Shown here: in pieces, positions 1 through 40,871 of the stretch
Position numbering within the stretch: the first letter of the stretch is position 1
How the letters are laid out: each line of letters opens with the position of its first letter
Assembly (NCBI GenBank): GCA_001920395.1
Contig: MNJS01000037.1
Location: forward strand, 1 to 40,871
Source: Thaumarchaeota archaeon 13_1_20CM_2_39_20
GTDB taxonomy: Archaea > Thermoproteota > Nitrososphaeria > Nitrososphaerales > Nitrosopumilaceae
Length of the DNA: 40,871 bases
Reading direction: 5' to 3'
The notes under the pieces: generated by a model
What the model was told of the DNA's origin: nothing
Databases searched by the model: none
Seen by the model: only the letters and a program-made list of their open reading frames with translations
Position numbers and translations under genes: made by a program

Positions 1-1
1 T

Positions 2-340
2 AGAATTGAAAAAGCTAAAAACTCGGATGAACTTGATTATTCAAATCTCCTTGACGAAGAGAGATTCATTATAGATTCTGAAGATGAGCTCCGACTACGC
101 AAAGAAACTATTCTTTCCGCAACACTAAATGGCAGATTAAAACTTCTTGAGACAGTAGCCAGAAATCATAGAACTAGATCTGTGGTGGTACGATTCCTCA
201 AACCTATAGACAAGATAATGGGTACAGACCTTCATACATATGGGCCATTTGAGGCAGAAGATGTGGCAACCTTGCCGTTTGAGAATGCCAGCGCTCTCAT
301 AGGTAAGAAGATAGCCATGAAGATAAGCTGGGAAGACTAA
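2..340 (+). CDS. GINS replication complex subunit, C-terminal part (5' end outside window)
   Basis: The reading frame is open from the first bases and ends at TAA 338-340. About 112 residues are visible. The C-terminus carries a short beta domain reading YGPFEAEDVATLPFENASAL followed by IGKKIA, the pattern of the small B domain of archaeal GINS (Gins15/Gins51) proteins. GINS binds MCM helicase and GAN/Cdc45 at the replication fork. The preceding part is helical and charged, as expected for the A domain. The start lies left of the window, so length and subunit type cannot be checked. The next gene follows after 29 bp on the same strand. The family call is from the C-terminal motif only. Confidence 0.75.
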   Translation, partial: RIEKAKNSDELDYSNLLDEERFIIDSEDELRLRKETILSATLNGRLKLLETVARNHRTRSVVVRFLKPIDKIMGTDLHTYGPFEAEDVATLPFENASALIGKKIAMKISWED

Positions 341-369
341 AAATTAGAGACAAGATTCTGTGAAGTATT

Positions 370-642
370 ATGGATTACAGCATAGACTTTGGCAGTTACT
401 TTCTCATCATTCTCTATCCTGTTGTAGGCCTGCTTATTATCGAGATGGCCTGCAGAGGTGCCAAGATCTCAAACTGGATCAAACTTTTGAGCCAAGCTGT
501 CATGTGCGTAGGATTTGGAATAGCATATCTTACAATGCATGTTGCTCACTGGCTAACTGCAGGAGTTTTGCTGGCATTAGCAATAGCGTTGTTTTATCAG
601 TCAAAAGTTTCAAAACTAAACCCAGAAAAAGCTCTGTACTAG
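370..642 (+). CDS. Small membrane protein, three predicted TM helices
   Basis: This 90-aa protein begins with ATG and is mostly hydrophobic. Likely membrane spans lie at about residues 9-27, 38-60 and 63-80, with a short charged tail ending KLNPEKALY. No catalytic motif is visible and I do not recognise the family. It follows the GINS gene by 29 bp and may share its transcript. Its stop codon overlaps the stop of the convergent AN1 gene: the four bases CTAG at 639-642 contain both stops. Coding is supported by clean length, hydrophobic periodicity and tight packing against neighbours. Confidence 0.7.
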   Translation: MDYSIDFGSYFLIILYPVVGLLIIEMACRGAKISNWIKLLSQAVMCVGFGIAYLTMHVAHWLTAGVLLALAIALFYQSKVSKLNPEKALY

Positions 643-863
643 CCGAATTTACCTAAGATTCGTCTAATGAAGCTCTGCCTTCCTATGCCCTTTTTTCTTT
701 GAACCTTGTTTTCACCAAATTTTTTTGACCTTATCTGATATAGTTTTACACACCTGTGATCCTCTGGCAATCTGTGTTCGGCACAGAATTTGTCATTACA
801 ATAGTTACACTGAAAGGGCAGATCTTGTTTTTCGCCGCAATATGCGCAGTTAAACTGTTCCAT
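639..863 (-). CDS. AN1-type zinc finger protein
   Basis: A 74-aa protein with a single AN1 zinc finger over residues 6-38: CAYC, then CNYC, FCAEH, LPEDHRC. The spacing of six cysteines and two histidines fits AN1, which binds two zinc ions. The remaining C-terminal 35 residues are strongly basic (KKFGENKVQRKKGIGRQ), which suggests nucleic-acid or ribosome contact. Short AN1 proteins are common in archaea; in eukaryotes AN1 is linked with ubiquitin/proteasome stress proteins, but the archaeal role is not settled. Transcribed towards the small membrane gene, with stop codons overlapping by 4 bp. Confidence 0.9.
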   Translation of the reverse strand: MEQFNCAYCGEKQDLPFQCNYCNDKFCAEHRLPEDHRCVKLYQIRSKKFGENKVQRKKGIGRQSFIRRILGKFG

Positions 864-981
864 AATTATAGCCTGATAATGATCCTAAATTAGTGTTAAG
901 GAACAATGATACTTACAGTAACCAGTGTCTTAATTGACAAAACTTATTTACGCAAAGTCTTGTGATGAAAATGAATCCCAT

Positions 982-1722
982 ATGATAAAGGGTCAGGTAG
1001 CTGTAGTAACGGGCGCAAGTAGTGGAATAGGATATGCAACTTCTTTGGCAATAGCAAAGGCTGGCGCAAAGGTAGCTGCAGGAGCACGAAGGGTGGAAAG
1101 ATTAGAACAGCTTAAAAAAGAGATAGAAAAGATTGGTGGTGAATGTATCATTGTTTCTTGTGACGTAACAAAACGCAGCGATTGTGATAACCTGATAAAT
1201 TCTGCAACAAAAAAGTGGAACAGGCTAGATATTCTAGTCAATAACGCTGGCCTCATGCCTTTGAGTTTTGTAAAGAATCTCAAGGTAGACGAGTGGGAGC
1301 AGATGGTTGATGTCAACATCAAAGGTGTCTTGTACTGTACCGCTGCTGCAATCCCACATTTGATCAAGCAGAATTCTGGTCACATTGTAAATATATCATC
1401 GATAGCAGGCAGAGTGGTCTTTGCTTCTGGTAGTGTGTATTGTGCAACAAAATTTGCAGTTCGGGCATTTAGCGAAGGACTCAGACAAGAACTCTCTACA
1501 AGAAACAATATTCGTGTTACAACAATCGAACCTGGAATAGTAGATACTGAGCTCACAAACACCATCACTGACAAGTCACTAGAATCTTTTGTAAAACATT
1601 CAAAATCAATTCAAGCCCTGAAATCAGAAGATATTGCAAACTCGATACTTTTTGCGTTGGAATCCCCATCACACATGAATGTAAATGAGATAACAATAAG
1701 ACCTACTGCTCAAGAAAGATAA
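982..1722 (+). CDS. Short-chain dehydrogenase/reductase (classical SDR)
   Basis: About 246 residues from ATG 982. Motifs: cofactor loop TGASSGIG near residue 11, NNAG in the middle, and the catalytic Ser with Tyr-x3-Lys in VNISSIAG...SVYCATK. The substrate cannot be told; the arginines after the Gly-rich loop (GARRVERL) suggest NADP. An in-frame TTG at 934 would add 16 residues, but a TATA-like element (CTTATTTA, about 941-949) sits between it and ATG 982, so I prefer 982. The stop at 1720-1722 lies just before the flavoprotein gene, so the two probably form one operon. YdfG-like serine/short-chain alcohol dehydrogenases are the nearest type by eye. Confidence 0.88.
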   Translation: MIKGQVAVVTGASSGIGYATSLAIAKAGAKVAAGARRVERLEQLKKEIEKIGGECIIVSCDVTKRSDCDNLINSATKKWNRLDILVNNAGLMPLSFVKNLKVDEWEQMVDVNIKGVLYCTAAAIPHLIKQNSGHIVNISSIAGRVVFASGSVYCATKFAVRAFSEGLRQELSTRNNIRVTTIEPGIVDTELTNTITDKSLESFVKHSKSIQALKSEDIANSILFALESPSHMNVNEITIRPTAQER

Positions 1723-1736
1723 GCTGGTGTTCTGGC

Positions 1737-2879
1737 GTAAGACCAACGAACATCGTAATTTTAGGTGGAGGATTTGGAGGACTTGCGGCTGCAAATGAAC
1801 TTAGAGAAAACCTTCCACATGATATACGAATCACAATAATAGACAAAAAAGATTGGTTCATGATGGACCTAGTGAAACTTTGGATTCTCAGTGGAACAAG
1901 AGAATTTGAATTTTCTAAACGACCTCTGGAAAAGATCACAAAGAAAGGCATTGAATTTACCAACGAAGAAGTGGTAAAGATAGACCCCGACAACAAGACT
2001 GTGCGAACGAAATATCGACGGTTTCACTATGACTATCTAATAATAGCGCTAGGTGTTGATCTTGCCCCTGAACAGATTCCAGGCCTTCAAGAAAATGGGC
2101 TTGTACTGTATGAGCTAAAGGATGTGTTAAAAATTCGCGATTCGATACGACAAATGAAATCAGGTAAAATAGCAATAGCAATTATGGGCCTTCCCTACAA
2201 ATGTCCTCCTGCTCCATACGAAGCGGCTCTTCTCATAAGATCAATTCTCGAAGAATCTGGAGCAAGCGATTCTATCCAAATAGATTTCTACAGCCCAACT
2301 CCCATCACACTTCCTGCAGGTGGGCCTCAGGTAAGCGAGGAGATCCTGCAAATTCTACAATCTAAAAAGATAGAGTTTCATGGTAATCACAAAACAGTAG
2401 TAGTGGAGCCAAACAAGCTAAAATTTGAAAATGGTGAAACAACTTTTGATCTTCTGGTAGCAGTTCCTCCGCACAAGGTCCCAGCGGTGGTAGTAGAGTC
2501 GGGGTTTGCACAAGCGGGCAAGTTTATCGAAGTGGATAGAACCTGCAAAACAAGATATGACCATGTGTATGCGATAGGGGATGTAAATCAGATAATGGTA
2601 ACTGATAAGATAGCAGTACCAAAGGCAGGAATCTTTGCGGAAACCGAAGGAGTAACTATTGCAAGAAACATCATAGCACAGATAAAACAAGAACAGGAAA
2701 GCGCAACCTTTGATGGAAAGGGTGGATGCTTTTTAGAAACAGGCAAGCAGACCGCGGGATATCTTCAAGTTGACATGTTTGCGACGCCAGCTCCATTGAC
2801 TCAGCTAGAACCTCCATCAGCAGATTATTTTTCTGAAAAGGAAAAATTTGAGCGAGAAAGATTGGAAAAGTGGCTTTAG
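1737..2879 (+). CDS. FAD/NAD(P)-dependent oxidoreductase, sulfide:quinone reductase-like; start codon not canonical
   Basis: Two-dinucleotide-binding-domain flavoprotein, about 380 aa. The N-terminal FAD motif (NIVILGGGFGGLAAANELR), a second NAD-type region and the later YAIGDVNQI motif fit the SQR/NDH-2 family. GLPYKCPPAPYEA and GGCFLETG are typical of SQR-like proteins in archaea. The frame is open from 1689 to 2879, but no ATG, GTG or TTG occurs before 1860, which lies after the FAD motif. GTA at 1737 stands where homologous proteins would start (xRPTNIVILGGG). Starting at ATG 1860 would delete the Rossmann motif. Either a rare start (GTA, ATA 1719, ACG 1746) is used or the start has mutated or been misread. 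Probably a membrane-associated quinone reductase; the donor is unknown. Confidence 0.8.
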   Translation, partial: VRPTNIVILGGGFGGLAAANELRENLPHDIRITIIDKKDWFMMDLVKLWILSGTREFEFSKRPLEKITKKGIEFTNEEVVKIDPDNKTVRTKYRRFHYDYLIIALGVDLAPEQIPGLQENGLVLYELKDVLKIRDSIRQMKSGKIAIAIMGLPYKCPPAPYEAALLIRSILEESGASDSIQIDFYSPTPITLPAGGPQVSEEILQILQSKKIEFHGNHKTVVVEPNKLKFENGETTFDLLVAVPPHKVPAVVVESGFAQAGKFIEVDRTCKTRYDHVYAIGDVNQIMVTDKIAVPKAGIFAETEGVTIARNIIAQIKQEQESATFDGKGGCFLETGKQTAGYLQVDMFATPAPLTQLEPPSADYFSEKEKFERERLEKWL

Positions 2880-2920
2880 TTTTCAGGCCACAAATTCTTA
2901 GCAAGAACCCAATCCCACAA

Positions 2921-2928
2921 TTTAATAA
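2921..2928 (+). promoter_or_regulatory. TATA box of tRNA-Pro
   Basis: TTTAATAA lies 32 nt before the first tRNA base, giving an expected transcript start a few nucleotides before 2953, as usual for archaeal tRNA genes. It sits in the 70-bp gap after the flavoprotein stop. Confidence 0.55.
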
Positions 2929-2952
2929 TTTCAACTATAGCCAGCAACTTGA

Positions 2953-3027
2953 GGGGCCGTTGTCTAGCTTGGTTATGATGCTAGCCTGGGGTGCTAGAGG
3001 TCGTGGGTTCAACTCCCACCGGCCCCA
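2953..3027 (+). tRNA. tRNA-Pro (GGG anticodon)
   Basis: Folds as a complete cloverleaf. Acceptor stem GGGGCCG (2953-2959) pairs with CGGCCCC (3020-3026), discriminator A at 3027. Anticodon stem CTAGC/GCTAG encloses the loop CTGGGGT: T33 then GGG anticodon and G37, as in tRNA-Pro. T stem GTGGG/CCCAC encloses TTCAACT. The variable loop is AGGTC. CCA is not encoded, so the CCA-adding enzyme at 6852-8186 is needed to finish it. No intron is seen at the usual 37/38 site. Confidence 0.96.
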
Positions 3028-3128
3028 CTATGAGTTGGTTCTGGCTAGTTTTGTCATAATTTACAATCTTGTTGCTAATGTTGAGTTGTCAAGCCGTCTT
3101 TTGTAGCGATATTCCCTATTCGTATAAC

Positions 3129-3437
3129 ATGGGAAAGCGAAAATTTACCATAGATCTTGGAAATGAGAAGATTGAGGTAGAAGGGCATCAGCACAAGAAC
3201 GTGGCTATCAAGTATCTTATGAAAAGACGAAGATCCCTTATTATGACCAAAGACAAAGACAAGGTCGAAAGGCTCTTTGAGGCAGTACCAAAAACAATTT
3301 CAATAGTGGGCGGTCATCTGACCAAATCATACAAGGTAAACTGGGAGAGGGAAGGTACTACCGAATTTGAAGGTTCTAGGTTCGTTTTTACACTAACCGA
3401 CCTTTCTGAGACCACTGTACCAGAAATTACCCACTAA
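3129..3437 (+). CDS. Conserved-looking small basic protein, unknown function
   Basis: 102 aa from ATG 3129; an upstream TTG (3069) would add 20 residues of poor quality that run over the region just after the tRNA. The protein opens MGKRKFTIDLGNEKIEVEG, a beta-hairpin-like start, then a basic segment KYLMKRRRSLIMTKDKDK and a beta-rich second half. It is soluble, with no signal peptide or cysteines. I do not recognise the family. Alternation of charged and hydrophobic residues and a clean stop support coding. It could be a small RNA- or DNA-binding protein, but this is only suggested by charge. Confidence 0.7.
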   Translation: MGKRKFTIDLGNEKIEVEGHQHKNVAIKYLMKRRRSLIMTKDKDKVERLFEAVPKTISIVGGHLTKSYKVNWEREGTTEFEGSRFVFTLTDLSETTVPEITH

Positions 3438-3510
3438 TTCTTAATTTTTACACTTTTTGGTATTTTGCGATTATTACAGAATAATCTGTTACTGACCTTA
3501 CCAAATTAGA

Positions 3511-3518
3511 TTTATCTA
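3511..3518 (+). promoter_or_regulatory. TATA box for the small gene at 3543
   Basis: TTTATCTA centred about 27 nt before 3543 would start transcription at or next to the ATG, giving a leaderless message. This spacing is one of the reasons for accepting the short genes that follow. Confidence 0.45.
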
Positions 3519-3542
3519 TGCCATTCTAAATACTATTTAGAA

Positions 3543-3695
3543 ATGAAGATCGAGCAAGTAATGACAATTGACGAAAAGCTTGTCAAATCACCAAATGAAT
3601 CCGAAGCAAAGACAACTTTCAACAACAATCGCAGATTCATAAAGCCAGTCGTTTTATCTCCAGGTTCTGCAAAACCAAAGGTTGGCACAGGATGA
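3543..3695 (+). CDS. Small protein (50 aa), unknown
   Basis: ATG 3543 to TGA 3693-3695 encodes 50 residues beginning MKIEQVMTIDEKLVKSPNES and ending in a basic, proline-containing tail (RRFIKPVVLSPGSAKPKVG). It is soluble and has no recognised motif. It is preceded by a TATA box at leaderless distance, and its stop overlaps the next start as ATGA (3692-3695), a sign of translational coupling. The repeated phrasing of two short coupled genes argues for real coding rather than chance, but no homology test was possible. Confidence 0.55.
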   Translation: MKIEQVMTIDEKLVKSPNESEAKTTFNNNRRFIKPVVLSPGSAKPKVGTG

Positions 3696-3829
3696 GCATG
3701 GGCGAAATCCGATCAGCAGGTCTGACCAGAAAACGGATGAGAAAATTACATCTTAGGATAGATAAGTTCAGGAGAACTGTTCACGAGCACAACGTAGAGA
3801 TCCTCAAGAAGGTCAAACCCATCAAATAG
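3692..3829 (+). CDS. Small highly basic protein (45 aa), unknown
   Basis: ATG 3692 overlaps the preceding stop (ATGA). The 45-residue product is unusually rich in Arg, Lys and His (TRKRMRKLHLRIDKFRRTVH) and ends KKVKPIK. Such composition fits a nucleic-acid or ribosome-associated microprotein, but no family is recognised. The gene ends 4 bp before the stop codon of a convergent minus-strand frame. A second ATG at 3698 is a possible alternative start. Confidence 0.55.
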   Translation: MSMGEIRSAGLTRKRMRKLHLRIDKFRRTVHEHNVEILKKVKPIK

Positions 3830-3833
3830 CCCA

Positions 3834-4130
3834 CTACTTCCTAATTGACACTATTAGAGTTCCATTAGCCTTGTCTCTGATGTTAATCTGCTGTGAATGT
3901 TCCTGAAAATACACATGCTCCAACGTTTTTACAATTTCCGTGTCTAATTCGCCATCATTCTTGCCAAGTCCCATTGCAATCAAGCTACGCATAGCTCGCT
4001 CAGATTTTGGTACACCGTGCTTTTTTAGAAAATTGTCTACCTTCTCGCCAGTATAGAATTCTTTTCTACGTCCGATTGACTCCTGTGCATCAGGATTTAT
4101 GACTGATGTCGTGGCAAAAATTATGTGATT
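3834..4130 (-). CDS. Orphan gene, open frame without a canonical start; amber codon near the 5' end
   Basis: The frame ending at TAG 3834-3836 encodes a well-formed soluble protein: INPDAQESIGRRKEFYTGEK, then DNFLKKHGVPKSERAMRSLI and a C-terminal strand TLIVSIRK. It looks like a helical, possibly DNA-binding protein; the family is unknown. No ATG, GTG or TTG occurs between the upstream TAG (4131-4133) and ATG codons in the middle of the gene. However, ATG 4149-4151 overlaps the AlkA stop as ATGA in the same frame, giving M-I-L-L-I-R-amber, then the rest. So the natural operon-type start is separated from the body by one in-frame amber. Alternatives are an ATT (4119-4121) or ACG (4110-4112) start. 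A TATA-like CTTATTA lies near 4137. Coordinates give the open frame after the amber. Confidence 0.55.
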   Translation of the reverse strand, partial: NHIIFATTSVINPDAQESIGRRKEFYTGEKVDNFLKKHGVPKSERAMRSLIAMGLGKNDGELDTEIVKTLEHVYFQEHSQQINIRDKANGTLIVSIRK

Positions 4131-4147
4131 CTACCTAATAAGTAGGA

Positions 4148-4756
4148 TCATCCAATCCTGTCAAATTTTTGCAAACTCTTCCAAAGATACCAAGTCGCTA
4201 TACTTCGATACGGTTTCCATCTTTCTCCGAACTTTTCAACTTCTTTTGGTTTTGGAAGTTGAGGCAACGAAAAAGCAAACTGTACGCCTTTCCGTAATCC
4301 AAGATCATGAACTGGCAATACATCTTGCCTTCCAAGAGAGAAAATCAGAAACATTTCTGCAGTCCATCTTCCTATACCCTTAATCTGAGTAAGTTGCTCA
4401 ATTACTTGTTCATCACTCATCTTTGGTAGCGATTTTATCTTCAGCTTGCCTTCTTCGATATTTCTTGCTAGATCCTTTAGATAGTCAATCTTCATGCCTG
4501 ATATTCCTGTTTTTCGAAGCTTTGATTTTCTGGTAGCAAGAATTTGGGTCGCAGTTGGAAACTTTGGGTAGAGCTTTGTGAATCTCCGGAATATTGCTTC
4601 GGCTGCCTTGGTAGCAAGCTGCTGCGATATTATAGATTCTACAAGAACTGCAAAATGATGGTTTCTTCTCTTTAGGGAATAATCGCCCACGTTGTCAATA
4701 ATTTTACCCAGTATTGGGTCCTTTAGTAGGAATCTCACACCATCTTGTTGGTTCAT
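4148..4756 (-). CDS. DNA-3-methyladenine glycosylase II-type (AlkA-like HhH-GPD)
   Basis: 202 aa. The helix-hairpin-helix is at about residues 122-140 (QLTQIKGIGRWTAEMFLIF), followed by the Gly/Pro-Asp segment LPVHDLGLRKG with the catalytic Asp near residue 151. An N-terminal SIISQQLATKAAEAI segment is typical of the HhH-GPD fold. It excises alkylated bases such as 3-methyladenine in base-excision repair. It lacks the N-terminal domain of E. coli AlkA and is of the short archaeal/Mag1-like size. The ATG is 1 bp after the CDF stop, so it belongs to the minus-strand run thpR-cca-kinase-CDF-alkA. Confidence 0.92.
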   Translation of the reverse strand: MNQQDGVRFLLKDPILGKIIDNVGDYSLKRRNHHFAVLVESIISQQLATKAAEAIFRRFTKLYPKFPTATQILATRKSKLRKTGISGMKIDYLKDLARNIEEGKLKIKSLPKMSDEQVIEQLTQIKGIGRWTAEMFLIFSLGRQDVLPVHDLGLRKGVQFAFSLPQLPKPKEVEKFGERWKPYRSIATWYLWKSLQKFDRIG

Positions 4757-4757
4757 C

Positions 4758-6116
4758 TCAGCTTGGCTCAGGATGTATAGTTATTATGGCGTTTTTAATT
4801 TGATTTTTGATCTTATTTTCTATCTCAGATACTATATCGTGAACTTCTTCTACTGTAAGATTTTTCTCAAATGAGCAGTCTATGTCAACCTTGAAAATAT
4901 CTTGAAGCTGGAATGTTATGACCCTGCCAATTTTCTTTACCTTTGGGTAATCTTTGATAATATTTGCTACCTGTTCTTCTATCGTAAGATCCTCAACAGG
5001 AATGATCTTTGGGATTGAGACATATGGTTCTAGATGAATCGTAATGTGATTCACATTTGAAACTGATTTTCTAATCTGATCCTCAATCTCATCTGAGACT
5101 TTGTGTGCATCCTCAAGTGACATATTTCTGTCAACCATCACATGCAAGCTTATGAAGAGTCCCTCTTTTGCTGTTGAAAAGCTGATATTGTGTATTCCTT
5201 CTACTCCTTTCACAGCCGAAGACACATTGTTTATGACATAATCTATAGGAACGTCTTTCCAGGTTGGTTCAAAGTGAACAGTCACCCTAGAATTTGCAAT
5301 AGTATTTTTGATGTTTTTTTCTACATTGGCACTAATCTTGTGTGCTTCTTCAAAACTTGAAGCCCCGCTTAATGATATCTTAACGTCGGCGAAAATATCG
5401 CTGCCAGACCTTCGCATCTGCACAGACTCTGTCTTCATCACCCCTTCTGTACCAGTTACAACATCGTGTACTTTTCTGACCATACTTTCAGGAACAGCAT
5501 CTGTAAGCTCAAGTCCCATTCTGTAAATTAGTTTTAAACTAAGCGCGGCAAGAAGACCTCCCAAGATTAGTGCAGCAATAAAGTCTCCTTGGTAGAATCC
5601 CATGATTACAAGTACTATGCCTACAAGTGCAACAGAGGTGGAACCAATATCCATAAAGGCATGGTAAAAGTCAACTCGCAGAGTAGAACCTTCAGCCTTT
5701 TTCATTGCCTTTCTTAAGATCCCCACTCTTGCTGTGTCTGTGCACAAAGTGTAAACTGCAGCTCCTATTGCAAGCATACCGGGCAATACTGTAGGACGAG
5801 GTTCGTAAAATCTAGAAATTGCCTCGTAGATGAAAAAGCAGGCTATAACGAGAATTATAATTCCGCCTATGAAGCTGCCCATAGTTTCTATCTTTCCATG
5901 TCCGTATGTGTGCTCTCGGTCCGGCGGTTTTGTTGCCCACCGCGCTGCAATCAAAAGTATTGCTGTAACTATAGAATCTAGTATTGCATGAATGCTATCC
6001 GTGATAAGTGCAAGACTGTTTGAAAATATTCCAATGGAAAATTCAACTACAAACGCAGAACCAATCAGCGCTAAGGAGAGCTTGAGCGCATTTGTCTTGA
6101 TATCTAGCAAGCTCAA
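4758..6116 (-). CDS. Cation diffusion facilitator (zinc-type) with three tandem cytoplasmic domains
   Basis: 452 aa. An N-terminal transport domain (about residues 1-205) has six predicted helices. The metal site is D40, H43 and D47 in TM2 (TDSIHAILD) and H152/D156 in TM5 (YHAFMD). HxxxD in both helices is the pattern of zinc-transporting CDFs. PPDREHTYGHGKIE is the conserved loop. The C-terminus contains three successive copies of the ferredoxin-like dimerisation domain: about 205-295, 296-375 and 376-452. Each ends in a similar strand (VTVHFEP, ITIHLEP, ITIHPEP) and each has an EAHK/DAHK/EVHD helix. Most CDFs have one copy. It exports divalent metal across the cell membrane. It overlaps the kinase stop region by 4 bp. 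Confidence 0.93.
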   Translation of the reverse strand: MSLLDIKTNALKLSLALIGSAFVVEFSIGIFSNSLALITDSIHAILDSIVTAILLIAARWATKPPDREHTYGHGKIETMGSFIGGIIILVIACFFIYEAISRFYEPRPTVLPGMLAIGAAVYTLCTDTARVGILRKAMKKAEGSTLRVDFYHAFMDIGSTSVALVGIVLVIMGFYQGDFIAALILGGLLAALSLKLIYRMGLELTDAVPESMVRKVHDVVTGTEGVMKTESVQMRRSGSDIFADVKISLSGASSFEEAHKISANVEKNIKNTIANSRVTVHFEPTWKDVPIDYVINNVSSAVKGVEGIHNISFSTAKEGLFISLHVMVDRNMSLEDAHKVSDEIEDQIRKSVSNVNHITIHLEPYVSIPKIIPVEDLTIEEQVANIIKDYPKVKKIGRVITFQLQDIFKVDIDCSFEKNLTVEEVHDIVSEIENKIKNQIKNAIITIHPEPS

Positions 6117-6880
6117 ATCTTGTGCAGCCTCAAAGTTTTCAAGACATCATCAAAGTTCTTTCTTGAATGGTCATGCTTGTACTTTCTTAGAGAAACAATC
6201 AGCCTCTTCCTACTAGGTACTTTCATGATTTTTTTAACTAGATTAGAAAGAGCTGAACCGATGAAAATTGATTGGGTAGCGGAAGTAACATTAGAGGTTC
6301 GCCTGTTTGTACTTGCACTTTCAAAGTCAATTATGCAGGGCGCACTTCCAATGATAACATGCTTGTGTATATAGCTCAACTCTCCATGATCTAGATGGAT
6401 CTTGTCAAGATTGTAACAATCTTCTAACACCTTTCTTACTGTAGCTTTGAGCTTTGCGGCACTACCCCTACCCTTTAACTCCTTTACCCAATCGATTATC
6501 TTTTTTCCTTCAACGTAATCCATTATTATGAAATTCTTGCTACTATCGATTAGCTTTGGACCCACATTTACTTTGTTTGCCAGCTTTAGAAGTTTTGCTT
6601 CGCTTTCCATATCTGACCTGCTTGAATCTATTCGGCGAATCTTTAGGGCTACCTCTTTTTTTCCTTTCCTCGATAACACTACAACGCCCACGTAGCCTTT
6701 GCCTAGGACGGGAATATTGTTTAGAATAGTCTTGCCTTCAAATGAGACAGTTTTGATTCCAAGTTTTTTGAGCTCACCAAGTCTCTTTGTAAGCTCTCTT
6801 TTTGTGGCTCTTGGATACCCCAGAATAAGAGAATATGGTTCGTGTACAAGCTTACTTACGGGAATTGAAGACGAGTCCAT
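6113..6880 (-). CDS. Predicted serine/threonine protein kinase (COG2112-type, RIO/Bud32-like)
   Basis: 255 aa. After about 50 residues comes a kinase fold: glycine loop VLGKGYVGVVV (58-68), ATP-binding Lys80 in VALKIRR, a candidate helix-C Glu (SEAKLL), hinge IMDYVEG, catalytic segment LDHGELSYIHKHVI near 163-176, and the metal-binding Asp185 in CIIDFES in place of DFG. This arrangement is that of archaeal COG2112 kinases; substrates are not established. The N-terminal segment may be a small wHTH-like domain. It overlaps cca by 29 bp and the CDF gene by 4 bp, so the protein is co-expressed with tRNA-maturation enzymes. Confidence 0.85.
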   Translation of the reverse strand: MDSSSIPVSKLVHEPYSLILGYPRATKRELTKRLGELKKLGIKTVSFEGKTILNNIPVLGKGYVGVVVLSRKGKKEVALKIRRIDSSRSDMESEAKLLKLANKVNVGPKLIDSSKNFIIMDYVEGKKIIDWVKELKGRGSAAKLKATVRKVLEDCYNLDKIHLDHGELSYIHKHVIIGSAPCIIDFESASTNRRTSNVTSATQSIFIGSALSNLVKKIMKVPSRKRLIVSLRKYKHDHSRKNFDDVLKTLRLHKI

Positions 6881-8186
6881 CGGTAGAGGTTAACTCTGCC
6901 AGAGCCTTTTTAATGGATTTGCTTGCAACTTGCTTTCCGTCAAGTATCTTGAATCCTTGCCTGATATCTGAGCCTATTCCGCTTGGTATGCCTGATTGTG
7001 ATAGATTTTTCTTCAAAAGGAACTGTAGGAACTTTTTTGAATCATAAAAATCTCTTTCCTTCATCGATAGAATTCTTCCGTTATCATCAATCCAGGTAAG
7101 CATGTTTTTGGAATTTTTTGCAACAAAGTTCTCCGAGTCTGATCTCCTGTAGATATCAGGACCATTCTTTACCATGAATTTTTCAATAATAGTAGATCCC
7201 AAAAGGAAGAGCATTGCAGCTTCTGATTTTTCATCAGTTACGGCACTCTTGCGTAGCACCTCAAACCCTGAAAGCTCAAGCTGACCTGCAAGTGCAGTTG
7301 CTCCCCTCTTTACCTGGCCCCAAATTATGTCAGGGCTTCTCCATTTGTAGTTGAATTTTACAATTATTGTGTTTTTCAAATTTTTTGCATTTGGAGTTAC
7401 TTTCTTTCCTGTGAAAAATGTAAGTGATGGTTTTTTTAGAAAGGCTCTTGCGGCAAGTATGAATCTTCCTATATTTTGCGTTGATATTGCAGTTCCAAGG
7501 TTTCTGTTACTGTCAATGGGGTCTATGAGCACAATGGCACTATCAAATTTCTTGGTAGGGCTGCCGATAACTTGCCCCTGCGTAAAGTTAGAGGCTGCTT
7601 CAAGAAGGCTTGTAAAGCTTCCATAATGGTGAATCAATACCTCGGCAACATAACCCCCAAAACCCTCTTTGGCTATCTCCGCACCGTAGATGTTGACGCC
7701 TTTTAGGAACTTTTTGAGCAGTCGTACCTCATCTTTTTTTGCTTGGTCAAGTGTCTCCAGAATAAATCTAGTATGAAATGACGACCTGTCGGCAGCACTC
7801 TTCCACTGCCCTTTTTCTACATCATAGCATGGAACAACGTTTACTCGTATCCCTTTGACTTCTGCTTCGACATACGGATGCTCGGAATACCTTACATACG
7901 GTTTGAATTTTTTCATGGAATTGAATCCTATTTTCTTGCCGATTTCTTCAAACGTTTTTTCATCTGTTTCTTTTTTAAGCTTGACAAAAATGTCTAGGTC
8001 CATCTGACCTCTAAGCCAGGTCCCCTTTGCGTATGATCCCCCTAGTTCGACAGAAACAACTTGGATATACTTTGAGGCCTCTTCTTTTACTAGATTTAGC
8101 AAAAAATCTGAAAGTGTCTTCATTTTTTCTTCCTCTTGTTTTGTAGGAACTGAGATCTTCCTTGCTTGTCCTAAAACTTGGGTCAT
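6852..8186 (-). CDS. cca: CCA tRNA nucleotidyltransferase, archaeal class I
   Basis: 444 aa, normal length for the archaeal class I enzyme. The nucleotidyltransferase signature is LGGSYAKGTWLRGQMDLDIF at about residues 48-67, with metal-binding D63 and D65, and a third carboxylate in the strand near VNVVPCYDVEKG. Tail domain and RxxFFxG-like segments follow (LTFFTGKKV). It adds CCA to tRNA 3' ends; the tRNA-Pro in this window lacks encoded CCA. The gene overlaps thpR by 4 bp upstream and the kinase by 29 bp downstream, consistent with one operon for RNA maturation. Confidence 0.96.
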   Translation of the reverse strand: MTQVLGQARKISVPTKQEEEKMKTLSDFLLNLVKEEASKYIQVVSVELGGSYAKGTWLRGQMDLDIFVKLKKETDEKTFEEIGKKIGFNSMKKFKPYVRYSEHPYVEAEVKGIRVNVVPCYDVEKGQWKSAADRSSFHTRFILETLDQAKKDEVRLLKKFLKGVNIYGAEIAKEGFGGYVAEVLIHHYGSFTSLLEAASNFTQGQVIGSPTKKFDSAIVLIDPIDSNRNLGTAISTQNIGRFILAARAFLKKPSLTFFTGKKVTPNAKNLKNTIIVKFNYKWRSPDIIWGQVKRGATALAGQLELSGFEVLRKSAVTDEKSEAAMLFLLGSTIIEKFMVKNGPDIYRRSDSENFVAKNSKNMLTWIDDNGRILSMKERDFYDSKKFLQFLLKKNLSQSGIPSGIGSDIRQGFKILDGKQVASKSIKKALAELTSTDGLVFNSRK

Positions 8187-8722
8187 TTCGCGCTTACCAC
8201 CTGCAAATCAAAGTATATCGGGCCGCTTGGAGTTAAGATACTTTTCTTAAATTTTAGCTCAGTTATGGTGTCTTTTCCCAGCTCTACAGTCTTAAATTTG
8301 TCCAAGATATTCGAAATGTCATCCACCTTTTGTTTGATTCTAAATACGGTAAGATGGGGTTTGAAGGGTTTGTCAGCTTTGAATCCAAGGGGAGCAAGTT
8401 TTTCTTCAACTTGGGATGCAAGTTCTACTAGCTTCTTTGAAGCTGTTTCGTCGATTCCTATCCAAATCACACGTGGAGATCTTGGATTTGGGAACGAACC
8501 AGCATGAGTAAAGTTTGCCTCAATTGGATTGAATGAAATGGCAGCCAGCGCCTTTTTGACATTTTCTGCCATATCATCTGTTATCTCACCTAGAAAAAGC
8601 AAGGTAAAATGCATGTTTTGCTTGTTTACAGGAGTAGCCTTTATCTTAAAATCTGATTGCATCTTGGCTATCGAATTTAAAAGATCCTCGTTACGAATCT
8701 CTGCTGCCACAAATGTTCGCAT
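8183..8722 (-). CDS. thpR: RNA 2',3'-cyclic phosphodiesterase (LigT/ThpR, 2H family)
   Basis: 179 aa with the two H-x-T/S motifs of the 2H phosphoesterases: MHFTLLFLGE (H38, T40) and KPHLTVFRIK (H123, T125). The protein opens, as the family does, with MRTFVAAEI. Such proteins open 2',3'-cyclic phosphate ends at tRNA-splicing-type RNA termini, and were first known for 2'-5' RNA ligase activity. ThpR beside Cca is a frequent archaeal arrangement. It is the first gene of the minus-strand run, with its promoter in the 68-bp divergent gap shared with the UPF0200 kinase. Confidence 0.94.
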   Translation of the reverse strand: MRTFVAAEIRNEDLLNSIAKMQSDFKIKATPVNKQNMHFTLLFLGEITDDMAENVKKALAAISFNPIEANFTHAGSFPNPRSPRVIWIGIDETASKKLVELASQVEEKLAPLGFKADKPFKPHLTVFRIKQKVDDISNILDKFKTVELGKDTITELKFKKSILTPSGPIYFDLQVVSAK

Positions 8723-8790
8723 TAGAAGAATTCAGAATGCATAGTGTATAACGATTTCCGGTAACTTCATAGATTAGAAGGTGGGAGCTT

Positions 8791-9345
8791 GTGGATGTGC
8801 CTAAACTTATCGTATGTTTAACAGGAATGCCTGGTGCCGGAAAGACCACAATAGCTGAAGCTCTAAAATCTAAAGGATTTGACAAGATAACAATGGGTGA
8901 TGCTGTAAGGGCAGAAGCCAAAAGAAGAAAGATAGACCCAAATGGTGCAAATCTTGGTAAGCTGATGCTTGAGCTAAGAGAAAAAAATGGTCCTGGGGCT
9001 GTGGCCGAACTCATTAGAGATCAGATAATAAACTCAAAATCTAATGTTATAATTGTAGACGGGGTTAGGTCACTTGCAGAAGTAAGTGTCTTAAAAGATA
9101 TGGGAACTGTCAAGGTTCTTGCTATCCATGCATCTGGCGATAAGAGATTTAATTTTCTTACGGGCCGCGGCAGGTCTGATGACCCATCAGATCGAGTGGA
9201 TTTTGCAAAGCGAGATTCTAGAGAGATTGGAGTAGGTATGAGTGAGCCAATTGCACTTGCAGATGAAACAATTTCTAACAACAATATGACAATTGAACAG
9301 CTTGTTGATACGGCATATGATATCATAAAAGGCTGGATAAAGTGA
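8791..9345 (+). CDS. UPF0200 nucleotide kinase-like protein
   Basis: 184 aa starting at GTG 8791. A ribosome site AAGGTGGG (about 8778-8785) lies 5-6 nt upstream and decides this start. P-loop LTGMPGAGKTT (residues 10-20), then VIIVDGVRSLAEV as Walker B-like strand, and GRGRSDDPSDR as a lid-like arginine-rich segment resembling adenylate/dephospho-CoA kinases. The UPF0200 family is archaeal and its substrate is unproven. It is directly coupled (GTGA overlap) to the UPF0201 gene, the common archaeal pairing. Confidence 0.9.
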   Translation: MDVPKLIVCLTGMPGAGKTTIAEALKSKGFDKITMGDAVRAEAKRRKIDPNGANLGKLMLELREKNGPGAVAELIRDQIINSKSNVIIVDGVRSLAEVSVLKDMGTVKVLAIHASGDKRFNFLTGRGRSDDPSDRVDFAKRDSREIGVGMSEPIALADETISNNNMTIEQLVDTAYDIIKGWIK

Positions 9346-9743
9346 AGAACCCAGAGGTTGCCTGCAAGATAGAGGTATACGCCGCAGTCAATCCATCAGA
9401 AGATCCAGACAAGGTAAGACACGCAGTGTCAAATGTAGTTTTGAACGCGGATTACGAATTTAGAGAGGGCAGCATGAAAGCAACTTCAAGAGATATACAT
9501 TCGCTTTCCAAGATTCAGGAAACGGTTCGAAGCCGTAAGGCTAACAGAGTCTACAGGAGACAGATGAGATACAATACCAAGGAGGATACCACTTGGTTTT
9601 ATCTAAACAAGCAGGCAGCCTACGTAGATGTCGTAGCTATATGCGATGAGGCAGAAGAGTCTCCCATGGGTCCAATCAAGGTAATTTTGCACTCTAAAAA
9701 TCTAGAAAAGGTAGTAGATTGGCTAGCCCCCGAATTTGTGTAA
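9342..9743 (+). CDS. UPF0201/COG1325 RNA-binding-domain protein
   Basis: 133 aa from GTG 9342, whose bases overlap the UPF0200 stop. Sequence features fit COG1325 (predicted exosome-related RNA-binding protein): an N-terminal strand CKIEVYAAVNPSEDPDKV, a basic middle KANRVYRRQMRY, and a C-terminal segment DEAEESPMGPIKVIL. The fold is thought to be ribosomal-protein-L5-like. No enzyme motif. Its link with a nucleotide kinase suggests RNA or nucleotide metabolism, but the role is not known. Confidence 0.88.
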   Translation: MKNPEVACKIEVYAAVNPSEDPDKVRHAVSNVVLNADYEFREGSMKATSRDIHSLSKIQETVRSRKANRVYRRQMRYNTKEDTTWFYLNKQAAYVDVVAICDEAEESPMGPIKVILHSKNLEKVVDWLAPEFV

Positions 9744-9779
9744 TAACTAGATAATTTTAGCTCCTGTTATCACTAAAGT

Positions 9780-10049
9780 GTGCCAAAGGAATTAAGTACT
9801 GAAGTTCTATACTATGATAAGATGGTGGCATTGGGTGAACTTCACCAATCGGATATCAAATCTTTCCTGCGTACCAATTGTATAGAGATGATTAAGGAAC
9901 TTCAGGATAATCAATCGCGGATGATGGAAATGTACAAGCAAAGTCCTACCTTTCCATTTGATTTCTATAATTTATCTTTAAGAGAAACAGATACAAAAAT
10001 CCAGACCATTAGAGAATTCTACACACGGATCACAAGCGAAGACTTGTAG
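9780..10049 (+). CDS. Hypothetical helical protein (89 aa)
   Basis: Starts at GTG 9780 and is predicted to be mainly helical and soluble (LHQSDIKSFLRTNCIEMIKE). No motif or family recognised. It lies 36 bp after UPF0201 on the same strand. Balanced composition and amphipathic helices support coding. No ribosome site is evident, so it may be leaderless: a weak TATA-like stretch ATAATTTTAG is found about 30 nt upstream. Confidence 0.6.
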   Translation: MPKELSTEVLYYDKMVALGELHQSDIKSFLRTNCIEMIKELQDNQSRMMEMYKQSPTFPFDFYNLSLRETDTKIQTIREFYTRITSEDL

Positions 10050-10110
10050 CAAAAGAAAAATTATCAACCAAAGGTAACATCCAGAAGATTAAAATCTCTA
10101 AAGGTGTGTA

Positions 10111-10347
10111 ATGCTAAATCCTTACGTGAAAAAAATATACAAATGCTTCAGATGCCAAGAGGAGATCTATTTTGATAATAACACAAAATCTCAAACGGAT
10201 AAACCAATTCCATTAGATCCTATTACGAATCTACCTCATGATTGTTCGAAATCTAACTTTAAATCACGAAAAAAAACAGTTAGTAATGAAATAATGGAAT
10301 TAGAAAAACGTGAGATTGAAAGAATCCGAAGAATTTCTTATGACTGA
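10111..10347 (+). CDS. Small protein with one zinc-knuckle-like Cys/His set
   Basis: 78 aa. ATG 10111 has AAGGTG about 5 nt upstream. An N-terminal CFRC (residues 12-15) and a later HDC (43-45) could form one zinc site of the CxxC...HxC kind. The C-terminal third is a charged helix (NEIMELEKREIERIRRIS). Unknown family. The stop overlaps the ATG of the next tiny gene (10340), suggesting coupling. Confidence 0.65.
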   Translation: MLNPYVKKIYKCFRCQEEIYFDNNTKSQTDKPIPLDPITNLPHDCSKSNFKSRKKTVSNEIMELEKREIERIRRISYD

Positions 10348-10462
10348 GAAAGAACCAACATTAGAAGAGATGAAGAAGATAATAGAACGGCATGCAGCAA
10401 GTACGATAGGCATGAATGAGGGAGATAGTCTAACTTTCCATTATTTTAAAAAAATTGGCTAA
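10340..10462 (+). CDS. Very small protein (40 aa), unknown
   Basis: ATG 10340 overlaps the preceding gene by 8 bp and the frame ends at TAA 10460-10462. The product opens MTEKEPTLEEMKKIIERHA, an acidic amphipathic helix. Coding is suggested by the overlap and composition; there is no other support. The following 205 bp up to the minus-strand gene hold nothing convincing. Confidence 0.45.
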   Translation: MTEKEPTLEEMKKIIERHAASTIGMNEGDSLTFHYFKKIG

Positions 10463-10667
10463 ATCGTCTTGCTCATTAAGACAACTTCCAAACATGATAC
10501 TAAAGCTAACTTACGCTGTTCATTATAATGTTCCATCACAATGCCATAACGATTGTAGTTTTAACTATTTCCAATGTTGGCAACATCATAATCTTCTAAA
10601 CTTGTGTTACAAAAATATTTTAGAGTTTAGAGAGGTAAAAGTTTGCGAATGTGATAAATGAGTATTC

Positions 10668-10883
10668 TTAATGCCATTCTACAATCATGCCAGTCCTAGC
10701 GTTTACTTTTACCTCTATCTTTTTTTGGTTATCAAATGATGAAGCCAGGACATCAATCATCCAGACCCTTTCACCATCTCCCAAGACTGACTTTTCTGCT
10801 TTAATCACAGAATAATGTTGCCGTAGAAATTTTATTGCTATTTCTTCCGCTTGCGTTGCCTCTATAGTTCCCCTTGCTACCAA
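10668..10883 (-). CDS. PepSY-like small protein, paralogue of the divergent gene at 11007
   Basis: 71 aa starting at TTG 10883. A helix EEIAIKFLRQHYSVIKAEKS is followed by beta strands and the ending KIEVKVNARTGMIVEW, which resembles the PepSY-type strand (x-V-x-V-D-A-x-T-G-x-I-x). It has no signal peptide, so it acts in the cytoplasm. It is clearly related to the divergently transcribed protein at 11007-11204 (EEIARNFLQQHHDV ... KLRIDGETGEIISVE). A TATA box at 10906-10913 is spaced for a leaderless message starting at the TTG. Function unknown; the pair probably shares regulation through the palindrome between them. Confidence 0.75.
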   Translation of the reverse strand: MVARGTIEATQAEEIAIKFLRQHYSVIKAEKSVLGDGERVWMIDVLASSFDNQKKIEVKVNARTGMIVEWH

Positions 10884-10905
10884 CTACTCTACTCTGTAAA
10901 GTCGA

Positions 10906-10913
10906 TATTTATT
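10906..10913 (-). promoter_or_regulatory. TATA box for the minus-strand PepSY-like gene
   Basis: Reads AATAAATA on the minus strand. Its centre is 26 nt from the TTG at 10883, the normal archaeal spacing for a leaderless start. It lies 3 bp from the edge of the 34-bp palindrome. Confidence 0.6.
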
Positions 10914-10916
10914 GAA

Positions 10917-10950
10917 GTATGGTAGATTGTTATAGAACAATCTACCATAC
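10917..10950. repeat. Perfect inverted repeat, 15-bp arms, 4-bp centre: probable operator
   Basis: GTATGGTAGATTGTT (10917-10931) and its exact reverse complement (10936-10950) flank ATAG. It sits midway between two divergent TATA boxes, 3 bp from one and 5 bp from the other. A dimeric regulator bound here would cover both BRE positions. AGATTGTTA occurs once more at 10962-10970, just after the second TATA box, as a possible extra half-site. Confidence 0.85.
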
Positions 10951-10955
10951 AAAAA

Positions 10956-10962
10956 TATATAA
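10956..10962 (+). promoter_or_regulatory. TATA box for the plus-strand PepSY-like gene
   Basis: TATATAA. Predicted transcript start is near 10985, leaving a short leader with the ribosome site AGGTGAGG (about 10994-11001) before ATG 11007. Confidence 0.6.
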
Positions 10963-11006
10963 GATTGTTACTCAGTTAGATAAAAATTGAATTAGGTGAG
11001 GACTTG

Positions 11007-11204
11007 ATGGGAATAGACAATAAAAAGGTTGAAGAGATAGCAAGAAATTTTTTACAACAACACCATGACGTTAAAAATATCAAAGTGGCAGGCATTAAGA
11101 ATGGAATTTGGTTTGTGGAAGGAGAGACTCGTTCATCATCAGGCGAGCGTGCTAGAAAACTAAGGATCGATGGTGAAACTGGAGAGATTATCAGTGTGGA
11201 ATAA
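11007..11204 (+). CDS. PepSY-like small protein, paralogue of the divergent gene at 10668
   Basis: 65 aa from ATG 11007 (the TTG just before is an alternative). A strong ribosome site, AGGTGAGG, ends 5 nt upstream. Layout is the same as its divergent neighbour: helix VEEIARNFLQQHHDVKNIKV, two strands, and KLRIDGETGEIISVE, the PepSY-like end. Cytoplasmic. Unlike its partner this message has a leader, so the two may differ in translation control. Role unknown; PepSY domains elsewhere inhibit proteases or sense ligands, but these are short stand-alone versions. Confidence 0.75.
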   Translation: MGIDNKKVEEIARNFLQQHHDVKNIKVAGIKNGIWFVEGETRSSSGERARKLRIDGETGEIISVE

Positions 11205-11208
11205 AGTT

Positions 11209-11319
11209 ATGGAGGCAGAAATTAATGAAAACACCCTAAGATGTATGTGTCTAAAATTAGGGTCCGTTGCCTTACAGGATGGAAAAAATTTGTACCCAGC
11301 ACACACGGTAGACCAATAA
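11209..11319 (+). CDS. Possible 36-aa ORF
   Basis: ATG 11209 to TAA 11317-11319, 5 bp after the PepSY-like stop. The product starts MEAEINENTLRCMCLKLGSV. There is no ribosome site or known motif, and the end runs into one arm of the inverted repeat at 11290. Listed only because of its position in the same transcript. Confidence 0.25.
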   Translation: MEAEINENTLRCMCLKLGSVALQDGKNLYPAHTVDQ

Positions 11320-11359
11320 GCACTCATGTTAAGTAGGAATATGGACTTGCTGGGTACAA
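11290..11359. repeat. 12-bp inverted repeat with 46-nt spacer
   Basis: TTGTACCCAGCA (11290-11301) and TGCTGGGTACAA (11348-11359) are exact reverse complements. They lie in the 240-bp gap between the PepSY-like gene and the sirtuin stop. This may be the base of a long hairpin RNA, a transcript end, or the ends of a decayed mobile element. No flanking duplication is obvious. Confidence 0.5.
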
Positions 11360-11447
11360 CACTACTGGATTTCAGGTATCCAAGATAACAACTAGTACGT
11401 TTCTTTTTAAGACATGCTAGCCACGAGAATTCTGTTTTCAGATTTTA

Positions 11448-12173
11448 CTATTTTGAAACTATAGAGATAAGCTCAGGTAATGCCTTTGCAGCAGATGATC
11501 TAAGAGAGAGATCCATACTAGATGACATTGGTGTTTCCTCTGGATTTACCTCTATTATCGTTGCTCCATTTTGCTTGGCATAAACAGGTAATAGATTAGC
11601 AGGAGAGACTGCAAGCGAGGTACCAACGACTATCATTACATCACAGGAACTAGCTTGAAGCATAGCATCCTGCCATACGTCTTGAGGAAGCGGTTCTCCA
11701 AACCAGACAACATCTGGCCGCAGAATGTTTCCACATTTGCAAAGAGGAGGAAGCTCGGACAAGCTTGATGTTATCTTGTCTTTAAAGTCACAAACTGTAC
11801 ATTTTATGGTAATAATACTTCCATGAAGCTCATAGACTAGCTTGCTTCCGGCCCTTTGGTGCAACCCGTCTACGTTCTGGGTCAAGACATGGACCTGTTT
11901 GTGTCTTTCAAGCTCTGCAATTGCTACGTGCCCAGGATTTGGCTTTGCCGCAAGTATATTCTGCCTTCTTTCTTCATACCATTCCCAGACAAGCTTGGGA
12001 TCTTCGTAAAAGGCATCTATTGTTGCAAGCTTCATCGCATCATATTTTCGCCATAAACCATCCTTTCCTCTAAATGTAGGAATCCCGCTTTCCTGGGAAA
12101 TGCCTGCGCCAGTAACAAAGACTAGCTTTTCTGCATTTCGTAGATTGTCGGCAACTGGCCTGAACGTATCCAT
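11448..12173 (-). CDS. cobB: Sir2-family NAD-dependent protein deacylase (class III type)
   Basis: 241 aa. NAD motif TGAGISQESGIPTFRG (residues 21-36), TQNVDGLHQRAG (98-109), catalytic His in ELHGS (H117), zinc ligands C125/C128 and C145/C147, and VGTSLAVSPA. Tyr66 and Arg69 in EWYEERR match the YxxR pair of CobB/SIRT5, which favours removal of succinyl, malonyl or glutaryl groups as well as acetyl. Target proteins are unknown; in archaea Alba is a known deacetylation target. Stands alone, upstream of and on the same strand as HxlR with a 47-bp gap. Confidence 0.93.
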   Translation of the reverse strand: MDTFRPVADNLRNAEKLVFVTGAGISQESGIPTFRGKDGLWRKYDAMKLATIDAFYEDPKLVWEWYEERRQNILAAKPNPGHVAIAELERHKQVHVLTQNVDGLHQRAGSKLVYELHGSIITIKCTVCDFKDKITSSLSELPPLCKCGNILRPDVVWFGEPLPQDVWQDAMLQASSCDVMIVVGTSLAVSPANLLPVYAKQNGATIIEVNPEETPMSSSMDLSLRSSAAKALPELISIVSK

Positions 12174-12220
12174 TGATAAAATAGTAATGATTCCATGGCA
12201 AAATATACTTTAAAATATCT

Positions 12221-12646
12221 TCAATTTCGTGATGTTATTTTTACTGCTTTTTCTAGTTTTCCAAATACCTGCTCGACTGTTCTTGGTTTACCATCCTTGA
12301 ATACTTCATGGCTGCAGTATTTCATTGAAAATGCAGCCATTTGTGTAATAATTGGTTTTAATGCTTCTCCCTTTTCCGTAATGGTATACTCTACTCTAAC
12401 AGGTGTATCAGGATAGACTTTCCTTTTTATTAAATGGTTTTTTTCCATCTCTCGCAACCTGACAGAAAGAGTCTTGGGATTAATTCCTTCTACCGATTCT
12501 AGAAATTGAATGAATCTAGTTTGATTCAAAAACATCATGTTACGAAGTATGTGTATGGTGAATTTTTTGCCAACGATTTTGAATGTGTTATCTATAGGAC
12601 AGCACCTCATCTGTTCGGATATCATTTTGAGTTCTTGCGGAGTCAC
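12221..12646 (-). CDS. HxlR-family winged-helix transcriptional regulator
   Basis: 141 aa. The fold is typical: CCPIDNTFKIVGKKFTIHIL at the N-terminus (HxlR proteins begin with CPxxxxLxxIGGKWxxxIL), recognition helix in NPKTLSVRLREMEKNHLIKR, and wing VRVEYTITEKGEAL. It opens with GTG 12646. HxlR proteins are dimeric and often sense oxidants or electrophiles through the N-terminal cysteines (C15, C16 here). It is divergent from the SEC-C protein gene and an imperfect dyad lies in the shared promoter region, so it may regulate both. Confidence 0.9.
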   Translation of the reverse strand: MTPQELKMISEQMRCCPIDNTFKIVGKKFTIHILRNMMFLNQTRFIQFLESVEGINPKTLSVRLREMEKNHLIKRKVYPDTPVRVEYTITEKGEALKPIITQMAAFSMKYCSHEVFKDGKPRTVEQVFGKLEKAVKITSRN

Positions 12647-12686
12647 TTACTAGATCGCACCTACTTTCAATACGGTAACTTTCCAA

Positions 12687-12694
12687 TTTATATA
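12687..12694. promoter_or_regulatory. Near-palindromic TATA box serving both strands
   Basis: TTTATATA reads TATATAAA on the other strand. It is the only TATA-like element in the 81-bp gap between the HxlR gene (start 12646) and the SEC-C gene (start 12728) and can be spaced for both. Confidence 0.55.
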
Positions 12695-12695
12695 C

Positions 12696-12726
12696 TTACC
12701 TTTCTATAGTGACTATAAGAAAGTAA
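12696..12726. promoter_or_regulatory. Imperfect dyad, possible HxlR operator
   Basis: TTACCTTTCTATAG (12696-12709), spacer TGA, CTATAAGAAAGTAA (12713-12726): 11 of 14 positions pair. It lies between the TATA box and ATG 12728, where a bound repressor would block the plus-strand gene. Confidence 0.5.
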
Positions 12727-12727
12727 T

Positions 12728-13069
12728 ATGGAATGCACAGACGAATCATGTAAGATGGAATCACATGCAACATGTGCATGCGGCTCTGGCAAGTCATACG
12801 AGGAATGTTGTGGTTGCCAAACAATGGATCCAATAGAAATTTCTATGAGGATGTGGCACAAGTCGTTCTTCCAGGCAATGCACGAGGCACAAGTCGAGCG
12901 TCTGAAAAAGAGAATCGAATCTGCCTTTGGACCTACGATGGACAAGGCTGCAGATGCTGCCATTGAATCATTTGGTAAGATGTGGCAATCAATGCTATTG
13001 CAGTCAGAGGGACAAAAAGAGTTTGCGTCAAAGTTGCAGAAGATATATTCTGAAACAAGTAGGAGATAA
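12728..13069 (+). CDS. SEC-C motif protein with helical C-terminus
   Basis: 113 aa. Residues 16-29 read CACGSGKSYEECCG, matching the SEC-C zinc-binding motif (CxCGSGKxYxxCC) found at the SecA tail and in many small proteins. More cysteines lie before it (C3, C8). The rest is helical with many Met (FGKMWQSMLLQSEGQKEFAS). The motif is usually an adaptor that binds ribosome or SecB-like partners; here the role is open. Divergent from HxlR with a likely shared operator. A cysteine-rich protein next to a possible redox regulator suggests a thiol or metal-stress response (inference). Confidence 0.82.
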   Translation: MECTDESCKMESHATCACGSGKSYEECCGCQTMDPIEISMRMWHKSFFQAMHEAQVERLKKRIESAFGPTMDKAADAAIESFGKMWQSMLLQSEGQKEFASKLQKIYSETSRR

Positions 13070-13149
13070 GAATTCCAACCCAACCCCAAATCTCCTACCT
13101 TCTTTTTTTATCAGCGGTTGTTAGTATCGAAATTTTCTAAAACTGGTTG

Positions 13150-13755
13150 TTACTTTTTCTTACTTATTACTGTAAATAGTGCTTTTGGAAGTGGATCAAG
13201 TGTACCCTGGTAAACAGTATCAATGATACTTTCAATTACAAAGTCTTTGCCAAAAATATTTCTTATATCTTGTTCAGAAAACCTGTAAGGGCCATAATCT
13301 AGCTTTACTTCCTTTATGCTAAAACATTTGAGAAAGAACAATCCATTTTCATCAAGTATATCGTGTATCTTTTCGCTATATTGATTCCATTTGTCATTAG
13401 ATAAAACATGAAAACAGCCTCTGTCTAGGATATAATCAAAACTATTTTTTTCTAATCTGGAATCTAGTATGTCATCAACCATGAAATTTATCTTGCCGTC
13501 AAGTTTTCTTGCCTTTTGTATGGCATTTTCTGACAGATCCGTGCCTGTAACATCAAAACCCATTTTTGCAAGTTGGATTGCTTGTGTTCCAGGGCCTGTC
13601 CCCAGGTCAAGAAATCTTCCCTTTTTGATCTTTCTTTGCCTCATCTCATTTTCTAAATCGGCATCCAGTTTCTCGTTGTACCATGGCATCGTCTTTACAT
13701 CCTGTCTGTAAAGATTATCCCAGTCTGGAAATCTGCCTCCTTGATCCTTTGCCAT
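13150..13755 (-). CDS. Class I SAM-dependent methyltransferase
   Basis: 201 aa. Motif I FLDLGTGPGTQAIQLAKMG at about 48-66, acidic end of strand 2 (DVTGTDLSE), motif II-like MVDDILDS, then YILDRGCFHVL. The N-terminal PDWDNLYRQD...PWYNEKLDADL is shared with the thiopurine/TehB-like small-molecule methyltransferases. Substrate unknown. Stands alone, with a TATA-like TTTATATATTC region in the upstream gap near 13776. Confidence 0.9.
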   Translation of the reverse strand: MAKDQGGRFPDWDNLYRQDVKTMPWYNEKLDADLENEMRQRKIKKGRFLDLGTGPGTQAIQLAKMGFDVTGTDLSENAIQKARKLDGKINFMVDDILDSRLEKNSFDYILDRGCFHVLSNDKWNQYSEKIHDILDENGLFFLKCFSIKEVKLDYGPYRFSEQDIRNIFGKDFVIESIIDTVYQGTLDPLPKALFTVISKKK

Positions 13756-13854
13756 TTACAGTGATTATATCATGATTTTATATATTCATAATTATTTTCC
13801 TATGTAAGACTTGCGCAAGTGTGTAGTATATTTTCATTTTAATAAACTAGCAAG

Positions 13855-14157
13855 CTATCTGCATATTACTTCCAAAAAATTCGCTATGGGTTTCTTATAC
13901 GTAAAGTCCTCTAACTGCGTTCTTATCGATTCCGCAATGATATCTCCAGCCCTACCAAAGAGGGCCTTCAGTACTTTGTTCAGATATTCAGGGTGTTCAT
14001 AACAATCTGGCAGATGGCAATGGTATTTACTGTATAACATCTCCACTACTTTGTCATAAGTTGGCTTTCCAATATCAATGAGAGCTTTTTGGGCAGCTAG
14101 AGTTACTAGTCCTTTGCCTATTGTTTCTTGATTTGCATAGATTGGATTGTTTTCCAC
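13855..14157 (-). CDS. NitrOD5-like conserved thaumarchaeal protein
   Basis: 100 aa with the pattern GKPTYDKVVEMLYSKYHCHL, DCYEHPEYLNKVLKALFG, which I recall as the NitrOD5 domain of Nitrosopumilus-group proteins (a predicted output domain of signalling proteins). Here the domain stands alone without receiver or sensor. One Cys/His pair (HCHLPDCYEH) may bind metal. No membrane segment. The assignment is from memory of the pattern and should be regarded as tentative. The 181-bp gap after its start holds no clear feature. Confidence 0.75.
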   Translation of the reverse strand: MENNPIYANQETIGKGLVTLAAQKALIDIGKPTYDKVVEMLYSKYHCHLPDCYEHPEYLNKVLKALFGRAGDIIAESIRTQLEDFTYKKPIANFLEVICR

Positions 14158-14338
14158 GTAGTATAACAGATCTCAGATCTTGCTTGTATCTCCTAGTCTG
14201 TTTATGCGATTACATACTATTTTTAGCTTAATAGATTTGCTATTGATTTGTTGAAGACAATTGATCCTGACCTGAACATACAATAACTACGCGTGACAGC
14301 TTGTCAAAATCTTTGTTCATTAATTCGTTTCTTTAAAA

Positions 14339-15238
14339 TCACTTGATATCTATCTCTAAGAGATCCTTTGCTGGTATGACAGAATCATGAACTGTCTTTG
14401 CTTCTTTGACTAGCTCTTCGGCATTATCGTATCTTGCAGAAAAATGTGTCAAAATTAGATTTGAAACGCACGCTCTTTTGGCAAGCTCTGCAGCTTCCTT
14501 TGCCGTAGAATGGCCCGTTTCTATTGCTTTGTCCTTTAAAGTATCTGAATATGTTGAATCAAACGTGATATAATCACAGCCGTTAAAGAAATCCTCAAGC
14601 TTTTTTGTTGGCCTTGTGTCACCTGATATGCCAATCTTTCTGCCCTTTCTTTTATCACCCATTACATCAGAAGGTTTGATTATCTTGTCTTGTACCTTCA
14701 CTTCTTTGCCGCTTTGAAGCTCATGCCAGAGCTTGCCTTCTGGAACTCCAAGATTTTTTGCCTTTTCAGGATAGAACCTGCCTGGCCTGTCTTTTTCGGT
14801 AAATAGGTATGCATAAGCTGGAATGGAATGCTCCGCCTCACAAACATGTATAGTGTATCCAGAATCATCCAATACCAGTCCCTCTTTGATTCTGATTATT
14901 CTAACGGGAAAAGTCAGACCAAAGTTTAGTATCTTTAGATTTGCTGCAAGAAACTCATCAATTCCTGGTGGACCAAAGATATCTACTGATTCAGTCCTGC
15001 TTTGAAGCGACATTGTCTGCAAGAGACCCAAAATTCCAACACAGTGGTCTCCATGCAGATGAGTGACAAAGATCCTCATCTGTTTGTTCCAGCCAAGCTT
15101 TGCTTTTTGAAACGCAACCTGGGCACCTTCTCCTGCATCAAACATCAAGATCTCTTTGTCCAGAACCAGGCAGATGCAGGTCATTCCACGTTCTGGTGTT
15201 GGCTGTGCAGCAGATGTACCCAAAAATACCAGTTTCAT
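14339..15238 (-). CDS. rnz: Ribonuclease Z (tRNA 3' endonuclease)
   Basis: 299 aa. Metallo-beta-lactamase fold with [10 protein letters not shown] (H60, H62, D64, H65), N-terminal [20 protein letters not shown] and the late LTHFSARY motif of tRNase Z. It removes 3' trailers from tRNA precursors, producing ends for CCA addition. Start ATG overlaps the trm gene stop by 4 bp. Together with prs and trmG10 it forms a minus-strand run. Confidence 0.95.
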
Positions 15239-16167
15239 GATACAGAAATCACCCTAGTGAGACTCTTATGCCTATAGATCTCGTATTTTTTTGCTTTGCT
15301 TAAATCTTCGAAAAGTCCTTTTTTGTACATGATTACTAGCTTCTTTTTCCTTGGAACTATAGAGAGAAAATCTTTGATTAGCTTTTTTGGCGAGGTCGAT
15401 GATTTTGATGCCGTTCCGTAGGGGAGATCAGTCACTATGCCATCTATCTTGTCCTTAATTTTTTGTATGTGTTGATATGTAGAATTTATCACCCTTGACC
15501 TGTATCCATTTTCTGCCAAGTTTCTTTTTGTGATATCACACATTTTTCCATCAAAGTCAATTCCAATGGAGTGTATTCCCATCGATTCTGCTTCGAGCAT
15601 AATTGTACCAGTACCACAGAAAGGATCACATAATACCTTCCCTTCCTTTAATCGCGATAAATTGACCATACACCGACTAAGCTTCCAGTCAAGTTCATGT
15701 GGACGCTTGATTGCCTTCTTTGGCCTTTTGGGCACCAACTGTGTTTCTGAATATCCCAAGTATTGCTTTGTATTTGTGATAATGAGGTATACGGTAAGAT
15801 GAGGACTTGAGAGAGATACTTTGGAATTCCATTTCTGATTTAGAATTGTTCCCACTTGTCTTTCTAACGAGGATGAATCTAATTTTCTTGATGAGAGGTT
15901 AATTGTTCTGCAAGCAAATGAGACAGGCTTTGAGACTGGCAGGTAAATTTCAGATGGTTTAGAAAATGTACCAACAATATTTCCAGAAATTCTGACAAAT
16001 GTAGCTCTTCTGAATATCTTATTCCAAGGTACAGCAGATCTTGCTATTACAAGTCTTGATTCTGAATTTAAGCTAGCTCTTGGGTCATAGCTTTTCGATA
16101 TTGCTACAACTTCGTCTCGTGCAAGCTCTTCATGTTCTCCAGATAATACAAAAAAGCTGTAGGGCAT
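15235..16167 (-). CDS. tRNA (guanine-10-N2)-methyltransferase, Trm-G10/Trm11-like
   Basis: 310 aa. N-terminal THUMP-like region (about 1-150), then [18 protein letters not shown] motif [19 protein letters not shown] and catalytic motif TDLPYGTAS, a DxPYG variant of NPPY as in archaeal TrmG10. It forms m2G/m2,2G at position 10 of tRNA. It is in one run with rnz and prs: start directly follows the prs stop, and its own stop overlaps rnz by 4 bp. Confidence 0.9.
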
Positions 16168-17067
16168 TCACACTATTGCCTTTGCAATTACAGGTGATAC
16201 ATCAACAATACCTGTCTTGCCTGGTATGGTATTTGTACTGATTATCCTTGCGACACCTGCTTTTTTGATCCTCTCTTCTGCATCTCCAATTAATAGGGCA
16301 TGTGTACATGACGCATAGATTCTTCCACACCTTTGTTTTTTCAAAAATTGAGCAGCCTTTACGATACTATTTCCAGTACTTATTATATCATCAACTAGAA
16401 TTATGTCCCGACCTCTGATTTCATGATGGTTTCCAGATTTTATCCTGACTTCTCCACTCTTTCTGTCCCTGTGCTTTTCTAGTGCAATAAATTCAACACC
16501 AAGAAGACTTGCAAAGTTTCTTGCTCTCTGAGCTCCTCCCATGTCTGGCGAGACCACAACAGGGTCTTTGAGATTTAATTTCTTGAAATATTTCACCAGT
16601 TCTTGTATTGCGGTGACATTCTTTGCTGGAATTTGAAAGTGTTTGAGTGCCATCATACTGTGAATATCAACTACGAATATTCTTGTTGCTCCTGCAGCCT
16701 TGAACATTTTTGCAACTAGTGACATTGTAATTGCTTCGCCTGGCAGAAATTCCCTGTCTTGTCTTGCATATCCCAAGTAAGGTACCACAACATAAACTTG
16801 AGACGAATATCTTTTTGCTTGTGAAACAAGGGCTAACGCACGAATAAGATTAGAATCAACAGGGGGATAAATGGAATGAACCACGATAATTCTGCCTCTG
16901 GGTTTATTCTTTAGTGTGATCTTGCTTTCCCCATCTGGAAAAATTCTTAATTCGGATTTGATGTACTTTGCTTCAAGTTTGGTGGCTATTTTTCTAGCAA
17001 GATCCTCAGAAGCTTTTCCACTTATTACTGTAAAGTTAGCCAACAAACTCATCGAGTAATGTGTCAT
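16168..17067 (-). CDS. prs: Ribose-phosphate pyrophosphokinase
   Basis: 299 aa if started at ATG 17067; ATG 17052 (MSLLANFTVISG) is equally possible. Motifs: LRIFPDGESKI, ARQDREFLPGEAITM, DIHSM and the PRPP-binding loop ILVDDIISTGNSIVKA. It makes PRPP from ribose 5-phosphate and ATP for purine, pyrimidine and histidine synthesis. It heads the run prs-trmG10-rnz, with a 520-bp intergenic region upstream. Confidence 0.96.
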   Translation of the reverse strand: MTHYSMSLLANFTVISGKASEDLARKIATKLEAKYIKSELRIFPDGESKITLKNKPRGRIIVVHSIYPPVDSNLIRALALVSQAKRYSSQVYVVVPYLGYARQDREFLPGEAITMSLVAKMFKAAGATRIFVVDIHSMMALKHFQIPAKNVTAIQELVKYFKKLNLKDPVVVSPDMGGAQRARNFASLLGVEFIALEKHRDRKSGEVRIKSGNHHEIRGRDIILVDDIISTGNSIVKAAQFLKKQRCGRIYASCTHALLIGDAEERIKKAGVARIISTNTIPGKTGIVDVSPVIAKAIV

Positions 17068-17589
17068 TCTTAAGTTTTAAGGGAATATTAGACAGAATTC
17101 TCTATATGATTAGTACTGAAAGTAATAATGAAAGCACGGTTTTGGGTTCAAAATCCTGTCCTTGATTTCTATAATTCAAATTGAAAGCTAGATTTTAGGG
17201 AAGCGTTTCATAAGAGGCACGAAATAAAATCCTTATGGAAACATTTTTAGTTTTTAACGTTTTGCTGTACAACCTTTGAATTGTGAAATTCAAATTTGAG
17301 TGATCCCACAACGGATGGGGGGTAAGGATACCCCATCTTCATTCTTTACTATTGTAGCCAATTTTTAACAAAAAGATCTTACATTGAGTATATCTTGAAT
17401 GTTATAGTAGACTTTCGTAAAGCTCAGGTCAGCTAAAATCGACTATAGCACCAAAGGTCAGCTGCAAATGAAAGGAAGATATTAAATAGTTGCAAAAAAT
17501 TTTTGTGTTAATTTTTTCCATTTTTTTCCATTTATTCTGAACTAGAAAAGAACAGGTTTAAAACAGGATTTTCACAATTCCCTGATCAC
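17068..17589. other. 520-bp intergenic region with a hairpin and a direct repeat
   Basis: No convincing gene. It contains the promoters of the divergent prs and BtuF-like genes, a stable hairpin at 17314-17337, a 9-bp direct repeat AGGTCAGCT at 17426-17434 and 17455-17463, and a T-rich stretch at about 17496-17535 on the plus strand. Confidence 0.6.
17314..17337 (+). terminator. GC-rich hairpin, possible terminator or ncRNA end
   Basis: GGGGTA (17319-17324) and TACCCC (17329-17334) enclose AGGA; GAT/ATC extend the stem around a two-G bulge. It is far more GC-rich than its surroundings and is followed by a pyrimidine-rich tail (TTCATTCTTTACT). Strand is a guess from the tail. Confidence 0.4.
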
Positions 17590-18510
17590 ATGCAAAACAG
17601 AATAGTCTCCTTTTTACCAAGTGCAACAGAGATACTTTACGAACTTGGAGTGGGAGACCAGGTTCTAGCAGTAACACACGAATGTAATTATCCTGTTGAA
17701 GCCAAAACAAAACCCAGAGTAATTCATTCCTCATTTGATCCTGAAAAGATGACAAGCCACGAAATAGACAATAAAGTAGTCGAATTAATCCACACGCAAA
17801 AGGACATCTATGTCTTAGACGAAGAGATACTAAAAAAAGCAAACCCAGATCTTATCGTAGCTCAGGGAATATGCGAGGTCTGCTCGCCTTATACCAGGGA
17901 GATAAACAGGGCTGTTACTATATTAAATAACAAGCCACAAGTCCTGATACTAGACCCAAGAAACCTGGACAATATACTACAAAACATAATAGAAATAGGA
18001 AATAAAGTAGACAGGACAGAACAGGCTCAAAATCTTGTTGCAAAGCTTAGATCAAGAATCAAGAATATCAAAGATGTATCCAAGATATCAAGGCCCAAAG
18101 TGCTTTGCATAGAGTGGCTTGACCCACTGTTTACTGCAGGCCACTGGGTACCACAGATGGTAGAAATAGCAGGAGGAATAAACGGCATCAGTTCTACAGG
18201 AGAACAGTCAAGACGAATGGATATAGACGAGGCAGCCAAGTTCGAGCCTGATATTATAATACTAATGCCATGTGGTTTTGATGTAAATAGAACCATTCTG
18301 GAATACGAAAAGCTATCAAAAGACAGGAAATGGAGTTCAATACCAGCAGTAAAACAAGGAAATCTCTACGCAGTAGACGCAAACGAGTACTTTAGCAAGC
18401 CAGGCCCAAGAACGGTTACTGGAATAGAGATCCTCTCAAAGATAATTCATCCTGATACGTTCAAAGCTATTCAAATTCCGGAAGATTCAGTCAGGAAGAT
18501 AAAACAATAA
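17590..18510 (+). CDS. BtuF-like cobalamin/siderophore-binding protein, cytoplasmic form
   Basis: 306 aa. Helical-backbone-metal-receptor fold: RIVSFLPSATEILYELG, DLIVAQGICEVCSPY, IEWLDPLFTAGHWVPQMVEIAGG and DIIILMPCGFD are typical of the BtuF-like COG0614 group. There is no signal peptide or lipobox, unlike a true ABC-transporter binding protein, and no permease or ATPase gene is near. Such stand-alone forms are widely called cobalamin-binding proteins in ammonia-oxidising archaea, which make B12. The ligand is inferred. TTTAAAA about 30 nt before ATG 17590 may be its TATA box. The 180 bp after the gene hold only a short GGGCC/GGCCC hairpin at 18628-18643. Confidence 0.88.
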   Translation: MQNRIVSFLPSATEILYELGVGDQVLAVTHECNYPVEAKTKPRVIHSSFDPEKMTSHEIDNKVVELIHTQKDIYVLDEEILKKANPDLIVAQGICEVCSPYTREINRAVTILNNKPQVLILDPRNLDNILQNIIEIGNKVDRTEQAQNLVAKLRSRIKNIKDVSKISRPKVLCIEWLDPLFTAGHWVPQMVEIAGGINGISSTGEQSRRMDIDEAAKFEPDIIILMPCGFDVNRTILEYEKLSKDRKWSSIPAVKQGNLYAVDANEYFSKPGPRTVTGIEILSKIIHPDTFKAIQIPEDSVRKIKQ

Positions 18511-18691
18511 AAAAAGCAAAGTTCTGTATCTTGGCTTTATGCTAGAGACAGATGGGGCCCACTTCACGGATGATAGTCTAGGATTTTCGTAGTCCTATAC
18601 AAGATTGCGAAATAAGATAATTGTGTTGGGCCTTTTAGGGCCCGAAACCAAAGAAATCTGTCCAAACCCAGAATCTTAACAGAACTGAAAT

Positions 18692-19042
18692 TCATTTGAG
18701 TTGTTTTGTAACGAACTTATCTAATTCTTTAAACATGAATACAGCAAAAACAACCGCTAGGATTCCAACTGATCTTGCATCAACATACCAAATACCAATT
18801 ATAATGAAAACAACAACGTTTGACAAAATAAACACACCTGAACCAAATGCTATACAACTTAATATTATTGTGAGAATGAGATTCCAATTGTATGTTGCAG
18901 GATCATCTGTTTCAGTGATTATTATTCGGGCTGGTTTTAACAGTGTGGGTTTGTGTCTATGAATTTGGTAGAAAATAAAAATGCAAGACAGTATAACAGA
19001 TGCTATGCTTACCATAATGGTAATTGGCAGCCAATCTGTCAA
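18692..19042 (-). CDS. Small membrane protein, three to four TM helices
   Basis: 116 aa starting at TTG 19042, which overlaps the stop of the upstream gene (TTGA). Hydrophobic spans at about 5-25, 53-73, 76-87 and 90-105, with a basic cytoplasmic tail KELDKFVTKQLK. Family unknown. Coupling with the zinc-ribbon protein suggests the two proteins work together, possibly in the membrane. Confidence 0.65.
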   Translation of the reverse strand: MTDWLPITIMVSIASVILSCIFIFYQIHRHKPTLLKPARIIITETDDPATYNWNLILTIILSCIAFGSGVFILSNVVVFIIIGIWYVDARSVGILAVVFAVFMFKELDKFVTKQLK

Positions 19043-19353
19043 CTTGAATTAAACCTCTGAACTGCATCACTGCCAGCCTTTTCTCCACTTTCTCCAACAG
19101 CTGCACCTAATATGGCACCTATGATAGCACCAGCACCACCAGCAGCTAAACCAATTAATCCTCCCAATAACGCACCCCCAGTAGTATTAAGAGCAGAAGA
19201 TTCAACAGAAACATTGTAAGGAGTAAAAAAACTTGTTTTATGGCATATTGGACATGTTAACATGAAAGAACGTGGCAACTCAGAACGCACTTTGGCATTA
19301 GTGTCGATGTAGAACTTTGCTTGACATAAAGGGCAGATCACAAAATGTCTCAT
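19039..19353 (-). CDS. Zinc-ribbon protein with C-terminal glycine-zipper membrane segment
   Basis: 104 aa from ATG 19353; an in-frame TTG at 19416 would add 21 residues of no evident quality. Two zinc knuckles, CPLC (7-10) and CPIC (34-37), form a zinc ribbon at the N-terminus. The C-terminus contains a Gly/Ala-rich span (GGALLGGLIGLAAGGAGAII) typical of glycine-zipper membrane proteins that oligomerise. Unknown function. Overlaps the next gene by 4 bp. Confidence 0.7.
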   Translation of the reverse strand: MRHFVICPLCQAKFYIDTNAKVRSELPRSFMLTCPICHKTSFFTPYNVSVESSALNTTGGALLGGLIGLAAGGAGAIIGAILGAAVGESGEKAGSDAVQRFNSS

Positions 19354-19457
19354 AACATTATCAGGAAGGCGGTGACAAATCAATATTGCTTCCCAACCCC
19401 CGAAACTTAACACCAAGAATTTCTAGGGCTCTGGTAATTTTGCGAATTATTGCAATA

Positions 19458-19488
19458 AATTTCATAAAAACATTATCGTTATGAAATT
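19458..19488. repeat. Inverted repeat, 10-bp arms, 11-bp spacer
   Basis: AATTTCATAA (19458-19467) and TTATGAAATT (19479-19488) pair exactly; ATAATTTCA recurs at 19492-19500. It lies in the divergent gap between the zinc-ribbon gene and the small membrane gene at 19552. Being AT-rich it could arise by chance, but position fits an operator. Confidence 0.45.
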
Positions 19489-19551
19489 ATTATAATTTCA
19501 GAATTACGATCGGTCAGATCTTATATCATTGATGTAGAAGGGTAGGATCTC

Positions 19552-19782
19552 ATGGGATCGTGGGAGTGGTTAGATTTGGTTAATTTTGAATCAGGATTAG
19601 ATTTTGCTGTTATCCAAAAATTATTTTTAGTAATTGGAATTTCCCTGTTTGTCATAAGTACAAACTTTGCGTTTGCTACTACAATTATGGTGGGAGTCAA
19701 TCTAATAGGAGTAGCTATTGATCCAGCAAATCCCTGTACGAAATATTGGAATGGAAACGTGGTTGTGCCCGCTAACAGGTGA
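19552..19782 (+). CDS. Small membrane or secreted protein (76 aa), unknown
   Basis: ATG 19552. One hydrophobic segment at about residues 20-44 (IQKLFLVIGISLFVISTNFA) and a second weaker one follow a short N-terminal helix. The C-terminal part (DPANPCTKYWNGNVVVPANR) is probably outside the cell. No recognised motif. It might be the N-terminal remnant of a longer exported protein, but no continuation was found downstream. GGTAGGA about 5 nt upstream may serve as ribosome site. Confidence 0.55.
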   Translation: MGSWEWLDLVNFESGLDFAVIQKLFLVIGISLFVISTNFAFATTIMVGVNLIGVAIDPANPCTKYWNGNVVVPANR

Positions 19783-19807
19783 TCGCATTTACTGTTATCG
19801 TATATAT

Positions 19808-20203
19808 TCAAACGGTTATCTCTAGTCCTGGCATCTTGCCGTCTAGTCTCCTTACGTAATCAATTGCCTTCAAAGTTTTTTTTACAAGAAAGGAAGGCCT
19901 TGCCTGTTTGTCCATAACTAATACAATAGACCCTAAAGGAATTGGTATTGAGACAACCTTTGAATTCTTCCTTTCTGTGACAGTATATTGAACAGCTCCA
20001 AGCTCACCATCATAATCCTTCTGCATGGATAAATTCAGCGAGTTCATCATGAAAAACGTCTCCATCTGTTCTTTTGAGAGATTGATCTCTTTTTTGCAGA
20101 CATTATCCATAATACGTCCCTGTTTATTGATGATACCAGCAAACTCAACTCCATGCCCTAAAAGATGACTTTCAATAGATTTCAAGTCTACATATTGGGT
20201 CAT
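19808..20203 (-). CDS. DUF6659-type roadblock-like protein
   Basis: 131 aa. FAGIINKQGRIMDNV resembles the roadblock/profilin-like strand-turn of DUF6659 proteins, a family I associate with ammonia-oxidising archaea. The centre VQYTVTERKNSKVVSIPIP and the C-terminal helix FLVKKTLKAIDYVRRL complete a small alpha/beta fold. Roadblock proteins regulate small GTPases and motility in other organisms; here the partner is unknown. A second, divergent member lies at 30947-31330. Confidence 0.75.
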   Translation of the reverse strand: MTQYVDLKSIESHLLGHGVEFAGIINKQGRIMDNVCKKEINLSKEQMETFFMMNSLNLSMQKDYDGELGAVQYTVTERKNSKVVSIPIPLGSIVLVMDKQARPSFLVKKTLKAIDYVRRLDGKMPGLEITV

Positions 20204-20526
20204 GTCAGTTCATGTGTATCATTACGTTGTCATACCTAATAAGAGGTATTGGATTAATTGAAATGATCGCATTGTCTAACTTCTGATCCAGCCTTTTGCC
20301 TTTTCATTCTTTGTCTAAGCAATAAAAAATTGGGAAAGGAATTTGTAGCTACTCCAATAAGCTTACTGCACATTTTCTGTCAAATTTTCTTCACAAAATA
20401 TCTTGGACTCGTACCAACTGTCAGTTCAAACACCATCGGACCCGCCTACTCTCATGGATTATTCTCCGTTGTTCTTAACTGAGATTACAGTATAGCTTGG
20501 TTATATTGCACTTTGACGTAATATTG
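20204..20526. other. Gene-poor stretch (323 bp)
   Basis: No convincing ORF. It holds a small hairpin ATACCT/AGGTAT (20232-20249) close to the start of the DUF6659 gene, and a probable TATA element GTTATATTG about 28 nt before the microprotein start at 20527. Confidence 0.5.
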
Positions 20527-20637
20527 ATGATGAATGATTATACCTGTACGTGTTCCTGTGGTTGTGAGAATCCTGCAGACGATTATGTCTGCCATAATTG
20601 TAGAATTGGCTTGTGTAAAGTAGGAATGAAAAGATAA
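20527..20637 (+). CDS. Cysteine-rich zinc microprotein (36 aa)
   Basis: ATG 20527 (or the next ATG, 20530) to TAA 20635-20637. The product has seven cysteines and one His in 36 residues: TCTCSCGCENPADDYVCHNC, then GLC, a likely zinc-binding knuckle. A TATA-like GTTATATTG about 28 nt upstream gives a leaderless start. It is too short for ordinary gene finders. Cysteine density and the promoter support reality; the function is unknown. Confidence 0.6.
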   Translation: MMNDYTCTCSCGCENPADDYVCHNCRIGLCKVGMKR

Positions 20638-20724
20638 CTGATTCTTCGTAAAAACACTTTTCAATGAAATGAACAAAAAGTCCGGCAAAAATCGATTTTT
20701 ATCAAACAGGCTTTATACCAAATT

Positions 20725-21018
20725 GTGCATGACAAATTAGTGAAAGTATATAGAATTTCGGCAATTACACTGTTCGTTAAAAATATGGAGGCATCATGTA
20801 AATTCTACTCTGCAATACCTGGCTTTGAGCTTGTATGTGGCGGCATATCTGATTCTTTTACAACATACCAGATAGAAGGGGGCAGCAAGATGTATCTCAA
20901 CTTGGAACTAAGAGAGGAAGACACCAGTAATGATTTCGGAAGATTCATTCAAGAAAATAGCTCTGGAACAATAAAAAAAGCACTACATCCCCAAAAATGG
21001 GTAGAATTGGGGATGTAA
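20725..21018 (+). pseudogene. VOC/glyoxalase-fold protein, truncated C-terminus
   Basis: Starts at GTG 20725 (GTG 20740 also possible). The N-terminal half is a normal VOC module: ISAITLFVKNMEASCKFYSA, IPGFELVCGG, SKMYLNLELREED. After NDFGR the expected second beta-alpha-beta half with its metal-binding Glu is missing; instead the frame reads FIQENSSGTIKKALHPQKWV and stops. The usual length is about 120-130 aa; only 97 are present. The odd end coincides with a hairpin at 20984-21017, suggesting insertion or deletion damage. No missing half was found in the next 160 bp. It could still be a short functional dimer-forming half. Confidence 0.6.
20984..21017. repeat. 11-bp perfect inverted repeat at the end of the truncated VOC gene
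   Basis: TACATCCCCAA (20984-20994) and TTGGGGATGTA (21007-21017) enclose 12 nt and include part of the VOC stop codon. It may be a transcript-ending hairpin or a trace of a small inserted element. Confidence 0.55.
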
Positions 21019-21179
21019 GGCAGATGCAGCCTGGTTTAGATACATGCTTTATTTATCTGGTATCAAGCTTTTCTCCTTTTATTCTATAATCTTGGAATCA
21101 TATCCAGACTAGAAAAAGCAGCATGTCTCTGACAAATCCATCTTAAATCTTAATAGCTATGAGTATGATGAAATCATAA

Positions 21180-22217
21180 TTGAACAAGTCAATCTCTTTT
21201 GGATTGATGGGACTGCTCTTTATTCCAGTTATCAGTACCGCGTGGGCAACTACAGACCTGACTAGTCTTGGCAGCCCAAATGTAACAATAAATCCGACTT
21301 CAGGCCCGCCTGGTACTAAAATAACAGTTACAGTATCAAATTTACCAGACATATCAAAAGAAAATTATCCATATCCTGAGCTTTACATCTATCTTCCATT
21401 TTCACAACCTTTTGGAGTAACAGTTCCAAGCCATTGCGGAGGACAGGACTGTCTTCCAGTTTACACACACGATGATGCACTAGCTCACAACCTTGCAGAC
21501 CGTACCATCACGTTTTCCTTGTTTAGTGTTACCAATCCAAGCCCGGTTTATCTTAATGGATTTGAAAACTCGGTCTGTGATGTTATCATGAATGGAAAGA
21601 CAATAGAGAGATACTCTACAATTTGTAATACAAAAGACGAACCAACTGGCACTTATCAGATCAAGCTTGTCTGGACACTTCAAAGTGATCAAGAGCAGAC
21701 TAGTATAGCAAGGACTGTTTCATTTACAGTAACTCCTGGTTCTCCACCATCTCCGCCTCAAGTTGCAGACAATGGCGGTAATGCCATCATAAAACAATAC
21801 CAAAATGGCCAGATTACAGAGGCACAATTTGAGAGCAAGCTAAGGGCAATAGGGTGGAATGACGAGCAAATAAGGCAGGCAAAGGCAGTCATTGGAAAAC
21901 TTCACACAGCTGGTGCCCCAGCAGAGTATCAAATGCAAGCAATTCAACAAGGTGTTCAAAAAGCAGCAGAGCAAGCAACACAACCCGCAGAACAGACTAT
22001 CCAAACACCTCAACAACCATATGTCCAGGTAGACACTATACCAAATCCGACCTTGGAGCAAAAACCTCAACAGCCAGCTGGGTTTCAGACCAGTTCCAAT
22101 TCAGCTCAAGGACAGAATTCATGGACCATGATTACTATTGGTTCATCTATAGCTGCTGCTCTCGCAATAGGCGGCAGCGTTTTTGTTCTCAAAAAGACAC
22201 GAAAAGTTACTAATTAG
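21180..22217 (+). CDS. Exported protein anchored by a C-terminal TM helix
   Basis: 345 aa from TTG 21180; a stop codon directly before it excludes upstream starts. A signal peptide covers residues 1-24 (cleavage after AWA). An Ig-like/IPT module starts at VTINPTSGPPGTKITVTVSN, with two cysteine pairs (CGGQDC; CDV...TIC). About residues 200-245 form a helical module (IIKQYQNGQITEAQFESKLR), then a Gln/Pro-rich linker, a TM helix (about 320-338) and KKTRK at the cytoplasmic end. Probably a cell-surface protein of the S-layer zone. The function is unknown. It is followed at 17 bp by the phosphoesterase gene. Confidence 0.82.
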   Translation: MNKSISFGLMGLLFIPVISTAWATTDLTSLGSPNVTINPTSGPPGTKITVTVSNLPDISKENYPYPELYIYLPFSQPFGVTVPSHCGGQDCLPVYTHDDALAHNLADRTITFSLFSVTNPSPVYLNGFENSVCDVIMNGKTIERYSTICNTKDEPTGTYQIKLVWTLQSDQEQTSIARTVSFTVTPGSPPSPPQVADNGGNAIIKQYQNGQITEAQFESKLRAIGWNDEQIRQAKAVIGKLHTAGAPAEYQMQAIQQGVQKAAEQATQPAEQTIQTPQQPYVQVDTIPNPTLEQKPQQPAGFQTSSNSAQGQNSWTMITIGSSIAAALAIGGSVFVLKKTRKVTN

Positions 22218-22234
22218 GATATTCCTTAACCTAG

Positions 22235-23080
22235 TTGTTGGACCTGGTATTTTCTGATATCCACGCAGACATAAACGCGTTAGATACAATACTTGATGTA
22301 GCTTCAAGTAAAGAATTTACAAAAAAATATGGCGAATTTTCCAGAGTAATAAATCTGGGCGATATTCTTGAGCGTGGGACTCATCCAAGCGAAGTTATCG
22401 CTAGACTAAGATCACTTGAAAAAAATTACCCACTTGTTTCCGTGATAGGAAATCATGATGAGGCTTTTCTGTACAATAGACTAGTCAGCGGAAGTACATT
22501 TGAAAGCAAGGATGCACATGCAAAACTAAATGACGAAGATCTCTCGTTTTTTAAAAAAAATAAAGACGGCACATTTGGCAAGCAAGAGTTTGTCGATAAA
22601 AAACATGGTCTCTTTTGTGTTCATGGAGGTCCACTTGATCCAAAAAAAATTATGCCCAAAAACGCGCTAGAAGATGATGCTTGGCTGTATCAGAGGACAT
22701 GGCAGAGACTTACCGAGGAAGACTTTGAGTTCTTTAGCTATTACGGATACCATTACAAGGCCCAATCGGCCTTTAGTGAGGTTAAACTTCACCTAGAGAA
22801 CAACATCATTTTGTGCGGCCACCAGCATCTTGAGGCAGCCATAACAGAGGATGATGGCAAAATCCATGAGATTTACTCTACTTTGAAACCAGTAAAGGAA
22901 AGGATCTCAGGCCATACACTGGAATCAAGAGAGATTAAGACTAGCCCGTCAAGTAATTATCTGATAAGGCTAGGTTTGGGTGGCCCTGAGGGATATTATG
23001 GTAATGGTTCTACCGTTCCACGCTTTGCAATATTACAATACGATCCCAATAAAGTGGTTCTATTTTCAGTAAATCCTTAA
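22235..23080 (+). CDS. Metallophosphoesterase (calcineurin-like)
   Basis: 281 aa, TTG start (22235 or 22238). All metal motifs are present: DIHAD (D8, H10), NLGDILERG, GNHDEA, VHGG and CGHQHLE. The order and the GNHD segment fit the Ser/Thr protein phosphatase-like or ApaH-like group. There is a single domain of about 210 aa with a C-terminal extension (SPSSNYLIRLGLGGPEGYYG). No signal peptide, so cytoplasmic. Substrate may be a phosphoprotein or dinucleotide; the sequence does not settle it. Confidence 0.9.
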   Translation: MLDLVFSDIHADINALDTILDVASSKEFTKKYGEFSRVINLGDILERGTHPSEVIARLRSLEKNYPLVSVIGNHDEAFLYNRLVSGSTFESKDAHAKLNDEDLSFFKKNKDGTFGKQEFVDKKHGLFCVHGGPLDPKKIMPKNALEDDAWLYQRTWQRLTEEDFEFFSYYGYHYKAQSAFSEVKLHLENNIILCGHQHLEAAITEDDGKIHEIYSTLKPVKERISGHTLESREIKTSPSSNYLIRLGLGGPEGYYGNGSTVPRFAILQYDPNKVVLFSVNP

Positions 23081-23103
23081 ACCTATATCAATACAGAAGA
23101 GCT

Positions 23104-23646
23104 ATGAGTGCAACAGAGACACTTAGAAATGATCACAAGCAGATACGCCGCCTTGAAAAAATAATTGTTCAATGTCATACCAAGCTTTATGCGGGACAGG
23201 ATATCCCATTTTCTGACATTGACAAAATTATTATAATAATATCAGAGTTTTTGGATGCAATACACTATGCAAGAGAAGAAAACCAATACTTTCCATGTAT
23301 AGCAAGCTATGATTCTATGAAAAAAGAGATCAGAGCATTTATGATAGAACATGAATTTGGCCGAAGAATAGCAACAAGTATCTCAAGACATTTACAGAAA
23401 TGGAAAGACGGAGAAAACGAACGAGAGCCCGTTGCAAGGTTTCTAAAAGCATATGCTTTGTACCTAAATGATCACATGACAAAAGAAGAGCAATTCTTTG
23501 ATATTACAGAAAAACAAGTTCTATCCCAAGAAGAAGAAAAGATGATGTACGAAGAATTTCGCGCAGTAACTGCTGTTGTAACAAAGCTTGACGATATGAT
23601 AAAATCGCTAGATTATCTTGAGCAAACTCCTTGGATGAAGAACTAG
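23104..23646 (+). CDS. Hemerythrin HHE-domain protein
   Basis: 180 aa. Four-helix bundle with di-iron ligands expected at H11 (RNDHKQIRRLE), H54 with E58 (DAIHYAREEN), H83/E84 (IEHEFGRR) and H124/E128 (NDHMTKEEQ). Such proteins bind oxygen, NO or store iron; in ammonia oxidisers NO handling is a possible job (inference). Cytoplasmic. The gene is 23 bp after the phosphoesterase, so the two may share a transcript. Its stop overlaps the stop of a tiny convergent ORF within CTAG 23643-23646. Confidence 0.9.
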   Translation: MSATETLRNDHKQIRRLEKIIVQCHTKLYAGQDIPFSDIDKIIIIISEFLDAIHYAREENQYFPCIASYDSMKKEIRAFMIEHEFGRRIATSISRHLQKWKDGENEREPVARFLKAYALYLNDHMTKEEQFFDITEKQVLSQEEEKMMYEEFRAVTAVVTKLDDMIKSLDYLEQTPWMKN

Positions 23647-23720
23647 CGTTCCTCAAAAACTGATTTTACTTTGGGATAGATGGCAACTTGTCTCTGCTCT
23701 AGTTCATATTTTTGTTTCAT
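23643..23720 (-). CDS. Possible 25-aa leaderless microprotein
   Basis: ATG 23718-23720 to TAG 23643-23645. The product is MKQKYELEQRQVAIYPKVKS followed by VFEER. The TATA element at 23745-23752 is centred 28 nt upstream, so the message would begin at the ATG. The stop overlaps the hemerythrin stop by the same CTAG arrangement seen at several other convergent pairs in the window, which is the strongest argument for coding. No family known. Confidence 0.4.
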   Translation of the reverse strand: MKQKYELEQRQVAIYPKVKSVFEER

Positions 23721-23744
23721 GATTATATCACGAATCCAGAATTA

Positions 23745-23752
23745 TTATATAT
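23745..23752. promoter_or_regulatory. TATA box usable on both strands
   Basis: TTATATAT, reading ATATATAA on the minus strand. On the plus strand it predicts a transcript start near 23775, just before ATG 23786 of the CARF gene; on the minus strand near 23722, at the microprotein ATG. Confidence 0.5.
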
Positions 23753-23785
23753 CATCACCTTAGTATGCAAACTATCGATACTATT

Positions 23786-24529
23786 ATGAGCAATATCGTA
23801 AACTTACGCGTCCATATAGCACCAGTTGGCTTTGAAATTGATAGAATTGCCATTCCTGCAACACAGATGAAGGCAGACAGGGTCTGGCTCTTGATGCATG
23901 CTGACCCGGCAAAGGATAGAGCACTAGGATACATGGAAAAGATTAGGGCTCTGCTAAAAAAAGAAAAAATTGATGTCAATCTTGCATATACTGACAGATT
24001 TGATCTCTTCAAGATCTTAAGAGCAGTAAGGGAGATTGTTGAGAAAGAAAAGGATAATGATATTTTCATAAACTGCTCTTCTGGCTCAAAGATCCAAGCT
24101 ATTGCTTGTATGATGGCGTGTATGATGTTCCAAGGTAAGACAAAGCTTGTACCATATTATGCAGAACCCCAAAGCTATGCAAGTGTAAAGGGCAAACAAC
24201 TTTCTTCTGGTTTGAAAAAAGTTGTCAAGTTACCTGCATATGAAATTCACACACCAAAACCAACCTTGGTCCAGGCGTTGAAGATTATACATGAACATGG
24301 AGGAAAGATAACTAAAAAAGAGATGGCAAAGCTTGCGGACGAAAAAAGACTAATTGTTGTCAACGCAAAAGAAGAAAACTTTCAACAAGCCAGATTTGCA
24401 AGCCTAGACAAGAACATAATCCAGCCACTTCTAAACGAATGGAAGTTTGTTGAAGTTGAAAGAGTTGGAAGAACGCGCTGGATTAAGATGACACAAGAAG
24501 GAGTTGGGGCTGTGGAATTTCTAAGCTAG
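23786..24529 (+). CDS. CARF-domain transcription factor with wHTH (DUF6293-like)
   Basis: 247 aa from ATG 23786. An in-frame ATG at 23765 lies upstream of the predicted transcript start, so 23786 is preferred. Residues 1-150 form a Rossmann-like CARF domain: NLRVHIAPVGFEIDRI as first strand, and NCSSGSKIQAIACMMACMMF as the ligand-loop helix characteristic of CARF/Csa3/HFX_2341 proteins. The C-terminal 80 residues are a winged helix (KPTLVQALKIIHEHGGKITK). CARF domains usually bind cyclic oligoadenylates in type III CRISPR systems; the DUF6293 group mostly stands outside CRISPR loci. No cas gene or array occurs in this window. Ligand and target genes are unknown. Confidence 0.85.
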   Translation: MSNIVNLRVHIAPVGFEIDRIAIPATQMKADRVWLLMHADPAKDRALGYMEKIRALLKKEKIDVNLAYTDRFDLFKILRAVREIVEKEKDNDIFINCSSGSKIQAIACMMACMMFQGKTKLVPYYAEPQSYASVKGKQLSSGLKKVVKLPAYEIHTPKPTLVQALKIIHEHGGKITKKEMAKLADEKRLIVVNAKEENFQQARFASLDKNIIQPLLNEWKFVEVERVGRTRWIKMTQEGVGAVEFLS

Positions 24530-24750
24530 CCACTTGTTGTAAGCTCGGGTTTTAGAGTCCACGCAATTCCCATTCCAATAAATGGAATGGATATCAGTCC
24601 AGCAATTTCCAAATAAGTCCAGTACTGTTGGGATTGTTGGGGATTGGGATTTGACCACAGAAAAGGAACAGGTAAGGCAGCCGCAAACCAGATTATTGAG
24701 AGCATGATAATTATCTTAAGGGCGCGCTTTTTCTTTGGTGTCACACCCAA
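24526..24750 (-). CDS. Small membrane protein, two TM helices
   Basis: 74 aa. Basic N-terminus MGVTPKKKRALK, TM1 about 12-32, a short Asn/Pro/Gln-rich loop (SNPNPQQSQQYW), TM2 about 44-65. Unknown family. Stop overlaps the convergent CARF stop in CTAG 24526-24529. It lies 34 bp before the SDR stop, with no evident partner. Confidence 0.65.
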   Translation of the reverse strand: MGVTPKKKRALKIIIMLSIIWFAAALPVPFLWSNPNPQQSQQYWTYLEIAGLISIPFIGMGIAWTLKPELTTSG

Positions 24751-24784
24751 AATAAGGACTAGCCATATTAATTTGATAGGATGA

Positions 24785-25528
24785 TTATTTGGTCAAGGCA
24801 CCGCCATCAATAGGTAAAACGGCTCCAGTAACCCAAGAAGCGTCTTCTGAAACAAGGTACAATATGGCTTTAGCAACATCATCTGGAGTACCTATTCGGC
24901 CTATTGGGTACTCGGCTTCTGCAATAGACCTCTCTGCCTCATTTCTCAGATAAGGCTTTGTCATGTCGGTTTCTACTATGCCAGGGCAGACACAGTTTAC
25001 GCGAATCTTGTATTTGGCATACTCGACAGCCCACGCTTTTGTTAATAGTACCAATGCCGCCTTTGATGCGCTATAGGCATCTGCTTCAAAGTTTGCAAAT
25101 GATTTCAACCCTGCGTCTGATGAAACATTGACAATACACCCACCACTTTTCATCATATGCGGAATTACTGCCTTTGTAAACCGAAACTGCCCTGTCAGGT
25201 TTACATCAATAACTTCATTCCATTCACTTTCAGAAATTTCATGCAACGGTTTTACTTTGGGAAAGATCCCAGCATTGTTTACTAAAATATCTACCTTGCC
25301 AAATTTCTCCAGAGTTTTCCTTACAACATATTGTACATCAACATCTTTTCTAATGTCACCTGGAATTGCTATTACTTTTCTTAATTCTTTGGCAGTATTT
25401 TCAAGCTGAGTTTGGTCTTTTGCCGTGATTACAACATCTGCCCCTTCTTTTGCAAGAAGAGCTGCGGTCGCCTTTCCAATTCCTCTACTGCCGCCAGTTA
25501 CAATTGCGATTTTACCAGCAAGTTTCAT
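24785..25528 (-). CDS. SDR oxidoreductase, FabG-like
   Basis: 247 aa. TGGSRGIGKA (11-20), NNAG, catalytic VNVSSDAG with YSASK, and the C-terminal VSEDASWVTGAVLPIDGGAL, which is the classic FabG/glucose dehydrogenase ending. NAD(P)-dependent alcohol/ketone oxidoreductase; 3-oxoacyl-ACP reductase is the default annotation, but archaea lack an ordinary ACP-based pathway, so another keto compound is likely. It is not closely similar to the SDR at 982-1722. A 408-bp region with an RNA-like structure precedes it. Confidence 0.92.
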   Translation of the reverse strand: MKLAGKIAIVTGGSRGIGKATAALLAKEGADVVITAKDQTQLENTAKELRKVIAIPGDIRKDVDVQYVVRKTLEKFGKVDILVNNAGIFPKVKPLHEISESEWNEVIDVNLTGQFRFTKAVIPHMMKSGGCIVNVSSDAGLKSFANFEADAYSASKAALVLLTKAWAVEYAKYKIRVNCVCPGIVETDMTKPYLRNEAERSIAEAEYPIGRIGTPDDVAKAILYLVSEDASWVTGAVLPIDGGALTK

Positions 25529-25745
25529 TTGCTTTTAGATCTCATGCCAAATTTGATATGTCTTTTGAGAAATCCTTTTTGAAAAAAATTAACCAACTAT
25601 TACACCATTTGGAGATTCTTCTGGACATTTGTCAAAATTTTGGTCAAAAATGGCAATAAAGGTGAAAAAATAGGCATCAAATGATAAATACTTTGATGTC
25701 GTATAAAGAACGATGCAGAAAGATGTAAAATCTACTGCTTGAGGA

Positions 25746-25832
25746 GCGTGGCTCCGCGGACTGTGATATGTAATCCCATCTGATGTGGATTGTAAGAGGT
25801 AATCTCTGCTTGTCCGCGAACAAGGGCCACGC
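25746..25832. ncRNA. Candidate structured RNA, three-way junction, 87 nt core
   Basis: In the gene-free stretch 25529-25936. Closing stem GCGTGGC (25746-25752) with GCCACGC (25826-25832). Second stem CGCGGAC (25755-25761) with GTCCGCG (25812-25818). Inside are AATCC/GGATT (25772-25776, 25787-25791) and AGAG/CTCT (25795-25798, 25804-25807). An alternative hairpin CTTGT/ACAAG (25809-25813, 25820-25824) would break the second stem, so the RNA could switch. Plus strand: TATA GTATAAAG at 25701-25708 and a T-rich tail after 25834. Minus strand: TATA-like AATAAAAT near 25856-25864 gives a start at about 25833. Strand is therefore undecided. GC content is far above the surroundings. It is not a tRNA: no T-loop. 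Confidence 0.55.
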
Positions 25833-25936
25833 CGTTATTTTATTCTGATTTGGATTTTATTTTCCCAAAAATTGCCAAACGCAAAAGATGTGCGTAACAG
25901 AATTAATATACAAAAATAAGTTTGTAATCACAAAAT

Positions 25937-26851
25937 TTAGAGCTTTAAGGACTCTTTCAATCCCTTGTATCTATTTCGAATTGTTACCTCGGTTACTCCA
26001 GCAGCCTGTGCCACGTCTTTTTGTGTCTTGTTCTCTCCGTTCATAACACATGAAAGATACAATGCAGCTGCTGCAAGTCCCATGGGATCTTTACCGGCAG
26101 AAATTTCGATCTCTGCCGCATCTTTTAGAATTGTCAGAGCTTTTCTCTTTGTCTTTTCGCTCAAGCCCGCTTTGCTTGCAATTCTTGCGACACATTTTAT
26201 CGGATCTACAACTGGCATCTTCAAGTCAAGCTCTCTGAGCAAAAGTCTGTAGCATCGCGCAACATCCTTTCGTTTTATGTTGATGCCATTTGCCACATCA
26301 GTCAGAGTTCTTGGAGTTTCAGTATCTCTGCATGCCGCATATAGTGCAGCAGCAACAAGTCCAGGAATCGATCTTCCTCTTACAAGACCTTTGTCAAGTG
26401 CCTTTCTGTAGATGTAGGCTGTCTTTTCAATTACCGCATCAGACAAGGCAAGTTTGTCTTTTAGTCTGTCAAGTTCACTGAAAGCTTGTCTAAAGTTTCT
26501 GTCGACCGGCTCATGAACCTGACTTCTGCTATCCCATGTTCTAAGTCGCTCAATTGTGCTTTTCATCGATGCAGAAAGTGGCTTTCCTGACGCATCTTTG
26601 TCAGCAGGGCCAATGATTGTTGCAAGTCCCATGTCATGCATTGCAAGTGATGTCGGAGTTCCTGTTCTACTTCGATCTTCGTGCTCCTCTTTGGAAAATG
26701 ATCTCCATTCTGGACCGGATTCCTCAACACGTTCTGTAAGAACAAATCCACAACCACCACAAAACATTTCTCCGGTAGTACTATCAGTAACCATAGGACC
26801 TTTTCCGCAACGAGGACAGCGTCCACCAGAACCGAAAGTTTCACGGGTCAT
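25937..26851 (-). CDS. Transcription initiation factor TFB
   Basis: 304 aa. Zinc ribbon with C12, C15, C31 and C34 (RCPRCGKGPM...FCGGCGFVL), B-reader/linker PEWRSFSKEEHEDRSRTGTP, then two cyclin repeats (about 110-205 and 206-304). The second ends KDVAQAAGVTEVTIRNRYKG, the BRE-recognition helix-turn-helix. It brings RNA polymerase to TBP-bound TATA boxes. Ammonia oxidisers often carry several TFBs, so the exact role among paralogues cannot be judged here. Confidence 0.96.
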   Translation of the reverse strand: MTRETFGSGGRCPRCGKGPMVTDSTTGEMFCGGCGFVLTERVEESGPEWRSFSKEEHEDRSRTGTPTSLAMHDMGLATIIGPADKDASGKPLSASMKSTIERLRTWDSRSQVHEPVDRNFRQAFSELDRLKDKLALSDAVIEKTAYIYRKALDKGLVRGRSIPGLVAAALYAACRDTETPRTLTDVANGINIKRKDVARCYRLLLRELDLKMPVVDPIKCVARIASKAGLSEKTKRKALTILKDAAEIEISAGKDPMGLAAAALYLSCVMNGENKTQKDVAQAAGVTEVTIRNRYKGLKESLKL

Positions 26852-27253
26852 GATATCTTATAAGAATTTCGGTTAACAGGAATAAAAAGGTTTAACTACA
26901 AGTAAAATCCCTAAAAATAGGAACGATACAGATTAAAATACACAAATTTTACAGAGAATAGAATGAAAAACCTCAAGTTTTTGAATAAGTTTGCATTGAT
27001 ATCCCAACAGTAAACTATTCCATATTACGAAAGTCGGCTCTGATTCTCTTTTAATCACGATTATAAATCATCTCATGGAATTTTTCAAATTAATTTATTT
27101 CTGTCGATTTATAATTTCCAAATATGGTATCACCTCAGTTCATCAAAAAAAAATTTTTTTTGACAAATAATTTTCATTAAATTTTTTTTCTTGTCAAAAG
27201 AGTCTGAAGAAAAACTTAAATACGTTAATTCTGGATGACTGACATCAAATAAA
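26852..27253. other. AT-rich intergenic region (about 400 bp)
   Basis: No credible gene on either strand. It carries the promoter of the TFB gene at the left edge and, at the right, TTAAATA (27216-27222) as TATA box of the microprotein at 27254. The middle holds long A and T runs (about 27145-27190). Confidence 0.6.
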
Positions 27254-27364
27254 ATGGAAAAATGTCCACTTTGCTGTGAATCCCAGCCGTCAAGCGGCGC
27301 AATGGTGGTTCACATACAAAAGATCCATCCACAAAGAAAAGTTGCAATTCAAGTAATGCAATAG
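27254..27364 (+). CDS. C2H2-like zinc-finger microprotein (36 aa)
   Basis: ATG 27254 to TAG 27362-27364. MEKCPLCCES is followed by VVHIQKIHPQ: CxxC, twelve residues, H-x4-H, the layout of a single C2H2 finger. A TATA element at 27216-27222 predicts a start about 9 nt before the ATG. Single-finger archaeal C2H2 proteins are known as DNA-binding or adaptor proteins. It precedes CdvB by 172 bp on the same strand. A minus-strand frame across this region has no such support. Confidence 0.6.
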   Translation: MEKCPLCCESQPSSGAMVVHIQKIHPQRKVAIQVMQ

Positions 27365-27467
27365 GTCTTTGTCGTGAAGGGTTACGCGTAGGATACATCC
27401 AAGATAAGTTATCCGCGAAAATTTTGATTTTTTGGTTTGGGGGCAAGCATAGGCTAGAAATTTGTTA

Positions 27468-27479
27468 GCTAAATTTAGC
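27468..27479. repeat. 12-bp palindrome in the CdvB upstream region
   Basis: GCTAAATTTAGC is a perfect palindrome, 57 bp before the CdvB ATG. A second looser dyad, GTGAA...TTTCAC, follows at about 27484-27499. Both could be regulator sites for a cell-division gene. Confidence 0.4.
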
Positions 27480-27536
27480 ACGCTGTGAACCACATTTCAC
27501 ACCTGAAATTAATAACGAATTTTTTCAGTCGTACCT

Positions 27537-28169
27537 ATGACAACATTTGCTAAGAATTGGCAAAGACCGCAGACACCCGGTATTGGTGAAAGAATCAATG
27601 ACGCGTTAAAGCCAAAAGGTGCTCTAAAACCAAGAATGGAGAGTGCGATAAAACGACTCCAGACTCAGATAGCAAAACTAGACGGAATGGTTACAAAATT
27701 AAAACAAAGAGATGAAAAGTTATTTAAAAGAATTGTAGTTGCAACGCAGCAACATGATCTTACTACAAGTAAAGTCTTATCAAAAGAATTAGCCGAAGTT
27801 AGAAAAGTTACCAAGCTTCTAGGAAATGCCAGAATTGCTCTAGAACAAATCGAGCTTAGGCTCAGCACATTCCATGATCTAGGAGACACCGTCGTAACCA
27901 TCATGCCAACAATAGGCTTGATGAAGAACCTAAGATCATCGCTCATCAAATTCATGCCAGAAGCCGACCGTGAGCTAACAGGCATGACTGAGATGCTCGG
28001 CGGTCTTATGACAGACACATTCCACAACGGCGACTTTGGAATCGACTCCGAAGCTACAACAGAGGAATCAGAGAAAATCTTGCAAGAGGCCGCAGCAGTT
28101 GCAGAGGCTGAAGTCAACAGCAAGCTGCCTTCAATGCCTGCAGGCCAATCTTCTGCGCGCTACATCTAG
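27537..28169 (+). CDS. cdvB: CdvB / Snf7-family ESCRT-III-like cell division protein
   Basis: 210 aa. N-terminal NWQRPQTPGIGERINDAL is followed by the long basic helical hairpin of Snf7 proteins (KPRMESAIKRLQTQIAKLDG through EQIELRLSTFHD), then an acidic segment MLGGLMTDTFHNGDFGIDSE and a helical acidic C-terminus. It polymerises at the division site and is remodelled by the CdvC (Vps4) ATPase. No CdvA or CdvC gene is adjacent; thaumarchaea carry several CdvB paralogues, so which one this is cannot be said. The stop overlaps that of the convergent MFS gene. Confidence 0.92.
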   Translation: MTTFAKNWQRPQTPGIGERINDALKPKGALKPRMESAIKRLQTQIAKLDGMVTKLKQRDEKLFKRIVVATQQHDLTTSKVLSKELAEVRKVTKLLGNARIALEQIELRLSTFHDLGDTVVTIMPTIGLMKNLRSSLIKFMPEADRELTGMTEMLGGLMTDTFHNGDFGIDSEATTEESEKILQEAAAVAEAEVNSKLPSMPAGQSSARYI

Positions 28170-29431
28170 ACTATTTTATTTGATAGTCTGTACCGAAAAT
28201 ATATCAAAAATAAGGCTAGAGAACAGACCAGTATAGCCGAAGAAGATAGAAACAAAGTACCGTAACCAAAGGATTTGGTTAGCTCACCCGTTACAAGCGA
28301 GCCGGCAAATACGCCTACTCCTGTTACCGCACTGTTAACTCCCAGATATTTCCCTTCAAATCCTTGAGGGATACTTTTGAAAAAGATGACAGAACTTGAT
28401 GTGCTAAAGATAGAAAATGCAATTACCATCAAACATGAAGAGACAATAGCCAGAGCAAAGCCCACAGTCCCTATCATTAATGGCAATGAAACTCCAGGAA
28501 TGAGTATGGCTAAAATTCTTGGTATGTATGCTGTAATTGTGGCCCGTTCTTCTCCAATTTTTGCAATCACTTTTGGCGCAATGAAAAAAACAAGCAACAT
28601 AGTTGAAGTCTGAATCAAGTAATTTAAGAACACACCAGAGTTTGAAAAACCATGACTTCTCAAAAACGGTGTCCATGCAGTAAAGTACATGGTACTACCC
28701 AGGTAGAAGAAGAAACTGGCAAAGTAAAAGATCCCAATTTCATTACTTATCTTTCCTTTGAAAATTGTAATTATGTGCTTAAAGTCATACAGTTCAGGAA
28801 TTTTCTGGAAAATAAAGTGATAATGACTTATTGCATATTGCAGTCCTTGCAACGAATGAGCGATACTACTTAGCTCCAGATGAAAACCACCCCCCTTGAC
28901 AGTAGTACTAAGTACCATTGCAGTCCCGCTTGATGCTGCACAGATCAGAAAATATGGCCTTAGGTCAAAATAGAGACTTCCGACAGTTCCAATTGCCATT
29001 GCAACTAACATTCCAAGTGTGCTGATAATCGATGTCCTTGCAAATAGCCAGCTCCACAGATTCTTTTGGACTGATTCCATGACAAGTAGCTGTGTCACTG
29101 GGTTCTTGCCAACCATGAAGAATCCAAGCATGGGCGCAATTCCATAAAGGACAATTATAGAATTCGTAAAATACATTCCAACGCTACAAAGAAGGACAAC
29201 AAAAAATGAAAGAAGAAGTATGGCCCGTCTTGCATGAAATCTATCTATTACTTTGCCCCAGAAAATAGATCCTATTGCAACAGCTCCGTTTTGAAGCGCG
29301 GATATAATTGCGACCTCGCCTATTCCACCGCCAAGAAATATTACGTATAGTGGGATTACTGTACTCAATCCTTGGGCAGTGGCTTGAGACGGAACTAGAT
29401 ACCATATCCATCTCTTATGCTGGAGTTGCAT
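28166..29431 (-). CDS. MFS transporter, 12 TM
   Basis: 421 aa, about twelve hydrophobic segments in two halves separated by a cytoplasmic loop near residues 200-235. The A-motif-like loop GKVIDRFHARRAILL between TM2 and TM3 is diagnostic for MFS. Substrate unknown; efflux or sugar-type carriers are possible. ATTATACAATA (about 29458-29468) is a fitting TATA box about 28 nt upstream. An RNA-like structure with terminal T-run lies on the same strand upstream (29516-29688). Confidence 0.9.
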   Translation of the reverse strand: MQLQHKRWIWYLVPSQATAQGLSTVIPLYVIFLGGGIGEVAIISALQNGAVAIGSIFWGKVIDRFHARRAILLLSFFVVLLCSVGMYFTNSIIVLYGIAPMLGFFMVGKNPVTQLLVMESVQKNLWSWLFARTSIISTLGMLVAMAIGTVGSLYFDLRPYFLICAASSGTAMVLSTTVKGGGFHLELSSIAHSLQGLQYAISHYHFIFQKIPELYDFKHIITIFKGKISNEIGIFYFASFFFYLGSTMYFTAWTPFLRSHGFSNSGVFLNYLIQTSTMLLVFFIAPKVIAKIGEERATITAYIPRILAILIPGVSLPLMIGTVGFALAIVSSCLMVIAFSIFSTSSSVIFFKSIPQGFEGKYLGVNSAVTGVGVFAGSLVTGELTKSFGYGTLFLSSSAILVCSLALFLIYFRYRLSNKIV

Positions 29432-29515
29432 TGTTTTAGATTATCACTAGGAGGTCATTATTGTATAATCCATTTGAATAATCTCCATGGTTTTGTCTAT
29501 CTTTATTATAGGTAG

Positions 29516-29688
29516 AAAAAATTCTATCATGCAGCTGCGTGTGGATTACACGCCATGCGCGGGTGCATCGCACTCTAAGCGATGAAGACCATTGTCATCA
29601 TCTCCGCGGGATTTCCTTTGGTTTGCTTGTGCGGAAGGGTTTTTCCTTGACCACACCGCATGCTCTCTGCATGATTCCTGTTTTTGGG
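29516..29688 (-). ncRNA. Candidate structured RNA of about 150-170 nt upstream of the MFS gene
   Basis: In the gap 29432-29824. On the minus strand a 9-bp closing stem pairs ATCATGCAG with CTGCATGAT (29667-29675 with 29526-29534) and is followed by six T at 29521-29516. Inside, in plus coordinates: TGCGG/CCGCA (29630-29634, 29656-29660) with stacked AAGG/CCTT; CGCGG/CCGCG (29558-29562, 29604-29608) enclosing CATCGC/GCGATG (29566-29571, 29579-29584); GCGTGT/ACACGC (29537-29542, 29548-29553). The four helices form a multi-branch junction. A TATA element at 29711-29718 (minus strand GTATAATT) predicts a start near 29688. A plus-strand TATA-like stretch (29502-29510) is a weaker alternative. Not recognised as SRP, RNase P or a known riboswitch. 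Confidence 0.55.
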
Positions 29689-29824
29689 AGGATGTCCTTT
29701 AACAGGGACCAATTATACGCTACCAAATTATTTAAGTTTTGTGAGATTTCACATCCTAAATTTTGAATTCTTTGCGATTCTTAGAGTTATTATATCATAT
29801 TTGAAATTTCTTTGAAATTTGTCG

Positions 29825-30199
29825 ATGAAAGCTTTTATGATGCAACCACATAGTGCAATCGTGACAAAAGAGGGGGATATTTACCAACTAATTTACGAGT
29901 CGAATCTAGAAAGCAAACTCGAACAGATTCTGATTGGTTTGATGAAAGACAATCCTTCCCCAAAGATTGAAGTCATAATTCGAAGGTTCTTGCTTTATGT
30001 CCAGCACTCGGCAGAAAATTTCTGGACTACGTATTACAGTGCAAAGACATACCAAGAAAAGTTAGATTGCTACTTCCAATATTCAAAGAACCAATGCCTT
30101 GCGACCGAGGTTCTTGCAAGGGACCTCAATTCCTTGTCATCAGATGATGAACTGAAGGAAAACCTTGGTGCAATGCTAAGAGAAAGCTTTACGTTCTAA
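29825..30199 (+). CDS. Hypothetical helical protein (124 aa)
   Basis: ATG 29825; an upstream TTG (29819) is also in frame, but a TATA-like TATATCATA at about 29790-29798 predicts a transcript start between the two. The product is soluble and helical (KIEVIIRRFLLYVQHSAENF, then EKLDCYFQYSKNQCLATEVL). Unknown family. Stop overlaps that of the convergent coiled-coil gene (CTAA 30196-30199). Confidence 0.65.
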   Translation: MKAFMMQPHSAIVTKEGDIYQLIYESNLESKLEQILIGLMKDNPSPKIEVIIRRFLLYVQHSAENFWTTYYSAKTYQEKLDCYFQYSKNQCLATEVLARDLNSLSSDDELKENLGAMLRESFTF

Positions 30200-30789
30200 G
30201 TTAAAGAAGACTCGCTTTTAGGACGCGTTTCTTTGTATTTGGCTATCTTATTGCCTTCTTCGTTTACAACATGATCAATACTCAGGAGTCTCTCTCTGAG
30301 ATTGCCGATTATAGCTGCTACGTCGTCTGCTTCCCTTTCAACCTGGCTTCTCTTTTGCTGAAGCGTCTTTATGCCCAGTTTTTCCTCCTCAATGTACTGA
30401 TCAACCTTTATCAACTTCTCTTTTAGATTCTTAATGTCAACAGATTCGTCTTCGATGCTTTTTTCAAGACCAGTCCGCTTATCTTTTAGATTCTTTATCA
30501 TCAGACCAACATAATCAATTGCTTCCTCGAGCTTTGTTCGTTTGTCCATCAGAGCCCTGATTCCTATGTCATCAGTCGCACTCATACTGGTTTGTTGAAT
30601 AGGCTCCGGTATTTTTACCTGTTCAGGAGGACGAGGTTTTGGTTCTTCAATGACTTCGGGAGTCTGGTCAGGTTTCATCTCCTCTGGTTCATATTCCACG
30701 GTCTTTGAAGCAAGATCTACGTTACCCTCGTCCTTTGTAGGAGGTATGTGTTTTGGTTCGTCCTTTTTCTTACGGAACCTTTCAAACAT
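30196..30789 (-). CDS. Coiled-coil protein built of five exact 21-residue repeats
   Basis: 197 aa from ATG 30789; TTG 30816 lies only about a TATA-box length from TTTTTATATATTG and is unlikely as start. Residues 1-70 are charged and proline-rich (FRKKKDEPKHIPPTKDE, EEPKPRPPEQVKIPEP). From residue 77 the pattern I-x-x-L-x-x-K/R recurs exactly every 21 residues (77, 98, 119, 140, 161, 182), three heptads each. This would form a long continuous coiled coil. It resembles the helical part of CdvA-like proteins but has no PRC-barrel. Probably structural or scaffolding; no enzyme motif. Confidence 0.75.
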   Translation of the reverse strand: MFERFRKKKDEPKHIPPTKDEGNVDLASKTVEYEPEEMKPDQTPEVIEEPKPRPPEQVKIPEPIQQTSMSATDDIGIRALMDKRTKLEEAIDYVGLMIKNLKDKRTGLEKSIEDESVDIKNLKEKLIKVDQYIEEEKLGIKTLQQKRSQVEREADDVAAIIGNLRERLLSIDHVVNEEGNKIAKYKETRPKSESSLT

Positions 30790-30946
30790 ATCGCTTATGA
30801 GTACTGTTATTCGCAATATATAAAAAGTTAATAGATAGAAGAATTGGCAACTTTAGGTTATAGATGGTCTTTTGAGCTTGATTTAGTCGATCTACCAGCT
30901 TGAAGCCAAGATATATTTAGAGAATTGAAAACTTGCTTCTCATTAC

Positions 30947-31330
30947 TTGAAGAGCAATAGCCGCAAAATAGACCTCCTTCCAATTGTAGAGTACATCTTG
31001 GAACTAGACCCAATGATGCGATTTGCGGCAATAATAGACCTGAAAGGCAACATATCAGAGGGTATAATGAAAGAAGGCAAGACTTCACTGGAATCACAAA
31101 AGGAAGAAGAACACTTTTGCAAACAAGTGGCAATAGGGAGGAAGATGAGACAAGAATTTGACAAGAGTCTTGGACCCGTCAATTATGTGCAAATCGAGCG
31201 CCAAAAGGTCACTCAGATTGTGCTCTACCCAAAACGTAAAACAGTTTACGTTACTATGGAACGAAACATGAACACAGCACGAAAGCTGGAAATTATAAAG
31301 CTTGTCAAGAAGAGAACCGCGAAATTATAA
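30947..31330 (+). CDS. DUF6659-type roadblock-like protein
   Basis: 127 aa from TTG 30947. TATA-like ATATATTTA at about 30909-30917 gives a start a few nt before the TTG. FAAIIDLKGNISEGIMKEGK matches FAGIINKQGRIMDNVCKKE of the protein at 19808-20203, and VNYVQIERQKVTQIVLYPKR matches its central strands; the two are paralogues. The ending is basic (RKLEIIKLVKKRTAKL). Divergent from the coiled-coil gene, with a 157-bp gap. Role unknown; roadblock-like folds often pair with GTPases or coiled-coil scaffolds. Confidence 0.78.
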   Translation: MKSNSRKIDLLPIVEYILELDPMMRFAAIIDLKGNISEGIMKEGKTSLESQKEEEHFCKQVAIGRKMRQEFDKSLGPVNYVQIERQKVTQIVLYPKRKTVYVTMERNMNTARKLEIIKLVKKRTAKL

Positions 31331-31370
31331 AAAATAAAGAAAAAGTCGTTTTTTTACACAGCTGGATCTG

Positions 31371-31691
31371 TTATGCTGCAGGTTGTGGGGTTCCTTCGCC
31401 TGCCAAATCAGCAGTAGCAAAGCGTCCGCCTACTTGTGTAATCTTTACTTTTACGTTCTGACCTGCTTGTCCGCCTTTGACAAATATAACAAAGCCTTCT
31501 ATTCTTGCGATACCGTCTCCCTTTCTACTGATCTCAGTTATGGATACCTCGTACTCTTTACCAGTTTCTACTGGTTTTGGCCTGTCATCAAATCGTCGTC
31601 CGTCGCCAAATCGTCGTCTTCCACCATAACCTCTATTTCCACTGTATCCTTGGTTTTGACTTTCACCAAAACCAGAGTCATTAAAGCTCAC
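31371..31691 (-). CDS. TRAM-domain RNA-binding protein with RGG-like tail
   Basis: 106 aa. Residues 1-38 are Gly/Arg/Asn-rich (SGNRGYGGRRRFGDGRRFDD), like RGG boxes. Residues 42-100 form a TRAM domain: GKEYEVSITEISRKGDGIAR, IEGFVIFVKGGQAGQNVKVK. Stand-alone TRAM proteins act as RNA chaperones in archaea, roughly in the place of bacterial cold-shock proteins. The TRAM stop lies 41 bp past the convergent roadblock-like stop. Confidence 0.92.
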   Translation of the reverse strand: MSFNDSGFGESQNQGYSGNRGYGGRRRFGDGRRFDDRPKPVETGKEYEVSITEISRKGDGIARIEGFVIFVKGGQAGQNVKVKITQVGGRFATADLAGEGTPQPAA

Positions 31692-31861
31692 CGTTGCACC
31701 TCCTATGTTGCTAACCCTATCGCAATACCATATAAAATCTGTTCAAAATGTGAAGAAACCCTTAGGGGATGGATTGTGCCCGCGCTTCGTAATTGTCTCA
31801 AATTTAATCCATTTCAGTACGTGAAATAGCCGTTCCGCTAGGTGTTCCGCTTTGGCGTTCC

Positions 31862-32188
31862 ATGATGTCCCTCATAAAAGATCGGTTCTATACAACTGTC
31901 ATGTCAAAGCAACAATACAGATCTGAAATGGGAATCATTGCAGATATCTTAGGCGTGACGATGGACGGCGGAGCACAAGGAGTAATTGTCTCTGCTATAT
32001 CCAGAAGGGCAAATCTCTCGCACTATGCTGTGCTTGAGAAATGTCAGAAGCTTATAGATGCAGGTTTGGTAGAATCTATGAAGGCTGAACGAAACAGACT
32101 ATTTAAGATTACAGAAAAGGGCATCAGATTCTTCCAAGAATTCCAAAGATTTCAGACCATAGTGCAGGGAATGAACCTAAGGTATTAA
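31862..32188 (+). CDS. Winged-helix DNA-binding protein, first gene of the membrane-regulator operon
   Basis: 108 aa. A wHTH is seen in VSAISRRANLSHYAVLEKCQ (recognition helix) with KLIDAGLVESMKAERNRLFK as wing, followed by the helix GIRFFQEFQRF. Such single-wing proteins are abundant in thaumarchaea. ATG 31862 is followed by a second ATG. The stop is 3 bp before the start of the membrane-bound regulator, suggesting coupling, and all three genes 31862-34851 are one operon. Confidence 0.87.
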   Translation: MMSLIKDRFYTTVMSKQQYRSEMGIIADILGVTMDGGAQGVIVSAISRRANLSHYAVLEKCQKLIDAGLVESMKAERNRLFKITEKGIRFFQEFQRFQTIVQGMNLRY

Positions 32189-32191
32189 GGA

Positions 32192-33385
32192 ATGAACCAA
32201 GAAGTAGAGGTGCTACCTGCACAAGAGGCATTACCGGAAGGAATGCTTTTTGTAAGGATCACTTGTATCCTCACAGCAATGGTAAGGGCGCCGATAGTAG
32301 CTGTATGCTTTTTTTTACTTGCAGTCTCTTCTTTTGTTCAATATGCCCTAAGCTCACCTAAGGTTCTTGACTTTACCATCTACGCAGACGGAACAACTCA
32401 TGTTTTCTATCAGACCGATGTAGATCCACAATCACCAGATTTTACTCTAAATCTCTACGGTAAATCTGTGGACAGTCTTGTAGTAGAAGATGAAAATGGA
32501 ACATTACTTTCAAGCAAAGTAGACAACAATTCAGTAGTAATAGAGACTCTCGGGGCATCTACAATTAAAGCAGATTATGATACATCTGATCTGGTATCAA
32601 AAAGTGGCAAGACATGGACGTTCCATGTAGATTCAGCGGTTGATTACTCTGTACAGCTGCCAAAAAATACGGTGATAGTAGGAATGAGTATAACACCACT
32701 AAACATGCAGATAGTCGATGATCAATCACTAATTTCATTGCCAAGTGGATCTGCAGATATTAGCTATCTTTTTGGTGTGCTAGGTACTAGTCAGACTGCG
32801 ACTTCAGCTATCGAGAAAGCTCAGGATATCATCAACACTGTTAATTCCCAGGGCATTAAGACTCCAATGGCTATTGCAAAACTGAAAGAGGCTAATTCAG
32901 CATTTAATCAAGGAAAGTATTCTGACGCAGAAGCACTGGCCAATACGGCAAAGAACTTGGCTGTGCAGGAGAACCAGACGGCGTATTCTCTACCAAAGAA
33001 TTCTCCAGATAATACCATTTCCATTTTAATCGCTGGTGGCGTTGCAGCAGCTAGCGCTACCGCATTTCTTATAATTAAAAAAGCAAGAACCAGGCCAGTA
33101 ATTGTTGCTGAACTGCCAAAAAGCAATTACTTACCACCTGATAAAGAAACAATATTCAAACTCAAACCAGAGCTCCGTCAAGAGGACAAAGAGATAGTAA
33201 CATTCATTTCAGAAAAGGGAGGTCGGGTGTATGAAAGTGAACTGCGCAAGAAATTCCTGTTGCCACGCACTACCACGTGGCGTGCCGTAAAGCGACTCGA
33301 AAGAGAGGGCATAGTTGAAATAGAAAAGGTAGATCAGCAAAATCTTATAAGGTTACGAAAAATTGGGGAGGAAGGACAAGAATGA
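32192..33385 (+). CDS. Membrane-anchored transcription factor: outer sensor domain, TM helix, cytoplasmic wHTH
   Basis: 397 aa. Hydrophobic segment about 32-52 (signal anchor; ATG 32279 at residue 30 is an alternative start), an exported beta-rich domain about 55-200 (FTIYADGTTHVFYQTDVDPQ), a helical hairpin about 205-260 (KLKEANSAFNQGKYSDAEAL), TM helix about 276-296, then a cytoplasmic wHTH at about 330-393 (EDKEIVTFISEKGGRVYESE through LERE and VRL-like wing). This is the COG2512 layout of predicted membrane-associated transcriptional regulators: a one-component sensor that reads the outside and binds DNA inside. It overlaps the secreted-protein gene by 4 bp (ATGA). Confidence 0.88.
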   Translation: MNQEVEVLPAQEALPEGMLFVRITCILTAMVRAPIVAVCFFLLAVSSFVQYALSSPKVLDFTIYADGTTHVFYQTDVDPQSPDFTLNLYGKSVDSLVVEDENGTLLSSKVDNNSVVIETLGASTIKADYDTSDLVSKSGKTWTFHVDSAVDYSVQLPKNTVIVGMSITPLNMQIVDDQSLISLPSGSADISYLFGVLGTSQTATSAIEKAQDIINTVNSQGIKTPMAIAKLKEANSAFNQGKYSDAEALANTAKNLAVQENQTAYSLPKNSPDNTISILIAGGVAAASATAFLIIKKARTRPVIVAELPKSNYLPPDKETIFKLKPELRQEDKEIVTFISEKGGRVYESELRKKFLLPRTTTWRAVKRLEREGIVEIEKVDQQNLIRLRKIGEEGQE

Positions 33386-34851
33386 AAATGTTATCTTTTG
33401 CGCTAATAGCTTTGGTTGGAACTATGATGCTGAATATTCCCATGCAATCTTTTGCCGATCCACAGTTGGATACATTGCTTAGGATTGCTACCCAAGCTAG
33501 AGACAATCTTAGCATAACCATTTCGCAGATCAATAATGTACCTGATGAAATTGCCAAGCTTTACAATCAAGGTTCTGCTGAAACTGATAACTTGGCAAAG
33601 GCCGTAGACCAGCACGATGATACTTCAGCTAAACAGCATTTTCTTTCTGCAATGCAATTCTTCAAAACCACAAATGACAAGATAAATTCTCTTAACGCTA
33701 CAGTATCCACTGATCAGCAACGAGCAGATCTACTCCGATTACAGAGCGAAATTACTAGAATGGATAACATTGGAAAAAGATTGAAAACTATATCTATTAA
33801 CAATCACGTTGATATAGATTTTACGACACTTGATCAATTTCTTCAAACTGCAAGACAAGATCTTGATGCGGGTAATATTGAAGATGCATCAAAAGCAATT
33901 CAAAGCGCGAACCGATTTGTAGTTGATGCACATCACTCACTTGCCACGGTTGCAAAACAAAGAACATCGGACAGAGCCAAAGACTTTACAGAGAAGCAAA
34001 TCGAAAGATTCAACAATCAAAACATCACATCCATAACGCCTCTACCTCCAGCTTCTATTCAGAATAGTACCAACGCAACTCAAGAAAATCCACAAGAAAT
34101 GGTTTCTAAGTTGAGGAAGCTTGTATCAGAAGGAAAGGTGGATGAAGCAATAAATGTAATAAAATCACTTGAGGCGTATCAAAAGGAAAAGACAAACGGG
34201 GGCCTGAGACAATCTTCAGATAAAACTTCTGGCAATGTTTCCAATAATATAACTGAAGCCAATAATCCTCCGGCAAATCCATCAACTAATGAAACGATAA
34301 CGAATTCTAGTACGATAAACTCGCCTATGGTCACTAACTCAACCCAAATATCAATAACAGTAAATTCAGTGAACCAATCTGGAAACCCAATCACTGGTAT
34401 GTGGACTGTACTTCGTTATGCTAATGGGACTACCATAACAAGCGGTTTTACACCAGTAACCTTCACAGCCACATCTGGGATTCAGTATGTTGTCCATGTA
34501 GGAAATTATCAGAATGCCGTGTTTAATCACTGGAACGATGGGAACACAAGCAGCTATAAAACAATCACACCTGCACAGAACGTTACCTTGACTGCGTACT
34601 ATTCCACCGGTACTACTGGCGCGATTGTTCCATCTGCCAAACAGAATTTACAATCGACTTCTTCCGGCAGTAATGCTTCCAATGCCACAGAAATAGGCAA
34701 CGGAACTGTAACCAACAAAACTAAATCATCTCAAGGAACCTCTGCAGTCACGGTGGGATCAGGACAAGAAGATAATGTAAAAAAAAACTTTGATAAAAAC
34801 CAAAGAGGAGATTTTAAGAAAGGAAAGGGACGCCAAAATTCTGATAATTAA
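33382..34851 (+). CDS. Secreted, sequon-rich protein with helical repeats and a beta domain
   Basis: 489 aa. Signal peptide 1-25 (ends FADP). Residues about 30-200 are helical with repeated hairpins (LQTARQDLDAGNIEDASKAI; KLRKLVSEGKVDEAINVIKS), like the hairpin in the regulator next to it. About 325-410 is a beta domain (ISITVNSVNQSGNPITGMWT, YVVHVGNYQNAVFNHWNDGN). Linkers hold well over ten N-x-S/T sites, pointing to glycosylation outside the cell. The C-terminus is basic and Lys-rich. Starts inside the regulator stop (ATGA), so it may be the signal partner or the effector. No enzyme motif. Confidence 0.82.
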   Translation: MKMLSFALIALVGTMMLNIPMQSFADPQLDTLLRIATQARDNLSITISQINNVPDEIAKLYNQGSAETDNLAKAVDQHDDTSAKQHFLSAMQFFKTTNDKINSLNATVSTDQQRADLLRLQSEITRMDNIGKRLKTISINNHVDIDFTTLDQFLQTARQDLDAGNIEDASKAIQSANRFVVDAHHSLATVAKQRTSDRAKDFTEKQIERFNNQNITSITPLPPASIQNSTNATQENPQEMVSKLRKLVSEGKVDEAINVIKSLEAYQKEKTNGGLRQSSDKTSGNVSNNITEANNPPANPSTNETITNSSTINSPMVTNSTQISITVNSVNQSGNPITGMWTVLRYANGTTITSGFTPVTFTATSGIQYVVHVGNYQNAVFNHWNDGNTSSYKTITPAQNVTLTAYYSTGTTGAIVPSAKQNLQSTSSGSNASNATEIGNGTVTNKTKSSQGTSAVTVGSGQEDNVKKNFDKNQRGDFKKGKGRQNSDN

Positions 34852-34933
34852 GACAAAATCATAATAAGCTAAGATTCTGTCCAAAATTAGTGCCCACATT
34901 AAGGTTAATTTTAGGAATATTCAGTGTTTTACC

Positions 34934-35155
34934 ATGAAATGGTCTGGATGGCCATTAACAGTGATAATAACAGCAGTTTCTCTTGCAATATCTTATGCCC
35001 TTTTCCAATTAGGCATTTACTTTTTCTTCTTACCAATAATCTTCATTCCATTCCTAAGATTTTTCAAAACTGCACGGGCATCACGTGTTTGTCCTGTTTG
35101 CGGCTTGAATTCATCTGGAAGCTATTGTACACGATGTGGCAGGAAGCTTTCATAA
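34934..35155 (+). CDS. Membrane protein with C-terminal zinc ribbon
   Basis: 73 aa. One or two TM helices (about 5-43), then CPVCGLNSSGSYCTRCGRKL, a compact zinc ribbon with CxxC pairs, facing the cytoplasm by the positive rule. Similar short zinc-ribbon membrane proteins are common in archaea. Unknown function. It lies 82 bp after the secreted-protein gene. Confidence 0.75.
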   Translation: MKWSGWPLTVIITAVSLAISYALFQLGIYFFFLPIIFIPFLRFFKTARASRVCPVCGLNSSGSYCTRCGRKLS

Positions 35156-35173
35156 AATTCATATAGATTTTGG

Positions 35174-35386
35174 ATGCGAACAGAGGAGATGACTTCAAGA
35201 CCAATCTCATTGGGAGTAGGAATTCCAATGATAGTCGTAGGTGCAATACTTGCAGTATTGTTGGCTCCAACACAACAGGTTCTGAAGGATACAATAGAGT
35301 TCATAGGAAGTCTCATTGGAATATTGGGCGTGCTAATCTTCATTGCTGGCTTGTTTGTTAGAAAAGTACCTGAGATTTCCTCTTAG
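35174..35386 (+). CDS. Small membrane protein, two TM helices
   Basis: 70 aa from ATG 35174. TM helices at about 13-31 and 42-62. Charged ends MRTEEMTSRP and VRKVPEISS. It follows the zinc-ribbon gene by 18 bp. Stop overlaps that of the convergent NHL gene in TTAG 35383-35386. Family unknown. Confidence 0.65.
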   Translation: MRTEEMTSRPISLGVGIPMIVVGAILAVLLAPTQQVLKDTIEFIGSLIGILGVLIFIAGLFVRKVPEISS

Positions 35387-37758
35387 ACCTTAACAATTCC
35401 TGATTCAATAAGATACTGAATTGTCATAGCAAATGTTTTATCATCAATCTGTCCTGAAGACCACAATCCTGCATTTGCTTTAAGCCAGTCAGGTATTTTT
35501 ACAGCGTTTATCTGCTTAGCAAAAGGAGCTTTTATCAATCCTTGCCTTATCATGTAGCTTATTCCTTGTGCGAAATCAGTTTTGTCCAACACTCCAGCTG
35601 ACCACCACGCAGCGCTATCCCTCACCCAAATAGGAGTAGCTATTTTACCAGATTTGGCGTACGAAAATTTTTGTATGTTACTATTTTTCTTATCTACTAC
35701 GTAGATGTTGCCTGCAGAATCAATTGCAACTCCCACTGGTTCTCCAAACTGTCCAGGGCCTCTTCCTTCAGTACCCCAGCTTAAAATAAAGTTTCCATAA
35801 ACATCAAATTTTTGTATTCTATGATTGCCTGTATCAACGACATAAAAGTTGTCTTTGGAATCAACAGCTACCGCAGATGGATTGCTGAATCTGCCCTCCT
35901 CGGTTCCGCTGGAACCAAAAAAGTTTTTGAAATCACCAATACTGGAATACTCTAGGATTTTATCGTCGGTAGAAACTGCGTACAAATCATCTGTAGAGTC
36001 AAATGCTATTGCATCAATGGCAGGGAAACTTGCGTATTTGGTAAGTGGGGAATGTATCTGGTATTTGTAAATGTCTCTAGTATCAAATATTTGAATGGTG
36101 TTTCGGCCAGAATCTGCCACAAACAAATCGCCAATCCCGTCTGAAGCTATTGCTACTGGCATGTGAAACATAGAGGGTATATCACCATAGCTTCCCCAAG
36201 CAAAAAGAAAATTTCCGCTTTTGTCAAACATTTGAATTCTAGCATTTCCAGAATCTGCAACAAAAACATATTTTTTGTTCACAAACATACCAGTTGGATG
36301 CTTAAATTGACCATTTGACGAGCCCCAACTCCCCCAATAAAGAACCAAGGTCCCGTTTGGGCCTAACTTCTCCACTTTAGAGTCCCCAGAATCTACAACA
36401 TAGACATTGTCGTCTGAGTCGATTGCAATACCAGCTGGTTCGGTGAAATTTGTGGAACCAAATTTGGATACAAAAGTGGGAACAGCAAACTTTTTTGTGT
36501 CAAGTATTTCTTTATCATCTGTTCTGGCCGCATAAACATAAAAAGATTCAGATCTTACTACCCCACCATAATTGACGTAGAATTTCCAAGTTCCAGCGGT
36601 GTAATTATTAGCTATCCTATGTGGTACAATTGTATCATTGGTCACCATAGGTAATGATATCTCTGGGTGCTGTGTGCCGTTTGGATCTGCTATCCACGTG
36701 CTTATTGAATCAGCTATGACACTAGATGTGTGAATTTTTGCGTGAACAATTTCACCCCGTCTGTAATTTAGTTTGTCGAGCATGATTTGTAGATCAATGT
36801 TTGGTATCTTGTTAGTTTTAGCTGCTACATTAAAATGCCCTGTCTTGGTAACCCCGCCGTATTGAACCTCAAATCTGTACGTTCCTATCTTCTGCGCAAT
36901 ATTCTTCAGAACTAAAGAAGTATGGATCGATTCTACATGAAATTGACTACTGGTTACGTTTCCAGCAGGATCGGTTATTTTCAATGTGCCCGTGGACTCG
37001 GCGACTCTTGTGAAAACTAGGTCGATACTGACATTATCGTCCTGAATATAGGTAGCAGAATTGGTTTGTGCAGTTATTTCCATTAGCTTGGATATATCAC
37101 CCAGAGTGAAGGGTGCCTCAACAACTGTATTGTAGTACTGGATCCTCAACTTGTACAAGCCAGGTGGATTGTACTTTGAAAGCTCAATTAAAGGGAAATT
37201 GTACACTATACTTTGTTGCAGGGCCCTGATATCTATTTGCGCCATGCTATTTGCGGGATTTCCTTTTTTATCAAAAAAATTCAGATGATATAATTTAGCA
37301 AGATTAGAGTTCGGATTGTAATAAGATGTGGTAATGTTTATTTGCATTTTATCAGGTTCATAATACAGCTCTTTGTCAGTAAGAACAGTCAATGTGATTG
37401 GACTAACACTAAAGTGAATTGTTTCCTTTACACCATTATACAGGTAATCAATTGACCATGTGCCAAAGTAATTGTCAGACGCATCACGTATAATTTGGTG
37501 TACTGTAGTTCCCATGCCTATGTCGTAAAGCGTACCTGATGTCATTGAATTGTCTGGTCTATGAGCTACCCACGTAATGGGTCCTCCACTATATCCACTA
37601 ATGCTTAGATTAACCTTTATCCAGTCGTTTGGCCCAAAAACTGGCTCCTGAGGAACAGCTGATATTGTCACAGCATTTGCATCTTGGTAACTCAGAAAAG
37701 TTATCACAACCAACAATCCGAGCAAAAAAATGAGTTTTTGCACTGTAGAGTGTCTCAT
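35383..37758 (-). CDS. Large secreted protein: Ig-like domains, NHL beta-propeller, two C-terminal repeats
   Basis: About 791 aa from ATG 37758, where the signal peptide begins (MRHSTVQKLIFLLGLLVV...DANA); TTG 37806 would add 16 polar residues and lies next to the likely TATA box. Four beta-sandwich modules with IRDASDNYFGTWSIDY-type ends cover about 30-420. A six-bladed NHL propeller (about 430-715) has repeats such as EPAGIAIDSDDNVYVVDSGD and NPSAVAVDSKDNFYVVDTGN. Two ~45-aa repeats at the end read IPDWLKANAGLWSSGQIDDK, then FxxxIQYLIxxGIV, a motif frequent in thaumarchaeal exported proteins. Likely a surface-anchored binding protein; ligand unknown. Confidence 0.85.
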   Translation of the reverse strand: MRHSTVQKLIFLLGLLVVITFLSYQDANAVTISAVPQEPVFGPNDWIKVNLSISGYSGGPITWVAHRPDNSMTSGTLYDIGMGTTVHQIIRDASDNYFGTWSIDYLYNGVKETIHFSVSPITLTVLTDKELYYEPDKMQINITTSYYNPNSNLAKLYHLNFFDKKGNPANSMAQIDIRALQQSIVYNFPLIELSKYNPPGLYKLRIQYYNTVVEAPFTLGDISKLMEITAQTNSATYIQDDNVSIDLVFTRVAESTGTLKITDPAGNVTSSQFHVESIHTSLVLKNIAQKIGTYRFEVQYGGVTKTGHFNVAAKTNKIPNIDLQIMLDKLNYRRGEIVHAKIHTSSVIADSISTWIADPNGTQHPEISLPMVTNDTIVPHRIANNYTAGTWKFYVNYGGVVRSESFYVYAARTDDKEILDTKKFAVPTFVSKFGSTNFTEPAGIAIDSDDNVYVVDSGDSKVEKLGPNGTLVLYWGSWGSSNGQFKHPTGMFVNKKYVFVADSGNARIQMFDKSGNFLFAWGSYGDIPSMFHMPVAIASDGIGDLFVADSGRNTIQIFDTRDIYKYQIHSPLTKYASFPAIDAIAFDSTDDLYAVSTDDKILEYSSIGDFKNFFGSSGTEEGRFSNPSAVAVDSKDNFYVVDTGNHRIQKFDVYGNFILSWGTEGRGPGQFGEPVGVAIDSAGNIYVVDKKNSNIQKFSYAKSGKIATPIWVRDSAAWWSAGVLDKTDFAQGISYMIRQGLIKAPFAKQINAVKIPDWLKANAGLWSSGQIDDKTFAMTIQYLIESGIVKV

Positions 37759-37840
37759 TTCAACAAATAAATCATTTTGGTGAAGATTGTTGCTCACAAA
37801 ATCCAATTAAATAAATATTGATTAAGTACAGATCGATTGC

Positions 37841-38554
37841 TTGAAAGTAAGACTTTATGAGATATTCACATCAATTGAAGGTGAAGGACTATTATACGGT
37901 ACAAAGACCCTTTTCGTGAGGCTTGCAGGTTGTCCTTTCAAATGCTTTTATTGCGACACAAAAGATGCAATTCCAATGAACTCTGGTCAGCAGTATGAAC
38001 TTGACGAAGCAAAAAAGATGATTGAAAGGAGTTTGGAAAAAAATACTTACAAGGTAAATTTTACTGGTGGCGATCCACTAGCACAATCTGAAGCGGTATC
38101 AGAGTTGGCAAGGTTTGTCCAGCTAAAGAAGATTCCTTCCTATCTAGAATCGTCGTGTTATGATTCAACAAGGTTTGCACAGGTTCTTCCTTACTTAGAT
38201 TTTATTAAAATAGAATTTAAGACTCCTGATTCAGAATTCGTTGATTCAAAACATTATTCTAAACTCTTGGAAAATGAGCTTGACTGTCTTAGACTCTCAG
38301 TAGAGTCAAAAAAAGTTACGTATATCAAAGTGGTAGTGAGTTCGAAGACCGAACTTGGCCCCTTTAAGAAACTTCTCAAGAGAATTTTTCAGAGCACATC
38401 AAAATCATCACTTGCAGGATTTATAATACAGCCCACGTATGGTATTGCAGAGCCAAGTTTGGAACAACTCTTAAGCTTTTATGACGAAGTTCATGCTTAT
38501 TACGAGGAAGTCCGTATAGTACCTCAAATTCATAAATTCATAGGAGCACCATGA
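37841..38554 (+). CDS. queE: 7-carboxy-7-deazaguanine synthase
   Basis: 237 aa from TTG 37841. Radical-SAM cluster site CPFKCFYC (C31, C35, C38), preceded by EIFTSIEGEG and followed by NFTGGDPL, all typical of QueE. It turns 6-carboxytetrahydropterin into CDG, on the path to preQ0 and archaeosine. The 82-bp gap to the NHL gene holds AATAAATAT (about 37812-37820) as TATA. Stop overlaps the folE start, so the pair is coupled. Confidence 0.94.
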   Translation: MKVRLYEIFTSIEGEGLLYGTKTLFVRLAGCPFKCFYCDTKDAIPMNSGQQYELDEAKKMIERSLEKNTYKVNFTGGDPLAQSEAVSELARFVQLKKIPSYLESSCYDSTRFAQVLPYLDFIKIEFKTPDSEFVDSKHYSKLLENELDCLRLSVESKKVTYIKVVVSSKTELGPFKKLLKRIFQSTSKSSLAGFIIQPTYGIAEPSLEQLLSFYDEVHAYYEEVRIVPQIHKFIGAP

Positions 38555-39114
38555 TGGATAAGGAAAGAGTGAAGCGACTCATTCGCGAATTAATTGCTGA
38601 AATAGGAGAAGACCCGACAAGAGAGGGTCTAGTTGGTACGCCAAGTAGGATAGCAGACATGTACGAAGAAATCTTCAAAGGCTATGATGCAGAGTCTGAA
38701 CTCACTGTCAAGTTCTCTGAAGACTCGGATGTCGTTATTGCAAAGGATATTCAGTTTTATTCTATGTGTGAACATCACATGCTGCCATTTTTTGGAAAAG
38801 TAACAATAGGATATGCTCCAAATGGCAAGGTCTTTGGAATATCAAAATTGGTTCGTCTTGTAGAAAAATATTCAGCCAGATTGCAAATACAAGAGAGGAT
38901 TACAAAAAATATTGCTGATGAATTGTATGGTGAAGGTGTTAAAGGTGTCATTGTGATAGCAGAAGGAGAACATCTATGTATGAAGATGCGTGGAGTTAGA
39001 AATGATGCTATGGTAACAACAATAGCATCACGAGGAATTTATGACAAGAAAGAAGTACGTACTGACGTTCTTAGTTTGATATATGGCGGAAAATCTAAGC
39101 CAAATATCACCTAA
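38551..39114 (+). CDS. folE: GTP cyclohydrolase I, type IA
   Basis: 187 aa. Zinc site C73 (SMCEHHMLPF) with H76 and C143 (GEHLCMKMRG), plus the EDPTREGLVGTPSRIADMYE N-terminal pattern of FolE1. It makes 7,8-dihydroneopterin triphosphate from GTP, the first step to preQ0; many archaea use the unrelated MptA (FolE2) instead, so a type I enzyme is worth noting. ATG 38551 lies in the queE stop (ATGA). QueD (6-carboxytetrahydropterin synthase) is not in the window. Confidence 0.95.
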   Translation: MMDKERVKRLIRELIAEIGEDPTREGLVGTPSRIADMYEEIFKGYDAESELTVKFSEDSDVVIAKDIQFYSMCEHHMLPFFGKVTIGYAPNGKVFGISKLVRLVEKYSARLQIQERITKNIADELYGEGVKGVIVIAEGEHLCMKMRGVRNDAMVTTIASRGIYDKKEVRTDVLSLIYGGKSKPNIT

Positions 39115-39141
39115 TCTGAAAAATTAAATAATAACGACAAA

Positions 39142-39408
39142 TTGACTCCAGTTGTGGGAACACACAACAACATACATGTACCAAATGAATCATGGCCAGC
39201 TTTCCTTTGGTTTACCATTGAATTTTTTGTTGTACTAGGTGCAGGTCTTGGAATCTCCATTAATTCGATGGATTATTTCAAGAAGATGGGCTTTGATGAA
39301 TCCCTGACAAACTGGATCTTTTGGGGAATTGTTGGTATTGTGTTTCTTGTATACTATCTCATTGTAAGACCACTTATACTGAGAAGACCAACCCTCTCAA
39401 GAATCTAA
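39142..39408 (+). CDS. Small membrane protein, two TM helices
   Basis: 88 aa from TTG 39142 (GTG 39154 also possible). TM helices about 20-40 and 57-79, with a basic end RPLILRRPTLSRI. The C-terminus overlaps the queC 3' end by 12 bp on the opposite strand. It is 27 bp after folE. Unknown family; possibly cotranscribed with the preQ0 genes. Confidence 0.65.
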   Translation: MTPVVGTHNNIHVPNESWPAFLWFTIEFFVVLGAGLGISINSMDYFKKMGFDESLTNWIFWGIVGIVFLVYYLIVRPLILRRPTLSRI

Positions 39409-40080
39409 GATAGATCCATATCTGGTTCTGTCCACAATATCAGCCAAGCGAAATGCCATCTTTCTGTTGTTACAAGACTCACATTTTCCACAATGAATTC
39501 TTGCGGGAGAGTAACAACTCCATGTTCTGAATATATCACTACCTAATCTTTTGTAACCAATTTTAAGAAGGTCTACTTTTGAAAAACTATCCATAAAGGG
39601 GCTCCATATTTTAATTCGCTTTCTTATACCGAGTTTTATCCCATCTATCTCTCCCTCGTTGAGCGCCCGTGTGAGCAATTTCGTAAAAGGCGGTCTACAA
39701 TCTGGATATCTCTCATCTCCTTTGTGAGCCCCATAAGCAACAAGAACTGCATTCTTTGAAAACGCCCATGCAGATCCTATGCAAAGAAAAATTGCATTTC
39801 TTATCGGTGCAACTATTGAATAATCAAACTCTGAGGGAATCTTCATCTTAGGAGATGTCAGAGCGTTTGTCTTCTCGTATAATTCCTTCATAAACCTGAT
39901 ATCCAGTACCTTATGATCAGTAAATTTCAATAATTTTGAAAAACGTTTAGCAATCAATACTTCCTGATCGGCTTTCTGACCATACGAGAATGTGATTCCA
40001 TAAAGGTCGTACTGCTTTCGTAAATAGACTGCGGTGCAAACGGAGTCCATCCCTCCACTAAAAACTATAACTGCTTTCAA
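39397..40080 (-). CDS. queC: 7-cyano-7-deazaguanine synthase
   Basis: 227 aa from TTG 40080 (LKAVIVFSGGMDSVCTAVYL). A longer frame reaches 40149 but would overlap the next gene by 31 bp, and AACATTTTATTTGG (about 40100-40113) is a good TATA box for a leaderless TTG 40080 start. ATP-pyrophosphatase loop SGGMDS at residues 8-13; C-terminal zinc site CYSPARIHCGKCESC. QueC makes preQ0 from CDG and ammonia. The gene faces queE/folE across a small membrane gene. Confidence 0.93.
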   Translation of the reverse strand: MKAVIVFSGGMDSVCTAVYLRKQYDLYGITFSYGQKADQEVLIAKRFSKLLKFTDHKVLDIRFMKELYEKTNALTSPKMKIPSEFDYSIVAPIRNAIFLCIGSAWAFSKNAVLVAYGAHKGDERYPDCRPPFTKLLTRALNEGEIDGIKLGIRKRIKIWSPFMDSFSKVDLLKIGYKRLGSDIFRTWSCYSPARIHCGKCESCNNRKMAFRLADIVDRTRYGSILDS

Positions 40081-40118
40081 TTCGAATGCAGTCGTTATCA
40101 ACCAAATAAAATGTTTAA

Positions 40119-40871
40119 CTATGCTACCGTAAGGAGCGCTGCCCCACACAATATCAATATCGCGCCAGCAACTACCTTCAATATATTGTTCCGGCGAACA
40201 ATCTCTCTAAAATATAGAATCCCCCAAGAAACAGCGAAAATTGTGGCTGTTTGAGAGATGGGATAAGCAACCGTGATACCTATGATGCTAATAGCCACCA
40301 AGACAGCCAAGCTGCCCATATTGAATAAACTACCTGAAAGAACTCCTGCCGCTAATTCTCTCTTGATGAATCTTCTGGAAAAAAGTAATAGTGGTATCCC
40401 AATAGCAAAAATGGACAGACTTGAAGAAAAGAATCCTGATTGAAGAGAGTGTGTTGCTTGCATGGGAATAACATACGAACCTCCTATTAGGCCTGATGCT
40501 GCAGCAAAAAGATAACCTCTCTTTTGTATCGATGGATTCTTTGCAGCGCTCGAGACAAATGGCAAACCAGCAAGTAACAATCCGATAGCTGCGATAGCAA
40601 GAACCATGTAATTGAATTTTTCATTGAAGAACAAAATTCCCCACATGAAAGAAACAAGAATGCTAAAGCCAGCAAGAAATGGTGAGGTTCTAGCTAGTCC
40701 TATCAATCTGACAGAATAGAGAGCAAGTATATTTCCAGTCGTCCAGATGGCTCCACTTAGCAGACCGCTAGGTACGATATCAAATCCCCAGAAAAGGCCT
40801 ATAGGAATTGCAAAGAGGAGTACTCCTATTCCAGTAGCTCCTTGAAGCTGCCAAACATTTACAACATTAAC
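40119..40871 (-). CDS. GRP/DMT-type transporter, 5' end outside window
   Basis: At least 250 aa; the frame runs off the right edge. About nine TM helices are visible in two halves. WGFDIVPSGLLSGAIWTTGN, ALYSVRLIGLARTSPFLAGF and VAYPISQTATIFAVSWGILY match the GRP (glucose/ribose porter-like) branch of the DMT superfamily. Its internal TTG (40706) is not the true start. The substrate could be a sugar; closeness to queC also allows a preQ0-related or nucleobase role, which is only inference. Confidence 0.82.
   Translation of the reverse strand, partial: VNVVNVWQLQGATGIGVLLFAIPIGLFWGFDIVPSGLLSGAIWTTGNILALYSVRLIGLARTSPFLAGFSILVSFMWGILFFNEKFNYMVLAIAAIGLLLAGLPFVSSAAKNPSIQKRGYLFAAASGLIGGSYVIPMQATHSLQSGFFSSSLSIFAIGIPLLLFSRRFIKRELAAGVLSGSLFNMGSLAVLVAISIIGITVAYPISQTATIFAVSWGILYFREIVRRNNILKVVAGAILILCGAALLTVA

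Follow-up and report, generated by a model that had tools for sequence, protein, structure and literature searches.

A multi-branched RNA encoded upstream of an MFS transporter gene in Candidatus Nitrosotalea is probably an independent RNA gene

A structured RNA element placed shortly ahead of an MFS transporter gene, on the same strand, raises the question of whether it is a switch of the transporter or an RNA with a gene of its own, and the locus allows a clear test between these two readings. In the window (the whole 40,871-nucleotide stretch of DNA that was analysed), the element covers positions 29516–29708 of the minus strand, or about 193 nt, with a start at about 29708–29705 and an end in a T-run that are both predicted from the promoter spacing and the T-run itself. 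The size of the RNA is about 195 nt in the window copy and 170–222 nt in its relatives. Read along the minus strand, a TATA-like box is followed by a 5' hairpin (P1), a branched domain closed by helix P2, the sequence AGAA, and a run of six T. The element forms a GC-rich island in AT-rich flanks, its GC content being 0.49 versus 0.25 upstream and 0.29 downstream, which bears out the sharp contrast pointed out in the earlier note. The folding z-score of the window copy relative to shuffled sequences was -3.2, and values of -5.6, -4.4, and -7.3 were obtained for three homologues. Sequence analysis confirms that the structured RNA element observed in the window is real.

The neighbouring MFS gene (28166–29431, minus strand) encodes a protein of 421 aa (Pfam MFS_1, E 9e-20) and is separate from the RNA; 84 nt lie between the T-run and its start codon, close to the 85 nt originally estimated. 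On the other side, a gene for a 126-aa protein (29819–30199, plus strand) is divergent from the RNA and adjoins it in nearly all loci. This protein has no Pfam or NCBIfam match. Relatives with 31–45% identity occur in genera g3, g11, g15, g16, and g17, where searches of the 126-aa gene locus with filters off found no RNA. In genome G025, the 126-aa protein is matched almost equally well at two places on separate contigs (G025:C46:15715-16089 and G025:C38:18824-19198), reflecting either duplication or assembly redundancy. The end of the 126-aa gene is overlapped by a convergent gene for a 206-aa coiled-coil protein (30196–30816, minus strand), which is conserved in other Nitrosopumilaceae genera.

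The distribution of homologues was analysed in 37 genomes of Candidatus Nitrosotalea, a genus of archaea that oxidise ammonia in acid soils. A blastn search revealed one copy in each of 32 genomes, and a covariance model (R1), the kind of search proposed when the element was first noticed, found a single full-length copy in 33 of the 37, as well as copies in nine genomes of the sister genera g10, g18, and g19. Two of the genomes with no match, G005 and G014, have contigs ending inside the neighbouring genes, while in G001 and G021 the RNA, the MFS gene, the 126-aa gene, and the coiled-coil gene are all missing together, as a result of a gap or a loss. A broader model (R2) detected one more full-length copy, a distant one, in genome G052 of a fifth genus, g6 (E 6.6e-14); it retains the TATA box, P1, P2, the P4 tip GAUGACAAUGGU, P6, and the T-run (TTTTTT). 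Matches in G124 (E 7e-5) and G300 were taken as chance, since both fall within protein-coding genes and do not have the conserved motifs, and the partial and weak matches in G312, G352, and G386 were left out of the counts. When about 60 different genomes, almost all from other genera and families, were searched with lax settings, no further convincing copy appeared.

A secondary structure model of 61 pairs was made by hand from the aligned sequences. The 5' hairpin P1 (29706–29677, minus strand; helices 1 and 2), formed by CCUGUU/AACAGG and an inner GGA/UCC, carries the conserved AAAGG...UCC(U)CCCAAGA, and its column pair 14-38 is AU in 14, GC in 13, and GU in two sequences. The earlier note had described the element from the closing stem onwards; P1, which precedes this stem, is also part of the element. 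The 9-bp stem itself, P2 (AUCAUGCAG at 29675–29667 and CUGCAUGAU at 29534–29526, minus strand; helix 3), is present as described and closes the main domain (29526–29675); 97.7% of its cells are paired, and one species shows a compensatory change at column pair 45-212. Inside it, the element is indeed branched; the original description gave four helices within the stem, and the comparative model shows a two-arm junction there, with four further hairpins on one arm. This arm is closed by P2b (CAUGCG/CGCAUG; 29554–29662, minus strand; helix 4), which shows two-sided changes at three pairs, is short or missing in some species, and surrounds hairpins P3, M, P4, and P5. P3 (29630–29655, minus strand; helix 5) has two-sided changes in six of nine pairs. 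The small middle hairpin M (29608–29619, minus strand; helix 6) is weak in the window copy and poorly supported in Nitrosotalea, where 64% of it is paired, and a GGGA...UCCC form takes its place in the sister genera. P4/P4b (29576–29607, minus strand; helices 7 and 8) ends in a GAC-AAWG-GUC tip that is invariant in the alignment, sister genera included. P5 (29561–29575, minus strand; helix 9) contains column pair 164-175, which is GC in 18 and AU in seven sequences, and the hairpin P6 (CGUGU...ACACG; 29536–29552, minus strand) forms helix 10.

The model was evaluated on a structure-blind MAFFT alignment of 29 homologues (A1), in which standard pairs made up 90.1% over the 61 pairs. Two-sided (compensatory) changes were found in 25 of the 61 pairs, compared to a shuffled mean of 14.5, and the covariation score was 0.192 versus 0.120 in shuffles; none of 500 shuffles was as high in either measure. 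When the pairing partners were slid, pairing fell to 32–50%, and the covariation of the model was above that of all slid controls, although this control favours the model because the latter was drawn from the same sequences. In a structure-fitted alignment of 41 sequences, with the sister genera added, 40 of the 61 pairs had two-sided changes. The minimum-energy fold of L003 agrees with the comparative model helix for helix; RNAalifold paired the P5 and P6 arms differently, and its version was rejected, since the two-hairpin version pairs better and equals the L003 fold. By these comparisons, the element has the covarying secondary structure of an independent structured ncRNA gene. No reading frame is open across the homologues on either strand, and each frame is interrupted by stops in nearly all of them; with lengths modulo 3 also evenly spread, a protein-coding element was rejected.

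The region upstream of P1 appears to contain a promoter of the RNA gene. The TATA box suspected there is found as the TATA-like CTTAAATAA at 29736–29728 of the minus strand; about 10 nt ahead of the predicted start, a GTA is also conserved. P1 opens with TCCC, which in 41 of 43 loci lies 23 nt from the centre of the TATA box, and 22 and 25 nt from it in the other two. Because this distance is constant even though the intervening sequence varies, it suggests that transcription of the RNA starts at P1. At the other end, a terminator-like T6 run (29521–29516, minus strand) comes after P2 in the aligned homologues; it was reported to follow the stem directly, and the run is there, with AGAA separating it from the stem. 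At the sequence level, the element has a conserved promoter of its own and a terminator-like end.

Taken together, these data are very probably explained by an autonomous ncRNA gene of Nitrosotalea and its close relatives. From the conservation, structure, promoter spacing, and independence from the MFS gene that can be read in the genomes, we infer that RNA polymerase would start at P1, or within a few nucleotides of it, from the RNA's own TATA promoter, and that transcription would stop in the T-run that follows P2. The product would be compact, with a length of about 195 nt and exact ends that are predicted. This RNA would fold into the 5' hairpin and the multi-branched domain and could act in trans, most likely by binding protein. 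Protein binding, considered by itself, is in our opinion an evenly balanced proposition. It is suggested by the conserved letters, which occur in P2 (where CAUGCA/UGCAUG hardly varies), at the tip of P4, in P1 including the internal loop AAAGG...CCAAGA, and in P6: they sit in helices and small closed loops, with no conserved unpaired stretch of a length that could guide base pairing. Compared with antisense pairing, shape recognition by one or several proteins, or tertiary contacts, seems to account better for such a pattern.

Antisense action is common among archaeal sRNAs, and the RNA could accordingly be a trans-acting sRNA that pairs with mRNAs; it would then still be an independent gene, with its promoter and T-run, and would differ in its mode of action. 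The UCCUCC in the P1 loop resembles an anti-Shine-Dalgarno sequence. However, this motif is partly paired (P1b) and is gone in L008 and L120, which keep the P1 fold, so an anti-Shine-Dalgarno loop in P1 was rejected. At 90% identity, no conserved unpaired run exceeds 4 nt (AUCC), and we consider antisense pairing unlikely.

Much less probable is a cis-acting leader or riboswitch, in which transcription would start at the TATA box of the RNA and a ligand would decide between a stop in the T-run and read-through into MFS. The RNA and the MFS gene are on the same strand, with MFS 81–128 nt downstream in nearly all loci, and the RNA ends in a stem followed by a T-run. The four genomes with no detectable RNA (G001, G005, G014, and G021) also lack a match to MFS, but two of these are contig breaks and the other two lack the whole locus. 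Against the leader stands a conserved block, GATAGACAAAACC...TTCAAATGGATTATACAATA (29501–29459, minus strand), located between the T-run of the RNA and the start of MFS. It includes the TATA-like TTATACAATA (29468–29459, minus strand), a candidate TATA box of MFS that lies about 33–35 nt before the start codon in both Nitrosotalea and the sister genera. Since this candidate promoter sits after the T-run and so close to the start codon, the MFS mRNA would be almost leaderless. The block is kept from Nitrosotalea to the sister genera and is decayed in the MFS-less L004, where the candidate TATA box is degenerate; it is probably the MFS promoter together with an upstream regulator site. The conserved 5' UTR position characteristic of riboswitches was not found at these loci, as the RNA ends ahead of the candidate MFS promoter and occurs without MFS.

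The loci where MFS is absent are also at odds with the leader. Four species retain the RNA after MFS was deleted or decayed: no MFS is present in genomes G008, G020, and G031, and in G035 (L005/L091) it is reduced to a fragment with stops. In G020 (L006) and G031 (L010), a CdvB-like gene, which lies beyond MFS in the window, directly follows the RNA. The flanking order is kept in this clade, from the 126-aa gene through the RNA and then, in L006 and L010, the CdvB-like gene. Within the MFS-less group, the RNA is structurally intact, with identities of 77–94% for the RNA and 81–87% for its promoter versus 27–53% for the 80 nt downstream. On a tree of two neighbouring proteins, the four species group together with modest support (82); the MFS losses therefore probably go back to a single event in one clade. 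The g6 copy is located among other genes with no MFS beside it, and the neighbouring gene is, by reading of the locus, a candidate RNA 3'-phosphate cyclase-like gene.

The earlier note had left open a stand-alone RNA or a terminating leader that responds to the transported compound. The first part is strongly favoured by the promoter spacing, covariation, T-run, and persistence of the RNA both without MFS and in another neighbourhood, while the second part finds no support, given that MFS has its own conserved candidate promoter and that four species keep the RNA after MFS loss. Because the RNA is kept where MFS was lost, an independent RNA gene is the probable reading rather than a transporter switch. 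Nevertheless, the RNA may have a functional link with MFS or the divergent 126-aa gene, since MFS was found beside it, when its position relative to transporter genes was examined, at every locus studied except five.

A divergent box C/D or H/ACA guide RNA, RNase P RNA, or SRP RNA can be practically dismissed: the UGAUGA in P4 of the Nitrosotalea copies resembles box C but sits inside a helix and is lost in the sister genera, no conserved CUGA is present in the alignments, and the sR44 and sR39 matches in Rfam are at chance level. At the gathering threshold, Rfam 15 detected only tRNA in the window and no family for the element, for which searches at E up to 10 gave only sub-threshold chance matches. 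The source genome encodes archaeal RNase P RNA (RF00373) at G000:C5:19456-19733 (E 6.8e-55) and archaeal SRP RNA (RF01857) at G000:C1:2744-3056 (E 6.1e-26); since both are found elsewhere and the element matches neither, its identity with either is refuted in these genomes. A match to a known family such as SRP or RNase P, which the earlier note named as grounds for abandoning its candidate, was thus not obtained in Rfam.

Judged by these comparisons, the autonomous RNA is an orphan structured ncRNA by broad kind and represents a new, uncatalogued family for which no known relative was found. Because it is elaborate, conserved in the genus and its sister genera, and retained when a neighbouring gene is lost, it probably serves a need of the cell. 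It could tentatively be proposed that the RNA represents a new class, abundant, bound to protein, and similar to housekeeping RNAs, which is limited to the Nitrosotalea lineage and has a role unlike that of any known archaeal RNA, although we regard this as somewhat doubtful. What gives the RNA its significance is that no family catalogued in Rfam matches such an elaborate, genus-wide RNA that extends to sister genera, and it offers a concrete target to seek in cultured Ca. Nitrosotalea devanaterra. A literature search found no paper on an ncRNA of the Nitrosotalea lineage. Seven small RNA genes are mentioned in a passage of the paper on N. devanaterra, with no further detail given there (PMC4836417), and the RNA locus may therefore have been annotated earlier.

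Among known systems, the raiA motif RNA (ModT) is also roughly 200 nt in size. As described for ModT, it resembles the element in being compact, highly structured, independently encoded, and widely conserved within lineages, and occurs in Bacillota and Actinobacteria (PMC11706538); it is thus bacterial, unlike the element, which gives no Rfam match to it, and the likeness is one of analogy only. The archaeal RNase P RNA (RF00373) and SRP RNA (RF01857) are, like the element, multi-branched archaeal ncRNAs with one copy per genome, but they are separately present in these genomes and distinct from it. Transporter-leader riboswitches, such as the crcB/fluoride riboswitch found in both bacteria and archaea (PMC2864571), share with the element a structured RNA upstream of a transporter and a stem followed by a T-run. 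Unlike them, the element precedes a candidate promoter that belongs to the transporter itself, and it persists where the transporter is gone.
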